Assembly (NCBI GenBank): GCA_902787975.1
Contig: CADAIP010000004.1
Span: 62,001-126,000 of the forward strand
DNA length: 64,000 bases
Reading direction: 5' to 3'
Source: Oscillospiraceae bacterium
GTDB taxonomy: Bacteria; Bacillota; Clostridia; Saccharofermentanales; Saccharofermentanaceae
Part shown: positions 1 to 64,000 of the stretch, piece by piece
Numbering within the stretch: position 1 is the stretch's first letter
Layout: each line of letters opens with the position of its first letter
The notes under the pieces: model-generated
Told to the model about the DNA's origin: nothing
Databases searched by the model: none
The model's input: only the letters and a program-made list of their open reading frames with translations
Translations under genes and position numbers: made by a program

Positions 1-34
1 CGAGTATCATCGCAACGACTTCAGTTCTTGCCAT
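1..34 (-). CDS. glgC: Glucose-1-phosphate adenylyltransferase GlgC, 5' end only (cut by window edge)
   Basis: Only the first eleven codons lie in the window. On the minus strand an ATG at position 34 is preceded by GGAGG nine bases upstream and reads MARTEVVAMIL, which matches the usual start of bacterial ADP-glucose pyrophosphorylases, where the nucleotide-binding GGxGxRL loop follows. The enzyme makes ADP-glucose from glucose-1-phosphate and ATP, the committed step of glycogen synthesis. It follows glgB by 24 bases on the same strand, so the two are almost certainly one operon. The call rests on a short N-terminus plus context. Confidence 0.72.
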   Translation of the reverse strand, partial: MARTEVVAMIL

Positions 35-58
35 AATGAACTACCTCCGTATATGAGC

Positions 59-2143
59 TTATTTAATCTTCTTTGTTTTTGTTTCAGCCGTTTTTGAAGG
101 AGCAGCTTTTTTAGCCTCTGTCTTCTTTACGGTCTTCTTTGCAACTGGCTTTGCTGCCTTCTTTGCTTCAGGTTTAGCCGCCATTTTCTTTGCGGCGGGC
201 TTCTTCGCTGATGCTTTTGCAGCAGGCTTCTTTGCTGCTGTCTTCTTAGCCTTCTTCTTGACGGGATCTTTTACCTTCATGAAGTAGATACCGGCAAGCG
301 GCGGAAGATTGATCTTAACCTTGTAAGGCTTGCCGTTTAAAGGCTCATCGATAGCTTCGAAGCAGCCTTCCGCATCAGTTGCCGTAGGATATCCTGAACC
401 GCCGTGGCACATGTCGTCTGTATTGAAAACGATCTTATAGGTGCCCAATTCGTATACAGGCATCTCATATCCTTCAAGCGGCTGGGGAACCATGTTAAGG
501 GCAACATAGATATCGTTGCGCTTGGGATCAGGACATGATCTCTTATAAACGAATACGTTGTTCTTTGTATCATCTGCTGCGATCCATTCGAAGCCTGCCC
601 AGGTGTGGTCATCTTCCCACATCTGAGGATTCTCGATATAAAACTTATTAAGTTCGCTGTTGAAGTTCTGGAGCAGACGGTGTGATTCGTAATCTAACAG
701 GAACCATTCAAGCTGCTCATAGAAGCGCCACTCGATGAACTGGCCGAACTCAGCGCCCATGAAGTTGAGCTTTCCGCCCGGATGGCTGATCTGGTACATC
801 ATCATGGTTCTGAGAGATGCGAACTTTCTCCAGATATCACCCGGCATCTTATCGATAAGTGAATGCTTGCCGTGAACGACCTCATCATGTGAAAGGCTGA
901 GGATGTAATTCTCTGAGAATGCATACATCATCGAGAAACAGAACTCGTCGTGATGCCATGCTCTTGCATATGAATCAGTTGAGAAATAATCCAGAGTGTC
1001 ATGCATCCAGCCCATGTTCCACTTATGAGTGAAGCCAAGGCCTCCGAACTCAACAGGATGAGATACCTTCGGCCATGCCGTGGACTCTTCTGCGATGAGC
1101 ATTGCATGAGGATAGTTCTTGCGGATAGTGGAATTGAGCTTCTTGAAGAAATCGATCGCTTCAAGATTCTCATTGCCTCCGAACTTATTCGGAATGTACT
1201 GCTGTCTTCCGTAATCTCTGTAAAGCATTGAAGATACAGCATCTACACGGATACCGTCGAGATGGAACTCGTCGATCCAGAACACAGCGTTGGAGATCAG
1301 GAATGAGAGAACTTCATTCTTGGAATAATCGAAAACATAAGTGCCCCACTCCCTGTGCTCGCCGATCCTGGGATCAGAGTATTCATAGCAAGGCGTTCCA
1401 TCAAATCTGACGAGGCCTTCCATGTTCTTCGGGAAGTGAGCCGGAACCCAGTCAAGGATTACGGAAATGCCGTTCTGGTGAAGGACATCGACCATAAACT
1501 TGAAGTCTGCAGGAGTTCCGAATCTTGAAGTAACGGCATAGTAACCTGTTACCTGATAACCCCATGAATCATCGAGCGGGTGCTCTAAGATAGGCATGAG
1601 CTCAACATGCGTATAGTGCATCTTCTTGCAGTAATCAGCAAGATCGATAGCGAGCTCTCTATATGTGAAGAAATTGCCGTCGGGATGTCTTCTCCATGAA
1701 CCCAGATGGATCTCATAGATATTGATCGGCTTGGGTGCCAATGCATCCGTGCGGTTCTTTACGAATTCATCATCATTCCAGATGTAATCATCAGGATCGT
1801 AAATTATCGATGCATTGTTAGGTCTTGTCTCGAAATGTCTTGCAAAAGGATCGCCCTTCTCGTAGATCCTGTTGTCGGCACCGATTACCCTGTACTTATA
1901 TCTGTCCCACTGCTGTGCATCCGGAACCTTCTGTTCCCAGATACCAGTCTTACCAAGCATGAACATCTGACAGTCGTTGGGGTCCCAATCATTGAAATCA
2001 CCCATGACGCTGACCATTCTTGCATTAGGAGCCCAGACGCGGAATATAAAGCCCTTCCCGTTCTCATCCTCATAGGGATGAGCGCCGAGAAACTTATAGC
2101 TCATATAGTTCTCGCCCTTGTTAAATAAATAAGCGGCATCCAT
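59..2143 (-). CDS. glgB: 1,4-alpha-glucan branching enzyme GlgB with lysine-rich C-terminal tail
   Basis: 694-residue GH13 glycogen branching enzyme; it cuts alpha-1,4 glucan and reattaches the piece by alpha-1,6 linkage. An N-terminal CBM48-like domain (about residues 15-115, with GDFNDWDP) precedes the catalytic barrel. Expected catalytic residues are visible: nucleophile D301 in DGIRVDAV, acid/base E352 in IAEES, and D420 in SHDEVVHGK. The start at 2143 is chosen because GGGAGG lies eleven bases upstream and YLFNKGENYMSYKFLGAHP is the usual GlgB N-terminus; the frame stays open 22 codons further up, without a ribosome site. Oddly, the normal enzyme ends near residue 626 and is followed by about 68 residues of AAKKPAAK-like repeats, as in an H1-type histone tail. 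glgC follows directly. Confidence 0.95.
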   Translation of the reverse strand: MDAAYLFNKGENYMSYKFLGAHPYEDENGKGFIFRVWAPNARMVSVMGDFNDWDPNDCQMFMLGKTGIWEQKVPDAQQWDRYKYRVIGADNRIYEKGDPFARHFETRPNNASIIYDPDDYIWNDDEFVKNRTDALAPKPINIYEIHLGSWRRHPDGNFFTYRELAIDLADYCKKMHYTHVELMPILEHPLDDSWGYQVTGYYAVTSRFGTPADFKFMVDVLHQNGISVILDWVPAHFPKNMEGLVRFDGTPCYEYSDPRIGEHREWGTYVFDYSKNEVLSFLISNAVFWIDEFHLDGIRVDAVSSMLYRDYGRQQYIPNKFGGNENLEAIDFFKKLNSTIRKNYPHAMLIAEESTAWPKVSHPVEFGGLGFTHKWNMGWMHDTLDYFSTDSYARAWHHDEFCFSMMYAFSENYILSLSHDEVVHGKHSLIDKMPGDIWRKFASLRTMMMYQISHPGGKLNFMGAEFGQFIEWRFYEQLEWFLLDYESHRLLQNFNSELNKFYIENPQMWEDDHTWAGFEWIAADDTKNNVFVYKRSCPDPKRNDIYVALNMVPQPLEGYEMPVYELGTYKIVFNTDDMCHGGSGYPTATDAEGCFEAIDEPLNGKPYKVKINLPPLAGIYFMKVKDPVKKKAKKTAAKKPAAKASAKKPAAKKMAAKPEAKKAAKPVAKKTVKKTEAKKAAPSKTAETKTKKIK

Positions 2144-2207
2144 TGATGTTGCTCTGCCTCCCTGTCTCTTTGTGTTGACCATGCAAAATAAATGCACATC
2201 AAAATCC

Positions 2208-2223
2208 AAGGGCTTACGCCCTT
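2208..2223 (-). promoter_or_regulatory. GNRA-tetraloop hairpin at the 5' end of the glgB mRNA
   Basis: The minus strand reads AAGGGC-GTAA-GCCCTT, a perfect six-base-pair stem closed by a GUAA tetraloop. It would begin only a few bases after the predicted glgB transcription start. Such 5'-terminal hairpins can protect mRNA from decay; its role here is inferred. Confidence 0.5.
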
Positions 2224-2233
2224 AATAACAGAT

Positions 2234-2262
2234 ATTATAAACTAAATTAGAGGATTTACCAA
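2234..2262 (-). promoter_or_regulatory. Sigma-70-type promoter of glgBC
   Basis: On the minus strand TTGGTA (2257-2262) and TATAAT (2234-2239) are separated by exactly 17 bases. The predicted start of transcription is near 2227, giving a leader of about 84 bases before the glgB ATG. Confidence 0.7.
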
Positions 2263-2316
2263 CCGAAAATACAAAAAAACTCATTTTTTCGACTTCGATT
2301 TTGTGCAAAATTACAT

Positions 2317-2340
2317 AAACCCGTACATTTAAGCGGGTTT
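2317..2340 (-). terminator. Weak hairpin terminator after the PBP-GGDEF gene
   Basis: AAACCCG (2317-2323) and CGGGTTT (2334-2340) are inverted around a ten-base loop. The stem overlaps the TAA stop of the diguanylate cyclase gene and is followed on the minus strand by a T-rich stretch. Short stem, so only a moderate call. Confidence 0.35.
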
Positions 2341-4279
2341 AACTGATCCTGTCACGACCTACCTTATGCTCTCTCTTCTCGGCATACATTGTCGAATCAG
2401 CTTCTTTAAGGCACTTCTCGAAAACCCTATGCAGATCTTCGCTCGGGGCAACTCCGGGGAACTCAATATAAGAGCCGGTACTTACGCACACTTTGTATTC
2501 CTTTTCGTCGAGCATGACTTTTCTTCCGATAACTTCCCTGACCTTCATCACAAAGCTTTCCGCTTTATCGGCCGTGTAATTTTTCGCAAGAACAACGAAT
2601 TCATCACCGCCTGATCGGGCGCAGACTTCATCACCGTTTGAAGCCTCGAGCATCGCATAAGCAATCGTCTTAAGGCCGTAGTCACCCTCATTGTGTCCGA
2701 ATCTGTCATTGATCGTCTTGAGATCATCCATGTCAAAGACGATTACCGCAAGACCAGTGGAATTCTTTATGCACTCCTCATAATACTCCTTGAAGAATTC
2801 TTCAAGGCCGCGGCGGTTATAAAGTTCTGTCAGCATATCCCTGTTATAGAGATATCCGAGTCTCGTTACCGACTGCTCGAGATCTATCTGAATACGCCTT
2901 GTCTCAAGGATAACGCCAAGATCTACAAACCAGGACTGGATAGCCTTCTGCTCGCGGTTGTCGATATCAGGATCTGCGATCAGATAACCCATGTAATACT
3001 GGAGATGGTGCAGCGCAAAGATATAGTAAGGCTTCGGATCTTCAAGCATGTCTTTGGGAAGGATATCCTTCTTCCTGAAATGCTGTACCGGAACATCGGT
3101 CTTACCGCCGTCCCTGAACCCTGCCACAACAGTCATATCTTCATCAGATTCTGAAAAATCATCATCCACAATACGCTTCTTATCCCAGCCCGGAGCCAGA
3201 CAGAGAAGCATATCCCTGAATCCGGTATCAGTTTTTGCATTATCACTTATAGCCTTGAAACATTCTTCAAGAGTATTGGCATCTGATACCGATATCATCA
3301 GATTCGTTGTTGACTGTGCGATAGCAGTGGCATTCTCGATCTTCTTAAGATAACTCTTCCGGAAGTCTTCAATAGAATCTACATTCTTTTCCTGACATCC
3401 GCATGACTGATTACATAAGAGATCTCCTTCGATCATGATATCTTCATTGAACTTCTCGCCTTCAATCATTCTAAGCATGGTAACGATAGCCTGATATCCC
3501 ATATCATAGAAAGACTGTCTGGCTGTAGTAAGCGAAGGGAAACCGTTTGTTGATTCTGCAACCGCATCGAACCCTGTGATGATCATATCTTCAGGAATCC
3601 TGATTCCTCTGCTCTTACAGGCATTAATAAGACCGATAGCCGAATAATCATTTACACAGACAACTGCATCAGGAAGTTTTTTGTCACGCTTGCTATAAGT
3701 GTCCAGGATATAGTCCAGGGCAGGTTCACCGCAGTCATACCACAACGTTCCGTAATAAACCTTTTCTTCATCGAAAGGAATGCCATGCTCTTCCAGCACC
3801 CTTTTATAAGACTCTAAACGGTCCTGCGAGAAACCGTGGTGAGGCTGCTGATCTCCTGCCAGATGGAAGATATCTCTGCATCCGTGATGCGTGATCACGT
3901 GCTCTACGACTTTGGCAAATGTATTCTTATCATCGCAACGTATATTAAAATGCTCTTCATCATTTCCGCCGATGCTGATTACCGGAATATCGTATTTGGA
4001 AAGGATTGTCTTCAAGTGTTCTTTCAGAATATCACTGAAATATGTTGTTATCTTAACAACACCGTCAAAGTCCTTAAGATCAGGGATATCAAAAGATACC
4101 TTGTCACCTTCATCGTACTTTGAGAACTCTTTGTAGTTTATACTGCTGTATGAGTCGCCGAAACTTGCAAAGAAGATCAGCTTTACTCCATGCTTCAAAG
4201 CAGCATCAATAAGTCCCTTCTGCATCATCCCGGACATTTGCTCGTAAACATGGGATGTAAATACGGCTATCTTCTTCAT
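2339..4279 (-). CDS. Diguanylate cyclase with LacI/periplasmic-binding-protein-like sensor domain
   Basis: 646-residue fusion. Residues 1 to about 300 resemble the sugar-binding core of LacI-family regulators (KKIAVFTSHVYEQMSGMMQKG; ISIGGNDEEHF; PDAVVCVNDYSAIGLINACKSRG; IITGFD) but lack any helix-turn-helix. A short Cys-rich stretch (CNQSCGCQ) and a linker lead to a GGDEF domain (about 490-646) with an intact SGGDEF motif near 555. There is no signal peptide, so the sensor should be cytoplasmic. Intact active-site residues predict c-di-GMP synthesis from GTP, possibly controlled by a sugar or related ligand. No RxxD inhibitory site is seen at the usual spacing. The start at 4279 has AAGGAG five bases upstream; the frame extends 21 codons further without one. 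It lies upstream of glgBC on the same strand, but glgB has its own promoter. Confidence 0.88.
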   Translation of the reverse strand: MKKIAVFTSHVYEQMSGMMQKGLIDAALKHGVKLIFFASFGDSYSSINYKEFSKYDEGDKVSFDIPDLKDFDGVVKITTYFSDILKEHLKTILSKYDIPVISIGGNDEEHFNIRCDDKNTFAKVVEHVITHHGCRDIFHLAGDQQPHHGFSQDRLESYKRVLEEHGIPFDEEKVYYGTLWYDCGEPALDYILDTYSKRDKKLPDAVVCVNDYSAIGLINACKSRGIRIPEDMIITGFDAVAESTNGFPSLTTARQSFYDMGYQAIVTMLRMIEGEKFNEDIMIEGDLLCNQSCGCQEKNVDSIEDFRKSYLKKIENATAIAQSTTNLMISVSDANTLEECFKAISDNAKTDTGFRDMLLCLAPGWDKKRIVDDDFSESDEDMTVVAGFRDGGKTDVPVQHFRKKDILPKDMLEDPKPYYIFALHHLQYYMGYLIADPDIDNREQKAIQSWFVDLGVILETRRIQIDLEQSVTRLGYLYNRDMLTELYNRRGLEEFFKEYYEECIKNSTGLAVIVFDMDDLKTINDRFGHNEGDYGLKTIAYAMLEASNGDEVCARSGGDEFVVLAKNYTADKAESFVMKVREVIGRKVMLDEKEYKVCVSTGSYIEFPGVAPSEDLHRVFEKCLKEADSTMYAEKREHKVGRDRIS

Positions 4280-4441
4280 AAAGCTCCTTAAGTTCTGTTT
4301 ATACACACTCTTAAAATTATTATATTCATCTGGCTTTTTCATTGGTTAACGTTATGTAAATTAACTTTAATGATTTTTCACTAACGTAATTAAGGAACTG
4401 CGTGTTATTCTATTCAGAGTAAAAACAGAAAGGCATAAACA

Positions 4442-4975
4442 ATGAAATACTTTGTTGCTTCAGATATTCACGGTGATTCATATTGGGCAGAGCGCGTGGT
4501 CAGCGCTTTTAAAGAAAGCAAAGCCGATAAGCTCGTCTTACTCGGAGACATTCTTTATCACGGTCCCAGGAACGATCTTCCCGCACACTACGAACCCAGG
4601 AAAGTAATTGAGATCTTAAACAATATTGCAGACAGGATCCTTGCCGTAAGAGGCAACTGCGATACCGAAGTAGACCAGATGGTATTAAAGTTTCCGATAC
4701 TTGCCGATTACATTTATCTCGTTGACGAAGGAACCGTATTCTTCGAAACTCACGGCCACATTTACAACCCGATGAACCTCCCCGCTGTCATGCCTGAAGA
4801 TGCCATTCTTCTTACAGGTCATACACATGTTGCAGGAGACTTCATATGGGAATACGAAGACGGCCGCAAGATCCGCTACATGAACCCGGGATCACCTTCA
4901 ATTCCCAAGGAAGATACGAAGCCTTCATACATAATCATCGAAAACGGCAAAGCAGAACTTATCCCGTTTAACTGA
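4442..4975 (+). CDS. yfcE: YfcE/MJ0936-type metallophosphodiesterase
   Basis: 177-residue calcineurin-like phosphoesterase. Metal-binding motifs of the family are all present: SDIHGD near the N-terminus, LLGDILYHG, VRGNCD, THGH and the paired GHTHVAG. Family members such as E. coli YfcE hydrolyse phosphodiesters in vitro; the true substrate is usually unknown. The ATG follows AGAAAGG by seven bases. The gene is divergent from the PBP-GGDEF gene, with a 162-base AT-rich region between them, and stands alone: the next gene is convergent across a shared terminator. A link with cyclic-dinucleotide turnover cannot be claimed, as this family is distinct from EAL and HD-GYP enzymes. Confidence 0.88.
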   Translation: MKYFVASDIHGDSYWAERVVSAFKESKADKLVLLGDILYHGPRNDLPAHYEPRKVIEILNNIADRILAVRGNCDTEVDQMVLKFPILADYIYLVDEGTVFFETHGHIYNPMNLPAVMPEDAILLTGHTHVAGDFIWEYEDGRKIRYMNPGSPSIPKEDTKPSYIIIENGKAELIPFN

Positions 4976-4983
4976 TAAAAACT

Positions 4984-5017
4984 AAGGGGCTATCGCATAG
5001 ATCAGCGACAGCCCCTT
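4984..5017. terminator. Bidirectional terminator between yfcE and coaX
   Basis: AAGGGGCTATCGC (4984-4996) pairs with GCGACAGCCCCTT (5005-5017) around an eight-base loop. T-rich tracts follow on the plus strand (CTTTTG) and on the minus strand (AGTTTTT), so it can serve both convergent genes. Confidence 0.85.
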
Positions 5018-5039
5018 CTTTTGCATATTATTAACTGCA

Positions 5040-5804
5040 TTACAGGTTCTTATAGTAAACCTCGATCAAGCCCTTAAGCAGAAGATCCTTATCAAGTATG
5101 ATCTTGTGTTTGCAAAGAGGCGCAACGATATCGGCATATCTGCCTGTTGCGATGAGAACGCATTTCTCACCATACTCTTCTTCAATACGTTCGATCATAC
5201 CGTCGATAAGCGCTGCATTCTGGAAAATAAGACCGCTCTTCATACTGTCGACCGTGTTGGTTCCGATCACATGCTTAGGTATCTCAAAAGCAATGTTCGG
5301 AAGCTGAGAAGTCTTGCTGCTTAAAGCTTCTGCTTCGATTCCCATACCTGCGCCGATGGAAGTTCCGACAAAGTTCTTATCACTGTCGATAAGAGAAAAA
5401 GCAGTAGCGGTTCCCATGTAGATATTGATCTGGGGAACGCCGTATTCCTTGATGCCTGCAACGGCAGATACAACAAGGTCGCTTCCAAGCTGGGCGGGAT
5501 TGTCGATCTTTATCTTGAGACCCGTCTTGACGCCCGGGCCTACAACTATGGGTTCGACTGAACTGAAGCGTTCTACCGCCTTCTTTATGGTTCCCGTAAC
5601 CTGAGGAACAACCGATGATATTATCACGCCTTCAATCTCGTCTACTCCCCGTCCGTTGAACTCGAGAGCCGACTTGATGAATGAAGCATACTCCAGTTCC
5701 GTGGCTGTCTTATCTGTCGTAAGAAGCTCCGTAAAAAGGACCTTCCGTTCTTCAAAACAACCAAGAAGGATATGCGTGTTTCCTATGTCGATAGCAAGTA
5801 CCAT
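5040..5804 (-). CDS. coaX: Type III pantothenate kinase CoaX
   Basis: 254-residue member of the ASKHA-fold type III pantothenate kinases, which phosphorylate pantothenate in the first step of coenzyme A synthesis. Visible signatures are the N-terminal phosphate loop AIDIGNTHILLG, the GPGVKTGLKI segment, NPAQLGSDLV with its metal-binding Asp, and the GTATAFSLID and GTSIGAGMGI segments. Length is typical. The start at 5804 is preferred because GGGAGG is seven bases upstream; a GTG five codons earlier would place that site inside the gene. It lies 38 bases downstream of an ECF S component on the same strand, suggesting uptake and phosphorylation of the same vitamin. Confidence 0.95.
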   Translation of the reverse strand: MVLAIDIGNTHILLGCFEERKVLFTELLTTDKTATELEYASFIKSALEFNGRGVDEIEGVIISSVVPQVTGTIKKAVERFSSVEPIVVGPGVKTGLKIKIDNPAQLGSDLVVSAVAGIKEYGVPQINIYMGTATAFSLIDSDKNFVGTSIGAGMGIEAEALSSKTSQLPNIAFEIPKHVIGTNTVDSMKSGLIFQNAALIDGMIERIEEEYGEKCVLIATGRYADIVAPLCKHKIILDKDLLLKGLIEVYYKNL

Positions 5805-5842
5805 ATGTTTTCCTCCCACTGTAATTCAGTCAGGTGTGATTA

Positions 5843-6457
5843 TTATGACTTTACCAGTTTTGCCTTGATAAGTGCAGTGCCGATACCGCCCGTAAGTATA
5901 AATGCCGCAATAGCTTCGAAAACTGCATTGATACCTACGATAGTAGCAAAGAGCATAACGATTCCGATAGTGGGATCAATGCCGGTTGCTTCAGTTACCG
6001 TTCCCTTACCGAAGAGCAGGATAAGCGCGCCTACAAAAAGAACAGTATTAAAGATCGCTGCGCAAAGGCCTGTAACGGCTGTCTTAACGAATACAGGCAT
6101 CTTGGTCTTCTTAAGCACTTTATAAACAAGGCCTGTAAGGAAACCTGCAAGTATTCTGCAGACAACGCACATTATGAATGTGAATACGATGTTTGTGTTT
6201 GCGAGAAATGTTCCGAAAGGATCAGCTCCGAAGCACTGGACAAAGCTTGTAATTCCGAATACGGCACCGAGAAGTGCACCGGCCCATGGACCTACGGCTA
6301 TTGCTCCGACTGCAACGGGGATCATGAGGAATGAGATCGACACGGCACCTACTTTGAGATAACCGACAGGCGTGAAAGCCATTACTAAGGTGAGTGCGAT
6401 GAGAATGCCCAAGACTGCTATGGTCTTGATGGTTTGTTTACGGTTTTGATCTGTCAT
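5843..6457 (-). CDS. ECF transporter substrate-binding (S) component, probably pantothenate-type
   Basis: 204-residue integral membrane protein with about six hydrophobic segments, typical of S components of energy-coupling-factor vitamin transporters. A short basic N-terminus leads into TIAVLGILIALTLVMAF, followed by a Gly/Ala-rich region (GAIAVGPWAGALLGAVFG) characteristic of the fold. The substrate is inferred from context only: coaX follows in the same transcript, pointing to pantothenate. No EcfA or EcfT genes are in the window, so it would use a shared energizing module. The ATG has GGAGGG eight bases upstream. A leader of about 135 bases precedes it. Confidence 0.8.
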   Translation of the reverse strand: MTDQNRKQTIKTIAVLGILIALTLVMAFTPVGYLKVGAVSISFLMIPVAVGAIAVGPWAGALLGAVFGITSFVQCFGADPFGTFLANTNIVFTFIMCVVCRILAGFLTGLVYKVLKKTKMPVFVKTAVTGLCAAIFNTVLFVGALILLFGKGTVTEATGIDPTIGIVMLFATIVGINAVFEAIAAFILTGGIGTALIKAKLVKS

Positions 6458-6598
6458 ACAAAACCCTCCTTTGTTATTATTCCCAAACGGGATATAGTTA
6501 CCGGGCTTACATTCTCCTTTTCCGGATCCTCCGTCAGATTCGTCAAGATATCTGCGATATGAGGCATCGTTATGAAAAGCATTGTGTTACCCAAACGG

Positions 6599-6604
6599 AT
6601 TATA
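6599..6604 (-). promoter_or_regulatory. Predicted -10 box for the ECF S component/coaX transcript
   Basis: The minus strand reads GATGTATAATCC with TATAAT at 6604-6599; no good -35 is evident. Transcription from here would give a leader of about 135 bases containing two copies of CCGTTTGGG and a TCCC-GTTT-GGGA hairpin close to the ribosome site. I could not assign the leader to a known riboswitch class. Confidence 0.4.
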
Positions 6605-6638
6605 CATCAAAAACCCATGGTTATTTCATTGATAAAAT

Positions 6639-6667
6639 AGAGGTTGCCTTACGTAAAGACAACCTCT
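6639..6667 (-). terminator. Terminator of the 2-oxoacid:ferredoxin oxidoreductase operon
   Basis: On the minus strand AGAGGTTGTCTT and AAGGCAACCTCT pair (one G-U) around TACGT, and ATTTTAT follows. It is one of a set of terminators here sharing a TGTCT...AGGCA inner stem. Confidence 0.8.
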
Positions 6668-6693
6668 AAATAATGCAATTTGTAATGACTAGA

Positions 6694-7233
6694 TTACTTC
6701 GCGAAAGCTGCGCCTCTGTCAAATGCTTCCATGTTGATCGGAATGAGGTTGTGCTTTCTCTCAGGAAGGATCTCATAGAGTGACTTCTCGAAAGAATCTC
6801 TTGTGAAACAACCTGTAGCTGTAGCCATACAACCAAGCATTGTGATAGGAGCGAACATCATCTTACCGAGCTCGGAAGCAATATCGGAAGCTTCCATAGC
6901 GATAACCTTGATGTCAGTTCTTGTAGGTCTTGTCTTGATGAGTGAAGAGTCGAGGATCATGAGAGCACCGGGCTTTAACTGCTTCTCGAACTTCTCCATT
7001 GAAGGCTGATTGAGGCAGATAACAACGTCTGCATCGTTAACTACGGGAGATCCGATAGGCTCATCTGAGAAAACAACGGAGCAGTTAGCTGTACCGCCAC
7101 GCATCTCAGGTCCGTATGAAGGGAACCAGGAAACTTCCTTGCCTTCATAAAGAGCAGCTTCTGCTGCCATCTTGCCTGCGGAGAGGATTCCCTGACCGCC
7201 GAATCCGGCAAAAATTACAGAGAAATCAATCAT
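6694..7233 (-). CDS. 2-oxoacid:ferredoxin oxidoreductase, gamma subunit
   Basis: 179-residue gamma-subunit family protein (the pyruvate/ketoisovalerate oxidoreductase catalytic domain). It begins with the typical FAGFGGQGILSAGKM loop and has SWFPSYGPEMRGGTANCSVVFSD and VICLNQPSMEKFE, all conserved in Kor/Vor gamma chains. It forms the complex with the alpha, beta and ferredoxin-like subunits that oxidatively decarboxylates a 2-oxoacid to the acyl-CoA while reducing ferredoxin. It is the last of four genes and overlaps the beta-subunit gene by four bases (ATGA type), implying translational coupling. Confidence 0.92.
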   Translation of the reverse strand: MIDFSVIFAGFGGQGILSAGKMAAEAALYEGKEVSWFPSYGPEMRGGTANCSVVFSDEPIGSPVVNDADVVICLNQPSMEKFEKQLKPGALMILDSSLIKTRPTRTDIKVIAMEASDIASELGKMMFAPITMLGCMATATGCFTRDSFEKSLYEILPERKHNLIPINMEAFDRGAAFAK

Positions 7234-8054
7234 TTCTTCACCTCCCCAACATTAACGCAGTTGTTAGCAGTAGCAGGGATAGCACCTGAAACATACTTGC
7301 CGTCTGCATCGAATGTGATATCAGCGCCCTTGTAGCATCCGAGAGGATACTGCTTCTCCATGTTCTCCTTGAGCCATTCCATGGCTGCAAGAGGCTCCTT
7401 ACCCCAGTTTGTAGGGCATGTGGAAAGAACTTCTACGAGAGAGAAGCCGAGCTTGTTCTTCTGAACGTTATATGCCTTCTGGATAGCCTTCTTAGCGTTC
7501 TGGATGTTCTTGAAATCTGTAACGCAAACACGCTCAACATAAGCAGCACCTGCGAGATTGGACAAGAACTCGGAAACGTTAATAGGATAACCCTGGTAAG
7601 AAGGATCACGTCCCCAAGGTGATGTTGTTGTAACCTGGCCTACGAGTGTTGTAGGAGCCATCTGACCTGAAGTCATGCCGTATACTGCATTGTTTACGAA
7701 GATTACTGTGATGTTCTCGCTTCTTGCAGCAGCGTGAACGATCTCAGCTGTACCGATGGAAGCAAGGTCACCGTCTCCCTGATATGTGAAGACGAAGCTG
7801 TCCTTGAGGTTTCTCTTGATACCAGTTGCAACTGCAGGTGCTCTACCGTGAGCTGCCTGAACCATGTCGCAAGCAATGTACTCATATGAATTGTATGTGC
7901 ATCCTACTGATGCAACGCCTACAGCTGTCTCAAGAGCATCATTCTCAACGAGAGTCTCAGCAACGAGTCTGTGGATGATGCCGTGGCAGCAGCCGGGGCA
8001 ATAATGGAAAGGCTTATCTGTAAGGCCTTTTGTGGGTTCGAAAACTACAGCCAT
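7230..8054 (-). CDS. 2-oxoacid:ferredoxin oxidoreductase, beta (thiamine diphosphate) subunit
   Basis: 274-residue TPP-binding subunit. The TPP/Mg motif is clear as GDGDLASIGTAEIVHAAARS followed by NNAVYGMTSGQMAPTT. N-terminal Cys (HYCPGCCHG) and GCTYNSYEY are typical of KorB/VorA-type beta chains. Length fits the short beta subunits of four-subunit enzymes. It overlaps both neighbours by one to four bases (alpha upstream, gamma downstream). Which oxoacid is used, 2-oxoglutarate or branched-chain oxoacids, cannot be decided from this chain. Confidence 0.93.
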   Translation of the reverse strand: MAVVFEPTKGLTDKPFHYCPGCCHGIIHRLVAETLVENDALETAVGVASVGCTYNSYEYIACDMVQAAHGRAPAVATGIKRNLKDSFVFTYQGDGDLASIGTAEIVHAAARSENITVIFVNNAVYGMTSGQMAPTTLVGQVTTTSPWGRDPSYQGYPINVSEFLSNLAGAAYVERVCVTDFKNIQNAKKAIQKAYNVQKNKLGFSLVEVLSTCPTNWGKEPLAAMEWLKENMEKQYPLGCYKGADITFDADGKYVSGAIPATANNCVNVGEVKK

Positions 8055-9145
8055 CAGAAATTACCTCCTTCTGTGATCTTTCCCTCGTGGATCGCAACGA
8101 TCTTGTCGAGGATTTCCTTCTGCATCGGGAGATTTCCTCCGAGTCTGCCGTGGAAATATACGGGCTTCTTGCCGTTAACGCCGAGTCTTACGTCTTCGAT
8201 CATCTGACCTGCGTTGAGCTCAACGTCGAGGAAAGCCTTAACTGAAGGCATATCAGCTGCTTCAGAGATTGCCTTGTAAGGGAAAGGCCAGAGTGTGATA
8301 GGTCTGATCATACCGACCTTGATACCAAGCTCTGCAGCCTGACGGATAACGTTACGTGAAATTCTGGAGCATGTGGAGAATGCTGTGATAACGATCTCTG
8401 CATCTTCCATGTTGATAGCTTCATAACGAACTTCGTTAGCTTCAACGATCTTGTACTTCTCCTGAAGCTCAAGGTTCTTCTTCTCAAGAACATCCGGATC
8501 GATGTAGATGGATGTTACTGTGTGGTGGAAAGAATCACCCTTTCTTCCGCATGCAGCCCAAGGCTTCTCAATAGTCTCAACCGGCTCTTCGTCACGGAAA
8601 GCAACAGGCTCCATCATCTGACCCAAAGTACCGTCACCAATGATCATGCAGGTCATTCTGTACTTATCAGCGAGATTGAATGCCTCAACTACGAGCTCAT
8701 AAAGTTCCTGAACGGAAGCAGGTGCGATAACGATGTTTCTGTAGTCACCGTGTCCGCCGCCCTTTGTAGCCTGGAAGTAGTCACCCTGGGCAGGCTGAAT
8801 ACCGCCCAAACCCGGGCCTGCTCTAACAATATTAACTACAACTGCAGGAAGCTCAGCACCTGCAATGTATGAAATACCTTCCTGCTTGAGGGAAATTCCC
8901 GGAGAGGAAGAAGATGTCATTACTCTGAATCCGGCGGCTGCTGCACCATAAACCATGTTAATGGCTGCAACCTCAGACTCTGCCTGAACAAAGTTACCGC
9001 CGACCTGGACCATCTTCTTAGCCATGTAGTGCATGACTTCTGTCTGAGGTGTAATCGGGTATCCGAAATAGTTGCGGCAACCTGCTCTGATTGCTGCCTC
9101 GGCAATAACTTCATTGCCTTTCATCAATACTCTTTTCTGTGCCAT
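8054..9145 (-). CDS. vorB: 2-oxoacid:ferredoxin oxidoreductase, alpha subunit (VorB/KorA-like)
   Basis: 363-residue alpha subunit. It shows the family start (VLMKGNEVIAEAAIRAGC), FGYPITPQTEVMHYMA, the conserved QAESEVAAINMVYGAAAAG and GPGLGGIQPAQGDYFQATKGGGHGDYR in segments. To my recognition it is closest to subunits annotated as 3-methyl-2-oxobutanoate dehydrogenase VorB, but the KorA assignment is a close alternative. The branched-chain genes ilvE and leuCDB elsewhere in the window make a branched-chain role plausible without proving it. The ribosome site is GGAGGGAGTATT before ATG; it starts 15 bases after the ferredoxin-like gene. Confidence 0.92.
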   Translation of the reverse strand: MAQKRVLMKGNEVIAEAAIRAGCRNYFGYPITPQTEVMHYMAKKMVQVGGNFVQAESEVAAINMVYGAAAAGFRVMTSSSSPGISLKQEGISYIAGAELPAVVVNIVRAGPGLGGIQPAQGDYFQATKGGGHGDYRNIVIAPASVQELYELVVEAFNLADKYRMTCMIIGDGTLGQMMEPVAFRDEEPVETIEKPWAACGRKGDSFHHTVTSIYIDPDVLEKKNLELQEKYKIVEANEVRYEAINMEDAEIVITAFSTCSRISRNVIRQAAELGIKVGMIRPITLWPFPYKAISEAADMPSVKAFLDVELNAGQMIEDVRLGVNGKKPVYFHGRLGGNLPMQKEILDKIVAIHEGKITEGGNF

Positions 9146-9160
9146 AATACTCCCTCCTGA

Positions 9161-9376
9161 TCAGAAACGCTCAACGGTGATTACTACATCCGGGCACTGA
9201 GTAGCGCAGAAAGCGCATCCGATACACTCATCGGGATTTACACAGGTTGCGGGATGATAACCCTTAGCGTTAAGCCTTGTCTTGTCAAGTTCGAGGATTT
9301 TCTTAGGACAAGCTGCAACACAAAGTCCGCAGCCCTTGCACAGATTCTCGTTAAAAGTTAACTTACCTTTTGCCAC
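9161..9376 (-). CDS. 2-oxoacid:ferredoxin oxidoreductase, 4Fe-4S ferredoxin-like delta subunit
   Basis: 71-residue protein with two Cys motifs, CKGCGLCVAACP and CIGCAFCATQCP, predicting two 4Fe-4S clusters, spaced as in KorD/VorC. It passes electrons from the TPP site to soluble ferredoxin. It is the first gene of the operon. The start is GTG at 9376, with AGGAGG ten bases upstream; no in-frame ATG competes. A TATAAT on the minus strand near 9435 is a candidate -10 box in the divergent intergenic region. Confidence 0.93.
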   Translation of the reverse strand: MAKGKLTFNENLCKGCGLCVAACPKKILELDKTRLNAKGYHPATCVNPDECIGCAFCATQCPDVVITVERF

Positions 9377-9514
9377 GAAAAACCAACCTCCTGAAACCTC
9401 GCGCCTTAATATACCGCGATAAAATATTCGAATATTATAAACTTGATTGATTTCCTACGCAAATATATTTTTTCTTTTAGTATTTCAACTGAAATCCTTA
9501 TCAAATTGGGCAGA

Positions 9515-9523
9515 TGCTATAAT
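9515..9523 (+). promoter_or_regulatory. Extended -10 promoter, leaderless geometry
   Basis: TGCTATAAT at 9515-9523 is followed by only six bases (AAAAAC) and then the ATG at 9530. Initiation at the normal distance would fall on the A of the ATG. There is no Shine-Dalgarno sequence. Confidence 0.6.
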
Positions 9524-9529
9524 AAAAAC

Positions 9530-11110
9530 ATGAATAAACTGGTCTTTCCAAGTGCCAAAAACAGCTCAATATTCAAGATTACCTGCCTGAGTTTAGTAAT
9601 ACTGTCCGGCATTGTTTTTTTCTGTTTAAATGCCACAAGACACGGTCTCTGGTCTGACGAGGCTGTAGAATACTATTTTTCCAAATACATTTCAGGCACT
9701 GTACCTGGCGGATACGGTACAACAAATATGTATGAAAGGATCCTCATCACATATCAACCGCCCCTTTATAATATCCTGATGCATTTCTGGCTCGCCGTCT
9801 TTGATACAGAGTTTACATTCAGATTAGCAGGAATACTCGTTACTTTGATCGGAGCAGTCGGCGTATTCTTTTCAATAGATCTGATGCTGCCCGAAGGCAT
9901 CTGGAACAGCCTTGGCACTCTGCTTTATCTGTTTTCATATGGAACGGTCTATTATGCCCTGGAATGTGCCGAGTACAATCTGATGATGTGCTTTTCTGCC
10001 TGGACTGTTTATTTCTTTATATGTTTTCTTATAAAGAAAGATACTAAATCAATAATAGGTTTCTTTGCTCTTTCCTGCCTTGCAGTGTACAGCCAGTATG
10101 GTGCCTCTTTCATTATTCTCGGAATGGCTGTTGCATTGCTGCTGAATCTTATCCTTACAAAAGATTACCGTCAGTTAAAGAAGTTCCTGTTGGCAGGAAT
10201 ACTATCCGCAACCTGTGCAATACTGCCCCTGATCTGTTTTTTTGCGCTTCATCAAATGAAGAACATGGAAAATTCTGCAACAACACACAAACTGTTCTTT
10301 GAGCGTGGTTTCATCACAGAATTAACTGTTGGTGCCAAAGATACGCTCGAAGCAATGTTCGGAGACTTCACTGTATACGGAGTGCTTATACTCTTGGGTA
10401 TTTTCCTGGTTTCTTTGTTTTTCAATCCCAGGAAACTGTTCTACCCGTTTTTGGCTGTGATCATTTCCTGGATCTGTTATTTCTTTGCAGTCTGCAGTTC
10501 GTTCTATGGAGTTAAGATCTGGGAGAAGGATTCTGTCGGCTCAATTAACCTTGGCAACAGGTATTCTTTTTTCTTTATTCCGATGCTCGTCATAATCCTG
10601 ACTATCAGTCTTGGTCTTTTGACCAACAAAATCAAAACAAAATATAAAGCAGTCGCAACAATGACCGTATTTGCCTGCACTATCTGCTGCCTTCTTTCCT
10701 GTTCTTACGAAATAAACAGAACGGTTACCAATGACCAGCACAAGATCGGTGATGATGTGCGGGAACTGGTTTCAGTCTGGTATGACCATGAATTATATAA
10801 CTCTGACACACTGATATTTCAATGGGATGATGCATTATTCAATTATTATCTCACCCACGATAACCGCTATCAGGAATCGTACTCTTCTTCCATCGAATCA
10901 ACTGATCTGTGGATAACAACCGCAGACTATAACGAGATGCAGACAATGCTTTCTGATATGGGGTATCTTTCGGTTGATGATTTTTACTTCGTTACTTCGA
11001 GTACCAAAGATAATCCGGCTTTTATTTCTGTCATGAAAGATGCGGGATACGAAGTCGATGAGATTCTTTTTTCAGGTGAATCCATTCTTGTCCACATAAA
11101 AATGATATAG
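9530..11110 (+). CDS. GT-C fold membrane glycosyltransferase, ArnT/PMT-like
   Basis: 526-residue polytopic protein with ten or more hydrophobic segments. After the first transmembrane segment comes an acidic loop motif LWSDEAVEYYFSKY, then TYQPPLYNILMHFWLAVFDTEFTFRLAG; this acidic loop followed by QPPLY is typical of polyprenyl-phosphate-dependent GT-C transferases (ArnT, PMT, GT39). Such enzymes move a sugar from a lipid carrier to an acceptor on the outer membrane face. The soluble C-terminal part (about 430-526) is outside. The start at 9530 is preferred: TGCTATAAT ends six bases upstream, and the longer frame to a TTG at 9443 has no ribosome site. It is followed by a UbiA family gene on the same strand. 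Acceptor and sugar are unknown. Confidence 0.75.
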   Translation: MNKLVFPSAKNSSIFKITCLSLVILSGIVFFCLNATRHGLWSDEAVEYYFSKYISGTVPGGYGTTNMYERILITYQPPLYNILMHFWLAVFDTEFTFRLAGILVTLIGAVGVFFSIDLMLPEGIWNSLGTLLYLFSYGTVYYALECAEYNLMMCFSAWTVYFFICFLIKKDTKSIIGFFALSCLAVYSQYGASFIILGMAVALLLNLILTKDYRQLKKFLLAGILSATCAILPLICFFALHQMKNMENSATTHKLFFERGFITELTVGAKDTLEAMFGDFTVYGVLILLGIFLVSLFFNPRKLFYPFLAVIISWICYFFAVCSSFYGVKIWEKDSVGSINLGNRYSFFFIPMLVIILTISLGLLTNKIKTKYKAVATMTVFACTICCLLSCSYEINRTVTNDQHKIGDDVRELVSVWYDHELYNSDTLIFQWDDALFNYYLTHDNRYQESYSSSIESTDLWITTADYNEMQTMLSDMGYLSVDDFYFVTSSTKDNPAFISVMKDAGYEVDEILFSGESILVHIKMI

Positions 11111-11126
11111 CTCAGGGAAATAAAGT

Positions 11127-11150
11127 ATTCAAAGTGAAATCACTTTGAAT
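11127..11150 (+). terminator. AT-rich perfect hairpin after the GT-C gene
   Basis: ATTCAAAGTG and CACTTTGAAT form a perfect ten-base-pair stem with an AAAT loop, 17 bases after the stop codon. No T tract follows on the plus strand, so it may be a weak terminator or an mRNA 3'-end stabilizer. Confidence 0.4.
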
Positions 11151-11257
11151 GTTAATAAAACCCATTGCGTTTTGTCACTTATCCCACTTCGAGAGACCTT
11201 TTTTGAATTATAATAATATAATCTCAATTGGTGGCATTTTTCAGGGGTTTCTTATTA

Positions 11258-12142
11258 ATGAAAGACTATTTAAAGCTGTTAAGAGTAAAACACTACATAA
11301 AAAATACACTTATCTTTGCTGCGCTATTGTTCAGCGGACAATTGCTGGTAACAGATAAACTCGTAGATTGCTCTATAGGATTTGTAGTTTTCAGCCTAGT
11401 TTCTTCGTCCATCTACATTGTTAACGACATAAAAGACAAGGAAAAAGACCATCTTCACCCACTTAAAAATTCCAGACCCATAGCTTCCGGCAAAATCTCC
11501 GTAAAAAAAGCCTCTGTTATTGCTGTCTGCTGTCTTGTACTGGCCGGACTCTTATTTATCTTAATCTTTAATGTTCTTTCGCTGATACTCCTCATCACTT
11601 ACATTCTTATAAATATTCTGTACAGCTTTGGTCTTAAAAACATACCACTCATTGATGTTACTATTCTGGTCTGCGGATTCTTAATCAGAGTGATATTTGG
11701 AGCTGTCATTACGAACATTGAGATTTCCAACTGGCTTTATCTTACAGTTATTGCCCTTTCCTTCTTCATGTCATTCGGCAAACGCCGTAATGAACTTAAA
11801 AAGCTCGGATCAAATAACACCAGAGAAGTTCTTAAGGGCTATACGATCGGTTTTCTGGATAAAAGCATGTATATGTGTCTTACCATGGCAAATACATTCT
11901 ATTCGTTATGGGCATTGAGCAGCACGGATAACAGCAAAACTAATCTTAAGATCATTACTGTCCCTCTCGTTTTACTGATTACGCTTAAATACTGCCTGGA
12001 TATCGAGAAAGAAACATCCGACGGTGATCCTACAGAAGTTCTGTTCCACGATAAGCTCCTGATAATTATGGGTGTGATTTATGCTGTAGTTATGATACTG
12101 ATCCTGTACTGTGACAGACTCATCTCTGCAGTTTCCCTATAA
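11258..12142 (+). CDS. UbiA-family prenyltransferase, decaprenyl-phosphate phosphoribosyltransferase-like
   Basis: 294-residue membrane protein with about eight to nine transmembrane helices. The first Asp-rich motif reads NDIKDKEKDHLHPLKNSRPIASG in overlapping parts (NDxxDxxxD then HPxKxxRPIASG), the form found in Rv3806c-like enzymes that join phosphoribose diphosphate to a polyprenyl phosphate, rather than in quinone or heme enzymes. The N-terminal LRVKHYIKNTLIF and SFFMSFGKRRNEL also fit. This suggests synthesis of a polyprenyl-phospho-pentose that a neighbouring GT-C enzyme could use. No DprE1/DprE2 epimerase is seen nearby. The start at 11258 has AGGGG ten bases upstream. The stop abuts the stop of the convergent gene with no spacer. 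Confidence 0.8.
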   Translation: MKDYLKLLRVKHYIKNTLIFAALLFSGQLLVTDKLVDCSIGFVVFSLVSSSIYIVNDIKDKEKDHLHPLKNSRPIASGKISVKKASVIAVCCLVLAGLLFILIFNVLSLILLITYILINILYSFGLKNIPLIDVTILVCGFLIRVIFGAVITNIEISNWLYLTVIALSFFMSFGKRRNELKKLGSNNTREVLKGYTIGFLDKSMYMCLTMANTFYSLWALSSTDNSKTNLKIITVPLVLLITLKYCLDIEKETSDGDPTEVLFHDKLLIIMGVIYAVVMILILYCDRLISAVSL

Positions 12143-13792
12143 TCAAACATGGTATGCGGCAATTGCAAACTTAACCAGTTCTGAAATCGCCGGAATGTTA
12201 TAAAACAGCATGAGTCCTGACAAAATAACAGTGCAAACCGGAACTAACCATTTTGCTTTCATTTTGTTTTCGATAGATTTTAGCAAATTAAAGACAAGCA
12301 CAAAGAATGCCCAACCGAAATACAGCGCATACAGAATAAGACCATTTTCAGATGTACCCCATCCGACCAATACGAGAATAACAAAAGAGTACAGCATCCA
12401 TCCGAGAGCAAACTTTGATATTTTGTCTTTTCTTGTAATGAAGAATGATACCAGCGAAATGAGTAATACGATAACTCCCAAAAGATTTACGGAAACAACT
12501 TCCGACATCTGCCAGGAAGAAAGATTATCCTCATAGGTCTGAACTTCAGCTGCGGGAGCAATAAAACAGCTTCCAATAAAGTTGAAATACTGCAAAATAC
12601 GTTTAAACAGTCCTACAGACTCACCTGTGTATACGGAACAGAGAACGAGATTGTCTATGGATTTTAAGATGATGTGTGTTCGGCCCATCATCACCATAAC
12701 GAGTACGAAATCCACGCCGAACCCAAGAAGTTTCTTCAACAACGAAATAAAGCCGTCAAAGTTGAACTTCTTAGGCAGGAAAACAAACGGGACCAGCACT
12801 CCGCTTGTAAGAAGTGTTCCGCCTGCCGCAACGGAAAGAGTATTAACAGTCTTCTCTTTATTGAAAAAACAGATCGTCATAACAAGCCAAAAATAAGCGG
12901 TAATATACTGTTCAAGCATAATCGAGAACAAAAGAAACTGATAAGAAGCTGACACCAAGACGAAGAAGCATGTTCTTTGGACAGGGTTAAGTTTAAGCTG
13001 GGTTGACAATACAAATGTCGTAAAGATCAAAAGAAAAAGCTGAGCATAGCCAAGGACAACAGCCATAGGAATACCCGGAATCAAATTACCTATAAGACAA
13101 GGTATTCCCATTAAAGGTGCCGAGAAAACACCAAATAGAGGCTGACGTATATCATTCTCAGGATGGTCTAAAAGAATATACGCATTGAATTTTACAAGCG
13201 AAGTTGAATCACTGGTATATATGATGTCCGGCTGATTGTTCATACCTGTAAACGCTCTGCTCGACAAAAAGCTGACAGTTATGAGCACACAGATTATAAG
13301 AAATACGACAGCATAAACTATTAGTTCCCATTTTTTGAAATCGATCGAAGAAAAAACTGAACGGACCAGCACTTCCAACCTGCTCCAGAAAAGCATACAT
13401 GCGGCAGTAACAAAAGGTATTCCAAGAATCATAAAGACAGTACGGAAAATAAAACAGTTTCCGCCAAACACATACGGATAATACCTCATTATTAACCAGG
13501 TACTGTAATTGATACCTATTGCGCTGAGCAACGATATTACTTTGATCCTGATGCTGCATGTTTTAAAAAACTCTATAAAAGGATCACAAACGACAGAAAG
13601 GAGCAGTAACAGAAAGAAAGCAGGAATAATCGCAAAAAAGGAATCCGCTTCCGACCATTTTTGACTCGGCAGTCCGGTATTTAAAAGAAGATACGAGACA
13701 GCAGAAAAAGGTATAAACCAGTTGCTCGCAAGATTAGATCCCAGAGAACTGATTTTTATGCCTTTACACTTGCTGATTAAATACTGCACCAT
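12143..13792 (-). CDS. Large polytopic membrane protein, possibly a GT-C glycosyltransferase
   Basis: 549 residues with about twelve or more hydrophobic segments. I do not recognise a named family. The loop SDSTSLVKFNAYILLDHPENDIRQPLFG, read in pieces, has the acidic-then-RQPLF pattern seen in GT-C-like proteins that act on lipid-linked sugars; later loops are short and basic. It is convergent with the UbiA gene and may belong to the same polysaccharide function. There is no Shine-Dalgarno sequence, and the ATG lies about ten bases after the T tract of the nagB terminator, so its own promoter must overlap that hairpin or it depends on read-through. Expression is probably low. Confidence 0.55.
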   Translation of the reverse strand: MVQYLISKCKGIKISSLGSNLASNWFIPFSAVSYLLLNTGLPSQKWSEADSFFAIIPAFFLLLLLSVVCDPFIEFFKTCSIRIKVISLLSAIGINYSTWLIMRYYPYVFGGNCFIFRTVFMILGIPFVTAACMLFWSRLEVLVRSVFSSIDFKKWELIVYAVVFLIICVLITVSFLSSRAFTGMNNQPDIIYTSDSTSLVKFNAYILLDHPENDIRQPLFGVFSAPLMGIPCLIGNLIPGIPMAVVLGYAQLFLLIFTTFVLSTQLKLNPVQRTCFFVLVSASYQFLLFSIMLEQYITAYFWLVMTICFFNKEKTVNTLSVAAGGTLLTSGVLVPFVFLPKKFNFDGFISLLKKLLGFGVDFVLVMVMMGRTHIILKSIDNLVLCSVYTGESVGLFKRILQYFNFIGSCFIAPAAEVQTYEDNLSSWQMSEVVSVNLLGVIVLLISLVSFFITRKDKISKFALGWMLYSFVILVLVGWGTSENGLILYALYFGWAFFVLVFNLLKSIENKMKAKWLVPVCTVILSGLMLFYNIPAISELVKFAIAAYHV

Positions 13793-13805
13793 ATCAATCT
13801 AAAAA

Positions 13806-13835
13806 TAATGACCGATATTTGCATATCGGTCATTA
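13806..13835 (-). terminator. Terminator of nagB
   Basis: TAATGACCGATAT pairs with ATATCGGTCATTA around a short AT loop, and TTTTT follows on the minus strand. It lies 50 bases after the nagB stop and just upstream of the next gene's ATG. Confidence 0.85.
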
Positions 13836-13884
13836 AGTAAACTCCTTAATAAATCCTGGTATACAGGAATATTATACAACTCTA

Positions 13885-14634
13885 TTACTTTGCTGCAGCA
13901 ACAACTGCATCAGAGATAGCAGCCTCATCACCGATAACAACAACGTTCGGGTGGAGCTGGAGGATAGATGCAGGAACATAAGGTGTTACGGGGCCGCAGA
14001 ATGCCTTCTCAACTATATCCTTCTTGCCTGCGCCTGTAGCCATGAGGATAACTGTAGTTGACTTCATGATGTAGCCGATACCCATTGTATATGCCTGTGT
14101 AGGAACAGCAGCGAGATCACCGTTAAAGAACAGTCTTGCGTTGTCCTTGATCGTCTGCTCTTCAAGATCGATGCACTGTGTGTTTACACAGAAAGCATCA
14201 GCAGGCTCATTGAAACCGATATGGCCGTCACCGCCGATACCGAGAAGCTGGATATCAAGATGTCCGAGGGATTCAAGGATCGCATCGTAATCTTTGCAAG
14301 CCTTCTCTGCATCAGCCTCAAGACCGTTAGGTACGTATGTCTTGTTCTTGTCGATATTTACATGATCGAAGAGGTTTGTGTTCATGAAATATCTGTAGGA
14401 CTGATCGTGATCTCCGCCCAATCCTCTGTACTCATCGAGGTTTGCAGATGTTACTTTGGAGAAATCAAGGCTGCCTGCCTTATACATGTCTACGAGATCC
14501 TTGTATGTGCCTACAGGTGTTGATCCTGTAGCAAGACCGATCTTGCAGTCAGGCTTGAGTCTTATCTGTGAAGCGATAAGCTCTGCGCATGCCATTGAAG
14601 CTTCTTCATAAGTCTTCTTTCTAATAACTCTCAT
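13885..14634 (-). CDS. nagB: Glucosamine-6-phosphate deaminase NagB
   Basis: 249-residue deaminase/isomerase converting glucosamine-6-phosphate to fructose-6-phosphate and ammonia, the entry of amino sugars into glycolysis. Family motifs are clear: GLATGSTPVGTYKDL for phosphate binding, TSANLDEYRGLGGDHDQSYRYFM, LLGIGGDGHIGFNEP with the catalytic Asp/His, and LMATGAGKKDIVEKA. The ATG at 14634 has GGAGG eight bases upstream; the frame runs 14 codons further without a site. It is downstream of glmM on the same strand but separated by a strong terminator, so degradation and synthesis of amino sugars appear to be expressed separately. Confidence 0.96.
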   Translation of the reverse strand: MRVIRKKTYEEASMACAELIASQIRLKPDCKIGLATGSTPVGTYKDLVDMYKAGSLDFSKVTSANLDEYRGLGGDHDQSYRYFMNTNLFDHVNIDKNKTYVPNGLEADAEKACKDYDAILESLGHLDIQLLGIGGDGHIGFNEPADAFCVNTQCIDLEEQTIKDNARLFFNGDLAAVPTQAYTMGIGYIMKSTTVILMATGAGKKDIVEKAFCGPVTPYVPASILQLHPNVVVIGDEAAISDAVVAAAK

Positions 14635-14664
14635 AAATATTCCTCCCGGCTTATTTAATCTAAA

Positions 14665-14696
14665 ACGGCTCCGCATGCAAATACACGCGAAGCCGT
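14665..14696 (-). terminator. Terminator of glmM
   Basis: On the minus strand ACGGCTTCGCGTG and CATGCGGAGCCGT form thirteen base pairs (two G-U) around a six-base loop, followed by TTTTAG. It separates glmM from nagB. Confidence 0.85.
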
Positions 14697-14706
14697 AATA
14701 TTCATT

Positions 14707-16062
14707 TTAATCCGCTGTAAGTCCCTGTTCTTTAATGACTTCAATCAGCTGGTCAACATACTTTTCACAGATCTCGTCAGTCTTTGCTTCGACCATTACA
14801 CGGATCTTAGGCTCAGTACCGGATGCACGAAGGAGCATTCTGCCGTCTCCTGCGAGCGCCTTGTTTACCTCCTCAACGCCCTTAAGGACTGCAGGATTCT
14901 TCTGTGCTTCTTCCTTGTCCTTAACAACGACGTTCTTGAGACACTGCGGATACATCTTCATCTCGCCTGCAAGCATTGAGAGAGGAAGCTTCTTCTCAAG
15001 CATTGTCATCAATACCATAAGTGAAGTAAGGATTCCGTCACCTGTCGTAGCATATTTGGCGAAAATAATGTGTCCGGACTGCTCGCCGCCCAATACGAAG
15101 CCGTTAGCCATCATGTTTTCAGCTACATATTTGTCGCCGACATTTGTCTTCTCGGTACGGATGCCGATAGCTTCGCAAGCCTTGTAAAGTCCCATGTTGC
15201 TCATGATCGTTGTAACGATCGTATTTCCGTCGAGCTTGCCGCTCTCCTTGAGATACTTACCACAGAGGAACATGATCTGGTCGCCGTTAACTTCGTTACC
15301 GAGTTCGTCTACTGCAAGACATCTGTCTGCATCACCGTCATAAGCGAAACCGACGTTAAGTCCGTTATCAAGAACAAACTTCTTAAGGTTATCAATGTGA
15401 GTTGAACCGCAGTTAGTATTGATATTAAGACCGTCAGGCTGATTGTTGATGATATAAACTTTTGCGCCGAGAGCTTCGAAAACTGATCTTGCAATATTCC
15501 ATGATGCACCGTTTGCGCAGTCAAGACCTACCTTCATGCCGTTGAATGCTCTTGTAGGGATAGTCATGAGATAACCGATATATCTGTTGCGTCCGGATGC
15601 ATAGTCAACTACATTACCGATTGCTTCACGCTCTGCAAGCGGGATTTCTTCGATCTCACCGTCAATGTATGCCTCGATCTTCTCCTCGATCTCAGCCTCG
15701 ATCTTCTGACCGTTGGCACGCATGATCTTGATGCCGTTGTCATAGAAAGGATTGTGTGATGCGGAGATCATGATACCGCAGTCAAAGCCGTCTGTTCTGC
15801 AGCAGTATGAAACTGAAGGAGTAGTTGTTACATGAAGGAGATAAGCATCAGAACCTGAAGATGTAATGCCTGCAGTAAGAGCTGCCTCAAGCATATAAGA
15901 ACTTCTTCTTGTGTCCTTGCCGATTATGATCCTTGCTCTTCCGTCATCGTGCTTCTGTCCATAATACCAACCGATGTATCTTCCTACCTGGAATGCCTTT
16001 TGTGCGGTGAGTGCTTTGTTGGCTTCACCTCTGAAGCCATCGGTACCGAAGTATTTTCCCAT
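14707..16062 (-). CDS. glmM: Phosphoglucosamine mutase GlmM
   Basis: 451-residue alpha-D-phosphohexomutase that interconverts glucosamine-6- and glucosamine-1-phosphate for peptidoglycan precursor synthesis. It starts with the GlmM-type GKYFGTDGFRGEAN, carries the phosphoserine loop MISASHNPFYDNGIK, the metal-binding DGDADRCLAVDE and GEQSGHII, and the C-terminal RASGTEPKIRVMVEA phosphate-binding loop. Length is normal. The ATG has AAGGCGG about ten bases upstream. It is monocistronic by position: the surface-protein gene upstream is divergent and a strong terminator lies downstream. Confidence 0.96.
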   Translation of the reverse strand: MGKYFGTDGFRGEANKALTAQKAFQVGRYIGWYYGQKHDDGRARIIIGKDTRRSSYMLEAALTAGITSSGSDAYLLHVTTTPSVSYCCRTDGFDCGIMISASHNPFYDNGIKIMRANGQKIEAEIEEKIEAYIDGEIEEIPLAEREAIGNVVDYASGRNRYIGYLMTIPTRAFNGMKVGLDCANGASWNIARSVFEALGAKVYIINNQPDGLNINTNCGSTHIDNLKKFVLDNGLNVGFAYDGDADRCLAVDELGNEVNGDQIMFLCGKYLKESGKLDGNTIVTTIMSNMGLYKACEAIGIRTEKTNVGDKYVAENMMANGFVLGGEQSGHIIFAKYATTGDGILTSLMVLMTMLEKKLPLSMLAGEMKMYPQCLKNVVVKDKEEAQKNPAVLKGVEEVNKALAGDGRMLLRASGTEPKIRVMVEAKTDEICEKYVDQLIEVIKEQGLTAD

Positions 16063-16220
16063 AGATAAAACCGCCTTTTTTTATGATTAAGAATTTTACC
16101 ATAAAAGTCTTTTTATCAATCAATTTTTTGCGGCAAAGCAAAAGTGGTTTTCTCAAAATGCTACTGTTTATATATGTATATATAATTTGAATTCCTATAT
16201 GTTTAATTTTTTTGATGTTG

Positions 16221-16226
16221 TATAAT
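16221..16226 (+). promoter_or_regulatory. Predicted -10 box of the surface-protein gene
   Basis: TATAAT in GTTGTATAATCTGC, 32 bases before the ATG, is followed by a strong AAAGGAG ribosome site. The 195-base divergent region 16063-16257 is AT rich, contains an alternating TATATA run near 16170-16185, and shows no convincing -35 box or riboswitch. Confidence 0.45.
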
Positions 16227-16257
16227 CTGCAAGGATATTAAGATAAAGGAGATCCAT

Positions 16258-18099
16258 ATGAAGAGATTTTTGGGAAAGATGTTTGGAGTATTGCTCACTG
16301 TTGCGATATTGATGAGCCTTATTCCTGCAACAGTTGTTTCAGCTGAATCGACCGGCATGGTAAAGAAACTGAGCAGGTTCGACGTTTTTCTTGATGGTGA
16401 CATCATTGGCTTGTGTGAGGAGGGTACTAGTGTTTTTATCGACATTGATCCTGATGGTGTGCGAGATGGTAATTTTCTTGCTACCGGTGGAGCACAGTCT
16501 ATTACAATCAGCAAAGACGAAGAAGGCTACGCTGAAGTTGTGTTAGGCGGAAATAGTAAACCGATAGTACTTGCTAACCCCAGTAGTTATGATGCAATTT
16601 TGTACACGGGTGGCAAAGGTACGTCAAGAACAGATCTTATAACCTTTACTTCCATATCTTTATCTGAAGCTGTAAAAAGGTTGATAGATAATATCCCTGA
16701 AGCATTCACAGTTGACGATGAAGACTTAATTGTTGCAGCAAGAGAAGCTTATGACCGTCTTGGAGATCTGGCGGGTAAAATAGATGAAGATCATACCAAT
16801 AAACTTTTGGCAGCAGAAGCTGATCTTCAGACTATGAAGGATGAAAAGGCTGCCCAGGATGTAATCGATGCTATCGAAGCTTTGCCGGAAAATATAACTC
16901 TTGATAACGAAGGCGATATTGCTAATGCCAGAGCTGCACTTGAAAACCTTACAGAAGATCAGCGTAAATTAGTTCCTGCTGATACGATTGATAAGCTCGA
17001 GGCTGCTGAAGCTGCTTTAGTTGCTTTAAAGGCTGAGCAGGGACCTAGTGAAGAAGATCTTGCAGCTGCTCAAAATGTGACGGATCTGCTTAATCATCTT
17101 CCTGATCCGGAAGATGTAACTCTCGGTGATGCAGAGAAGATTGCCAATGCGAGACAAGCGGTTAATGAGCTTACAAACGAACAGCGCAGTTTGATCGAGG
17201 AAGGACTTCTTTCTTTGCTTGAGAAAGATGAAGCTGCTTTGAAGGCATTACAGGATGGAGCTTCTGATGGTGATGAAGATGCTGCTCTTGCCAAAGCAGT
17301 TGCTGATAAGATCGCGGCTCTTCCTGAACCTGGTGATGTAACTATCAATGATGAATACGCAATTAATGAAGCGCTTGTTTCCTACAATGATCTGACACCT
17401 GATCAGAAGGCTTTGATCAGTGATGAACTGATGGCTAAGCTTAACAGTGATCTTATTGCACTTGATCTTTTGCTCATTGATTATTACATGGATATCGGTG
17501 AAAAGCTGTTGGCTGATTACGGCAACGTGATGTCTGCTGACAGAAAGACTGAACTCCAGGAAGCAATGGATAATGCTAATGCTGTTTTGAATGCTGATGC
17601 TATTTCCCGTGACGATTTAGAGAATGTCATACTCGATCTTGTCATTGCTTTGCTTAAGGCAGATGAAGAACTCGAAGGGATCTATACGATCACTGACGAT
17701 TCAGGTGCCAAGTGGGCTCAGGGTAGCACAACCGGTCTTACATTCAGAATCGTTCAGGAAGGTATAGATGATGATGCATATGAATTCTTTGAAGATGGTG
17801 GCTGCTATATCGAAATAGACGGTAAGATCCTTGATATAAGCCAATTCACATATGCAGAGGGTAGTGTCATTATTACGATTTTGCCTGAATACCTTAAAAC
17901 ATTGTCACTTGGTGAACACACGATTACGATTAAGTTCTCCAATGCAACCGTTACAACCAAATTCACGGTTGCCCCTGCTTCCAGCATTCCTTCATCAGGT
18001 GAAGCTGTAAGCACTGCTGCTATCGCAGGTGTTTCTGTAATCGCACTTGCCGGCATCGTACTCTTCATGAGAAAGCGTTACACTGCCGAGAAGAACTGA
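16258..18099 (+). CDS. Secreted cell-surface protein with four helical repeats and a C-terminal anchor
   Basis: 613 residues. A signal peptide (cleavage likely after the VVSA ending at residue 29) is followed by a beta-type region, then four repeats of about 65 residues from about residue 140 to 405; each has an I-x-ALPE or LPEP start, a DxxxIxxAR helix and an LTxxQRxLV helix (for example ENLTEDQRKLV, NELTNEQRSLI). These look like the helical-bundle modules of clostridial surface proteins. A C-terminal Ig-like domain (GSTTGLTFR ... LSLGEHTITIKF) is of the kind common in Lachnospiraceae and relatives. The end is SIPSSGEAVS, one transmembrane helix and RKRY: a membrane anchor, and perhaps a variant sortase signal (IPSSG rather than LPxTG). 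Ligand unknown. Confidence 0.75.
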   Translation: MKRFLGKMFGVLLTVAILMSLIPATVVSAESTGMVKKLSRFDVFLDGDIIGLCEEGTSVFIDIDPDGVRDGNFLATGGAQSITISKDEEGYAEVVLGGNSKPIVLANPSSYDAILYTGGKGTSRTDLITFTSISLSEAVKRLIDNIPEAFTVDDEDLIVAAREAYDRLGDLAGKIDEDHTNKLLAAEADLQTMKDEKAAQDVIDAIEALPENITLDNEGDIANARAALENLTEDQRKLVPADTIDKLEAAEAALVALKAEQGPSEEDLAAAQNVTDLLNHLPDPEDVTLGDAEKIANARQAVNELTNEQRSLIEEGLLSLLEKDEAALKALQDGASDGDEDAALAKAVADKIAALPEPGDVTINDEYAINEALVSYNDLTPDQKALISDELMAKLNSDLIALDLLLIDYYMDIGEKLLADYGNVMSADRKTELQEAMDNANAVLNADAISRDDLENVILDLVIALLKADEELEGIYTITDDSGAKWAQGSTTGLTFRIVQEGIDDDAYEFFEDGGCYIEIDGKILDISQFTYAEGSVIITILPEYLKTLSLGEHTITIKFSNATVTTKFTVAPASSIPSSGEAVSTAAIAGVSVIALAGIVLFMRKRYTAEKN

Positions 18100-18120
18100 T
18101 CAGTTATTCTTAAACCAATC

Positions 18121-18158
18121 AAAAAGAGGTTCACTTCATGAAGTGAACCTCTTTTTTC
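18121..18158. terminator. Perfect palindromic bidirectional terminator
   Basis: AGAGGTTCACTTCA and its exact complement TGAAGTGAACCTCT abut with no unpaired spacer, and flanking A5 and T6 runs extend the palindrome. It terminates both the surface-protein gene and the small minus-strand membrane-protein gene; the latter's last codons and stop lie inside the stem. Confidence 0.9.
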
Positions 18159-18340
18159 TTAATTGATCGATTAAATTTCGGAAGCGTAATCTGCTTTTCG
18201 CGAGCTTCAGCTGTCCTAAAGGCCCGTTCATACTTATCATACCAGTGAATGTTTCTATACCAGTAAATGCTAAAAGCAGCGGCAAGCAAAATGATTATTG
18301 ATAACAAAGCAATTCCTGCAATCTTCAACGCTTTCTTCAT
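18131..18340 (-). CDS. Small single-pass membrane protein of unknown function
   Basis: 69 residues. A basic start MKKALKIAG is followed by one hydrophobic helix (IALLSIIILLAAAFSIYWY) and a charged, Lys/Arg-rich tail, so the tail is predicted to be outside or, if the helix is an uncleaved signal anchor, at the surface. No family is recognised. The start at 18340 has AAGGAG eight bases upstream; the frame extends upstream without a site. Coding seems real because of that ribosome site and the shared terminator, though the final residues (KKEVHFMK) are read from the terminator stem itself. Confidence 0.55.
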   Translation of the reverse strand: MKKALKIAGIALLSIIILLAAAFSIYWYRNIHWYDKYERAFRTAEAREKQITLPKFNRSIKKKEVHFMK

Positions 18341-18496
18341 ACAAAATCTCCTTATTCGGTTTATATGAAAATTGTAATAATCAGTTGCAGTGCTATCCAC
18401 CAACCTGAATTGTCAATATTCTTGTTGCTTTGTTATGTTTGGTTGCATCCGATCTAACTATGCATATAACTGTTGATTATCTTCACTAACAAAAAA

Positions 18497-18523
18497 CGGG
18501 GTGCCTCTGATCGAGACACCCCG
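18497..18523 (-). terminator. Terminator of the SPFH/zinc-ribbon gene
   Basis: On the minus strand CGGGGTGTCTC and GAGGCACCCCG pair (one G-U) around GATCA, followed by TTTTTT. It is a member of the TGTCTC...GAGGCA set. Confidence 0.9.
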
Positions 18524-18553
18524 CGAATGGATTTATTTAAGAACCGATGGATC

Positions 18554-19927
18554 TTATTCGATCTTTGTACCGCACTCAGGGCAGAACTTAGGCATATTGC
18601 CGTCAGCGGGCTTGAAGCCGCACTTAGGGCAAGCTGCAGGTGCTGCTGCAGGCTGAGGCTTACCACAGTTACCGCAGAACTTACCTGTATTGCCTGTCTG
18701 ACCGCAAGAGCATGTCCATCCAGCTGCTGCAGGTGCCGGCTGAGGCTGTCCGCAGTTGCTGCAGAACTTACCTGTGTTGCCGCCCTGGCCGCAAGAACAT
18801 GTCCAACCAGCTGCTACGGGAGCTGCCTGCTGAACGGGAGCCTGAGCTGCGCCGCCGAAGAAACCGCCCTGCTGAACAGGAGCCTGCTGTGCTGCATTAA
18901 TTCCTGCTGCTGTAGCCTGGTTGCCGCCTACTGCGCCCATCATGCCGAGACCCATAAAGCCGTTAACTGCGCCGTTAGCGTTAGCACCAGCTGCCTTCAT
19001 AGCCTCTGTCTGACCGAGAGCAACAGCTGCGCCGAGAGCACCGGGATCCTGACCATAGAGCTTTGCTTCGTCGACCTTCTCGATTCTCTCACGTGACTTA
19101 TCGTCAGGTGTAACGGAAGCGATAGCAACAGTCTCTACAACGATACCTCTCTTCTGGAGCCATTCGTCATCAAGGCAGTCAGCCATGTATCTTCTGAACT
19201 CACCCTGCTTTGAAGGCAATGTTGAGAACATGATGCCGTTCGGGTAAGGGCCGCCGCACTTATTGAGTGTTTCTGTAATATTGTCAAGGAACTCAAGACG
19301 AGGCTGCATCGGCTTAGCAGGTGTTCCCATGAACTCTGCAACCGTGTACTCATCCTTAACGTTACCAACGATGTTTCTGAAGAACGTAACAGGATTCTCA
19401 ACTCTGAATGAGAATGTACCGTTCAAACGAATATAGATGTTACGGTATTCAGGGTCTGCGTAAGGTACGGGTGAAGGTGTACCGAAGTTCTGATTCATCA
19501 TCTCGAGCTTGTTTACGAAGTAAACTCTCTGCTGCTGCTGAATCTCTCCGCCCATCTTCATACGGTTCCAGATGTCACCGATAGACTGCTTTACGTTCTC
19601 ACCGAAATTCTTGTTTGCAAGAATTGAAGGAGCTGTTGATGTATCCCACTTATAAGCGCCTGCATCGGAAACAACGTCTACGATCTCACCGTTGTTAACG
19701 AGGAGGCAGAAGCATCCCTCAGGTACGTTGATGACGGAGCCGTTGGAGATAACTTCGGAATTACCCTTGTTTCTTCCCTTCTCCATCTTGTTAGCGCCCT
19801 TCTTAACAAGAATATCCTGACCTAATGAATCCTGAGTAAAAAACTCAAGGTACTGATCCTGAATCTGGCTGGAAATAGAATCAAAGGTTGTTCCTGCCAC
19901 ATTCTTGATTAAGCTAATCAATCCCAT
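18554..19927 (-). CDS. SPFH/virion-core (YdjI-like) protein with C-terminal zinc ribbons
   Basis: 457 residues. Residues 1 to about 290 match the SPFH-type, so-called virion core family (MGLISLIKNVAGTTFDS; VPEGCFCLLVNNGEIVDVV; NIYIRLNGTFSFRVENP), related to Bacillus subtilis YdjI. A Gly/Ala/Gln-rich linker follows, then three zinc-ribbon-like units: CSCGQGGNTGKFCSNCG, CSCGQTGNTGKFCGNCG and CPKCGFKPADGNMPKFCPECG. The first two are near-identical duplicates. YdjI-type proteins are linked to membrane stress and often occur with PspA or YdjH-like partners, none of which is adjacent here. It is monocistronic, with its own terminator. The exact role is unknown. Confidence 0.85.
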   Translation of the reverse strand: MGLISLIKNVAGTTFDSISSQIQDQYLEFFTQDSLGQDILVKKGANKMEKGRNKGNSEVISNGSVINVPEGCFCLLVNNGEIVDVVSDAGAYKWDTSTAPSILANKNFGENVKQSIGDIWNRMKMGGEIQQQQRVYFVNKLEMMNQNFGTPSPVPYADPEYRNIYIRLNGTFSFRVENPVTFFRNIVGNVKDEYTVAEFMGTPAKPMQPRLEFLDNITETLNKCGGPYPNGIMFSTLPSKQGEFRRYMADCLDDEWLQKRGIVVETVAIASVTPDDKSRERIEKVDEAKLYGQDPGALGAAVALGQTEAMKAAGANANGAVNGFMGLGMMGAVGGNQATAAGINAAQQAPVQQGGFFGGAAQAPVQQAAPVAAGWTCSCGQGGNTGKFCSNCGQPQPAPAAAGWTCSCGQTGNTGKFCGNCGKPQPAAAPAACPKCGFKPADGNMPKFCPECGTKIE

Positions 19928-20002
19928 ATTTAATTCCTCCTAAGGTACTTGGTCGAAAATAACTCCGCCGATAAAAATAATATCATTTATTTGATAAAAC
20001 AA

Positions 20003-20024
20003 CAATGATTTTACATAATCATTG
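20003..20024 (-). terminator. Probable terminator of the pyrophosphatase operon
   Basis: CAATGATT and AATCATTG pair around a six-base loop, and TTGTTTTATC follows on the minus strand. The AT-rich stem makes this moderate; it lies 33 bases after the ppaC stop. Confidence 0.5.
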
Positions 20025-20056
20025 GAGCAGATATTTGAAAATATAAAACTGCAATA

Positions 20057-21673
20057 TCAGCCCCACAATGCAGTAAGCATCGGGATGATCTGCTTTTTAC
20101 GGCTCATTACGCCAGGAAGGAACAGTTCGTTGTCATGAGCTTCGGCCGAGAAAGCATTTTGAATCGTATCATCACTGCCGATATAAAGCAGCACGGTACC
20201 TTCAACAAGAACATCTGTCAGCATCAGCATGATCATGTCATAACCGTTCTTTTTCTTGAGCATCTCCATAGTCTCAAGGAACTCACCTTTTCTGGCGATC
20301 ATTGAATTCGAGTCTACACAGATGATCTGGCTTACGCCGAGTGTCTGCCCTGCAATATGGAATTCCTTAAAGTCTGTTTTGATGAGATGCTCCGCACTCT
20401 GTTCAAGAATGCCTGAAGCATCATAAAGCTCAGCGCCTATCTCCTCTATCGATATGCCGGCTATCTTGGCAAGACGCCCTGCAAGGACCTTGTCACGTTC
20501 AGTGCATGTGGGAGACTTAAACATAACCGTGTCAGAAAGGATGGCAGACACCATAAGACCTGCCATGGCAGGAGCCGGTGTAACGCCGCTTTCCTGATAC
20601 ATCTCGGCAATAATGGTCGTTGTGCTTCCGACAGTCTCATTACGCACGTTGATAGGCTGTGTTGTCTGTATGTCTGCAAGTCTGTGATGGTCGATTATCT
20701 CAAGAAGTTCTGCCTGCTCAAGACCCGGAACAGACTGCGCCGATTCATTGTGGTCGACAAGAACTATATTCTTTCTATTAGGTCTCAAGAGATGGTATCT
20801 GGAGAGTGTTCCGACAACCTTATCATTTTCATCGAGCACGGGATAGCTTCTGAATCGGCTCTTTAGAATTGTATCTCGAACGTCATCAATGTAATCCGTA
20901 AGATGGAAACATACTATTCCCTCTCTGACGCATACACGCTCGATCGGCATGGACTGGCAGATCATCTTGGATGTTCTGAGCGCATCAAACGGTGTGTAAA
21001 TTACACAGGTGTCACGGTCTTTATACTGATCGATAAGGTCCTTATCGATATTGACACCGCAGAGGATCAGCGCATTAACATTCTTTCCAAGTGCATACTT
21101 GATCATGTCAGGCTGGTTGCCGCAGAGAACAATCTTGTCACTGTCCGTGAACGAAGGCAGATTGCCGTTTACGGGCAGAGCGATAGTAATGTCTCCCGAA
21201 ATGGTATCCGCACTCTTTCCGTCTTTTGCTATCTGACCTTCGATAACTCCGAGAAGGTTAAAGAGCGGCAGATCGGTAATGTGAGGGTTTTCGACGGTGC
21301 CGAGTGTATAAGTGGCAATGTCTCCTGCAGAAAGAGTGCCGAAGAGCGTGCCGTCGGAATTGACGACAGGTATCGATGTTGTACCGTCATCGTTCATCGT
21401 CTTCCATGCGCGGTTCAAAGTAGCCGAAGGTTCTAAAACAGGAGGTTTATCAAACTCGATATCACTTACCTGTGTCCTTACGTCCTTGATCCTTACCGGA
21501 GAAGAGAAGCCGAATTTGGCAAGCATTCTCTTGGTTTCATCGCTTAAGTGATCTAATCTTCCGGCAACATAATTTCTGTCACCTGCTGCATTTCGAAGTG
21601 CGGCATAAGCCATTGCGGATACAACAGCATCAGTGTCAGGGTTTCTGTGGCCTACAACATAAACCGTATTCAT
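20057..21673 (-). CDS. ppaC: Manganese-dependent family II inorganic pyrophosphatase with CBS and DRTGG domains
   Basis: 538 residues, far longer than the roughly 310-residue catalytic form. The DHH N-terminal segment (GHRNPDTDAVVSAMAYA) is followed by a CBS domain, a DRTGG domain (about 130-230), a second CBS domain (IDDVRDTILKSRFRSYPVLDENDKVVGTLS), then the rest of the catalytic part: LVDHNES, IIDHHRLADI, GSTTTIIAEMY, and the C-terminal GVMSRKKQIIP. Known CBS-PPases of clostridia are inhibited by AMP/ADP and activated by ATP and diadenosine polyphosphates, so phosphate release from PPi should sense adenylate charge. It is the last gene of a four-gene run with an ABC transporter and a P-loop protein; an AAGGG ribosome site lies before the ATG. 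Confidence 0.95.
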   Translation of the reverse strand: MNTVYVVGHRNPDTDAVVSAMAYAALRNAAGDRNYVAGRLDHLSDETKRMLAKFGFSSPVRIKDVRTQVSDIEFDKPPVLEPSATLNRAWKTMNDDGTTSIPVVNSDGTLFGTLSAGDIATYTLGTVENPHITDLPLFNLLGVIEGQIAKDGKSADTISGDITIALPVNGNLPSFTDSDKIVLCGNQPDMIKYALGKNVNALILCGVNIDKDLIDQYKDRDTCVIYTPFDALRTSKMICQSMPIERVCVREGIVCFHLTDYIDDVRDTILKSRFRSYPVLDENDKVVGTLSRYHLLRPNRKNIVLVDHNESAQSVPGLEQAELLEIIDHHRLADIQTTQPINVRNETVGSTTTIIAEMYQESGVTPAPAMAGLMVSAILSDTVMFKSPTCTERDKVLAGRLAKIAGISIEEIGAELYDASGILEQSAEHLIKTDFKEFHIAGQTLGVSQIICVDSNSMIARKGEFLETMEMLKKKNGYDMIMLMLTDVLVEGTVLLYIGSDDTIQNAFSAEAHDNELFLPGVMSRKKQIIPMLTALWG

Positions 21674-21706
21674 ATAACGATCCCTTCCGGAACAAACGGT
21701 TCCAAA

Positions 21707-22384
21707 TCAGTATGCGTAATGGATCTTTCTCTCCATTCTGAAGAGCTCATGATCATTAAGCTTTCCTTCAGGAATGTCAACGCCTTCCATCACACAGTTG
21801 GCAATAAGCGGAATACCCGTAAGCTTTGATGCTTCAAGGATCTTCTTCTCTCCTTCTTCGAGCATCTCCGCAGTAGTCTCTTCAAGAAGATTCGTATTGT
21901 TGAGATAACCGTCGATCTTAAAGCCTGCCGCAGAAGTAAGTTCATTTGTCATTATCGCGATCTGCTCAGGATCTGAAGTAAAAGGTCTTAACGTGTTAAC
22001 TGCCATGTAAATGGCTGTATCCGTATTCTCGATTCTCTTTTTGATGGAACCGAGAACGATGGCACCCATATCTTCTCCTCCGATATCGAAAATGCCCTGA
22101 TAGGATTCATCATCGAATATAACGTACATTTCAGGAGTAAGGACCGGAGCATCAACGTTGGATCCGGCATACAAAGGCGTGATCAACCTTACGCCAGCTT
22201 CTTCAAGAACAGCACCGCAGTCTGATGAACGGTAGAAAGGATTAACGATATCAAGATCCGCAATGAGAAGCTTCTTGTCCGGCAGCGCTTTTCGCTGGGC
22301 AAGAGACATGTTGACGGCAATCTCGGATTTACCGCTTCCGTAAGCGCCGATTATGATTGTTAAACGGTGATCAAGATAAAACAT
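21707..22384 (-). CDS. SIMIBI-class P-loop ATPase/GTPase of unknown function
   Basis: 225 residues. A clear Walker A motif GAYGSGKSEIAVNM lies near the N-terminus, ADLDIVNPFYRSSD resembles the switch I region of MinD/CobQ-like proteins, and FDIGGEDMGAIVLG is the Walker B/switch II region; VNTLRPFTSD and NNTNLLEET are later conserved-looking segments. These place it among CobQ/CobB/MinD-type nucleotide-dependent proteins, but the target is not known to me. Its ATG overlaps the TGA of the upstream ABC permease (TGATG), so translation is coupled, and ppaC follows 33 bases later. No membrane segment is seen. Confidence 0.7.
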   Translation of the reverse strand: MFYLDHRLTIIIGAYGSGKSEIAVNMSLAQRKALPDKKLLIADLDIVNPFYRSSDCGAVLEEAGVRLITPLYAGSNVDAPVLTPEMYVIFDDESYQGIFDIGGEDMGAIVLGSIKKRIENTDTAIYMAVNTLRPFTSDPEQIAIMTNELTSAAGFKIDGYLNNTNLLEETTAEMLEEGEKKILEASKLTGIPLIANCVMEGVDIPEGKLNDHELFRMERKIHYAY

Positions 22385-23448
22385 CAGAACATATTCTTCT
22401 TTCTAAAGACTACAAAACCATAGGCTGCGATTACCGTCATCCAGGCAACCGACTTGCCGATATATATCCAGTTAAGTTCATCGTAGGATATCTGCATCGA
22501 ATCGATCTTTCTGTACTGCTGAGGCGTAACCTGGGCCATATCATCCAGCATGAACGACTGGGTTATGAAATGATTCGAGAAATCAAGTTCTTTCTGATAC
22601 TCAATGCTGTTACTTATAAGGCTTGTGACACCGCCGGCCTGGTAGTCTCCTTCAAATCCGAACGGAGAGACTACATAGACAGGATGGAATATCTTCCAGC
22701 CGATACCCATATAAGCATCTTTGTCATTCTTTTCGATGAGTTCATCAGCAGTATCATCATCAAGGTAACCTAATTCGACTAATTCCTCGTAATTCTCGTT
22801 TCTTACCTCAAGATACCCGTCACATGCCTTACCGGGCGTGTTGAAATAACCGATTACGGATGCAACTGCATTTGATGAGAGAGCAATAAGTATACTGAGG
22901 ATCAAAGGCAACGCTCGTCTTCTGAAGATAACGGCAAGAACTGTAAAGGATACGGTCATTACAAGGAAAACGACTATCGCAGTCGCGAATCTGGCAAACA
23001 TCTCTCCTCCGTTCAGATCGACTCCGATACCGGATACGGCAACTCCGAACAAAGCCGAAGCAATATAGATCACGCAAAGACATATAGTGGCAACCATCTG
23101 CGTAACTATATAAGAACCATAGATTGCGATCCTTGAGTGGCCTGAGATTATCTTATTTCTTATGATACCGTCAGAATAATCCCTGCCTATATGCAGACAG
23201 GTAAACAGCGCGATGAACTTAGGGAGTTCAGTAATAAATGCAACTGCGATCATCCATGTGAGGTATTGGATCTCATCTGTTCCAAGACGGACAGGTCCGA
23301 ACTTGATTCCGTCAGAAAGATCCAAAGTAATCAGTGCACGGTATAAAACAGCTGTCAGAACAGGCCAGATAACGCTGAATCCGGCAATTATCCAGAAGAA
23401 GATACTCTTAAAAATACGTCTGAATTCAAATCCGAGAAGTTTAAGCAT
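22384..23448 (-). CDS. ABC-2 type transporter permease
   Basis: 354-residue membrane protein with about six hydrophobic segments and a large polar loop (about 200-300), the layout of ABC-2 permeases. The early helices include the HIGRDYSDGIIRNKIISGHSR segment, read in parts, which is shared by many Firmicutes ABC-2 permeases. The start at 23448 has GGAGG eight bases upstream and overlaps the end of the ATPase gene by eight bases (ATG within the ATPase stop region). Together with the ATPase it forms a small exporter; the cargo is unknown. Confidence 0.85.
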   Translation of the reverse strand: MLKLLGFEFRRIFKSIFFWIIAGFSVIWPVLTAVLYRALITLDLSDGIKFGPVRLGTDEIQYLTWMIAVAFITELPKFIALFTCLHIGRDYSDGIIRNKIISGHSRIAIYGSYIVTQMVATICLCVIYIASALFGVAVSGIGVDLNGGEMFARFATAIVVFLVMTVSFTVLAVIFRRRALPLILSILIALSSNAVASVIGYFNTPGKACDGYLEVRNENYEELVELGYLDDDTADELIEKNDKDAYMGIGWKIFHPVYVVSPFGFEGDYQAGGVTSLISNSIEYQKELDFSNHFITQSFMLDDMAQVTPQQYRKIDSMQISYDELNWIYIGKSVAWMTVIAAYGFVVFRKKNMF

Positions 23449-24349
23449 TGGACTCACCTCCGACAAGCTTTACAAAGTAAGTCTCAAGGTCAGTCTCTCT
23501 GGGAACTACGCGTGCAATGTTTGCTCCTGCTTCATTAGCCGCAAGAACAACATTTGTAAGGTTGAAGTAGCCCTTTGCATAAACAACACCCGTTGAACTG
23601 TCATATGTCGCAGTAAGTCCCTTTGCATTAAGCACAGGCACCAGTTTATCAGGGTTTGCCGAATAGAATTCCGTAACAAGGCCTCCGGCATCTTCAAGAG
23701 CCTCGGCCTTTATCTCTTTTACGACCCTGCCGCCTTCAACGAAAGCAAAATCAGTGGCAAGCTTTGAGAGCTCGGAAAGGATGTGGCTCGATATGATTAT
23801 CGTTACACCCCTCTCCTTATTTAACTTAATGAGCAGATCTCTTATCAGAATGATTCCCTGCGGATCAAGACCGTTGATAGGTTCATCAAGGATAAGGACT
23901 TCTGGATTGCCGCTCATTGCCATCGCAATGCCCAAACGCTGTCTCATACCGAGCGAGAACTTGCCGGCCTTTTTACTTCCGGTATTTCCGAGTCCTACAA
24001 ACTGAAGGTTTTCCTCGATTGATCCGTCGATCTTAAGACCGAGATTGATGTACTGATATACCAGATTCTCTCTGGCTGTCTGATTTGAATAGATTGAAGG
24101 AAGCTCGACCAATGCACCGACATTGCCGAGTTTCTTGTGATCAAAGCCATATTCAACGGTTCCTGATGTCGGCTTCTGAAGTCCGGATATGACTCTCATT
24201 ATCGTAGTCTTACCGGCGCCGTTCCTTCCTACAAGTCCGTAGATCGAACCCTTGGGAACGGTAAAGCTCATGGATTTCAGAGCCTGAAACTTGCCGTAGT
24301 CTTTGGTAACTTCATTAACTTTAATAATGAAATCAGTATTCTCTGCCAC
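23441..24349 (-). CDS. ABC transporter ATP-binding protein
   Basis: 302 residues. It has Walker A GRNGAGKTT, the signature LGMRQRLGIAMA preceded by FS, Walker B VLILDEPINGLDP, and the H-loop SSHILSEL. After about residue 215 a C-terminal domain of about 85 residues follows, as in BcrA/NatA-like ATPases. It starts with GTG at 24349 with AAGGAG nine bases upstream. A nine-base perfect complement of that ribosome site (GGTCTCCTT) lies upstream at 24421-24429, with a TATAAT between, so transcripts reading through from bioY could hide the site. First gene of the ATPase-permease-P-loop-ppaC run. Confidence 0.92.
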   Translation of the reverse strand: MAENTDFIIKVNEVTKDYGKFQALKSMSFTVPKGSIYGLVGRNGAGKTTIMRVISGLQKPTSGTVEYGFDHKKLGNVGALVELPSIYSNQTARENLVYQYINLGLKIDGSIEENLQFVGLGNTGSKKAGKFSLGMRQRLGIAMAMSGNPEVLILDEPINGLDPQGIILIRDLLIKLNKERGVTIIISSHILSELSKLATDFAFVEGGRVVKEIKAEALEDAGGLVTEFYSANPDKLVPVLNAKGLTATYDSSTGVVYAKGYFNLTNVVLAANEAGANIARVVPRETDLETYFVKLVGGESNA

Positions 24350-24444
24350 TTATAGGTCTCCTTATTCTCATAATCTGTCCGGTTATTCCTTCCGAAACAT
24401 ACAACATTATAACAAATTAAAAGGAGACCATTCTTAACCCAGTC

Positions 24445-25050
24445 TTAATTCTTGACCAATTTCCCCGCACGCTCGCCGATAATTACGGCAACTATAAGTT
24501 TTACGATATCAGGAATGATGAACGGAATGACACACATGGTCATAACAGCGCCAAGACCGATGGGACCTGTCTTTGCTGCATAAACGGTCATAAACCAGAT
24601 AACACCTACGATATATAAGACTACTTCAAATATGACTGAATTAATTGCGCCGAATATCCATGTTTTGACTGTGGAAGTCATAAGTTTCTTGAAAATGAGC
24701 TTTTCTAAAAGCCAATAGATCAGTCCGGCGATCAAAAATCCGACAAGAAATCCTCCGGTAGGACCGACAAGAGATGTTACTCCGCCTTTGAAACCGGCGA
24801 AAACAGGGATTCCGCAGGCACCCATCGCAAGATAGACCAGGATAGAGATCGTGCCTCTTCTTCCGCCGCAGGTAAGCATTACAGCAAGGATCGCCATAGT
24901 CTGCAAAGTAAAAGGAACCGGTCCTAAAGGGATGCTGATCCATGAACACACTGTTATCAGGGCTGCAGATATTGCAATAAGAACGAGATCATATATAAAA
25001 GCCCTGTTTTTAGTTACTTTTGACTTTGATTTAGCGCTTGCTTCCGACAT
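24445..25050 (-). CDS. bioY: Biotin transporter BioY
   Basis: 201-residue S component of the biotin ECF transporter with six transmembrane helices. Family features are ISIPLGPVPFTLQTMAI, a Gly-rich GGRRG loop, VYLAMGACGIPVFAGFKGG and LVGPTGGFLVGFL, characteristic of BioY. The start at 25050 is supported by AGAGG eight bases upstream; the frame is open 21 codons further up without a site. No bioA/B/D/F genes or EcfAT are nearby, so the cell probably imports biotin using a shared energizing module or BioY alone. It lies 72 bases downstream of the ATP-grasp gene on the same strand. Confidence 0.93.
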   Translation of the reverse strand: MSEASAKSKSKVTKNRAFIYDLVLIAISAALITVCSWISIPLGPVPFTLQTMAILAVMLTCGGRRGTISILVYLAMGACGIPVFAGFKGGVTSLVGPTGGFLVGFLIAGLIYWLLEKLIFKKLMTSTVKTWIFGAINSVIFEVVLYIVGVIWFMTVYAAKTGPIGLGAVMTMCVIPFIIPDIVKLIVAVIIGERAGKLVKN

Positions 25051-25122
25051 TGTAAACCTCTTTGCGTTTTTAGTTGACAATCGAGATTTTACTCTTCTGT
25101 TTTCAGAAATCAATAGGGAAAA

Positions 25123-26118
25123 TCAAAACTGGTACTTGGGCCAGATGCCCTTCTTATCGTGGGTATGTTCAGGAAGCTGATAAAGGTCATGACCCGGATA
25201 GTCGTTACCTTCAACGATAACGGGACCATCAGGCGTAATGCATACGTCCCAGCCGATAAACCCGACCTGAGGAACTACCATAGCCGCCTTTGTACACATC
25301 TCAAGGACCTTATCCCACATCGGGAAAACGAATCCCTTAAATACTGCACCTGTCATGGGGTGCTTTTCATAAAGGACCTTGGTCTTATCTATGGGGAAAT
25401 CCGTGATCTCTCCGGTCTTCTCATCAACGGGAGCCGTCATGCCGCCGTTGTTGAAGTTATCAACGCTGTGACCGTAATTACCGAATCTGCAGCATGCACT
25501 TGCAACGTGCACCTTGCCGTCTCTCTGGATGGTAACAAGTCTTACGGTATTAATAGCATAGGGATAGATGGCACTTACCGCCGGGTGCTGGACGATCATC
25601 TCCTCAAAGAAATGGGGGCGCTCCATGTTAACGAGTCTCTCATAGATGGCTTCGGCGGGTTCAGCCTTGCAGTCGACCTTCTCGACTGTCTTGCCGCATG
25701 AACCAAGATCGGCCTTTGCCATGAGGAAATCGTGATCGTTGATGAAGTCTATTACTTCCTGTTTGTTATCTTTTCTTATCTCGATCCACTTACGTCCGAG
25801 GAATTCTCCGAAACGCTTGTTGAATTCAATCTTGTTATCGATAAGGTCCGTATATGCAGGATCGTTATATCTCTTTACCAGGTCGTAATTACGGCCTCTG
25901 GTGATATATGTGTCACGTTCCTCGTCAGTGAGGTTATACATCTCGTAGAGCCAGTAATCCATGTAACCGGCGCCGAACTTCCTTCCGCAGTGGACCATAT
26001 CGAAAAATATCCACACACGGGACTTCCCGCTCTTCTGGTGGATATCCTTGATCTTGGCATTCATCGCCTTATAGTCCATACGCGTAACGCGTCTTATCAG
26101 ATACTTTAAATTCGGCAT
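25123..26118 (-). CDS. ATP-grasp protein, sugar-transfer-associated type
   Basis: 331 residues. The middle and C-terminal parts fit the ATP-grasp fold of the sugar-transfer-associated group: a Lys-containing FLMAKADLGSCGKTVEKV strand-loop, FFEEMIVQHPAVSAIYPYAINTVRLVTIQ, and the metal-binding end VGFIGWDVCITPDGPVIVEGNDYPG, each read in segments, with the acidic pair expected for Mg-ATP. Such proteins ligate a carboxylate to an amine, and many occur in exopolysaccharide loci; substrates are unproven. No ribosome site precedes the ATG; instead TATAAT ends exactly six bases upstream, the geometry of a leaderless mRNA. The frame extends to a TTG that lies within the -10 box and is rejected. Confidence 0.78.
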   Translation of the reverse strand: MPNLKYLIRRVTRMDYKAMNAKIKDIHQKSGKSRVWIFFDMVHCGRKFGAGYMDYWLYEMYNLTDEERDTYITRGRNYDLVKRYNDPAYTDLIDNKIEFNKRFGEFLGRKWIEIRKDNKQEVIDFINDHDFLMAKADLGSCGKTVEKVDCKAEPAEAIYERLVNMERPHFFEEMIVQHPAVSAIYPYAINTVRLVTIQRDGKVHVASACCRFGNYGHSVDNFNNGGMTAPVDEKTGEITDFPIDKTKVLYEKHPMTGAVFKGFVFPMWDKVLEMCTKAAMVVPQVGFIGWDVCITPDGPVIVEGNDYPGHDLYQLPEHTHDKKGIWPKYQF

Positions 26119-26124
26119 AGGAGA

Positions 26125-26130
26125 ATTATA
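26125..26130 (-). promoter_or_regulatory. -10 box of the ATP-grasp gene, leaderless geometry
   Basis: Minus strand: TATAAT, then TCTCCT, then ATG at 26118. The six-base spacing puts the predicted first transcribed base on the start codon. No good -35 box is evident. Confidence 0.55.
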
Positions 26131-26214
26131 ATACAAAGAACCGTTTTTTGTTACACTCCTTAAACTTCGCTACAAATATACCTAAAATCCTCCGAAAGAA
26201 TGTTGCAGACAATA

Positions 26215-26223
26215 TGCTATAAT
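26215..26223 (+). promoter_or_regulatory. Extended -10 promoter of ddh
   Basis: TGCTATAAT, an extended -10 element identical to that at 9515, here followed by a 56-base leader. The leader holds a small hairpin (AAGTAAC-TTTCT-GTTACTT, 26245-26263) and an AAGGAGG ribosome site at 26271-26277. Confidence 0.6.
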
Positions 26224-26285
26224 TCTGTTCGAATATAAATACACAAGTAACTTTCTGTTACTTCAATCATAAGGAGGAATTCCAA

Positions 26286-27272
26286 ATGGCAATCAAAATC
26301 GGTATTTTAGGCTACGGCAACCTCGCTAAGGGTGTTGAGCTCTCTATCCGTCAGAACCCTGACATGGAGCTTGTTGCCGTATTTACAAGAAGAGACCCTT
26401 CCACAGTTAAGACTCTTACAGAGGGCGTTGCTGTCGTCCCTTCTTTCGAAGCTGCTGAATGGAAAGACAAGATCGACGTTCTCATCATCTGCGGCGGTTC
26501 AGCTACAGATCTTCCCACACAGACTCCCGAATACGCTTCAATGTTCAACGTAATCGACAGTTTTGACACTCATGCCAAGATCCCTGAGCATTTCGCAAAT
26601 GTTGATAAGGCTGCTGCAGGTTCCAACCACACAGCACTCATCTCAGGCGGCTGGGATCCCGGAATGTTCTCTATCAACCGTCTTTACGGCAGCTGCATCC
26701 TTCCTGAAGGCCAGGATTACACATTCTGGGGCAAGGGTGTATCACAGGGGCACTCCGACGCTATCAGAAGAGTTCCCGGCGTAAAGAACGGCAAGCAGTA
26801 CACGATTCCCGTAGATGCAGCTCTCGAAGCAGTAAGATCTGGATCCAACCCCGAACTCACAACACGTCAGAAGCACACAAGAGAGTGCTTTGTAGTAGCT
26901 GAAGAAGGTGCTGATCTTGCCCTCATTGAAAAGACGATCAAGGAAATGCCCAACTACTTCGCAGATTACGACACGACAGTACACTTCATCTCCGAAGAAG
27001 AGTTCGTAAGAGACCACTCAAGGATCAACCACGGCGGATTTGTATTCCGCACTGGCAAGACAGGCGTTAACGGTGAGAACAAGCACGTTATCGAGTATTC
27101 ATTAAAGCTTGATTCCAACCCCGAGTTCACGGGTTCCGTTCTCACAGCTTATGCAAGAGCAGTATACCGCCTCTCACAGAAGGGTGATTACGGCTGCAAG
27201 ACTGTTTTCGACATCGCTCCTGCACTCCTCTCACCTCTTTCCGGTGAGGATCTGAGAGCTCACATGCTCTAA
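26286..27272 (+). CDS. ddh: meso-Diaminopimelate D-dehydrogenase
   Basis: 328-residue NADP-dependent enzyme that makes meso-diaminopimelate directly from tetrahydrodipicolinate and ammonia. The N-terminal Rossmann motif is GILGYGNLAKGVE, followed by FTRRDP for NADP recognition and CGGSATDLP; GGWDPGMFSINRLY, GKGVSQGHSDAIRRVPGVK (in parts) and SGSNPELTTRQKHTRECFVV carry the substrate-binding residues known for Ddh. It indicates a meso-DAP peptidoglycan or at least a one-step lysine route. It is monocistronic with a strong ribosome site and a terminator; high expression is likely from its promoter and codon use. Confidence 0.95.
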   Translation: MAIKIGILGYGNLAKGVELSIRQNPDMELVAVFTRRDPSTVKTLTEGVAVVPSFEAAEWKDKIDVLIICGGSATDLPTQTPEYASMFNVIDSFDTHAKIPEHFANVDKAAAGSNHTALISGGWDPGMFSINRLYGSCILPEGQDYTFWGKGVSQGHSDAIRRVPGVKNGKQYTIPVDAALEAVRSGSNPELTTRQKHTRECFVVAEEGADLALIEKTIKEMPNYFADYDTTVHFISEEEFVRDHSRINHGGFVFRTGKTGVNGENKHVIEYSLKLDSNPEFTGSVLTAYARAVYRLSQKGDYGCKTVFDIAPALLSPLSGEDLRAHML

Positions 27273-27297
27273 TCTGATCTGAATAACAGAACTTAAA

Positions 27298-27326
27298 AGA
27301 GGGCTTCAATTCGAAGTCCTCTTTTT
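27298..27326 (+). terminator. Terminator of ddh
   Basis: AGAGGGCTTC and GAAGTCCTCT pair (one mismatch, G-U in RNA) around AATTC, followed by TTTTTGTTT. The promoter of the next gene begins 25 bases later. Confidence 0.9.
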
Positions 27327-27351
27327 GTTTGAATGCGTCCAGAGAAATCTC

Positions 27352-27360
27352 TGATATTAT
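27352..27360 (+). promoter_or_regulatory. Extended -10 promoter of the SGNH hydrolase gene, leaderless geometry
   Basis: TGATATTAT at 27352-27360, followed by six bases (TTATCT) and ATG at 27367. No Shine-Dalgarno sequence is present between the ddh terminator and the ATG. Confidence 0.55.
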
Positions 27361-27366
27361 TTATCT

Positions 27367-28143
27367 ATGAAAAGCGCTGACGGCAAAAAAAGAATTAGCA
27401 AAACAGCAATCGTTTTATCGGTTGTTCTTGTAATGCTCATTATTTGCTCTCTTGCAGTCTTTGTCATATACCCTGCCGCCCACAAATATTATGTTGCAAA
27501 CCGTGAATATCCGGTTTACGGCGGGATGACTGATGAGCTCAAAGATTCAGAGCTTTATGAAGATATGCAAAGCGGCAAGTCGTTTTGTTTTCTCGGTGAC
27601 AGCATTACAGCAGGTTCCGTAACCGAAGACATTCCGTGGTATCAGCCGCTCACCCCTTATATCTCCGGAACAATAAGCAATTTCTCAAAAAGCGGCTGGG
27701 TCGTGAATAACCTTATAGATGAGGCTGATAACATACCTGATGCCGACATATATGTAATAGCAATCGGACTCAACGATATTCTTTTTCCCGAGGATGAGAT
27801 CTGTGCCCAGACTGCTCTTGAATTCGCTACAAATTGCAAAGAATTAGGAGAGCTTCTTACAACCAGATCACCCGGTTCCAAGATATATTTTATCCTGCCC
27901 TGGTCTTTTACGGTTTCAGATACAGGTTTTATCGAGCGCGGCGACCGCTTCAGGTCAGCGCTTGCTCAGACATGCATTGCCAAAGGCTACCGTTTTATAA
28001 ATCCCGATCCTGTAATTCAGTCTGTAATTGCGGATGAGGGGGAATCCAAATTCATGTATAACGACTTCCACCCCAACGCTCCGGACGGCATCGGCCTTTA
28101 CTGTTATGCCGTCCTAAAGGATGCTCATAAAAGAAGTCACTAA
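27367..28143 (+). CDS. Membrane-anchored SGNH/GDSL hydrolase
   Basis: 258 residues. A basic N-terminus (MKSADGKKRISK) and one helix (about 14-38) suggest a signal anchor with the enzyme outside. The SGNH blocks are present: I, FLGDSITAG with the catalytic Ser; II, the Gly of ISNFSKSGW; III, AIGLNDILFP with the Asn; V, DFHPNAPDG with the catalytic Asp and His. Such enzymes are esterases that remove acyl groups from polysaccharides or act on lipids; the substrate here is unknown. No ribosome site precedes the ATG. It is convergent with ilvE across a terminator. Confidence 0.82.
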   Translation: MKSADGKKRISKTAIVLSVVLVMLIICSLAVFVIYPAAHKYYVANREYPVYGGMTDELKDSELYEDMQSGKSFCFLGDSITAGSVTEDIPWYQPLTPYISGTISNFSKSGWVVNNLIDEADNIPDADIYVIAIGLNDILFPEDEICAQTALEFATNCKELGELLTTRSPGSKIYFILPWSFTVSDTGFIERGDRFRSALAQTCIAKGYRFINPDPVIQSVIADEGESKFMYNDFHPNAPDGIGLYCYAVLKDAHKRSH

Positions 28144-28153
28144 CCCATGAAAA

Positions 28154-28177
28154 AGGCTGCCTCATATGAGACAGCCT
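28154..28177 (-). terminator. Terminator of ilvE (may also serve the convergent SGNH gene)
   Basis: Minus strand AGGCTGTCTCAT pairs with ATGAGGCAGCCT with almost no unpaired loop, followed by TTTTTC. It contains the shared TGTCTCA...TGAGGCA core. Confidence 0.88.
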
Positions 28178-28205
28178 CGTTGTTATTGTTTTGATTGAAC
28201 AGCTA

Positions 28206-29240
28206 TTAGAGCTTGATCTCCATGATCCAGCCTTCAGGTGCTTCAACAGTACCCATCTGGATGCCTGTGAGAGTCTCTCTGAGCTTTGTCATGACAGGGC
28301 CCATCTCCTCCATGCCGGAAGCGAACTTGAATTCCTTGCCGTGATCGTTGATGGATCCGAGAGGTGAGATAACTGCAGCTGTACCGCAGAGACCGCCCTC
28401 TGTGAACTTACCGCTCATGATCTCGTCGAGGTAAACTTCTCTCTCCTCGATCTTCATGCCGCAATAGTGCTCAGCAACGTAAACAAGTGATCTTCTTGTG
28501 ATGGAAGGCAGGATGGAATCAGACTTAGGAACAACGAGTGTGCCCTTACCATCTGTGAGAATGATGTTAGCTCCGCCTGTCTCCTCGATCTTTGTACGTG
28601 TAGCGGGATCGAGATAGATGTTCTCTGCAAATCCTTCCTTATGAGCTGTAACGATTGCGTGGAGAGACATAGCATAGTTAAGACCAGCCTTGATGTTACC
28701 TGTTCCATGCGGAGCAGCACGGTCAAAGTCAGAGATCTTAACAGCGATCGGCTTAGCGCCGCCCTTGAAGTAAGGGCCTACAGGTGTAGCAAAGATTCTG
28801 TACTGATAGTCATCAGCAGGCTTAACACCGATAACGGGGTTAATACCGAAGATATATGGTCTCAGATAAAGAGATGCGCCTGAACCGTACGGAGGAACCC
28901 AAGCTGCATTGCCTGCAACTGTCTCCTGAACTGATCTGAGGAACAATTCCTTGGAAATCGGAGGAATCTCAAGGCGGACTGCTGAGTCATGAAGTCTGTC
29001 AGCGTTAAGGTCAGGACGGAAAGTAACGATTCTGCCGTCTACTGTCTCATAAGCCTTAAGGCCTTCAAATACTGTCTGAGCATACTGGAGAACGCCTGCG
29101 TCTTCGCTCATGACGATCATGTCGTCATCGATAAGAGCGCCTTCATCCCATGCGCCGTTCGTGTAGTTAGCTACGAATCTCTTATCTGTCTTCTGATAAG
29201 AGAAGGTCAGGTTTGACCAATCGAGATTCTTCTTTTCCAT
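28206..29240 (-). CDS. ilvE: Branched-chain amino acid aminotransferase
   Basis: 344-residue class IV PLP aminotransferase that interconverts Leu/Ile/Val with their 2-oxoacids using glutamate/2-oxoglutarate. Conserved parts are QTVFEGLKAYETVDGRIVTFRP in segments, the PYGSGASLYLRPYIFG stretch, GTGNIKAGLNYAMSL with the PLP-binding Lys, ETGGANIILTDGKGTL and ITRRSLVYVAE. Length fits the BCAT type II group. GAAGGAATG leads to the ATG. It is monocistronic with its own promoter and terminator, distant from leuCDB but in the same pathway. Confidence 0.95.
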   Translation of the reverse strand: MEKKNLDWSNLTFSYQKTDKRFVANYTNGAWDEGALIDDDMIVMSEDAGVLQYAQTVFEGLKAYETVDGRIVTFRPDLNADRLHDSAVRLEIPPISKELFLRSVQETVAGNAAWVPPYGSGASLYLRPYIFGINPVIGVKPADDYQYRIFATPVGPYFKGGAKPIAVKISDFDRAAPHGTGNIKAGLNYAMSLHAIVTAHKEGFAENIYLDPATRTKIEETGGANIILTDGKGTLVVPKSDSILPSITRRSLVYVAEHYCGMKIEEREVYLDEIMSGKFTEGGLCGTAAVISPLGSINDHGKEFKFASGMEEMGPVMTKLRETLTGIQMGTVEAPEGWIMEIKL

Positions 29241-29284
29241 AAAACATTCCTTCTTTCTTAAAGATTGTTTTTAATTAACTAAGC

Positions 29285-29314
29285 ATTATACTCCAACAGT
29301 TCAAATCGGAGCAA
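29285..29314 (-). promoter_or_regulatory. Sigma-70-type promoter of ilvE
   Basis: Minus strand TTGCTC (29309-29314) and TATAAT (29285-29290) with an 18-base spacer. The resulting leader is under 40 bases, too short for a T-box. Confidence 0.6.
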
Positions 29315-29320
29315 TACAGA

Positions 29321-30430
29321 TTATACAAATCTGTAACCGCAGGCGTGATATACCTTCTTGCCTGCCTTGATCACCGGTGAATCGAATCCCGTAAGGTTAA
29401 CGGCATTAGGCACCAGCTGAGCTTCGAGACAGATGGCATCGTACTGGCCGTATGCCTTTGTTGTCTTGATATCAAGCGGGCTTCCCAGGTTATTTCCTGC
29501 ATAGATCTGGATGCCCGGAAGGTCAGTAAGACACTCCATTGTGATCCCTGACTCAGGTGAAGTTACTGCAGCAGCAAATGAGAATGTGCCTGCTGTTGTA
29601 TTGAGGCAGAAGTTCTGGTCGATACCCTTGGAGATAACCATCTGGTGATCGTCGCTGTCGTTGAGCTCGCCAATAAAGCGGTATTCCCTGCAGTCGAAAA
29701 CAGTTCCCTCAACGTCCTTAAGCTCACCTGTAGGAACGTTCATGTCGTCCTTGATGGTGATCTTGTCAGAGTTGATCATGATAAGGTCGTTATTTACAGT
29801 ACCTTCGGCGTTCTCACCGCGGAGGTTGAAGTAAGCGTGGTTTGTGGGAGCGAAGATCGTATCCTTATCTGTCTTTCCGCAGTAAAGGATAAGGAATGTC
29901 TTGTCTTCGAGCCAGCAGTAAAGAACCTTTGTATCAAGGTTTCCGGGGAAACCTGTAGCTCCGTCGGGGCTCGTGTAGCTGAGGAGTACGGCACCGCCGT
30001 CACATCCGGGAATGCCTGCGATCTTTGAGTCGAGGATGATCTCATCTGCCTCTTCTTCGGAAAGGATCTCTGCGTCCCAGAACACATTCTGGTATCCGGG
30101 GTTGCCTGAATGGAGGTTATTCTCGCCTTCATTCTTGGGGATCTGATACTTAACACCATCGATCACGAAGGAAGCATCCTTGATCCTGTTTGCCGAACGG
30201 CCGATAACAGCACCGTGATTGGCGCCATTACCCATATATTCATCAAGGCCTTTGCAGCCGAGCATGATGTCTGTCGGCTTACCGTCCTTGTCAGGAACGA
30301 TAAGATCTGTAATAACTGCGCCATATGTAATGACAGAAGCCTCATAGCCGCCGTCGATTGTAATCGTGTACTGCTTTGCCTTGCAATCGGGATTTGTTGC
30401 TGATACATAATCACGGGATGTAATACTCAT
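29321..30430 (-). CDS. galM: Aldose 1-epimerase (galactose mutarotase)
   Basis: 369-residue mutarotase that interconverts alpha and beta anomers of aldoses. Recognisable segments are GAVITDLIVPDKDGKPTDIMLG (in parts), HGAVIGRSANRI, NEGENNLHSGNPGYQ with the His, APTNHAYFNL with the catalytic His/Asn, and LEAQLVPNAVN with the catalytic Glu near the C-terminus. The start at 30430 (MSITSRDY) is preferred over an ATG two codons earlier because GGAGG then lies eight bases upstream. It is a single gene, with ilvE's promoter just downstream. Confidence 0.93.
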   Translation of the reverse strand: MSITSRDYVSATNPDCKAKQYTITIDGGYEASVITYGAVITDLIVPDKDGKPTDIMLGCKGLDEYMGNGANHGAVIGRSANRIKDASFVIDGVKYQIPKNEGENNLHSGNPGYQNVFWDAEILSEEEADEIILDSKIAGIPGCDGGAVLLSYTSPDGATGFPGNLDTKVLYCWLEDKTFLILYCGKTDKDTIFAPTNHAYFNLRGENAEGTVNNDLIMINSDKITIKDDMNVPTGELKDVEGTVFDCREYRFIGELNDSDDHQMVISKGIDQNFCLNTTAGTFSFAAAVTSPESGITMECLTDLPGIQIYAGNNLGSPLDIKTTKAYGQYDAICLEAQLVPNAVNLTGFDSPVIKAGKKVYHACGYRFV

Positions 30431-30521
30431 ATCCATATCCTCCGGAAAGATTTATTCCAAAGGATTATAGCATATTAACGCCCGCGTTATATACGCGCAG
30501 TCACTATTTATAAAGGTTTTG

Positions 30522-30550
30522 TTGCCTTCTCGCAAAACGCCACGTATAAT
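30522..30550 (+). promoter_or_regulatory. Sigma-70 promoter of the tRNA-Ala/pepT transcript
   Basis: TTGCCT (30522-30527), 17-base spacer, TATAAT (30545-30550). The mature tRNA starts ten bases after the -10 box. Confidence 0.75.
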
Positions 30551-30560
30551 CTTTTCGAAC

Positions 30561-30635
30561 GGGGCATTAGCGCAGTGGGAGCGCATCACACTGGCAGTGT
30601 GGGGGTCACGGGTTCAAGTCCCGTATGCTCCACCA
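30561..30635 (+). tRNA. tRNA-Ala (anticodon GGC)
   Basis: 75 bases with encoded CCA. The acceptor stem GGGGCAT/ATGCTCC includes the G3-U70 pair that marks alanine tRNAs. The anticodon loop CTGGCAG gives anticodon GGC (codon GCC and GCU), and the T arm reads ACGGG-TTCAAGT-CCCGT. The D arm is GCGC...GCGC. It has its own promoter, and pepT begins 31 bases after the CCA without an intervening terminator. Confidence 0.96.
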
Positions 30636-30666
30636 AACAATTTAAAACGAGAGAATCTGACTGCTT

Positions 30667-31902
30667 ATGCTGAATGAAGATGTAACCTGTAAATTTCTGA
30701 GATATATAGCCGTTGATACGGCATCTGATGAGACTACGGGAACATCTCCCAGCACGGCAGGACAGTTCGATCTCGCAAAACTCCTGATAAGCGAATTAAA
30801 AGAGATCGGCATTCCCGGAGAAGAAATCTTTTTCGACAGCGATCATTGCTATATCTACTGCAGGATCAAGGCTTCATCGGGCATTGACGTAAACACTCCC
30901 AAGATCGGCTTTATAGCGCATATGGACACGTCTCCCGAAGCTCCGGGCAAGTGTACGTCTCCCCGTTTTATCGAGAACTACGACGGTAAAGACATCACTC
31001 TCGGCAACGGGAAAATATTGTCACCTGAGAACTTTCCTGATCTGCTTCTGTATAAAGGACAGACACTGATCACAACAGACGGCTCTACCCTTCTCGGCGC
31101 CGATGACAAAGCAGGCGTTGCGGAGATCATGTGCATGGCTGAACACTTTATGACTCATCCCGAGGACTTGCACGGTGAGATATGGCTTGCATTTACTCCT
31201 GACGAAGAGATAGGAGAAGGAACGAAGCATTTCGACCTTACAAGATTCGGCGCTGACTTTGCATACACCATCGACGGCGGGCGTATCGGAGAGATCTCAT
31301 ATGAGAATTTCAACGCGGCAAGTGCCGTAATTACCGTTACCGGCAGAGGCGTACATCCCGGTGACGCTTACGGCAAGATGATCAACTCGATAAGAATTGC
31401 CGGCAAGATCGATTCTCTGATTCCGGACAGTGAAAGACCTGAGACGACACGTGACCACGAAGGCTTCTTCCACCTTACAGACATATCAGGTGCAACCGGA
31501 AAAACAGTGATGAAATACATAATCCGTGATCATGACATGAATAAATTCAACGAAAAGAAATCACGGATGAAATCAATTTGTGAGAAGGTTATGTCAGACA
31601 ATCCCGGCGTTATCATCGATGCTGACATCTCCGATACTTACTACAACATGATAGAAAAGATCATTCCTGACAATACCGCGATCATCAACAGATGTACCGG
31701 TGCGATGGAAAAAGTCGGCATAACGCCCTTTACGGAACCTATCCGCGGCGGAACCGACGGAGCAACATTGTCGTTTATGGGTCTTCCCTGCCCGAATATC
31801 TGTTCAGGCGGCCACAACTATCACGGCGTATATGAATTCATCTGCAAAGAATCAATGGAAAAGATCACCGGTCTGCTAATCGCTATCGCACTTTGTCAGT
31901 AA
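30667..31902 (+). CDS. pepT: Tripeptide aminopeptidase PepT (peptidase T)
   Basis: 411-residue M20 family zinc peptidase that removes the N-terminal residue of tripeptides. Metal ligands and catalytic residues are visible: IAHMDTSPEAPG, TDGSTLLGADDKAGVAEI, FTPDEEIGEG with the catalytic Glu pair, FAYTIDGGRIGEI and SGGHNYHGVYEF. Length is typical (about 405-410). The ribosome site is poor: only GAGAG 12 bases upstream. No promoter is seen between the tRNA and this gene, so the mRNA probably arises from a tRNA-pepT precursor by 3' processing of the tRNA. Confidence 0.94.
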   Translation: MLNEDVTCKFLRYIAVDTASDETTGTSPSTAGQFDLAKLLISELKEIGIPGEEIFFDSDHCYIYCRIKASSGIDVNTPKIGFIAHMDTSPEAPGKCTSPRFIENYDGKDITLGNGKILSPENFPDLLLYKGQTLITTDGSTLLGADDKAGVAEIMCMAEHFMTHPEDLHGEIWLAFTPDEEIGEGTKHFDLTRFGADFAYTIDGGRIGEISYENFNAASAVITVTGRGVHPGDAYGKMINSIRIAGKIDSLIPDSERPETTRDHEGFFHLTDISGATGKTVMKYIIRDHDMNKFNEKKSRMKSICEKVMSDNPGVIIDADISDTYYNMIEKIIPDNTAIINRCTGAMEKVGITPFTEPIRGGTDGATLSFMGLPCPNICSGGHNYHGVYEFICKESMEKITGLLIAIALCQ

Positions 31903-31919
31903 GAGAAGATTCTTTTATA

Positions 31920-33326
31920 TCAGCGCATGAACTCCGGATGGTCAACATAGTACTTGGCCTTATCCTCATACATTCTCTGATCAGCGAGTTTCAATGCCCC
32001 GGTAATGTCTTTTGAATCGTTCTGGTATGCATAACCCATAGCAAATGAGACATTGCCGTACTTCTTGGAGAGCTTTCTTGCTTTGACTATCTTATCCTTT
32101 ATCACATCTTCTGTTGTATAAGTCAGAAGGATCATGAACTCGTCGCCGCCTGCCCTGAAGATCTGATCACCGACAAAGATGTTCTGAAGGACCATAGCTG
32201 CATTCTTAAGGAGCAGGTCGCCTGCCTCATGACCTTCATTGTCATTAACTCTCTTAAGGCCGTTAAGATCCGCAAATACGATTCCCAAACCCTTAAGCTC
32301 AATATCTTTGCTGTTTCTGATCGCATCGATCTTGTTGTTCATCTCATTTCTGTTCAGAACACCTGTAAGCATGTCGATGGAACTCAGATATTTTAATCTG
32401 TCCATGAGCTTGTGGCTGCCTATCTCGGATGCGACGAAATAAACGGTCAGCTCAATAGTCTCTTTTATCTTTACAGAATTTTCAGTATCGAAGTTGCATG
32501 CCCAGATATAGCCAAGTGTCTCATCATTATATGTAAGCGGGAAAAGGACCAGGCTCTCGACATGAGCTTCCATAAGAGATTCATACCATAGAGGATTCTT
32601 TTCTTTTATATATTCCCAGTCATTTCTGTTCTTTACGAGAAGACCGTTGCTCCCTCCGATCGTATCCTTCCACGAAAGAGTAAGATCATAGAAATCTTCG
32701 CTTAAGCGTGTCTTCATACTGGGAAGCATAGAGTATTCATTGCGTGATTCACCCAAAACGGAACATGTTCTCTTCTCGTGATCAGTAAGCATTATTACGC
32801 AGGACTGTGCATCACAGAGTTTTCTAATATCAGAGATGACCTCGTCCATCGTGTGATTAAAGTTAGTGGCACCTCTGAGCTTGATACATGTATTTAAAAC
32901 ATCCGTAGCGACAGTCGCAGATGTGTTGCTCATCATCTCACTGTCGGCGTCTCTTGTAACTTTCTGGGAATATGTGCAATAGTGAAGATTTCCCTCGCTT
33001 CCCAAAGGCATCATATAAAGATTGAACCAGAAATCATATCTCTCAGGATGAACATAGGTGTGCATTGGTTCTTTTAACACTGCGCATCTGAAGCAGAAAT
33101 CCTCGAAATTAAGATCCTGAGGGAAATAAGTCTGATAAAGGCTGTTAGGGACAAATTTACTCGTAAGCATCTGAGGCTCGTCCGGATTAGCATGTTCTAT
33201 GGAGGAAATGTAGGCATTATTGCCCGTTACAATCCTTATATCACCGTAAGAACCGTCTTCCTTAGTCTCGACAGAGATAATACAAGTCGAGATCTCGAGC
33301 ATGTTTACAAAACCCTGCAAGTCCAT
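31920..33326 (-). CDS. GAF-GGDEF diguanylate cyclase
   Basis: 468 residues, no membrane segment. Residues 1 to about 135 form an unclassified PAS-like region; about 145-300 resembles a GAF sensor (AQSCVIMLTDHEKRTCSVLG; SLVLFPLTYNDETLGYIWACN); about 305-468 is a GGDEF domain with DMLTGVLNRNEMN, FADLNGLKRVND and RAGGDEFMIL near residue 394. The active site is intact, so c-di-GMP synthesis is predicted. The inhibitory RxxD site is degenerate (FVGD). A GGAGG site lies seven bases before the ATG. It is convergent with pepT, 17 bases apart, with no clear terminator between. Confidence 0.85.
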   Translation of the reverse strand: MDLQGFVNMLEISTCIISVETKEDGSYGDIRIVTGNNAYISSIEHANPDEPQMLTSKFVPNSLYQTYFPQDLNFEDFCFRCAVLKEPMHTYVHPERYDFWFNLYMMPLGSEGNLHYCTYSQKVTRDADSEMMSNTSATVATDVLNTCIKLRGATNFNHTMDEVISDIRKLCDAQSCVIMLTDHEKRTCSVLGESRNEYSMLPSMKTRLSEDFYDLTLSWKDTIGGSNGLLVKNRNDWEYIKEKNPLWYESLMEAHVESLVLFPLTYNDETLGYIWACNFDTENSVKIKETIELTVYFVASEIGSHKLMDRLKYLSSIDMLTGVLNRNEMNNKIDAIRNSKDIELKGLGIVFADLNGLKRVNDNEGHEAGDLLLKNAAMVLQNIFVGDQIFRAGGDEFMILLTYTTEDVIKDKIVKARKLSKKYGNVSFAMGYAYQNDSKDITGALKLADQRMYEDKAKYYVDHPEFMR

Positions 33327-33417
33327 AGCCGGCCTCCATATATCTAATCTTGTATATTAGATTTTATCACAAGAAATTGAGAAAGTCCTTAATCCTTATT
33401 AATGTAGTGTTTGGGGA

Positions 33418-35157
33418 TTATGCTTTGATCTTCCATGTTTTCGGAGCCAGCTTATTGACCCGGTTTCTCAGGAAGAACACATATCCGGCAGCAAACACCA
33501 GCAGTACAGGCACAAGAATGTAAGATGCCAGAGGGATCCATACGATGATCGATGCTACGGAGTAGATGATTATGCTGGTGATCCTGTACGCACCGCTCTT
33601 GGCAACAACCGATGTCGTAAACGGCTGGAAAAGATAATAGAGCGCAAGCCATGTAACTGAAGTTAAAACACTCAGCAGAAATGCAGCAAGGAAGGTTACA
33701 AGATATTCGCCCGGATAACTCTGACCGCCTGTAACAAACAATATCAGATTGGCAAAGGCGCCAATGGCTATGACCGGTCCGATATTAATCTTAATTAATT
33801 GCTTAAGTCTGATATCGAAGAGCCTGATGATCTTTTCGCGCTGTTTAAAGAAGCTGAATGTCATAAGGCTGTTATCGCAATTGATGAACATAGCCTGCGT
33901 GCTCTTAAAGGAGTTATCTGCTATAGAAAGCGGTATAAGCATGCCGAGCAGATGGAATTGGGCAACGTATCTGAGGAACTCGAAAGCAGGATCATCTCCA
34001 ACTGGCAGAAGCGCATCGTTAAACGCTCTGAAAGTAAAGAGATTAACAAGGTTAGTGATAACCATATTCCAGCAGTTTTCTGAGCCGAAACGTGAATAGT
34101 ATCCATATATAAACTCTGCTACGAGAAGGATCATGACCGCAACAACGATGATCGTAAATATAACAGGCTTCATGCAAAGCATAGTCCAGTGTCTTTTTAC
34201 AAACAAAGCATTCAGGTAATCAAAACCTTTCTTATTGCCCTTTATGTTGCCTTTTGCTTTGATCTTCTTGAAGCTCTTCGTGTTATCATACTGGCTAGTT
34301 GTCTTCACTTCCGTTTTGTTTATATTATCGTGCAGAGCCCTTCTGTGAAGGTTGGAATCGGTCTTGATAAATATCATAAGGCCCCATATTCCGGCAATTA
34401 CCGTAAGAACGGTAATGATTACCAGCTGAGGCATCGGAATGAAATATCCGTTCGCTATAAAAACGATAAAGAAAGGTCCGGCGAGTAAGACAAGGGTTAA
34501 TCTGATGAGATAAGCTACAGTGCTTATCTTAAGGGATTTGTGAAGCTTTATTTTAAGTCTGAAGCTGAGGATCTGAAGTCCTATGCCAAGGAATTTGACA
34601 GCCAGCGCCAGAACGGGAATCCCGAGCCAGAGCCAAAACGGAGCGCCCGTAATTACAGCAATGATTCCGGCCATTACATAGCCGATAAAAAGCTTTGCAA
34701 GATCGTAACAGATAAGCGTCTCATTCAGTTTTTTAGCATCCATCCGGAGCATAAAGACAAGGTATTCCTTTTCTGTGGTGCAGTTAAAATACGGCACCCT
34801 GATAAGGATTCCGCAAAGCGCATATAGAAGAAACATAAACAGACCGAGATTGCCGTAGACAGCACTACGGGACATGCCGCCTCCGAGTTCATGCTCTATA
34901 TACTGGTCAGACAAAAGGAACGCTGCAAGATATATCATGCCAAGGCCAAAGATCTTGCCGATGAAGAGCTTAAAGACCTCAACGATTATATGGAAGATCC
35001 AGTAGATCACTTTAAGAAAAGTGGTCGAATAAAGCCTGTCCGGGATCAGTTTTCCGATAACAGGTGTCTTTTTGAGCGCAAAGACCAAACCGTTATATCC
35101 GATGATGCTTCTTAAGTGAATGATCTTGGCCAGGTTTTTCCAAAACTCATTAACCAT
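33418..35157 (-). CDS. ABC transporter permease
   Basis: 579-residue membrane protein with about twelve hydrophobic segments in two blocks (about 60-260 and 330-560) joined by a basic loop (KTTSQYDNTKSFKKIKAKGNIKGNKKG in parts). This double-block layout occurs in exporter permeases of Firmicutes that pair with a single ATPase. No exact family is recognised. The start at 35157 overlaps the ATPase stop by eight bases, the same ATG-NN-TAA arrangement seen at the other ABC pair (23441-23448). Cargo unknown. Confidence 0.78.
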   Translation of the reverse strand: MVNEFWKNLAKIIHLRSIIGYNGLVFALKKTPVIGKLIPDRLYSTTFLKVIYWIFHIIVEVFKLFIGKIFGLGMIYLAAFLLSDQYIEHELGGGMSRSAVYGNLGLFMFLLYALCGILIRVPYFNCTTEKEYLVFMLRMDAKKLNETLICYDLAKLFIGYVMAGIIAVITGAPFWLWLGIPVLALAVKFLGIGLQILSFRLKIKLHKSLKISTVAYLIRLTLVLLAGPFFIVFIANGYFIPMPQLVIITVLTVIAGIWGLMIFIKTDSNLHRRALHDNINKTEVKTTSQYDNTKSFKKIKAKGNIKGNKKGFDYLNALFVKRHWTMLCMKPVIFTIIVVAVMILLVAEFIYGYYSRFGSENCWNMVITNLVNLFTFRAFNDALLPVGDDPAFEFLRYVAQFHLLGMLIPLSIADNSFKSTQAMFINCDNSLMTFSFFKQREKIIRLFDIRLKQLIKINIGPVIAIGAFANLILFVTGGQSYPGEYLVTFLAAFLLSVLTSVTWLALYYLFQPFTTSVVAKSGAYRITSIIIYSVASIIVWIPLASYILVPVLLVFAAGYVFFLRNRVNKLAPKTWKIKA

Positions 35158-35857
35158 TGTCCTCATCCCTTAAAGCGTTGATTATCTTTTCCTTGAAATC
35201 AGCATCACCGAGATTACTCTTATCGATAGGTTCAAGCCTTCCGTTATGAAGAAGCACTATCTCATCACAAAGATCGACTGCAACATCAAGAAGATGCGTC
35301 GAAAAGATCGTTATCCTACCCTGCTTCTGGTTTCTGATCACATTCTTCATCTCTTCGGCAATGATCACATCAAGTGACGTCAGCGGCTCATCAAGGAGCA
35401 TGAGCTTCGGAGATGCAATGATGTTCAAAAGCATCTGCATCTTATTTTTCGTGCCGTGCGAATAATCCTTCAAAAGCCTGTCCCTGTCATCTTCGGGAAC
35501 CATCATGTAATCGAAGTATTCGTCTATCGTCTTATCAGGCTTTATCTCTTCATGAACTTCGATGAAGAACTTCAAAAACTCCCTGCCCGTCATGAACTCA
35601 GGCACTGTAGGAGTCGACACAAGATATCCTATATCTTCCGGCATGACAGGAGTCTTCTCTCCGTTTTCTCCCCGGAAAAAGAACTCTCCCGAATTAATGT
35701 CGATATCGTTGTTTACACAGTTAAAAAATGTGGTCTTACCTGATCCGTTACGTCCCAAAAGGCCATAGATCCTGCCTTCTTCAAAGACAAAATCTACATC
35801 TTTAAGAACCTGCTTGGAGCCATAACTTTTGACCAGATGACTTATTACAAATTCCAT
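35150..35857 (-). CDS. ABC transporter ATP-binding protein
   Basis: 235 residues. Walker A GRNGSGKTTFFN, Q-loop region YLVSTPTVPEFMTGREFL, a weakly conserved signature (DYSHGTKNKMQMLL, where LSGGQ is replaced by YSHGT), Walker B LMLLDEPLTSLDV and H-loop STHLLDVA. YSxGxKxK signatures are normal in ABC-2 export ATPases. The ATG has AGGGGG nine bases upstream. Forms a two-gene exporter with the overlapping permease gene downstream. Confidence 0.92.
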   Translation of the reverse strand: MEFVISHLVKSYGSKQVLKDVDFVFEEGRIYGLLGRNGSGKTTFFNCVNNDIDINSGEFFFRGENGEKTPVMPEDIGYLVSTPTVPEFMTGREFLKFFIEVHEEIKPDKTIDEYFDYMMVPEDDRDRLLKDYSHGTKNKMQMLLNIIASPKLMLLDEPLTSLDVIIAEEMKNVIRNQKQGRITIFSTHLLDVAVDLCDEIVLLHNGRLEPIDKSNLGDADFKEKIINALRDEDNG

Positions 35858-35937
35858 ATTATTATCCCCCTGCGCGATATTCTATCACTAAATCAGGCAG
35901 GTTATCTTAACGTTATCTTAAACCATACCAAAAGAAA

Positions 35938-35968
35938 AAGGGTATCTCTTCTGTGACGAGATACCCTT
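35938..35968 (-). terminator. Terminator of the pseudopilin gene
   Basis: Minus strand AAGGGTATCTC and GAGATACCCTT form an eleven-base-pair stem with a nine-base loop, followed by TTTCTTTTGG. It is a looser relative of the TGTCTC/GAGGCA set (ATCTC...GAGAT). Confidence 0.85.
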
Positions 35969-35990
35969 AATTAATTAGTTATAAACCTTA

Positions 35991-36713
35991 TCAATATCCG
36001 TTATGGCCTTCGCTGTGATTAATCAGAGAATTCTTATTGTTGATATCTATCCACATTTTACTGTCAGCCTGATTATCAACATTGCTTATTACATAGAACT
36101 GTAAAGGAATATTACCATCGATAATCGTATTAAGATTTCTATTATATGTTGTGCCATTAACATTTACTGTAAATGGAGTCTTTTTTATGGCTGCAGGAGC
36201 ATCTGTAGGATACTTATATCTCCATTCTCCATTAACATAAAAGACTGCCGGAGCATTTTTATTCTCAAGAAATGCTACATAGTAAACTGTATAAGCTCTC
36301 TGATCAGTTACATCAGGATTTTCAAGCGGAGTATAGCCGACTCCGATTACAAGGATATAAGGCTGATCAGATCTGTCACGGTCCATAAGAGTCAACACCT
36401 TATCGCCCCACTCCTTGTTGGTGCTGTATTCAGTCCAGCTCATGTTATTAGTATCAGAAGATCTGCCTGCGTTTGAGAGATCCTGGGCAGTAACACCGCC
36501 TTTGGCATACAATTCGTTAAATACACTCTGCGCAGCAACAAGAGCATAATGCGCTTCGTCATAATACCTTTCTCTCTTGGCTCTCTTAATATATCCGGTA
36601 AGAGCAGGTACCATTGCAGCCGCAAGTATTGCAAGAACTATAAGAACAACAACAAGTTCGACAAGTGTAAATGCCTGTCTGCTCTTATGGTTGTTTTTAA
36701 TTCTCTTTAACAT
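35991..36713 (-). CDS. Type IV/II pseudopilin-like protein, orphan
   Basis: 240 residues. The class III signal is clear: a basic leader (MLKRIKNNHKSRQA), then F-T-L-V-E-L-V-V-V-L-I-V-L-A-I-L-A-A-A with Glu at +5 after the predicted prepilin peptidase site (A|FTLVE). The rest is a soluble domain with Tyr/Asn-rich stretches and no family match. No assembly ATPase, platform protein or prepilin peptidase lies nearby, so it must rely on genes elsewhere; it could be a ComG-like competence or type II secretion pilin, or a stand-alone secreted filament protein. The ATG has GGGAG ten bases upstream. Single gene with its own terminator. Confidence 0.8.
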   Translation of the reverse strand: MLKRIKNNHKSRQAFTLVELVVVLIVLAILAAAMVPALTGYIKRAKRERYYDEAHYALVAAQSVFNELYAKGGVTAQDLSNAGRSSDTNNMSWTEYSTNKEWGDKVLTLMDRDRSDQPYILVIGVGYTPLENPDVTDQRAYTVYYVAFLENKNAPAVFYVNGEWRYKYPTDAPAAIKKTPFTVNVNGTTYNRNLNTIIDGNIPLQFYVISNVDNQADSKMWIDINNKNSLINHSEGHNGY

Positions 36714-36796
36714 AATCTCATCTCCCGATAACCTTAACGTGCTGAATAATAATATTCAACCTATTTATAATAGCTGATTGAGAGCTGCATGTAAAA

Positions 36797-39259
36797 TCAG
36801 TCTCTGGGACTCTCCTCAGGTATAAACTCGTGATTATCAACGTTCTTATGTCTCTCGGCGATCGCTGCATCAGCAAGTTCGATGAGCTTCTGCTGTGAAT
36901 CTACCTTCTCCTTACCTCTGAGATCGAGCTTGTGGTATGAACCGTCAGGTGAAAGGAAATGAGCCCTGACTGTATCAGCCAGTTCTACATCAAGCACTTC
37001 CTTAACACGTGCACGGCAGTCCGGATCTTCGACCGGGAACAACAGCTCGACACGGCGGTTAAGGTTTCTGGGCATCCAGTCTGCAGATGCAAGATAGATA
37101 TCCTCATGACCTTCATTAAAGAAATAGAAGATTCTTGAATGCTCAAGGAAACGTCCGGTGATGGAGCGAACCGTGATGTTTTCGCTCATTCCGGGAATGC
37201 CGGCTCTTAAGCAGCAGATGCCTCTTACGATGAGATCGATCTTAACACCCGCATTTGATGCTGAATAAAGAGCCTTGATCACTGTCTCATCAACAAGCGA
37301 ATTGATCTTTGCGATGATGTGCGCAGGCTTTCCTGCCTTGGCATTAGCAGCTTCTCTTCTGATCCTAGCTATGAAATAATCTTTCATCCAGAGAGGTGCG
37401 GGAATAAGTCTTCTCCAGGACTGCGGGATTGAGAATCCCGAGAGCATGTTGAAGAATTCTGATGCGTCCTCACCGAAAGATTCGTTAGCCGTGAACAGAC
37501 CGAGATCGGTATAGATCTTGGCTGTTACATCATTGTAGTTACCTGTGGCAAGGTGCAGATATCTTCTGATGCCATCCTCTTCCTTGCGCACAACAAGGGT
37601 GATCTTACTGTGAGTCTTAAGACCTACAAGGCCATAGATTACATGGCATCCTGCATTCTCCAGTTTCTTTGCCCAGTTGATGTTGTTCTCTTCATCAAAT
37701 CTTGCCTTGAGCTCAACAAGTACCATTACCTGCTTACCGTTCTGCGCAGCTTCCAAAAGCGATGCGATGATAGGTGATCTGTCGGATACACGGTAAAGCG
37801 TCTGCTTGATCGCAAGAACATTGGGGTCTCTTGCGGCCTGCTTAACGAATTCAAGCACCGGTTCGAATGTCTCATAAGGATGGTGGACTATTCTGTCCTT
37901 CTCCCTGATCTGCTCGAAAATATCAAGCTCGCTGACAGGACCGTCAAATGAAGCAGCCTCAGCAGGATCGTGAGCCTTGTAGCAAAGTTCGGGGTGTTTG
38001 CCCTTGCAGGCTGAAGTCAGCTTTGAAAGGAATGTGAGGTCGATGGGGCCGTTAACACTGAAGATATCGGCTTCATCAACTTCAAGCTCATCTACGATGT
38101 AATGGAGAAGATCAGAATCAATGTCATCCTGGACTTCAAGCCTGATGATCTCACCGAATCTTCTTCGTCTTACCTGTGTCTCGATCTCTTTAAGAAGGTC
38201 TTCTGCCTCGTCCTCGTCAATATCAAGGTCAGCATTACGCATTACGCGGTAGAACGCAGTAGCCAGAACGGTCTGACCGTCAAAGAGCATATCGGTATTG
38301 GCTCTTATTATCTGCTCAACAGGAACGAAGATGTCTCCGTCTTCTGTAGGGATCTGGTAAAGTCTCTTAACGACCGTAGGGATCTGGACGGTCGCATACA
38401 TGTACTTATCTTCATCGTCGGACTTCTTTTTCTTATCGCTCTTAAGTCCGAAGGTTGCTCTCTCCTGAAGCTTTACGTTCTTAGGCTCGTTCTTGAGCAT
38501 TACGCACATGTTGAGCATGCGGTTGTAAATGAGCGGGAAAGGTCTTGAAGAGTCAACTGCCATTGGCGTAAGGATAGGATAAAGAACCGCCTTGAAATAA
38601 GAATCGGCAATTGCTTTGAGCTGATCGCTCAGTTCATCGTAGTTCTTAAGGAAGATCTTCTCCTGTGCGAGCGAAGGAACGAGGGATCTCGTATATGTCG
38701 AATACATGAGAGCCATTGTTCTTCTCGTCTTCTGATCGATCCTCTCGAGCTGTTCATCGATCGAGAATCCGGCGATGTCACGCTCTGCAAAATCGATACT
38801 CTGCATGTCTCTTAATGAAGCAACTCTGACGATATAGAATTCATCAAGGTTAGATGCGGTAATAGACAGGAAGTTCAGTCTTTCAAGAAGCGGATTCTTT
38901 GAATCTCTTGCCTCGTGAAGAATACGGTCATCGAATTCGAGCCAGGAAAGCTCACGGTTATAAAAACTGCCGTTACCGCTTAAGAAAGTAGCATTTTCTT
39001 CTGAATATCCGCTGTCTGTAACTTCAGGAGAAGCCACGAAAGAAGATGACTTCTTGGGAGCTGTCTTCCCCGCCGGAGTTTTCTTAGCAGCCGTCTTTTT
39101 AGCAGGAGCCTTCTTTGCTTCAGTCTTCTTAGCTGCCGTCTTTTTAGCAGCCGTATTCTTTGCAGCGGGCTTTTTAGCTGCTGCTTTCTTTACGGGTGTT
39201 CCCGCCTTACCTGTTGATGTATTTGCCTTGCGCGATGCTGCGCTCTTCTTAACTGCCAT
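36797..39259 (-). CDS. ppk1: Polyphosphate kinase 1 with lysine-rich N-terminal extension
   Basis: 820 residues. Ppk1 reversibly makes polyphosphate from ATP. The enzyme starts near residue 97 with FYNRELSWLEFDDRIL and has ITASNLDEFYIVRVA, the catalytic His regions GLKTHSKITLVVRKE and RFLEHSRIFYF, SADWMPRNLNRRVELLFPV and the C-terminal tail. Residues 1 to about 70 are an extra tail of Ala/Lys/Pro/Thr repeats (KKAAAKKPAAKNTAAKK, AKKTEAKKAPAKK) that normal Ppk1 lacks; it resembles the tail of GlgB and the protein at 45822. The ATG overlaps the ppx stop (TAATG), with GGAGGGAAGG upstream. Last gene of the leuC-leuD-leuB-ppx-ppk1 run. Confidence 0.96.
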   Translation of the reverse strand: MAVKKSAASRKANTSTGKAGTPVKKAAAKKPAAKNTAAKKTAAKKTEAKKAPAKKTAAKKTPAGKTAPKKSSSFVASPEVTDSGYSEENATFLSGNGSFYNRELSWLEFDDRILHEARDSKNPLLERLNFLSITASNLDEFYIVRVASLRDMQSIDFAERDIAGFSIDEQLERIDQKTRRTMALMYSTYTRSLVPSLAQEKIFLKNYDELSDQLKAIADSYFKAVLYPILTPMAVDSSRPFPLIYNRMLNMCVMLKNEPKNVKLQERATFGLKSDKKKKSDDEDKYMYATVQIPTVVKRLYQIPTEDGDIFVPVEQIIRANTDMLFDGQTVLATAFYRVMRNADLDIDEDEAEDLLKEIETQVRRRRFGEIIRLEVQDDIDSDLLHYIVDELEVDEADIFSVNGPIDLTFLSKLTSACKGKHPELCYKAHDPAEAASFDGPVSELDIFEQIREKDRIVHHPYETFEPVLEFVKQAARDPNVLAIKQTLYRVSDRSPIIASLLEAAQNGKQVMVLVELKARFDEENNINWAKKLENAGCHVIYGLVGLKTHSKITLVVRKEEDGIRRYLHLATGNYNDVTAKIYTDLGLFTANESFGEDASEFFNMLSGFSIPQSWRRLIPAPLWMKDYFIARIRREAANAKAGKPAHIIAKINSLVDETVIKALYSASNAGVKIDLIVRGICCLRAGIPGMSENITVRSITGRFLEHSRIFYFFNEGHEDIYLASADWMPRNLNRRVELLFPVEDPDCRARVKEVLDVELADTVRAHFLSPDGSYHKLDLRGKEKVDSQQKLIELADAAIAERHKNVDNHEFIPEESPRD

Positions 39260-40797
39260 TAGCCTTCCCTCCTGGTCTTGAGAACCGGCTTGATTCCCAT
39301 AACGTCTTCAAACATGACACTTCTGTTCTCGAATGCCCATTTCTCAAAAGACATATCTTCAGAAGTATCACAGGTGATAACAAACTCGTTATCCTTTATC
39401 TTGCATGAGATCTTTTTACCCTTCTCTTTGTGTGAAGCATCGACTGCATCAGCGATCTTGAGAATGGATGCAAGCTTTGACACGATGACCTTCTGGTCAG
39501 AAGGCAGTATCGAATAGTAGTAGCTGTCGTAAGGCTTGTTTCTCGGATAAAGTCTTACGATCATGGCAACCATATTGATCTCATCGTGATCAAGTCCCAT
39601 AAGATTTGTATTCTTGATAACTGAATAAGCCGCATCACTGTGGTTTCTGGCGTGAACGAACTTACCTATCTCATGAAGTATTACCGCAACCTGCAAAAGC
39701 AATCTGTCACGGCTTCCCAAACCGCTTATCTTTTTTGTCTCATCGAAAAACTGAAGCGCTGTTTTCTCAACATATTCAATATGTTTCTTGCTTGAACGGT
39801 AACGTTTTGCGATATGCCTTGATGCGGAAATAAGATAACTGTCAGGTGATATCTCCGTCTTAAGGCCCTGTGAGTTAACGCAGTAGTAATAAATGATTCC
39901 GTCTGACAAAGATGCGTGAGGCATGTAGATAGTCTCAACGCCGGTATAATCAAGCATGTTCTTTACGATCAGCGCCGTAGGAAGAAGCAAAGGAGCGATC
40001 ATCGAAGGGATGTTCTTTTCGAGCGTCAGATCGTTAGGTCTTACCTTGAGAAGGAAGTTATAGACCTTAAGGAATTCTTCCTTTGTAAGCGTAACGGAAG
40101 ACATGGCATCATATCCCGCAAGCTGCTTGATATAGCCCATCTCGCCGGAGAATGCTATGAGACTCTTATAGATTATCCCCTTAGGTTCCATTGCGTGATA
40201 GTCATCTAAATCCTGGCCGATGAATTCCTGGAGAACCTCATCGTAATGAGTAGTCCTGCTCTGAAGGTCATTAAGCATGCCTGCAATTCTCAAAGATCCG
40301 AGCAAAAGATTCTGGCTGAATACGAATTCGGTTTTATCGTAAACGGAAGCCTGGATGGATCCTGAACCGATATCGAGCATCATGGTTCCTGATGAGATTA
40401 TCTTTGCAAAATCAGGATAGATAGCCTGGACGGCCAGGGTCTGATAATAGCGCTCCATCGAGTTATCAAGGACCTTGATCTTAAATCCGGTTCTGGTCCT
40501 TACCTTCTCGATTACAACTTCAGAGTTTGAAGCATCTCTGAAAGCAGATGTAGCTACGCAGAATACACGGGCAACGCCGTATTCCCTGCACTTCTCGTCA
40601 AACATCTTAAGACACTTGCAGAGCTCTTCTACCTGGGCTGACTGAATGATTCCTGAGCTGTAGGATTGAGTGCCGAGGCCCGTGAACTTACGGACTGCCT
40701 CTATTTCCTTGGGTTTGCCCTTGGAACCTATCTCAAATATCTTAAGTCTCGCTGTGAGCGAACCGATGTCGATTACTGCGACAAGCTTTTTTGCCAT
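39259..40797 (-). CDS. ppx: Exopolyphosphatase / pppGpp phosphohydrolase family (Ppx/GppA)
   Basis: 512 residues. The ASKHA-fold part (about 1-300) has the phosphate-binding loop VIDIGSLTARLKIFEIG and MLDIGSGSIQASVYD. The C-terminal part carries an HD-like domain (AVILHEIGKFVHARNHSDAAYSVI in parts; GLDHDEINMVAMIVRLY), as in long Ppx/GppA proteins. It should release phosphate from polyphosphate ends and may act on pppGpp. It overlaps ppk1 by one base and follows leuB by 25 bases with no promoter visible in between, so synthesis and breakdown of polyphosphate are encoded together. GAGGA precedes the ATG. Confidence 0.9.
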   Translation of the reverse strand: MAKKLVAVIDIGSLTARLKIFEIGSKGKPKEIEAVRKFTGLGTQSYSSGIIQSAQVEELCKCLKMFDEKCREYGVARVFCVATSAFRDASNSEVVIEKVRTRTGFKIKVLDNSMERYYQTLAVQAIYPDFAKIISSGTMMLDIGSGSIQASVYDKTEFVFSQNLLLGSLRIAGMLNDLQSRTTHYDEVLQEFIGQDLDDYHAMEPKGIIYKSLIAFSGEMGYIKQLAGYDAMSSVTLTKEEFLKVYNFLLKVRPNDLTLEKNIPSMIAPLLLPTALIVKNMLDYTGVETIYMPHASLSDGIIYYYCVNSQGLKTEISPDSYLISASRHIAKRYRSSKKHIEYVEKTALQFFDETKKISGLGSRDRLLLQVAVILHEIGKFVHARNHSDAAYSVIKNTNLMGLDHDEINMVAMIVRLYPRNKPYDSYYYSILPSDQKVIVSKLASILKIADAVDASHKEKGKKISCKIKDNEFVITCDTSEDMSFEKWAFENRSVMFEDVMGIKPVLKTRREG

Positions 40798-40822
40798 CGC
40801 TGATTCCTCTTTTCTTTTATTG

Positions 40823-41926
40823 TCAGAGATTCTCGATAACAGCTTTTGTTATCTCTTTCGTTCCGACAAGTTTTATATTTTTTCCTTCATCTACGAAGGT
40901 TATGTCACTTGTTCTAAGACCGCTTGCAAGGGTCTTCTTTACGGCATTCTCAATCTCGGAAGCTATCTCATCTTCGCCCAATGTTCTCATCATCATCGCT
41001 ACGGAAAGCATTGTTGCGAATGGGTTAGCCTTATCCTGACCTGCAATGTCGGGCGCGGATCCGTGGATAGGTTCGAAAAGACCGGGCATGCCGCTTCCGC
41101 CGATGGAAGCAGAAGGAAGCATTCCAATGGAACCTGCGATCTGTCCTGCCTCATCAGATAAGATGTCTCCAAAAAGATTGCTAGTTACTATAACGTCAAA
41201 GCTTGAAGGCCTTCCGATGAGCTGCATTGCCGCATTATCCACATAAAGGGATTCAAGCTCGACTTCAGGATAATCAAAGCTCATCTGACTTGCCAAAGAT
41301 CTCCACAGTCTGCTTGTTACAAGGACATTGGCCTTATCAACGAGCGTAACCTTCTTTCTTCTCTTCATGGCAAGTTCAAATGCGATCTTTAAGATCCTGT
41401 TTATCTCACCCTCGGAATAGCTCTCTGTATCAAATGCGACCTGACCCTTAACCGTTCCGTCAGGAAGGCGGTCACCACTCTGATATATGCCGTTTTTGCC
41501 GAAATAGATTCCGCCCGTAAGTTCTCTTACGATAATGAAATCGATCTTTCCGGGATTCTTAAGCGGTGAAGCATCCTTAAGCTCATCGAAAACGATTACG
41601 GGCCTGATGTTTGCATATAAGCCCAATCCGGATCTCAATCCGAGGAGTGCTTTCTCAGGACGTATCTCAGAGTCAACATTATCCCACTTCGGACCGCCTA
41701 CTGCGCCTAACAGCACTGCATCACTTTCCTTTGCGGAATCGATCGTTTCCTGCGGAAGCGGGATTCCGAATGCGTCTATTGCAGCTCCGCCTGCCTTAAG
41801 TTCCTTTGTGAAGATCTCAATATCTTTTCTGGAAGCAGCAGCTTCCAATACTTCAATTGCAGCTGTTGTGATCTCAGGACCGATTCCGTCACCGGGAATT
41901 ACTGCGATATTGTATTTTTTACCCAT
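40823..41926 (-). CDS. leuB: 3-Isopropylmalate dehydrogenase LeuB
   Basis: 367-residue NAD-dependent beta-decarboxylating dehydrogenase, third step of leucine synthesis. Motifs: VIPGDGIGPEI, LGAVGGPKWD, LRSGLGLYANIRPV, IVRELTGGIYFG, VTLVDKANVLVTSRLWR and EPIHGSAPDIAGQDKANPFATMLS with the NAD-binding loop (read in parts). Length is typical. It starts 10 bases after the leuD stop; AAGGACGGGGAG precedes the ATG. Upstream of ppx in the same run. Confidence 0.96.
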   Translation of the reverse strand: MGKKYNIAVIPGDGIGPEITTAAIEVLEAAASRKDIEIFTKELKAGGAAIDAFGIPLPQETIDSAKESDAVLLGAVGGPKWDNVDSEIRPEKALLGLRSGLGLYANIRPVIVFDELKDASPLKNPGKIDFIIVRELTGGIYFGKNGIYQSGDRLPDGTVKGQVAFDTESYSEGEINRILKIAFELAMKRRKKVTLVDKANVLVTSRLWRSLASQMSFDYPEVELESLYVDNAAMQLIGRPSSFDVIVTSNLFGDILSDEAGQIAGSIGMLPSASIGGSGMPGLFEPIHGSAPDIAGQDKANPFATMLSVAMMMRTLGEDEIASEIENAVKKTLASGLRTSDITFVDEGKNIKLVGTKEITKAVIENL

Positions 41927-41936
41927 CTCCCCGTCC

Positions 41937-42431
41937 TTAATCCTTCAATTCGGACTCCGTATAACCGACGAGTCCGCCGTTTGCCATGATGTTCTTTATA
42001 AACTCCGGAAAAGGCTTAGAAGCAAAGCTCTCACCCGTAGTCTTATCAGTAATAATTCCCGTATCAAAATCTGCTTCGATCTCATCTCCGTCATTTATCT
42101 TCTGTGCTGCTTCAGGGCACTCTAAAATGGGAAGTCCCACGTTGATCGAATTACGGTAAAAGATCCTCGCAAAATCATCGGCGATGACAAGGGATATTCC
42201 GCTTGCCTTTATCGCTACGGGCGCATGTTCTCTTGAAGAACCGCATCCGAAGTTCTTTCCGGCTACCATGATGTCGCCCGGTTTGACACGGTCCTTAAAT
42301 GATATGTCTATATCTTCCATGCAGTGTTCTTTAAGATGCTCGGGATCTGCTGATGTGAGATATCTTGCAGGAATGATGACATCTGTATCGATGTTGTCGC
42401 CGTACTTAAAAACCTTTCCGCTGACTTTCAT
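41937..42431 (-). CDS. leuD: 3-Isopropylmalate dehydratase small subunit LeuD
   Basis: 164 residues. It begins [19 protein letters not shown] and has [42 protein letters not shown] and the C-terminal [16 protein letters not shown], the hallmarks of the short bacterial/archaeal-type LeuD. With LeuC it isomerises 2- to 3-isopropylmalate. GGAGG lies before the ATG, 15 bases after the leuC stop. Confidence 0.96.
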
Positions 42432-42446
42432 GCAGATCCTCCTTCC

Positions 42447-43727
42447 TTATAGTTCATCAGGCGTTCCGATGCGTCCTAAAATAGCTGAACTTGCTGCAAC
42501 GGGAACACCGCTCAAAATAACTTCGGACTCAGGATCACCCATGCGTCCTACAAAATTCCTGTTTGTAGTGGATACACATCTCTCGCCCTTTGCAAGAACG
42601 CCCATGTGACCGCCAAGACAAGGCCCGCATGTAGGTGTGGAGATAACGCATCCGGCATCATCCAGATCCTTAAGCCAGCCGTTATCCAAAGCCTGCCTGT
42701 ATACTTTCTGGGAACCCGGAATAACAATGCACCTGACATCCTTATGAACCTTTTGACCCTTAAGAATGGCAGCGGCAGTTCCGATGTCCTCAAGTCTTCC
42801 GTTCGTGCATGAACCGATCACTACCTGGTCGATCTTCATGTCTATGCATTCTGAAGCTTTCTTTGTATTTGATGGCAGATGAGGAAGAGCAACCGTCAGG
42901 TCAATGTCATCAAGATCGATATCCAAAACCTGACTGTATTCTGCATCTTCATCTGCTGTGTAAACCTTGTAGCTGTTCTTTGCAAATCTCTCAAGATTCG
43001 TTTTGGAGATATACTTCAACGTGACGTCATCTACAGGGAATATTCCGTTCTTGGCGCCACACTCGATCGCCATGTTGCACACGGTAAGTCTGCCGTCCAT
43101 CGAAAGAGCTTTGATGCCTTCCCCGTCAAATTCCAGAGACTTATAAAGTGCACCGTCCACTCCGATCTTACCGATGATGGTAAGGATCAGATCCTTGCCC
43201 GTAACAAACTTCTTAAGGGTTCCTCTAAGGTTCACCTTGATCGCTTCAGGAACCTTAAACCATGTAACGCCTCTTGCCATTGCACACGCAAGATCGGTAG
43301 AACCGACGCCGGTTGAGAATGAGCCCAATGCACCGTATGTACATGTATGAGAATCCGCGCCGATAACAAGATCACCGGGAAGTACTATTCCGTTATCAGG
43401 AAGGATAACGTGTTCGATACCCATCTCCTTACGGCCGAGTTCATAGTAATGAGTGATCTCATGCTCACGCGCAAAACAGCGCATCGTCTTATTGAGTTCA
43501 GCTGATTTGATATCTTTATTCGGAGTAAAGTGGTCCTGGATCATGAGAACTCTGTCTTTGTCAAAGACATTTTTTACACCGAGCTTCTCGAAAACTTTTA
43601 TTGCCGGCGGAGTGGTAACGTCGTTACCCAGAACATAATCAAGTTTGGCTTCGATAAGATCTCCCGGGGCAACGCTGTCCAGCCCTGCATGATCAGCAAG
43701 AATCTTCTGAGTCATGGTCATTGGCAT
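42447..43727 (-). CDS. leuC: 3-Isopropylmalate dehydratase large subunit LeuC
   Basis: 426-residue aconitase-family protein. It has [25 protein letters not shown] (in parts), the 4Fe-4S cysteines in [11 protein letters not shown] and [17 protein letters not shown], and VIPGSQKVY. The length marks the short HacA/LeuC2-type that pairs with a 160-170-residue LeuD. The ATG at 43727 has CGGAGG nine bases upstream. A small AT hairpin (43748-43770) lies just before the ribosome site; no T-box is present in the 77-base gap to the ABC-F gene. leuA is not in the window. Confidence 0.95.
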
Positions 43728-43747
43728 ACGGGTTTACCTCCGAGAAC

Positions 43748-43770
43748 AATATAGTTTATTTTACTATATT
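43748..43770 (-). promoter_or_regulatory. AT-rich hairpin in the leuC leader
   Basis: AATATAGT and ACTATATT pair around a seven-base loop, ending a few bases upstream of the leuC ribosome site. It could be the end of the ABC-F transcript or a leader element; there is no long T tract. Confidence 0.3.
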
Positions 43771-43804
43771 ATTAGGACTCAAAAAAGTATTAGAAAATAA
43801 ATCG

Positions 43805-45709
43805 TTATTCCTCGTTCAATTCAAAATACTCGTCATACAGCGATGCAAGTTTATTGGCATTTTCTTCGTAACGCTTGAGATCTTCACTGCTGCACGAACC
43901 GCCGAACTTAGCCTCAAGTTCTTTCTGTTCTGCTTCAAGTCTGGTTGTCTCTTTCTCGATATCAGATATCCTCTGACGGCGCTTAGCAGCTTCTTTTCTT
44001 CCCTGGGCGCGGTTGGCATTTCTCACCGTATTCTCGTTTTCCTGTTTAGGTTCTTCTGCCGCAACCGAAGCTGAAGGATCAGTAAGAACAGCCTTACGAT
44101 AGAAATAATATGAATCGTAGAGTTCAGCCTTTTTATCCTTAAACCCGAGTACCTTATCTGCACATTTATCGATGAAGAATCTGTCGTGACTGACGCATAC
44201 AACGGCACCGCTGTATTCCTTGATTGCGTCCTCCAATATCTCTCTGGAATTGATATCCAGGTGATTTGTAGGCTCGTCTAAGAAAAGAATATCCGGGTTC
44301 TCTTTAAGAAGACAGCATAGATACAATCTTGATCTCTCACCGCCGGAAAGCATTGAAATCTTCTTGAATGCATCCTCGCCTCTGAATCCGAATCTTGCAA
44401 GAAGGCTTCTTGCTTCAGTCGTACCTATATCGCTTCTTGAGACGAGTTCATCAAAACAGCTGAGATCCTCATCGTCAAACGGAACAAACTGTTCCATATA
44501 TCCCATCGACTGCGCAGAACCGATGAGAACGGTTCCGGATGAACCCTTAAGTTTTTCTCCGGCATGTCCTGACAAAAGCTTTAAAAGTGTTGTCTTACCA
44601 CATCCGTTGGGACCGGCAAGAAACAGTTTCTCATCTGCGGTAACTTCAAAAGAGAGAGCATCAAACAGGTTCGAATCACTGTCTTCAAACTTCATTGCAA
44701 GTTCTTTTGCCTGAAGGATTATCCTGTCAGATCTTCCCGTACGTTCAAGAGGCTGCGCGTTAAAACTCATTTTCGCATAGCCGGAAGGAAGCTTTGATCG
44801 TGCTTCCTCCAGCTTGTCTTCGAGCTTTGCAACCATCTTTTCTCTTTGATGGTAACCGCTGATATTACGGTGTGAGAGCATTGTCTGCTTAACATCGAGC
44901 TGATGAGCAAGCTCTTCTTCAAGTGCCTTTGTTACAAGGCTTTGTGACTTGATGAAATGCTCCTTCTGCTCTTTGTAGTCTGTATAACCGCCTTTATATT
45001 CGGTGATGTGGCCGCCATCAAGTTCAATGACTTTTGTTGCGACCTGGTCTATGAAATGTCTGTCATGAGTGATTACGAAAACAGCTCCGCCATAAGATGA
45101 TAAAAACTTCTCAAGCCACTCGACAGCTTCCATGTCGAGATGGTTTGTAGGCTCGTCTAAAAGGAGAATGTCAGGCCTGTCGACAATAAGTCTTGCAAGA
45201 CAGACTCTCATCTTTTCTCCACCTGAGAGATCAGTGAAATCATCTCTGTCATGGATATTGGAAAGGCCTAAACCTGCGAGTGCATCTTTAAGTCTGTATT
45301 CGTAATCGTAACCGCCTGCAGCTTCGTACTGTGACTGAAGTTTTGATAACTCTTCAACCAGCGGCGCAGTGTCAGTCTGTGATTCAGATGCACGCGAGAT
45401 CTTTCCAGATACAGATTCGATCTTCAATTCAAGATCCAAAAGATTTGAAGGTTTTAAAGAAGCACCGGAAAGATCCTGTTCGTCCATATTCTGTGAAAGA
45501 TAACCGGCAATCGTATTACCATGAAGTATAACCTCTCCGTCATCAGGAGTAAGTACACCCTTAATGATCTTGAACAGTGTTGACTTGCCTGCTCCGTTAT
45601 CTCCGATGAAAGCGATCCTGTCGCCTTTATTCACACGGAAAGATACACCGTCCAAAATGCGGCGTTGTCCGTAGTTCATCGTAATGTTGTTAAGTGTAAG
45701 AAGCGGCAT
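43805..45709 (-). CDS. ABC-F family ATPase (ribosome-associated, YdiF/Uup-like)
   Basis: 634 residues with two ABC domains and no membrane segments. Domain 1 has GDNGAGKSTLFK, LSGGEKMRVCLARL and LLLDEPTNHLDMEAVEWLE; domain 2 has GPNGCGKTTLLK, LSGGERSRLYLCCL and FLDEPTNHLDINSREILE. The DEPTNHLD boxes are diagnostic of ABC-F. A charged coiled-coil C-terminal arm (about 560-634) resembles Uup/YdiF. Such proteins act on the ribosome, either in translation factor roles or antibiotic protection; no resistance subgroup can be assigned. The second ATG (45709) is preferred, since AAGGA abuts the first one. Confidence 0.93.
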   Translation of the reverse strand: MPLLTLNNITMNYGQRRILDGVSFRVNKGDRIAFIGDNGAGKSTLFKIIKGVLTPDDGEVILHGNTIAGYLSQNMDEQDLSGASLKPSNLLDLELKIESVSGKISRASESQTDTAPLVEELSKLQSQYEAAGGYDYEYRLKDALAGLGLSNIHDRDDFTDLSGGEKMRVCLARLIVDRPDILLLDEPTNHLDMEAVEWLEKFLSSYGGAVFVITHDRHFIDQVATKVIELDGGHITEYKGGYTDYKEQKEHFIKSQSLVTKALEEELAHQLDVKQTMLSHRNISGYHQREKMVAKLEDKLEEARSKLPSGYAKMSFNAQPLERTGRSDRIILQAKELAMKFEDSDSNLFDALSFEVTADEKLFLAGPNGCGKTTLLKLLSGHAGEKLKGSSGTVLIGSAQSMGYMEQFVPFDDEDLSCFDELVSRSDIGTTEARSLLARFGFRGEDAFKKISMLSGGERSRLYLCCLLKENPDILFLDEPTNHLDINSREILEDAIKEYSGAVVCVSHDRFFIDKCADKVLGFKDKKAELYDSYYFYRKAVLTDPSASVAAEEPKQENENTVRNANRAQGRKEAAKRRQRISDIEKETTRLEAEQKELEAKFGGSCSSEDLKRYEENANKLASLYDEYFELNEE

Positions 45710-45770
45710 TGTCATTCCTTCATCTGTTTCTGATTTTCACGGCAATCATTTTAACACAGAGAAACAAAAA

Positions 45771-45794
45771 GGGTTGCCTCATTTGAGACAACCC
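45771..45794 (-). terminator. Terminator of the Ala/Lys repeat protein gene
   Basis: Minus strand GGGTTGTCTCA and TGAGGCAACCC pair (one G-U) around AAA-like bases, then TTTTTGTTTC. Member of the TGTCTC...GAGGCA set. Confidence 0.9.
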
Positions 45795-45821
45795 TGATTT
45801 GTTCTAATCTTTTGACTAAAA

Positions 45822-46274
45822 TCAGAAGAGATCTACACCGTTACCGTCAACGTCGTAAGCCTTCTTCTCGTTAGCTACAACATAGATCTTGCCAGCCTTG
45901 GGAAGCTTCTTTGCGATAGCTGCAGCAGAGATTTCCTGACCATCGATCTGGAAGATGATCTCAGCCTTCTTTGCAGGAGCAGCAGCCTTCTTAGCAGGCT
46001 TCTTAGCAGCTGCCTTCTTAGCAGCGGGCTTCTTAGCAGCAGCCTTCTTTGCAGCAGGCTTCTTTGCCTCAGCCTTCTTAGCGTCTGCCTTAGGAGCAGC
46101 CTTCTTAGCAGCGGGCTTCTTAGCAGCCTTCTTTGCAGCAGGCTTCTTAGCAGCGGGTTTCTTAACAGCGGGCTTCTTTGCAGCAGCCTTAGCAGGCTCT
46201 GCCTTAGGAGCAGCTGCAGGTGCAGGTGTAGCAACAGGTGCTACTGCCTTAACGTCTTTCTTTTCTGTATCCAT
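45822..46274 (-). CDS. Histone H1-like Ala/Lys/Pro repeat protein with DUF6465-like C-terminus
   Basis: 150 residues. After an acidic start (MDTEKKDVKA) and a Pro/Ala stretch, residues about 27-103 are AAKKPAAKK-type repeats, almost free of other residues. Residues 104-150 form a small domain (IIFQIDGQEISAAAIAKKL ... KIYVVANEKKAYDVDG, ending VDLF) that I recognise as DUF6465-like, a domain of unknown function usually at the end of such tails. The repeats resemble eukaryotic H1 tails and Pseudomonas AlgP, so nucleic-acid or polyphosphate binding is likely but unproven here. A strong promoter (TTGACA-17-TAGATT) and GGAGG site suggest abundant expression. Start at 46274 chosen by that site. Confidence 0.85.
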   Translation of the reverse strand: MDTEKKDVKAVAPVATPAPAAAPKAEPAKAAAKKPAVKKPAAKKPAAKKAAKKPAAKKAAPKADAKKAEAKKPAAKKAAAKKPAAKKAAAKKPAKKAAAPAKKAEIIFQIDGQEISAAAIAKKLPKAGKIYVVANEKKAYDVDGNGVDLF

Positions 46275-46314
46275 TCTAAAAGAACCTCCGTATTTTCTTG
46301 TTTGGATATAAATA

Positions 46315-46343
46315 AATCTACATTTCTTTACATTTGGTGTCAA
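46315..46343 (-). promoter_or_regulatory. Consensus promoter of the Ala/Lys repeat protein gene
   Basis: Minus strand TTGACA (46338-46343), exact consensus, 17-base spacer, TAGATT (46315-46320). The leader is about 35 bases and contains GGAGG. Confidence 0.75.
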
Positions 46344-46501
46344 CAAACATTTTTTAGAATTTTGGCAAGTAATTCTTTTTGTTTGCAAGTTTGTATTTGT
46401 TCAACTTACACACAATAAAATAACCGCATTTCAGGTTCATATAACCACAATGTTTTCACAAATTTTCATTTTATCGGATAGAATTCATAAACCTGTTAAA
46501 T

Positions 46502-46507
46502 TAAAAT
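46502..46507 (+). promoter_or_regulatory. Possible -10 box with leaderless geometry before the ABC-2 exporter operon
   Basis: TAAAAT, then six bases (AACTCT) and ATG at 46514. A competing TAGAAT at 46479-46484 could give a leader of about 23 bases. In either case no ribosome site is present. Confidence 0.35.
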
Positions 46508-46513
46508 AACTCT

Positions 46514-47776
46514 ATGAACAAAGTACTTACAGTTTACAGATGGGAAATAAACAAACTGTTTTCGAGCTGGCGAAGAACATTTACATTGTTTCTTTTGCCC
46601 GCTGTTTTTCTTGTCGGCATGCTTAATCTCTTCCCTATTTTGATCAATTACATGTCGACCGGAACACTGAACAAATTGCCTGTTCTGCTTGTAGATGCTC
46701 CGGATTCATTCCACGAATATGTTGATGCTACAGTCGATGCCAAGGCTTTCAAATATGAAGACATGACATTCGAAGAATTCAAAAACTACACTTCCAACAA
46801 TAATGATGAATATGTAAAACGACTTCGCAAAGGCATGATAGTCTGTCTCTTTTTCGCAGGCGATTTTGAACACTCTTTCGATGATGAAGTACGTGCTTAC
46901 TACAATGAAGTTTCCAACGAAAATACTGAAGCCGTAAGCGGCGCACTTATTTTCCTTGCTTTTGATGCAAATTCATTAACTGCATATACAAGGACCGAGC
47001 AGTTTGAATACGGTGTATTAACAGAATATCAGGCTACGCTGATCGATACACTCGGCGGTGATTATTCTTCATTAGGCAGTTCCCTCTTCGAAGTAGACAC
47101 TTTTAATCCGGTAACCGAATTTGAAGACTACAGAACAGTTGCAAACAATTCTGCAGGAAGAGTCGTAGCTGGCGTTTTGTTATTGATGATGTATTACACG
47201 ACTTACTCACTCGTCAGTGATATGTTCGCATCCGAACGTGACAGAGGATTTATGGACAAACTCATTATGACACCTGTATCAGCGAAGAAAATATATATCG
47301 GAAAGATACTGGCGATAAATACCGTTGTAACTTTCTCCTCATGCATAACTCTTGCACTTCTGTTCCTGTCATCATGGCTCAACAGAAGCAATGATGCAAT
47401 GTCACTTCTTCCCTTCGGAATGTTCCTTACGCCGGGAGAACTCATCATCGTACTTCTGACCATTCCGATAACGGTTCTTCTTCTCACTGCAGTCTGTGTC
47501 TCAACAGTATTTGCATTGAAGAATATGGAAGACATTACCGTTAACCTTCAGCTTCCGCTGGTTTATTTCCTTGGTGATTTCTTCTTCCAGCTGTTCAGAG
47601 GCACCAGACCTACGACACTCGAATACTTCATACCGGCACACAATTCCTTGGAACTTATCTCTGAGACATTCAATGCCCAGAACAAAGCCTGGCACGTAAT
47701 ACTTGTTTTTGCACTCAACATAGGACTTGCTCTCGCAGTTTTCGCGAGGACTTTCAGGAAAGAGGAAAATAAATGA
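46514..47776 (+). CDS. ABC-2 transporter permease (NatB-like)
   Basis: 420 residues. One N-terminal helix (about 20-45), a large extracytoplasmic domain (about 50-215), then five further helices (about 220-410): the layout of NatB/YhaP-type ABC-2 permeases, with the conserved DMFASERDRGFMDKLIMTPVSAKKIYIGK segment (in parts) before the second helix. It pairs with the ATPase whose ATG overlaps its stop and with the larger permease after that. There is no Shine-Dalgarno sequence. NatAB of Bacillus exports sodium; cargo here is unknown. Confidence 0.85.
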   Translation: MNKVLTVYRWEINKLFSSWRRTFTLFLLPAVFLVGMLNLFPILINYMSTGTLNKLPVLLVDAPDSFHEYVDATVDAKAFKYEDMTFEEFKNYTSNNNDEYVKRLRKGMIVCLFFAGDFEHSFDDEVRAYYNEVSNENTEAVSGALIFLAFDANSLTAYTRTEQFEYGVLTEYQATLIDTLGGDYSSLGSSLFEVDTFNPVTEFEDYRTVANNSAGRVVAGVLLLMMYYTTYSLVSDMFASERDRGFMDKLIMTPVSAKKIYIGKILAINTVVTFSSCITLALLFLSSWLNRSNDAMSLLPFGMFLTPGELIIVLLTIPITVLLLTAVCVSTVFALKNMEDITVNLQLPLVYFLGDFFFQLFRGTRPTTLEYFIPAHNSLELISETFNAQNKAWHVILVFALNIGLALAVFARTFRKEENK

Positions 47777-48504
47777 TCCAGTTGATCGATGTACACAAAA
47801 GCTATACAAAGGATCATGAAACTGTCAAAGGCGTAAGCTTTGAAGTTCATGAGGGACAGATCTTCGGTCTTCTCGGTCCGAACGGTGCCGGCAAGACTAC
47901 ATTAATGCAGATGATCGCGACACTTATGAAGCCGACATCCGGCCAAATCCTTATCGATGGCATGTCCGCCGATAAAAACCTTCTTGAAATACATAAGAAA
48001 ATCGGTTTCCTTACAAATGAGATCAAGCTGGATCCTATGTCCACACCGAACGCATTATTTGAATTCTTTGCAAAGTTATACGATATTCCCGAATCTGAAT
48101 TAAGAGACAGACGCGATGAGAGTTTTGCAAGATTCGGCATCACTCCTTTTGCCGAAAAGCGCTTCAAGGAATTATCAACCGGTATGAAGCAGAAGATATC
48201 TATCGCAATAAGCCTTATCCATAATCCACCGGTCATTATTTTCGATGAGCCGACGAACGGACTTGATATCCTCACATCCAAACAGGTAACGGATTATCTT
48301 AAGGAATTAAGAGATAAGGGGCATGCGATCATCCTGTCAACACACATCTTCTCCGTCGCCGAGGAACTCTGTGACGAAATAGCAATGCTTATCGACGGTT
48401 CGATCGTTGCTCAGGGAACGGTTGACGAACTTATTGCACAGACACAGGTAAACACTTTCGAAGAGGCATTCTTTACAATCTACGTTAAACACCATAAGGA
48501 ATAA
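47773..48504 (+). CDS. ABC transporter ATP-binding protein (NatA-like)
   Basis: 243 residues. Walker A GPNGAGKTTLMQ, signature LSTGMKQKISIAIS, Walker B VIIFDEPTNGLDILTS and H-loop STHIFSVAEELCD. The LSTGMKQK signature is typical of NatA-type export ATPases. Its ATG overlaps the upstream permease stop (ATGA), and the fused permease follows after 11 bases. Confidence 0.93.
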   Translation: MIQLIDVHKSYTKDHETVKGVSFEVHEGQIFGLLGPNGAGKTTLMQMIATLMKPTSGQILIDGMSADKNLLEIHKKIGFLTNEIKLDPMSTPNALFEFFAKLYDIPESELRDRRDESFARFGITPFAEKRFKELSTGMKQKISIAISLIHNPPVIIFDEPTNGLDILTSKQVTDYLKELRDKGHAIILSTHIFSVAEELCDEIAMLIDGSIVAQGTVDELIAQTQVNTFEEAFFTIYVKHHKE

Positions 48505-48515
48505 GAATCAGGCTT

Positions 48516-50861
48516 ATGACTGCTAAAAAAGGAATGAAGACAATTATAGGAAGTTTCTTCCGCAAAAGAGGACAGACGGGCGCAATGGCTTCATCTGCTT
48601 CTTTCCTTGTCTCATTATCTTTCGTTGCAGTTCTTGTTTGTGTAGCCGTCTCATTTCTGATCTACGGTTTTCCTTATCATCTTTTCAGCGATGAAGTTTA
48701 CAATGTTATCGTCGTAAACGCTCCTGATTCATTTGTTAAATTCAACGAAGAGACCCAGCCTTACCGTGACCAGAAAGCAAGTGAATACGGAGATCCGGAT
48801 GATCTGTGGGGCAACTGGCGTAACATTTTTTCATTCCAGTACAATTACGACGGATACGGATCAACCAAATTCATTTATAAAGAGACCGACGCTATTTATG
48901 ATTTCGTTTCCTTCAGTGAATGGATGCACGATAATGATGCATATCTCACTTTAGTATTCCCGAAAGATTTCGACGAACAGGTAGACAACCGTCTCAACGG
49001 ACTTACTTCAGACAAACCTCAGCTTCTGACATATTACAGAACTGATTCTCTGGAATACATGTCCATGAAAGACGACTTTGTTGATGAATATCTCTATTAC
49101 TACCAGGCTGATATCCGCGCAGATTTCGGTCTTGCCATCACTTCCGTTTCCGATTCCACGATAATTGAAAAACCGGTAATTACTGTTGCCAACACCAACA
49201 GCTTCAGAGCGATCATCGAATCACTGAGCAAGACATTCATTCCGATACTGTTGTTTATCATTCTGCTTTATACATCAATGAGCATCGGTACGAATGTAAT
49301 CGCCGGTCAGAAAGAGCGTGGTACGTTTACAGGCATCCTGCTTACTCCCCAGCCGAGATATGCGATTATCTTAGGTTACCTGGGAGGCATTGTCCTAAAA
49401 GCATTAATACCTTCTATATTTGTCGCTACCATATCCGCACTCCTCGTCGGAAGATACACGATCGATGCATTCCTTGCTCTGTATCTGTATGTTATCGTTC
49501 TTGAAGTTTTTATCGCATCCATTACGATCCTTATTTCCGTAATCAATGACACAGTAATCTCAGCACAGACTGCATTCCTTCCGATCTTCTTAACTCTGGT
49601 AGCGGTATGTGTAACCTGTATCCAGTCTGTATCCGAACGTGATGAATTCTATAATTATCTCCCCGTACACGGACAGTTCTACGGTATCGGAGACGTTCTT
49701 GTAGGCAAAACCAATCTTGCAGGACTCATAATTAGTTCATTGGCAACTCTGGTACTGACCGCATTACTCGTTCTTATTTCCGTGAAACTCCTTTACAGCG
49801 AGCGTTATACGCTTGCCATTGATACAGTTAACGCAAAGGAAGTCAAAAGAAGACTTGAAGGCGGCAAACCGACACTTTGGGAAAAGATCAACAAGCGTTA
49901 CGACGATGCCAACTTCATCTTCAACGAGACCATTTATCCTCTTGCAGTTCTTTCTGTCTACCAGTTGCTGGCTATAATACCAGTTGTCGTCTCTTACATG
50001 AGAAAAGCAGAGTATTCGAAGTTTATCCAGGACCTCGCAGATGTAAGCACTGTTGAAGACGTATTTGATAAGACATTTGAGGTGTTCAGCATCTTCTTCA
50101 AGGATCCGCTCTTCCTGACTCTTATGTCATTAGGATATGTACTTATCATCATCACCTATTTCATCCATGCCGGAAGAGTCTGGAAGATCAAAGGATTCAA
50201 GAACAAAGTCACCGCATGCGGTTATCCTTTGTCCAGCGGAAAACACATCGCCTTACACTACGGACTGGGATTTGTTTTCGGTTTCCTCATGATGACTTGC
50301 ACAGTAGGCATCATGTTCCTTACCGGTCAGATAACATTCAGCGGTTTTTCTCTCAATCTTTCCGGAATAGGCGTATTCCTCTTTAACCTTCTTATGTGGT
50401 TCCCTCAGGGTGCTTCAGAAGAGTTGATGTTCAGAGGATACATGATCACTGCTTTCAACAAGAGATACAAGGCTGCCGTAGGCATCATAGTCTCTTCCCT
50501 GGTATTCTCTGCATTCCATTCACTCAACAGCGGATATACCCCGCTCGCGTCAGTTAACCTGGTACTCATCGCAGTGCTTTTCGCGCTGATATACCTGCTT
50601 ACCGGTGATATCTGGATGACTTCCGCAATGCACACAGCATGGAACCTTACACAAGGTAATATCTACGGACTGCAGGTATCAGGTAATGATGCTGCAAATT
50701 CGATCTTTACTGCAGTTTACGACAAGAATGCATCTTCACTCATTACCGGCGGAGCATTCGGACCGGAAGGCGGACTTGCAACGACAGCCGTAACAACCGT
50801 CTGCCTGATAATAGTTACAATACTTCTCGTATTGAAAAAGCGCAAAGAGAAAAAGCTCTGA
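48516..50861 (+). CDS. ABC-2 permease fused to a CPBP intramembrane protease
   Basis: 781 residues in two parts. Residues 1 to about 430 are an ABC-2 permease like its neighbour (helix at 25-55, large outer domain, QKERGTFTGILLTPQPRYAIILG in parts, then helices). Residues about 470-781 are a CPBP/CAAX-protease-like membrane domain with the catalytic motifs EELMFRG (EExxxR, near 635-640), FSAFHSLNSG (FxxxH, near 668) and HTAWNL. Such permease-protease fusions are known in clostridia and sit in exporters related to NatB; the protease may process the exported peptide or give immunity to one. The gene has only a weak ribosome site; translation is probably coupled to the ATPase gene. Confidence 0.88.
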   Translation: MTAKKGMKTIIGSFFRKRGQTGAMASSASFLVSLSFVAVLVCVAVSFLIYGFPYHLFSDEVYNVIVVNAPDSFVKFNEETQPYRDQKASEYGDPDDLWGNWRNIFSFQYNYDGYGSTKFIYKETDAIYDFVSFSEWMHDNDAYLTLVFPKDFDEQVDNRLNGLTSDKPQLLTYYRTDSLEYMSMKDDFVDEYLYYYQADIRADFGLAITSVSDSTIIEKPVITVANTNSFRAIIESLSKTFIPILLFIILLYTSMSIGTNVIAGQKERGTFTGILLTPQPRYAIILGYLGGIVLKALIPSIFVATISALLVGRYTIDAFLALYLYVIVLEVFIASITILISVINDTVISAQTAFLPIFLTLVAVCVTCIQSVSERDEFYNYLPVHGQFYGIGDVLVGKTNLAGLIISSLATLVLTALLVLISVKLLYSERYTLAIDTVNAKEVKRRLEGGKPTLWEKINKRYDDANFIFNETIYPLAVLSVYQLLAIIPVVVSYMRKAEYSKFIQDLADVSTVEDVFDKTFEVFSIFFKDPLFLTLMSLGYVLIIITYFIHAGRVWKIKGFKNKVTACGYPLSSGKHIALHYGLGFVFGFLMMTCTVGIMFLTGQITFSGFSLNLSGIGVFLFNLLMWFPQGASEELMFRGYMITAFNKRYKAAVGIIVSSLVFSAFHSLNSGYTPLASVNLVLIAVLFALIYLLTGDIWMTSAMHTAWNLTQGNIYGLQVSGNDAANSIFTAVYDKNASSLITGGAFGPEGGLATTAVTTVCLIIVTILLVLKKRKEKKL

Positions 50862-52238
50862 TCAAGCCTCTTCTGCAATCTCCCTTGCTACGAACACACC
50901 CGATGCTGACGCATGTGACAGCGAATGCGTAACACCGCTTCCGTCACCGATCACGAACAGGCCGGGATATCTTGTCTCAAGTCTGTCACTGATGGCAACT
51001 TCCATATTGTAGAACTTGACTTCAACACCATAGAGAAGCGTGTCATCGTTAGCCGTACCTGGAGCGATCTTATCGAGTGCATAGATCATCTCGATGATAC
51101 CGTCTAAGATACGCTTGGGAAGAACGAGCGAGAGATCGCCTGGAGTAGCCTTAAGAGTAGGTCTTACGGTAGACTCTTCGATTCTTGAGGCATTTGATCT
51201 TCTTCCTCTTGTAAGGTCGCCAAAACGCTGGACGATTACACCGCCGCCGAGCATATTTGAAAGTCTTGCAATGGATTCACCATAACCGTTGGAATCCTTG
51301 AAAGGTTCTGAGAAATGCTTAGATACGAGAAGAGCGAAGTTTGTATTCTCGGACTGGAGTTCGGGGTTATCAAAGCTGTGTCCGTTAACGGTTACAATGC
51401 CGTTTGTATTCTCGGTAACGACATAGCCGTAAGGATTCATGCAGAATGTTCTGACCTTATCCTCAAACTTCTCCGTACGGTAAACGATCTTACTCTCATA
51501 GAGTTCTGATGTCAGATCGGAGAAAACGACTGCAGGGAGCTCTACACGGACGCCGATATCTACTCTGTTGGAGAATGTCTCTATATCAAGCTCGCTGCAG
51601 ACCTTCTCAATCCACTTACTGCCTGAACGTCCGACAGAAACGATACATCTACGGCATGTATAGGCTTCGCCTAAGCACTCGACTTCATATGTACCGTCTT
51701 CAAGCACCTTAAGATCGCCTACGGGTGCATTGAAGAAGAAATCGACCTTATCCTTGAGCATATCGAAGATGTTGCCCAAAACCTGATAGTTCTTGTCTGT
51801 TCCGAGATGTCTTACGGAAGCATCAAGAAGATGGAGCTTATTCTCAAGGCAGATCTTCTTAAAGGAAGAACCAGCTGTCGTATAGAGCTTTGTTCCCTCA
51901 CCGCCGTTGGCAAGATTTATGCCGTCAACATACTTCATGAGTTCTAATGCTTTTTCCTTGCCGATATGCTCGTACAAGGTTCCGCCGAAATCGTTTGTGA
52001 TGTTATATTTTCCGTCGGAGAATGCGCCTGCACCGCCAAAGCCGCGCATGATGGCACAAGACTTGCAGTTGATACAGCTCTTTACTTTATCTCCGTCGAT
52101 GGGACATTTGCGTTCTTCAAGAGGTTTTCCGGCTTCGAAAACCGCAACTTTAAGATCAGGTCTTAAGTTAACAAGTTCATAGGCAGAGAATATTCCGCCC
52201 GGGCCGGCACCGATAATGATGACATCATAATTATTCAT
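50862..52238 (-). CDS. FAD-dependent oxidoreductase with N-terminal Cys motif
   Basis: 458 residues. The dinucleotide-binding motif IIIGAGPGGIFSAYEL is at the N-terminus; a Cys-rich loop KSCINCKSC precedes GFGGAGAFSDGKYNI; the C-terminal FAD motif is YPGLFVIGDGSGVTHSLSHASASG in parts. It belongs to the uncharacterised FAD-dependent dehydrogenases of the COG2509 type; the cysteines could bind an Fe-S cluster. AAGGAG lies before the ATG. Its stop abuts the stop of the convergent permease-protease gene (TGA|TCA) without a terminator. Substrate unknown. Confidence 0.85.
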   Translation of the reverse strand: MNNYDVIIIGAGPGGIFSAYELVNLRPDLKVAVFEAGKPLEERKCPIDGDKVKSCINCKSCAIMRGFGGAGAFSDGKYNITNDFGGTLYEHIGKEKALELMKYVDGINLANGGEGTKLYTTAGSSFKKICLENKLHLLDASVRHLGTDKNYQVLGNIFDMLKDKVDFFFNAPVGDLKVLEDGTYEVECLGEAYTCRRCIVSVGRSGSKWIEKVCSELDIETFSNRVDIGVRVELPAVVFSDLTSELYESKIVYRTEKFEDKVRTFCMNPYGYVVTENTNGIVTVNGHSFDNPELQSENTNFALLVSKHFSEPFKDSNGYGESIARLSNMLGGGVIVQRFGDLTRGRRSNASRIEESTVRPTLKATPGDLSLVLPKRILDGIIEMIYALDKIAPGTANDDTLLYGVEVKFYNMEVAISDRLETRYPGLFVIGDGSGVTHSLSHASASGVFVAREIAEEA

Positions 52239-52304
52239 AACAAAATCTCCTTATGCAAAGGATTACTACTACATTATAAGTTAACAGGCAGTTCTTTTAA
52301 ATAC

Positions 52305-53057
52305 TTAAGCAGGATGCTTACCACACCTGAAGAATATGAAATCAGGATGATGGTAAAGTCCGCCAAACTTATCCGGATACTTCTCGATAATCTCCTCAGG
52401 AAGATTCGACTCCTGGCATTCTTCAATAATAAAGCCTGCAGATACTATGTTATTTATAAGCGTAGAGAATCTGCGGTGGTAAACTTCATAATCATCCACG
52501 CACCATCTGAACTTTCTTAAGCCTTCGATGTTGTAGTTATGAAGGTTTGCATAAAGTCTTTTTCCCTCTTCAGTCCTTGTGTATCTGTCATAGACACCGT
52601 CATAAGCAGTTGATATCGGATGTGATGTCGAGAAAACAAGTTTGCCTCCGGGCACCATGAGAGCATTGATCTTCTTAAGCACATCACAGAAGTCTTCGGC
52701 ATAATCAAATGCAAGAGAACTCGTTACCACATCAAACTGACCGTCAAGCTTTTCGAGATCTTCGAACGGCAGTCTCATATATTCGATATTGTCTGCAGAA
52801 TTGTTTTCGCGCGCAAAGCCAAGCATCTTTTCAGAGATATCCGTTCCGAGAACAGATAAAGCTCCCATATCTGAATACTGTTTAGCATGCTGGCCCATAC
52901 CGCATCCCACATCAAGAACGCGCTTGCCCTTAAGATCAGGCATCATGCCAAGAAGGATCGGTGTCTCGATCAGATCATTGAAATTGATCTCGTCTGCGCG
53001 AAGACCTTTGAAGGATTCAAAGAATTTATCGTTATCGTAAATGTTCTGCTGTGCCAT
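52305..53057 (-). CDS. Class I SAM-dependent methyltransferase
   Basis: 250 residues. The SAM-binding motif I is VLDVGCGMGQHAKQYSDMG, motif II acidic end LGTDIS, and FDVVTSSLAFDYAEDF and GGKLVFSTSHPIS correspond to later motifs of Methyltransf_11-type proteins, as in UbiE/YcgJ-like enzymes. Acceptor unknown. The start at 53057 (MAQQNIY) is chosen since GGAGAG lies eight bases upstream. It starts five bases beyond the end of the membrane-protein gene and likely shares its transcript. Confidence 0.88.
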   Translation of the reverse strand: MAQQNIYDNDKFFESFKGLRADEINFNDLIETPILLGMMPDLKGKRVLDVGCGMGQHAKQYSDMGALSVLGTDISEKMLGFARENNSADNIEYMRLPFEDLEKLDGQFDVVTSSLAFDYAEDFCDVLKKINALMVPGGKLVFSTSHPISTAYDGVYDRYTRTEEGKRLYANLHNYNIEGLRKFRWCVDDYEVYHRRFSTLINNIVSAGFIIEECQESNLPEEIIEKYPDKFGGLYHHPDFIFFRCGKHPA

Positions 53058-53062
53058 GACGA

Positions 53063-53839
53063 TCACTCTCCGGCAACTGCAGGTTCTATATCCTTTGAAG
53101 CTTTACGGCCCTTAACAACAACGTAGATGTTCATCAACAGATTAAGAGCATCGGCTACAAGCGAACCAATCATCAAGCTTGCGGAATAAATCTCTTGAGC
53201 ATCAAATCTATCAGCGTACGAAGGATTACCGTTAAGCGCAAAAATCATAAAAATACTAATGACTAAATTGAGTGCAGTCGATGCAACGCCCACAGCTCTG
53301 CCAAGCCACAAGAGCTTGAGTTCATTCTCCTTGTATCTGTTCTTAATGAAGATAATTAACCATACGGTTGAAAATGCCAGACCGGTTATCAGAGTGATAG
53401 CATTAAAAAGATAACTGTACTGTTCCGGATTATCGAAATAAATGTTAGTAGCAACCTTGTTGAATATGACAGCAAATAATGAAGATAATGTATGGCCGCC
53501 TACGATCAGGATAATTCCTGTAACAAGCTTTGTTCCATATCTCTTTTTAGCATAAAGGTAAAGAAGCACGCCTGAAGCAACGCTAAACAAGATTGATGTG
53601 ATACTAAATACATTAGTAAGAGCCATCGCTGTTTGCGAGCCGACAAATCGAAGCCCGACATCGTAAGCAGCTTTTATTAAACCGCTTATCGAACCGATCG
53701 TTATCATAGCACCCAAAAGCTTCGTTATGTTGTCTTTTGTACAGATGATTACAATACCTAAGGCCAGACCGGTAACCAGAATTGCCGGACGGCCAAAATA
53801 ATACAAATAAAGTAAAACCGTACCACCTAAATCTTCCAT
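53063..53839 (-). CDS. Polytopic membrane protein of unknown function
   Basis: 258 residues with about seven hydrophobic helices, small loops and a charged C-terminal tail (KGRKASKDIEPAVAGE). No family is recognised and no catalytic motif stands out. GGGGGA lies seven bases before the ATG. The methyltransferase gene follows within a few bases, suggesting co-expression; the ECF S component gene lies downstream-to-upstream on the same strand with a 54-base gap. Confidence 0.65.
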   Translation of the reverse strand: MEDLGGTVLLYLYYFGRPAILVTGLALGIVIICTKDNITKLLGAMITIGSISGLIKAAYDVGLRFVGSQTAMALTNVFSITSILFSVASGVLLYLYAKKRYGTKLVTGIILIVGGHTLSSLFAVIFNKVATNIYFDNPEQYSYLFNAITLITGLAFSTVWLIIFIKNRYKENELKLLWLGRAVGVASTALNLVISIFMIFALNGNPSYADRFDAQEIYSASLMIGSLVADALNLLMNIYVVVKGRKASKDIEPAVAGE

Positions 53840-53893
53840 ATTATGTCCCCCGTATATATTTTCAAAAACAATTATACCAAAAGAAAACCGTTC

Positions 53894-54412
53894 TTATTTC
53901 TGTCTCTTAACCCTTATTGCGTAAGTCAGAGGAAGTGCAATGACTATAGCGGCACCTGCCTGAATAAAGTTAAATGCAACAGAACCCAGAGCAGCTTCTT
54001 TGCCATACATGAATGCCTCAAAAGCAAAATATCCGCCGACCATAATGAGCTCTGCCAGAATACATGCAATCAGTCTTACCATGAAACCCGCTATATTCTT
54101 AGCGTGGGATTTGGACATTATAAGCGCGGCAACAAGGCCCATCACACCCTTGATAACAAATGTAGGAGCGATGTATACGGGGTATCCTGCTATGAGATCT
54201 CCCAATGCTGATCCGATCGCGCCGGAGAAAAACGCTGCAGGCCCGATAAAGTAAGATGCGATCAGGATGACTCCGTCACCGAGATTTATGAATCCCAATG
54301 CCGTCGGGATCCTGAGTTCCGTTCCGATAAATACCAGCGCTGCCAATATACCGCATTCGGCAATAAGGCGCAGATTTGATCCTTGTTGGGTTTTACCGGA
54401 ATTATCAGACAT
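53894..54412 (-). CDS. ECF transporter S component (ligand unknown)
   Basis: 172 residues, about five to six helices. The pattern LRLIAECGILAALVFIGTELRIP, then LGFINLGDGVILIASYFIGPAAFFSGAIGSALGDL (read in parts), is the typical start of HmpT/ThiW-type S components, with the GDGVI segment conserved in that group. Substrate could be a thiamine or pyridoxal precursor, but this is a guess from family likeness. The start at 54412 lies just after the HAD stop (TAA six bases upstream), with only GAGAT as ribosome site, so translation is probably coupled. An upstream extension of 32 codons lies within the HAD gene and is rejected. Confidence 0.78.
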   Translation of the reverse strand: MSDNSGKTQQGSNLRLIAECGILAALVFIGTELRIPTALGFINLGDGVILIASYFIGPAAFFSGAIGSALGDLIAGYPVYIAPTFVIKGVMGLVAALIMSKSHAKNIAGFMVRLIACILAELIMVGGYFAFEAFMYGKEAALGSVAFNFIQAGAAIVIALPLTYAIRVKRQK

Positions 54413-54417
54413 ATGGT

Positions 54418-55074
54418 TTATCTCATGAGATTTCTCAGGTCTACAGGCTCTGTGCAGATAAACAAAGCACCGTTCTCCACAAGAAACCGGCGGGATCTGT
54501 AACCCCATGTACAGCTGATGCTGTCGATTCCGCTGTTAACTGCGGTCATGATATCCACTTCGGTATCGCCGACATATACAGTGTCGCTGTTTTCGATGCC
54601 CAAAGAGTACAGGCATTTTTCTATGGGTTCCGGTGAAGGCTTTCTCTCAACGCCCTCGACCGAACCTTTAACATAGTCAAAGACATCTGGAAAGAACTGC
54701 TTTATGAGCTTTTGGGCAGGCTCATCGTTCTTGTTGGTTATGCACGCAAGCTTCATTCCGTCAGCCTTGAGCCTCAAAAGAGCCTCCAGCATACCATTGT
54801 AAGGACGTGTCTCTTCAAGAACGTGGGAATTGTAATATGCGATATAGTCCTTAAGAATTCTCTCTTTAAGCTCAGTACTGTAATCGCCAGGATCAGCGGC
54901 AAGACTTCTTTCGATCATCTTTACCACGCCGTTATTGATGAAGGTTGTCACCTGTTCTTCTGTCTGGGGCGCAAGATTATTCATCCTGCGTGCCGCATTA
55001 AGACTTCTTGTAAGACCGCCCAGCGTATTCAGCAGCGTTCCGTCAAGGTCAAAACATGCCAGTTTATATCTCAT
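54418..55074 (-). CDS. HAD-superfamily hydrolase, phosphoglycolate phosphatase-like
   Basis: 218 residues. HAD motif I is CFDLDGTLLNT, motif II/III include LACITNKND and the Lys of VERKPSPEP, and motif IV is VYVGDTEVDIMTA. The helical cap between motifs I and II is of C1 type, as in Gph/PgmB. Predicted small-molecule phosphatase; specificity cannot be deduced. It is in one transcript with the ECF S component downstream, so a role in salvage of the imported compound is possible. Confidence 0.88.
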   Translation of the reverse strand: MRYKLACFDLDGTLLNTLGGLTRSLNAARRMNNLAPQTEEQVTTFINNGVVKMIERSLAADPGDYSTELKERILKDYIAYYNSHVLEETRPYNGMLEALLRLKADGMKLACITNKNDEPAQKLIKQFFPDVFDYVKGSVEGVERKPSPEPIEKCLYSLGIENSDTVYVGDTEVDIMTAVNSGIDSISCTWGYRSRRFLVENGALFICTEPVDLRNLMR

Positions 55075-55247
55075 CTCTTAAAACTCTTTCCACAATCATC
55101 AATAGCACAGTAACTAAATATGCTTTTACGGACAACTCGCGCCCATTTTAGCACTTATAACTTATCATTCAATCGACAAGTTGTAGAATTGAACGACCCA
55201 TAATGCTACCATTAACTCGAAAAGTATATAAATCCAAGGAGTATATT

Positions 55248-56279
55248 ATGTCAATTATCAGATTTAATACTATGGATCTCGGAACATATGAGACCGATGT
55301 CGTAGTATCTTCCATTAACCAGAGTTCTACGGCCAACAACAAGCCCATGATCAAGATCACCTTAAGTGACGGTGAAGACAGCATTACAGCCCTGATCTTC
55401 GATACGACCAAGAAAGATCTTGCCGCCTCAGGCGTAGAGGAAGGCATTACCGCCGTTGTCTCTCTCGAAGTTACCGATTACAAGGGTAACAGGAGTTACA
55501 AGGTAGTAAACATCAACCCCGTTAAGCTCCCGGAAGACGAATTAAAGCAGCTCATCAAGATGCCTCCTGAAGACCCTGCAAAGCTCGTAAGCGACACCTT
55601 AATGCTTATTAAGCAGTCTTCAGGCAGAAATTATGACCTCACAACCAACGAGGTTCCTTCTGATGACTTCTCCCTTACCGCGCTTTCCATAAGGCTCATC
55701 ACGTCCAGGCTCAAGGATTTTACGAAGTCATCGGCCGCAAAGACCATGCATCACAATATCTACGGCGGTCTGGCTTATCACATCTACAGAATGGTAAAGG
55801 CTGCTTATGCAGTATGCGAGGTATATCCGCTCCTTAACCGCGAACTTCTGGTCTGCGGCACAGCACTTCACGATATCGGAAAACTCGTTGAGATGAAGAC
55901 CTCCGATACCGGTATCGCCGCATATACCGATATGGGCAACCTCTTCGGCCATCCCCTGCTCGGCATTGAGATGATCGACCATGAGGTATGGAGACAGAAT
56001 CAGGCAGCAGGCGGCAAGTCCTACAGCGCAGAGCAGGTCGCAATGCTCAAGCACATGATCGCTTCCCACCACGGCCAACCCGAATGGGGCGCCATCAGAG
56101 TTCCCGTTACTCCTGAGGCAATGATCCTTCACGAGCTCGACATGATCGATTCACGTATGTACATGTTCGAAGAGACCTTCAGTACCATGGATCCGGGTAC
56201 TTCAAGCGATCCGGTATTCGGTATCGCAGGCGAAGGCAAAGCCGTGATCTACAAAAACTCATTCAGCAATTACAACTGA
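55248..56279 (+). CDS. 3'-5' exoribonuclease YhaM-like (OB fold plus HD domain)
   Basis: 343 residues. Residues about 1-95 form an OB-fold (IRFNTMDLGTYETDVVVSSINQ; DSITALIFD) and residues about 165-320 an HD phosphohydrolase domain with MHHNIYGGLAYH, GTALHDIGKLVEM, MIASHHGQPEWG and LHELDMIDSRM as metal ligands. This order is that of YhaM, a 3'-5' exonuclease acting on RNA and single-stranded DNA in Firmicutes. The start at 55248 follows AAGGAG by seven bases; an upstream extension of 15 codons has no site. Single gene with a bidirectional terminator. Confidence 0.9.
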   Translation: MSIIRFNTMDLGTYETDVVVSSINQSSTANNKPMIKITLSDGEDSITALIFDTTKKDLAASGVEEGITAVVSLEVTDYKGNRSYKVVNINPVKLPEDELKQLIKMPPEDPAKLVSDTLMLIKQSSGRNYDLTTNEVPSDDFSLTALSIRLITSRLKDFTKSSAAKTMHHNIYGGLAYHIYRMVKAAYAVCEVYPLLNRELLVCGTALHDIGKLVEMKTSDTGIAAYTDMGNLFGHPLLGIEMIDHEVWRQNQAAGGKSYSAEQVAMLKHMIASHHGQPEWGAIRVPVTPEAMILHELDMIDSRMYMFEETFSTMDPGTSSDPVFGIAGEGKAVIYKNSFSNYN

Positions 56280-56287
56280 AAAAAATA

Positions 56288-56317
56288 AGGAATGCCTCAA
56301 CTCATTGAGACATTCCT
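56288..56317. terminator. Bidirectional terminator between yhaM-like gene and the LytTR operon
   Basis: AGGAATGCCTCA and TGAGACATTCCT pair around a six-base loop; CTTTTTT follows on the plus strand and TATTTTT on the minus strand. On the minus strand the core reads TGTCTCA...TGAGGCA with a G-U pair; on the plus strand the same position is a C-A mismatch. Confidence 0.88.
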
Positions 56318-56370
56318 CTTTTTTAGGTATCTATACTCTTAATCCGTCCGTTAGTCAGTTGCCGGAATAT

Positions 56371-56808
56371 TTACTTTTTCATAGCCTGGATCTTTTCATT
56401 CATCTGCTTTGCTTCTTTTCTGTAGTAACGCATGAAGCAGAACCAGATTACGAATGCTACGGCAAGCTGGATTCCTGCAATGACCAGTCCCTGAACAGGC
56501 GTTGCCGCGCCTCCGAACCAACCTACTGCGTAAGCTACGATCGTGTAGATGACACATCCGATTCCCATGTGGATCAGGACTTTGACCGGTGTCGGGAGTT
56601 TTTCGCTGTTATATACGACAGTAGGAACCCCAAAACCGATTCCGACGATTGCGCTTCCTGCTACCATCTTGGTGAACTGATAGCCTTCCATACTGAAGTT
56701 GCCGCCGTTAACTATGTCAAAGAACATTCCCACAAGGCTGAAGATCGTGAGCGCCATGCCGATGCTTATTACTGTGCTTTTCAATATTTCTTTTACTGCT
56801 TTTCCCAT
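56371..56808 (-). CDS. DUF3021 membrane protein
   Basis: 145 residues with four hydrophobic helices (about 15-35, 45-65, 80-100, 105-125) and a basic C-terminal tail. DUF3021 proteins are regularly encoded with LytTR DNA-binding proteins lacking receiver domains and are thought to hold these at the membrane or inhibit them. Here it follows the LytTR gene by 13 bases. The start at 56808 has AAGGAGG eight bases upstream; an earlier in-frame codon lies inside the LytTR gene. Confidence 0.82.
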   Translation of the reverse strand: MGKAVKEILKSTVISIGMALTIFSLVGMFFDIVNGGNFSMEGYQFTKMVAGSAIVGIGFGVPTVVYNSEKLPTPVKVLIHMGIGCVIYTIVAYAVGWFGGAATPVQGLVIAGIQLAVAFVIWFCFMRYYRKEAKQMNEKIQAMKK

Positions 56809-56821
56809 TTCTATTACCTCC

Positions 56822-57259
56822 TTACAATCCAAGGTATTTCTTAAACTCAGGCAGATACTTTCTCGACACGTAATCCTTGTCTCCGTTCTTCAGCTTCAGA
56901 AGGAGCGTTCCGCTGAAGCCGGGTTCAATGCTGTCCATGTATGACAGATTGATGAGAGTTGTCTTGGATATCTGCATGAACTGTTTTCCCAATTGCTGCG
57001 CCAGTTCATAAAGGCGCTTCCTCGAACGGTATTTCTGTCTTGCCCCGTATATGATCGTATCCCCGTCCTCGACTCTTACCATGTATATTTCTTTGGGCTG
57101 CAGAACAACGATGTCTTCCTCGTTCTGCAATGCCGTGACAGGTGTCTCACTGCTGCTGAATACATCGATCATGCGCTGGATCTCATCCGTTACCTTATCG
57201 GTGTGGATGACCGCATATGGTTCCCTGCATTCAGGCGATATATCTATGTTTACCTTCAC
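56822..57259 (-). CDS. LytTR-family DNA-binding regulator
   Basis: 145 residues, no receiver domain. The C-terminal LytTR domain (about 45-145) shows IVVLQPKEIYMVRVEDGDTIIY, KRLYELAQQLGKQFMQISKTTLINLSYMDSIEPGFSGTLLLKLKNGDKDYVSRKYLPEFKKYLG in parts, the standard LytTR pattern. It starts with GTG at 57259, GGAGG nine bases upstream. With the DUF3021 protein downstream and a 62-residue membrane protein upstream, it forms a small LytTR regulatory system of the membrane-inhibitor type. Its likely own target is the long region upstream (57487-57874). Confidence 0.88.
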   Translation of the reverse strand: MKVNIDISPECREPYAVIHTDKVTDEIQRMIDVFSSSETPVTALQNEEDIVVLQPKEIYMVRVEDGDTIIYGARQKYRSRKRLYELAQQLGKQFMQISKTTLINLSYMDSIEPGFSGTLLLKLKNGDKDYVSRKYLPEFKKYLGL

Positions 57260-57297
57260 TTTAAAAAGCCTCCCTCAAAATATACATCCATATTACA

Positions 57298-57486
57298 TCA
57301 AGCTGTCTTACGCTGTGATATAAACTTCCAAGTCTCATAACATGTCATGTAAACTCCTGCAATTACCAGCCATACCATAAACACGTGATGAGCCATTGCC
57401 ATGTAAACTGCATAACCTACTGTTGCAAATGACGCTATGGCTGCCGTCAGATGCCACCATCTGCTCTTCAAAAAAGTCTTTGCCAT
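57298..57486 (-). CDS. Small two-helix membrane protein in the LytTR operon
   Basis: 62 residues: MAKTFLKSRWWHL then two hydrophobic helices (about 14-32 and 36-54) and a basic end. No family recognised. A near-perfect AAGGAGGTGA ribosome site, plus a second GGAG, lies before the ATG, which argues for real expression. It is the first gene before lytTR (38-base gap) and might be the sensor, target or inhibitor of the LytTR system. Confidence 0.7.
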   Translation of the reverse strand: MAKTFLKSRWWHLTAAIASFATVGYAVYMAMAHHVFMVWLVIAGVYMTCYETWKFISQRKTA

Positions 57487-57587
57487 CTCCTGTCACCTCC
57501 TTCCTTTGCTTTGTGGCCTCATAGTATCAGAGGTTTTGGGCTTCGTGTCCGAAAACACGCTAAGTGGCAAATTTTCGAAGGTAAAAT

Positions 57588-57676
57588 GCAAAAAGGGGAT
57601 TCCTCAATTGCCTAAGCTTATGCAACTGTTAGCCCGAAAAACAGCAAACAATTGCATAAATCAGCCCCTTTTGTGC
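57588..57676. repeat. Nested inverted repeat, long hairpin
   Basis: Outer arms GCAAAAAGGGG (57588-57598) and CCCCTTTTGTGC (57665-57676) pair with one bulge; inner arms TTATGCAACTGTT (57618-57630) and AACAATTGCATAA (57647-57659) pair over 13 bases with one mismatch that is a G-U pair in one strand's RNA. The loop is 16 bases. Confidence 0.7.
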
Positions 57677-57821
57677 AATTGTTGCCCTTGAAAACCCGAG
57701 AAAATTGCATTCCACTTTTAATTCCATGTTTTCGAACTGTTTCTGGTGGAATATCAGGTGGAAAACTGCATAATTCCATCTATTCTTCCATGTATTAGCT
57801 CAATATCAGGTGGAAGAAAAA

Positions 57822-57844
57822 AGGATGCCTCAACGAGACATCCT
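57822..57844 (-). terminator. Terminator of the XRE/zinc-ribbon gene
   Basis: Minus strand AGGATGTCTC and GAGGCATCCT pair (one G-U) around GTT, followed by TTTTTTCTT. Member of the TGTCTC...GAGGCA set. Confidence 0.9.
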
Positions 57845-57874
57845 CTTTCTATTCACTATAATTCTATCCGAAGA

Positions 57875-58318
57875 TTACTTCCAGTACTCGAGCTGTGAGA
57901 GGTATCCGTCGTACTGCGTGCGCCTGTCCTCTTCGGCAAGATTTTCCGGATTGGGCATGTGGCTGATCAGAAAATCGATCAGGGCTTCCTTTGAATCGTA
58001 TAAATACTTGCCGTCGCTATAGCACCAAGTGCAGTATTCTTCATTGAAGCTTCCGTCAGGCTCCTTGCTGATCATGCTGTCTTCAGTAAGAGGCATTCCG
58101 CAGCACTGACAGATAAGTGTTCTGGGGCTTCCGAGAAGCGTATTGATCGAGATATTGAACTCTTTTGAAATGAGCTTGAGAGTATCTGTATTAGGCTGTG
58201 TCTCTCCCAATTCCCAGCGGCTGACTGCCTGTCTTGTGACCAGAAGCTTTTCTGCCATCTGATCCTGTGTAAGATTATTGTCTTCACGGAGTTTTTTGAG
58301 AATATCTTTGGTTTCCAT
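57875..58318 (-). CDS. XRE-family regulator with C-terminal zinc-ribbon domain
   Basis: 147 residues. Residues 1-62 are a Cro/CI helix-turn-helix (LREDNNLTQDQMAEKLLVTRQAVSRWELGETQPN). Residues about 68-147 are a putative zinc-ribbon domain with CQCCGMPL and CTWCYSDG as the metal cysteines, and LIDFLISHMPN, a combination common in clostridial regulators. An effector is not known. AAAAGGAG lies before the ATG. Single gene with its own terminator; it lies between the GGDEF gene and the LytTR region. Confidence 0.9.
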   Translation of the reverse strand: METKDILKKLREDNNLTQDQMAEKLLVTRQAVSRWELGETQPNTDTLKLISKEFNISINTLLGSPRTLICQCCGMPLTEDSMISKEPDGSFNEEYCTWCYSDGKYLYDSKEALIDFLISHMPNPENLAEEDRRTQYDGYLSQLEYWK

Positions 58319-58394
58319 AATCTGTCTCCTTTTAAGTTTTGTAGCTTAAGTATCACCCTTGCTTCGGGCGAAGACAAGCAACCTGCTGTTGCGT

Positions 58395-59831
58395 TCAGCT
58401 CTCTGCGCGAAAACTGATATCGTCAGTTTGGGAGATAGAAGTCATTTTGATAGAAACAAGATCTTTAAGATCATCAGAATAGAACCTGCAGCCGTTTCTT
58501 CCATTCTCTTTTACATGGTACAGTGCCATATCCGCGCGCCTGAACATCTCGTCAGGATCAATACACTTGGAATCAAATGACACTCCGGCACTTAACGATA
58601 TCTTCGGGACTCCGTCGCTGACATCACTAAGTTCTTCATTAACCATCTGCATCTTTCTCTCTATAAGCTCGCGTGGATCATAATTAACTGCATTCAGGTG
58701 AACCATGAGAACAAGAAATTCATCACCGCCGACTCTGCAGACATAGTCTTCCGAACGGTAGTGCTTGATAAGCGCAGCGGCCACTTTCTTCAAGACCTTA
58801 TCTCCGGTCTCGTGGCCATAGCTGTCATTGATCTGCTTAAACTCATCGCAGTCAATGATCATAAGCGCGGATGACTTCATGTCAACACTGCCTTTAATGA
58901 TCTCATAGCCCGCTCTGTTATATGTACCTGTCAGTTCATCATGAGAAGCCTTGTAGTTCAGATTTGTAATATTGCTTCTGTATGCGTTAAACATAACATT
59001 ATAGGCGCCTGCCAGATAGCGGAACTCGGATGCACCGGCAAGAGGAATGCTCTCATCCTTTTTAATGTGATCCACAGCTTTAAGAAGCGGTCTTATTCCA
59101 AGATTCGTGTGAAGCAAGATCATGGCGATAATAAGTGCGGTCTGGATCAATATGAGCACCATCAGACTTATAAGTGCTCTTTTCGCAGTTTTCTCCATAC
59201 CCTGATGGGAATTGAAAGTGCTGTCTTTCAAAGCTTTCAGGCACTCGTTGAGATTTCTTCTGATCTCGCTCTTCTGCATATAGTATTCGGTGTCATGTAC
59301 CATGCTCTTGGCAAGATTCATCTTCTCTGCCGAATTTAAAGAAGCATCATCTTCCGTAAGCACTACCGTCTTCAGCGGCTCGGGGATATCAATATCACCC
59401 TGGGCCTCAAGCACCAGTCTCATTGCATAGTATTCCCTGCCCATAAGCATCTCAGAATGACGCATGCTGTCCTTTAACTCATAAAGCGCAAGGGAATCCG
59501 GCAATACAGCTTCCATGGCACCGACAGCTTTTTCGCGTCGTTGCGCAACAAAGACTTCTTCAAAGTAATTATCGAGGTATTTCCGGTCACCCATGACCGT
59601 ATAGCACTGAACCTCTTCCGTAAGATAATCAGAGGCAACCATGAGTTTGGAAGCTTCTTCTTCGAGAGCTATATATTCATTAGTGGATTTTTCCAATGCC
59701 CTGAAATTGTTGAAAGCTCTTGCAGATGCGAAAACAATGACGGAAGTAATTCCGATAGAAACAATCAACATCAGGGTTGAAGCGATCTTCAACGACACTC
59801 CCTGTTCTTTGATCTTCCTGAAAACCGACAT
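58395..59831 (-). CDS. Membrane-bound GGDEF diguanylate cyclase
   Basis: 478 residues. A first transmembrane helix (about 10-32), an outer helical sensor region (about 35-210) with no recognised name, a second helix (about 218-240), a short HAMP-like or linker region, then GGDEF (about 290-460) with DELTGTYNRAGYE, IIDCDEFKQINDSYGHETGD and VGGDEFLVLM near 369. The inhibitory site RSED sits at the correct distance before the motif, so product feedback is expected, unlike the other two GGDEF proteins here. The start at 59831 has GGAGGAGG just upstream; the frame extends eight codons earlier through that site. Confidence 0.9.
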   Translation of the reverse strand: MSVFRKIKEQGVSLKIASTLMLIVSIGITSVIVFASARAFNNFRALEKSTNEYIALEEEASKLMVASDYLTEEVQCYTVMGDRKYLDNYFEEVFVAQRREKAVGAMEAVLPDSLALYELKDSMRHSEMLMGREYYAMRLVLEAQGDIDIPEPLKTVVLTEDDASLNSAEKMNLAKSMVHDTEYYMQKSEIRRNLNECLKALKDSTFNSHQGMEKTAKRALISLMVLILIQTALIIAMILLHTNLGIRPLLKAVDHIKKDESIPLAGASEFRYLAGAYNVMFNAYRSNITNLNYKASHDELTGTYNRAGYEIIKGSVDMKSSALMIIDCDEFKQINDSYGHETGDKVLKKVAAALIKHYRSEDYVCRVGGDEFLVLMVHLNAVNYDPRELIERKMQMVNEELSDVSDGVPKISLSAGVSFDSKCIDPDEMFRRADMALYHVKENGRNGCRFYSDDLKDLVSIKMTSISQTDDISFRAES

Positions 59832-60032
59832 CTGACCTCCTCCAAAAGCTTTCATTACCAGATTTATTATATAATTTAAAAGTTAACAAAGAATTACGTA
59901 AAATTTGAAATCATAAGAATTCAGCCTTTGAGCAGGAAAAATGCCAGTAAAAGCATTTATCCGGTCACATAATCGCATCTGTCAAATTATCTGTATAATT
60001 ATATTATTATTTTGGGGGAGCAATTTCTGACC

Positions 60033-62075
60033 ATGAAAGTCTATCGGAATGTTATTTCTGTTCTTTTCTTTGCCATATCGGTTTATGTACTGATATTAAA
60101 CATATTCAGCACATGCTTTACTTCTGCAAACAGATTTGAATTCAACTATTACTGTGGCGATATATTTATCTTAAACATTCTGGCGATCGCGGCTGCCGTG
60201 GCAGGTGCTATTTTCATTAAATTCGATGCAGTAAGCAAATTTGCCAACAAGTATTACATTCCGCTGAAAGCCATTATGCTCACATTGATCGCGGTTACCG
60301 GAGTCGTTTTTGTATTCGGTGGCGGTCTGGGTCTCGGAGCAGACCAGCTTGACATCCAGAAAAGTGTTGTAGCCTTGCGTCAGGGCAACACAGACTATTT
60401 TGCACGCGGCAGATACATGGAATGTTTCCCTAACCAATACGGATACACGCTTGTCTCATATTTGTTCAATATCATTTTCGATTCATTCAGCATTACGGCA
60501 ATGAGGCTCTTAAATGTCCTGTGTCTTGTATCGGTTTATAATGACATTTCACTTATCGGCAAGTATTCGGGACTTGGAAAAACAGGTCAGATCCTGGTTC
60601 TCCTGACAGGAGTATTCTTCATTCCCGCTACACTTCATGTATTCTTCCTTTACGGCAACCTTATCGGACTTGCGCTCGCATTAATGGCCGTAAGGCTCGT
60701 TCTCAAAGCATTTGCCAAAGATAAGCTCGCATACGGCCTTATTGCCTGTGCCGTAATGCTTATCGGATGCATGATCAAATCAAACGACATGATATTTGCC
60801 GTGGGCATAATCATATACTGCCTTTTCAAGGCTGTATCCACGAAAAAATATAAGCACCTTATAATTATCCCGATCATAGTTATTGCAGTTGCAGTCTCAT
60901 CAACTATCCCTGTACTTATCATGCGCAAAGTAACGGGAATGCCCTTGGATGGCGGCGCGAGCCTGTATTCATTCATGGTCATGGGATTCCAGGAAAACAA
61001 CCCGGGTTATGCCGGAGGTTATAACGGCTTCAACATTGAATCTTATCAGGCATTAGGCGGAGACAAAGCCGCACAGACCGAATACTCAAAAGAAGTTTTG
61101 AAAGAATCCATTCTTGAGCTGGTATCAGAGCCCTATTATTTCCTGAATTTCTTTACGAGAAAACAGCTTCACCAGTGGGCCGATCCTGCTTACAAGTCAT
61201 ATTGGTCAGTACAGGCTGTTCCCCAGCAGACCACAGCACAGTGGTTCTACGAGCTGATAAGACCTGATCATGCATATCCGGTCATCATCGCATTGTCCTT
61301 CTTCCAGCTTATAGTCTGGACCGGCGCGGTATTCTACATCTGGTTTGGACGGAAAGAGAAAAGATCTGCGGAATCGCTGGTCATTCCTCTTATCGTATTC
61401 GGCGGATTCCTTTTCCACACGATCTGGGAAGCAAAATCCCAGTACACATTCCCATACTTCATGTTGCTCTTCCCTATAAGCATTCTCGGCTGGCGCATGT
61501 TCAAGGAGTGGTATCTTACAAGAGATAAGACACCCATTAAAAAGAAGCTTCATAAACTTGCAAACTCAAGGATCAACTGGTCATTCTCATTTACACTTGC
61601 TGCAGGCGCAACCGTGCTTGTCTTTGGTGAAGTAGTTGGACTCGGAACAATGACCGAACAGTTCAAGTATGACAATCAGAGATACAAAGAATACATCAGT
61701 CACGATTACAGAGAATTCTGGAATCCGTTAGATGACGGAACATACATACTCAAAAATGGTGACAAAGAGATCTCATGCGAACTCATCAACGTGGGCGACA
61801 GGACACTTATCAAGCAGACAGACGGAGACCTTTATCTGACTTTGGAGATGACATCACCTGATACTTTCGCATTTACCTGGGCAGAGAAAACCGATCTGAG
61901 CATGCAGTCTTACAAATTCTATATGGAAAACGATGAACTTGCGATCGTCTTTAAAGATGATTTCGTTTTATGGTGTACTGGAGATAACGTCAGTTACGGA
62001 TACTATCCATACGGAAATATGCTGGTCTCTCTTCTTGATGACGAGATGACCTGGACTTACAGCAGAGTCAGTTAA
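60033..62075 (+). CDS. Large GT-C-like membrane glycosyltransferase
   Basis: 680 residues with about twelve helices followed by a soluble C-terminal domain (about 560-680). The loop after helix 3 reads LGLGADQLDIQKSVVALRQGNTDYFARGRYMECFPNQYGYTLVSYL in parts; an acidic D-x-x-D motif followed by a Pro-Asn-Gln-Tyr segment fits GT-C enzymes that use polyprenyl-phosphate sugars. No closer family is recognised. The start at 60033 has GGGGGAG eleven bases upstream; a TTG seven codons earlier contains that site. A TATAAT lies near 59994-59999. The stop overlaps the convergent histidine kinase gene by eight bases. Confidence 0.72.
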   Translation: MKVYRNVISVLFFAISVYVLILNIFSTCFTSANRFEFNYYCGDIFILNILAIAAAVAGAIFIKFDAVSKFANKYYIPLKAIMLTLIAVTGVVFVFGGGLGLGADQLDIQKSVVALRQGNTDYFARGRYMECFPNQYGYTLVSYLFNIIFDSFSITAMRLLNVLCLVSVYNDISLIGKYSGLGKTGQILVLLTGVFFIPATLHVFFLYGNLIGLALALMAVRLVLKAFAKDKLAYGLIACAVMLIGCMIKSNDMIFAVGIIIYCLFKAVSTKKYKHLIIIPIIVIAVAVSSTIPVLIMRKVTGMPLDGGASLYSFMVMGFQENNPGYAGGYNGFNIESYQALGGDKAAQTEYSKEVLKESILELVSEPYYFLNFFTRKQLHQWADPAYKSYWSVQAVPQQTTAQWFYELIRPDHAYPVIIALSFFQLIVWTGAVFYIWFGRKEKRSAESLVIPLIVFGGFLFHTIWEAKSQYTFPYFMLLFPISILGWRMFKEWYLTRDKTPIKKKLHKLANSRINWSFSFTLAAGATVLVFGEVVGLGTMTEQFKYDNQRYKEYISHDYREFWNPLDDGTYILKNGDKEISCELINVGDRTLIKQTDGDLYLTLEMTSPDTFAFTWAEKTDLSMQSYKFYMENDELAIVFKDDFVLWCTGDNVSYGYYPYGNMLVSLLDDEMTWTYSRVS

Positions 62076-62985
62076 CGGGAGATCTGAAATTCACGATGAT
62101 TGACAGGATCCCGTCTTTGAACTCTGATTCGATCGTCCCGCCGTTTCTGCCCATGAGTTCTCTTGCTATCGAGAATCCGAGACCTGTTGATGCACTGCCC
62201 TCTTTAACCGTGTAGTATCTGTCGAAAAGCTTAGCCGCAGACACAGGCGTAAGATCAGGGGCAGGATTACTGAACACGGCCTGTCCGTTCTCATCAAGTT
62301 TTATCTGAAGTGAACCGTCTGCATATTTTAAAGCATTACTGATAATGTTTTCGAATATCCTGTTTGCACTCTTGCGGTCGCACTCGACATATACGGACCG
62401 TTCCGGAAGCACTATGTCAGGTTCTATTCCCTTGACCTTAAATCCTGCATAAAACGAGAGAATGCATTCTTCCAGAACGCGGTTGATATCTATTATCTCC
62501 AATTCTTCATCTCCGCTTTTTACGGTATATTGTGACGGATCTGCAGAAGTGCTGAATTTAAAGAGCTCATCAGCAAGGTCACTTAAAGATAAAGTCCTGG
62601 TCTTGATGCGCTCAAGATACTGTTTTTTAAGTTCTTCATCCTTCTCATCTGCCATAAGGTCAAGATAAGAATTGATCGCAGTCAGAGGTGTTCTTATGTC
62701 ATGCGAGATTCCGGTTACCGCTTCAGCAACCTTGCGGTTGCCGTCAAGATATTCGTTGCGTTCTTTCTGAAGATTGGTAAGTTCCCTGTTGATGATCTCG
62801 GCAGTGCGTTTTGCGTGAGGATCCGTGGTTGTCAGAGTAACGGGTATCTGTGTTTTGCACTTAATCTGGTCTTCAATATTTTCGGTGAGCTCGTCAAATC
62901 CGCGCCTCAAAAGAACGATCTTAACGACCGCTAAGATAAGAGCAATCAAGAGCAAAGCGCAAAGCACGGCAAGAATAATCTTCAA
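62068..62985 (-). CDS. Membrane sensor histidine kinase
   Basis: 305 residues. One N-terminal helix (about 3-24), a short cytoplasmic region, the H-box GISHDIRTPLTAINSYLDL with the phosphorylated His, N-box NRIFENIISNALKYADG and G2 box STGLGFSIARELMGRNGG. Without an outer sensor it resembles intramembrane-sensing kinases linked to peptide exporters (LtaS/BcrR-type context). The likely start is TTG at 62985, with AAAGGAAG eight bases upstream; a GTG at 63024 has no ribosome site. It lies directly downstream of an ABC permease; a response regulator gene is expected outside the window. Confidence 0.88.
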   Translation of the reverse strand: MKIILAVLCALLLIALILAVVKIVLLRRGFDELTENIEDQIKCKTQIPVTLTTTDPHAKRTAEIINRELTNLQKERNEYLDGNRKVAEAVTGISHDIRTPLTAINSYLDLMADEKDEELKKQYLERIKTRTLSLSDLADELFKFSTSADPSQYTVKSGDEELEIIDINRVLEECILSFYAGFKVKGIEPDIVLPERSVYVECDRKSANRIFENIISNALKYADGSLQIKLDENGQAVFSNPAPDLTPVSAAKLFDRYYTVKEGSASTGLGFSIARELMGRNGGTIESEFKDGILSIIVNFRSPVN

Positions 62986-63042
62986 AGCATTTACTTCCTT
63001 TAGTAGTAACGACAATGATACCACATGCCGAAGGAACGCAGA

Positions 63043-64000
63043 TTAACAGTGGATCTCTCTTTTCCTGAAGACAAGAAAACCTATGCCGGAAGATACGATT
63101 ATCCAGAACGCTTCTGATGCGGCATTAACCGCGGCAAGGCCGTCACGGACAACCATATAAGGCGGAAGACCTGTGGATGAATATCTTTCAAGATTCGGAA
63201 CCATAGCCGGATCCGCATAGATAACCGTACGAAGAACACTATCGACAACAGGATCTATAAAGTATTCATCAGCATAAAAATTCAGCTCTCTGCCTTCATA
63301 ATAGTATTCTAAGGTAAAACTGGACAGGTCAAAACGTGTCTCTACACCGTTATATGAACCATTACCTTCATATAAACTCCTCAACAGGATATAGTCTTCG
63401 CTGTTCGGATCTATATATGCATTAGTCATGCCGATAAAACTTAACGCAATCGTCGATCCCGGAATTAACATGTAAATCACAAGAATAAAACCGGCTACAA
63501 AAGAAATCGCTTTTTTCGAACTCGCGAAAAGTATTGCAAGACAAATGACGGATATTGTTATCACAAGAAAAAATACGAGCAAAATAATCGGAATCACTAC
63601 CGGAAGATATACGGGCGGTTTCCATTTATAGATAAGACACCAGAACACGAGTGATGCTAAATTCATGCCAAACATCACAAGGTCCAAAAGAACCGTGAGC
63701 AGCATTGAAGCCATAAATATCTTCCCTTTGCTGTGCCCGCATGCTATAAGGTTTTTCAATGTGCCGTCGCTGAACATCCTTCCGAAAAACACAGGGATGA
63801 AAATACATATCAGCAAGCAAGGCACAAGGTGCAGAGTTCCAATAAAACTAAACAGGGTACCAAGTTCTTCAACCGCACAATTATAAGTCTGATACAGGGT
63901 TTTTGATGCTGAATCCGGTATTGTCTCACAATCCGATCTGTAAACATCAAACGCGCTTACTCCAAGATTCTCAAAACAGTATTGTCTTATATTTGACGAG
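63043..64000 (-). CDS. ABC-2 transporter permease, 5' end beyond the window
   Basis: The reading frame is open to the window edge (at least 319 codons), so the gene is incomplete at its N-terminus. The visible part includes an outer segment with Cys and Tyr residues, then helices with FGRMFSDGTLKNLIACGHSKGKIFMASM (in parts), the segment shared by lantibiotic-immunity-type ABC-2 permeases, and a second polar outer loop (about 60 residues after SFIGMTNAYIDP). It ends 57 bases before the histidine kinase start, so exporter and kinase look like one immunity or stress-sensing operon. Confidence 0.8.
   Translation of the reverse strand, partial: SSNIRQYCFENLGVSAFDVYRSDCETIPDSASKTLYQTYNCAVEELGTLFSFIGTLHLVPCLLICIFIPVFFGRMFSDGTLKNLIACGHSKGKIFMASMLLTVLLDLVMFGMNLASLVFWCLIYKWKPPVYLPVVIPIILLVFFLVITISVICLAILFASSKKAISFVAGFILVIYMLIPGSTIALSFIGMTNAYIDPNSEDYILLRSLYEGNGSYNGVETRFDLSSFTLEYYYEGRELNFYADEYFIDPVVDSVLRTVIYADPAMVPNLERYSSTGLPPYMVVRDGLAAVNAASEAFWIIVSSGIGFLVFRKREIHC

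Follow-up and report, generated by a model that had tools for sequence, protein, structure and literature searches.

The gene that is the subject of this work lies at 2339..4279 (stop codon included) on the reverse strand of the window, which is the whole stretch of 64,000 nucleotides that was analysed, and its source is a rumen bacterium. It codes for a protein of 646 amino acids with a LacI-type core, a GAF-like domain, and a GGDEF domain and is referred to below as the cyclase gene. About 200 bp downstream and on the same strand starts glgB (59..2143, with its ATG at 2143), whose product, identified with NCBIfam GlgB, is a glycogen branching enzyme that ends in a Lys/Ala-rich tail. It is followed by the first bases of glgC (1..34, reverse strand, from the open reading frames and NCBIfam), which runs beyond the window. 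Past the window edge the order is glgC and then glgD, glgA, and a gene for a GH13 enzyme that is closest to cyclomaltodextrinase/neopullulanase. On the other side, upstream of the cyclase gene and divergent from it, is the gene of a YfcE-family phosphodiesterase (yfcE; 4442..4975, forward strand), which was assigned by NCBIfam and synteny and serves as a marker of the locus. With these positions of the glgB start codon and of glgC, which begins from base 34, the cyclase gene does lie directly upstream of glgBC on the same strand, as the original prediction had it. The longest open reading frame of the cyclase gene, from the first ATG, is 2339-4342 on the reverse strand. The tblastn matches of relatives mostly begin near residues 20-23 of this long form, and the ATG at 4279 is preceded by the -10-like element TATAAT (4319..4324, reverse strand) and by the ribosome-binding sequence AAGGAG at 4284-4289. 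When 20 upstream regions were aligned, both the TATAAT and this ATG proved to be conserved. The start at 4279 that had been predicted is therefore the right one.

The glycogen enzymes carry long Lys/Ala-rich tails that resemble histone H1, namely, at 62-270 for GlgB and at 7945-8200 of L021 for GlgA. Tails of more than 20 amino acids and 50% Lys plus Ala were found in 37 of 38 complete GlgB and in 14 of 18 complete GlgA. By reading, a similar N-terminal Lys/Ala stretch (39050-39259) is present in a polyphosphate-kinase-like open reading frame at 36797-39259, and a similar Lys/Ala-rich stretch is present in a small open reading frame at 45822-46388.

Residues 1-295 of the cyclase protein (3395..4279, reverse strand) form a LacI/CcpA-type ligand-binding core as judged by Pfam, hmmsearch, and fold matching. 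Pfam matched Peripla_BP_3 in the core with an E value of 2.6e-22, and hmmsearch with a profile of 44 relatives matched CcpA and ancestral LacI with E values of 1e-38 to 1e-40. The AlphaFold model of the core matched CcpA (2jcg) with Z 25.4 and rmsd 3.4 over 268 aligned residues, and Z was about 22-25 against the LacI/GalR-family regulators CcpA, PurR, and LacI. A Pfam scan found no HTH or other DNA-binding domain in the protein, which thus has the ligand core of a LacI/GalR transcription factor but not the N-terminal LacI HTH. In the AlphaFold model a coiled helix (residues 301-332) connects the core to the middle domain, residues 337-440 (2960..3271, reverse strand), which appears in the AlphaFold models and has no Pfam match. 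Pfam gave nothing credible between the core and the GGDEF domain, and Foldseek with the middle domain gave no match at E<=0.001, the best being a weak one at 4.6e-3. The top fold matches of this domain in VIA-align were GAF structures (3trc, Z 11.6, rmsd 3.5, 138 aligned), and it is called GAF-like here, an assignment made solely by predicted fold. The middle part is poorly conserved with a mean column identity of 36%. A long helix that is predicted to be a signalling helix (residues 444-479; 2843..2950, reverse strand) leads to the GGDEF domain (residues 481-646; 2342..2839, reverse strand; Pfam E 1.9e-27), in which the GGDEF motif at residues 557-561 (2597-2611, reverse strand) is intact. 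The mean pLDDT of the model is 89.5 for the whole protein and 84.6 for residues 296-482. The two ends of the protein had been read correctly in the original prediction, namely, a LacI-type core without a DNA-binding domain and an intact GGDEF domain. In 19-residue Kyte-Doolittle windows the mean peaks at 1.17, which is too low throughout for a membrane helix; the protein is predicted to be soluble and cytoplasmic.

The GGDEF motif and the surrounding catalytic positions are invariant in both a closer set of 20 and a wider set of 44 sequences. With an intact GG[DE]EF motif and intact neighbouring catalytic residues the protein can be classed, from its sequence, as a putative diguanylate cyclase. 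None of the 20 and none of the 44 sequences has the RxxD of the I-site five residues before the GGDEF motif, and NGDE stands in its position in the protein of the window, which is thus not of the PleD type that is inhibited through the I-site. In the core, all 44 of the 44 relatives have R154, N210, and D238, and an HMM alignment places these three on the corresponding R, N, and D of ancestral LacI. By LacI numbering we take these three to be sugar-pocket residues. Q255 does not vary among the closer sequences (20/20) and is present in 17 of the 44 sequences of the wider set. At the junction of core and helix there is an SCGC (residues 292-295; 3395..3406, reverse strand) of which Cys293 and Cys295 are invariant in 44 of 44. 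An SCxC is seen in five of the eight proteins of this genome that have a LacI core and a GGDEF domain.

Based on its sequence and its model, we consider it probable that the protein is a soluble, ligand-gated, cytoplasmic diguanylate cyclase and that it is one of several in the cell. In the cytoplasm, a small sugar- or nucleoside-like molecule would bind in the cleft of the LacI-type core, the resulting change would pass through the coiled helix, the GAF-like domain, and the signalling helix, and this signal would set the pairing of the GGDEF domains and hence the synthesis of c-di-GMP. Such synthesis would proceed without the classical product inhibition at the I-site. The ligand class, the gating, and the enzyme activity are the parts of this reading that we infer, and the ligand of the core could be other than a sugar or a nucleoside. 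That a cytoplasmic LacI-type sensor sits on a GGDEF domain, as had been proposed, agrees with the low hydropathy maximum and with the invariance of R154, N210, and D238. The gene is under purifying selection and is more than a chance open reading frame because dN/dS in three close pairs is 0.080, 0.082, and 0.135.

The genome has 42 GGDEF and 15 EAL matches. It has 10 Peripla_BP_3 matches and eight of these are LacI-core GGDEF proteins, namely, the cyclase and seven paralogues, one of the eight carrying an EAL domain and no intact GGDEF motif. By reading, the remaining two are a protein with a GntR-type HTH at its N-terminus and a lipoprotein-like binding protein. The LacI HTH (PF00356) had no match in this genome while the control matched in 9 of 14, and among 59 genomes of the genus it was found in 17 and never more than twice. 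It would seem from these counts that the LacI-type sensors here feed c-di-GMP rather than transcription. Since the LacI HTH is missing from the genome while eight of its proteins join a LacI core to GGDEF, the general role of the cyclase is most likely to convert the carbohydrate state of the cytoplasm into c-di-GMP. PilZ had no match in the genome while its control matched in 5 of 14. No match to c-di-GMP-I and -II riboswitches was obtained in the genome, and the absence of such riboswitches is not to be inferred from this because the controls matched nowhere either. In L126 (5472-9429) a LacI-core GGDEF paralogue is followed on its own strand, after 53 bp, by a GH31 glycosidase gene, and another paralogue is surrounded by what, by reading, are genes of sugar-polymer synthesis. 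The original prediction described the protein itself correctly and missed the GAF-like domain, the seven paralogues, and the separate promoter of glgB that is described next.

Upstream of the -10 element of the cyclase gene there is a conserved AATTTACATNNNGTTAA(C/T) block in the alignment (4344..4362, reverse strand) that may be an operator. Between the cyclase gene and glgB there is a conserved promoter-like TTGGTA-17-TATAAT (2234..2262, reverse strand) with its TATAAT at 2234-2239, and before this glgB promoter lies a block of 41 nt, GCACAAAA-N-TTTTTTGTATTTT, with a variable middle (2266..2306, reverse strand). The block is exactly 41 nt long at 19 of the 20 cyclase-linked loci, the exception being L054 where one base of the pattern is missing, and at 31 of 40 other glgB loci, and these 31 comprise every locus of the same genus within the 40. 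Of 24 listed loci, 14 have the exact GTATTTT string, and in each of these 14 the step from it to TATAAT measures 33 nt. Since the block is kept with or without the cyclase gene across the genus, it is a property of glgB and not of the cyclase gene. For the same reason co-transcription of the cyclase gene and glgB is unlikely, and the cyclase gene is probably transcribed separately from glgBCDA. A glg operon that includes the cyclase gene was therefore considered and set aside, given the gap of about 200 bp and a glgB promoter that is conserved also where the cyclase gene is absent. Any coupling of the cyclase to glg would then be left to the signal molecule. An intrinsic terminator was rejected as a general feature because the 41-nt block folds well (z <= -4) in 4 of 19 linked loci, the fold z in the window being -0.2. 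Because the block rarely folds well, it is better explained as a protein-binding element with fixed spacing, and it is possibly the site of an undescribed regulator. The one other GCACAAAA-N-TTTTTTG match of the genome lies ahead of what looks, by reading, like the gene of an EF-G-like factor. Rfam at gathering thresholds found nothing but a tRNA in the window and L021.

A cyclase homologue at E<=1e-70 was found in 66 of 115 genomes of the family in a search that scored the ten best candidates per genome. One close relative in the set bears the public label Ruminococcaceae bacterium RUG13376 and another that of Saccharofermentans sp. The surroundings of 71 homologue matches were fetched, many of the genomes being fragmented, and in 19 of these loci the cyclase gene lies directly upstream of glgB, which makes 20 with the window; the other 52 homologues have no glg linkage. 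The neighbours of these unlinked homologues are varied. A general carbohydrate neighbourhood for the homologues was rejected as many lie beside PPK2, aconitase, MoxR-type, subtilase, and beta-lactamase-fold genes in a neighbour scan of representatives of the commoner neighbour clusters. The glgB gene is present in 105 of the 115 genomes, and its upstream region was compared at the 20 linked and 40 other loci, that is, in 60 of the 105 glgB genomes. In the upstream open reading frames of these 40 loci no cyclase homologue was found at any of the 38 that could be judged, L230 and L248 being too short upstream. Seven of the 38 are inside the linked clade and 31 are outside it. Linkage to glg outside the linked clade was likewise set aside: among 80 genome-contig loci, of which 46 hold more than 15 kb, glgB is beside the cyclase gene in six, with cyclases that are 70-94% identical, and in a seventh there is no more than a distant glgA, at 44%.

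In a tree of glgB, glgC, and glgA from 39 genomes, in which some inner splits are weakly supported, the linked, absent, and separated cases form one clade of 27 genomes with a bootstrap of 100, and the 12 sampled outsiders have no cyclase gene. The clade has 20 linked genomes, six in which yfcE lies directly before glgB and the cyclase gene is cleanly absent (G071, G028, G064, G034, G019, and G020), and one, G008, in which the yfcE side is kept and glgB is about 28 kb off on the same contig. One gain of the cyclase gene between yfcE and glgB and two or three losses would suffice to produce this distribution. In a tree of 69 cyclase proteins, made without the incomplete rows L065, L120, and L121, 2 label changes account for the linked rows as compared with 16.8 for shuffled labels, and G008 is the only row among them without the label. 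Where the two were compared between the same genomes, the cyclases are about 71% identical and GlgB is 97% identical; the cyclase is by far the faster-evolving of the two. The cyclases of L059 and L060 are nearly identical in the protein tree and their genomes are apart in the glg tree; a horizontal exchange of the cyclase gene between the two is possible. Among the relatives compared, the glg neighbourhood is kept in 20 of 27 genomes of one clade, is absent or broken in the other seven, and does not appear at the 31 judged loci outside it.

These results raise the question of what the adjacency to glgB means. One explanation, to which we give about an even chance, is that the cyclase gene landed by chance between yfcE and glgB and that the adjacency is vertical inheritance with no functional tie. 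A single gain explains the pattern, adjacency to yfcE is kept about as well as adjacency to glgB, the clean losses leave the glgB promoter unchanged, and with so many GGDEF matches in the genome (42) some interesting neighbour is likely. On the other hand, of the 21 genomes with this copy 20 still have the adjacency, while frequent change is seen among the genes that separate porG from yfcE, and the paralogues near the GH31 gene and the sugar-polymer-like genes hint at a carbohydrate theme. If there is a functional tie, the cyclase may be a dedicated regulator of glycogen whose core reads a glycogen-related metabolite and whose c-di-GMP has a local effect, either on the expression of glg or on one of the Glg enzymes. 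Such a dedicated role is plausible, as the adjacency is kept in most of the clade though the cyclase diverges to 56% identity, and there are precedents in Streptomyces GlgX, in cyanobacterial c-di-AMP with SbtB and GlgB, and in a c-di-GMP null mutant of Erwinia, as far as the excerpts of those reports go. Nevertheless, we hold this reading to be rather doubtful because of the six clean absences and one separation, the persistence of glgBCDA and of the promoter block without the cyclase gene, the separate promoters, the homologues at many other loci, and the lack of a PilZ match in the genome. Of the original proposal that a sugar signal is turned into c-di-GMP to tune glycogen synthesis, the step from sugar to c-di-GMP is the one that best accounts for the anatomy, whereas the glycogen part draws on an adjacency that is limited to one clade.

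The LacI core could instead serve for dimerisation with the input coming from the GAF-like domain or, through redox or a metal, from the invariant CxC. The presence of a GAF-like domain and the invariance of Cys293 and Cys295 would agree with this, but the middle part is poorly conserved while R154, N210, and D238 in the core do not vary, and we regard it as improbable. A bolder proposal, for which we see little likelihood, is that the LacI sensors of the genus moved almost wholesale to c-di-GMP and that the glg-linked copy reads a glycogen-derived sugar, its c-di-GMP balancing storage against use by way of a new kind of receptor other than PilZ, for example one of the Glg enzymes. The ligand-gated cytoplasmic cyclase is the preferred reading. 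It offers a constrained class of candidate ligands and a fixed neighbourhood, and the presence and absence of its gene in close relatives provide a natural comparison.

Compared with the LacI/GalR regulators CcpA, PurR, and LacI, the cyclase has the same ligand core and, presumably, the same sugar-pocket residues in alignment, but it has no HTH and its output is a GGDEF domain. The counts in this genome, with eight proteins of this build and not one LacI HTH, suggest that carbohydrate sensing in these rumen bacteria may run via a second messenger. A literature search by title and abstract found no paper on a LacI-core GGDEF protein beside glg genes. In Streptomyces, c-di-GMP activates GlgX, which acts on glycogen breakdown (PMC9530166), so that c-di-GMP meets glycogen metabolism there as is proposed here but at the breakdown step. 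According to the excerpted text of that paper, the c-di-GMP-binding residues of GlgX are conserved among Streptomyces and are lacking in three other debranching enzymes. Therefore the GlgX precedent, on which the original prediction drew, is not directly transferable. As far as the GH13 enzyme of the glg cluster goes, an explanation of the GlgX type is also not favoured, since that enzyme is nearest to cyclomaltodextrinase/neopullulanase. In cyanobacteria a second messenger is likewise tied to GlgB, but the nucleotide is c-di-AMP and it acts via the carrier SbtB, as far as the excerpt of PMC10117731 goes. In Erwinia amylovora, glgB, glgX, and glgC are among the top positive expression changes in a c-di-GMP null mutant (PMC9371280); this is a transcript effect in a proteobacterium, and the excerpt of that report does not mention a sugar-sensing cyclase beside glg. 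There is a likeness also to the PBP-clan domains in a review of c-di-GMP (PMC8846402), the excerpt of which states that a Peripla_BP domain of the LacI type may bind sugars and lists it among the domains without validated roles. A Peripla_BP domain of the LacI type and a c-di-GMP output are common to both, but the domains of the review are described as periplasmic whereas the cyclase described here is predicted to be cytoplasmic and has a GAF-like domain and glg neighbours. As a soluble and well-modelled LacI-core GGDEF protein, it would let the role of this sensor domain, the gap pointed out in that part of the review, be tested directly.
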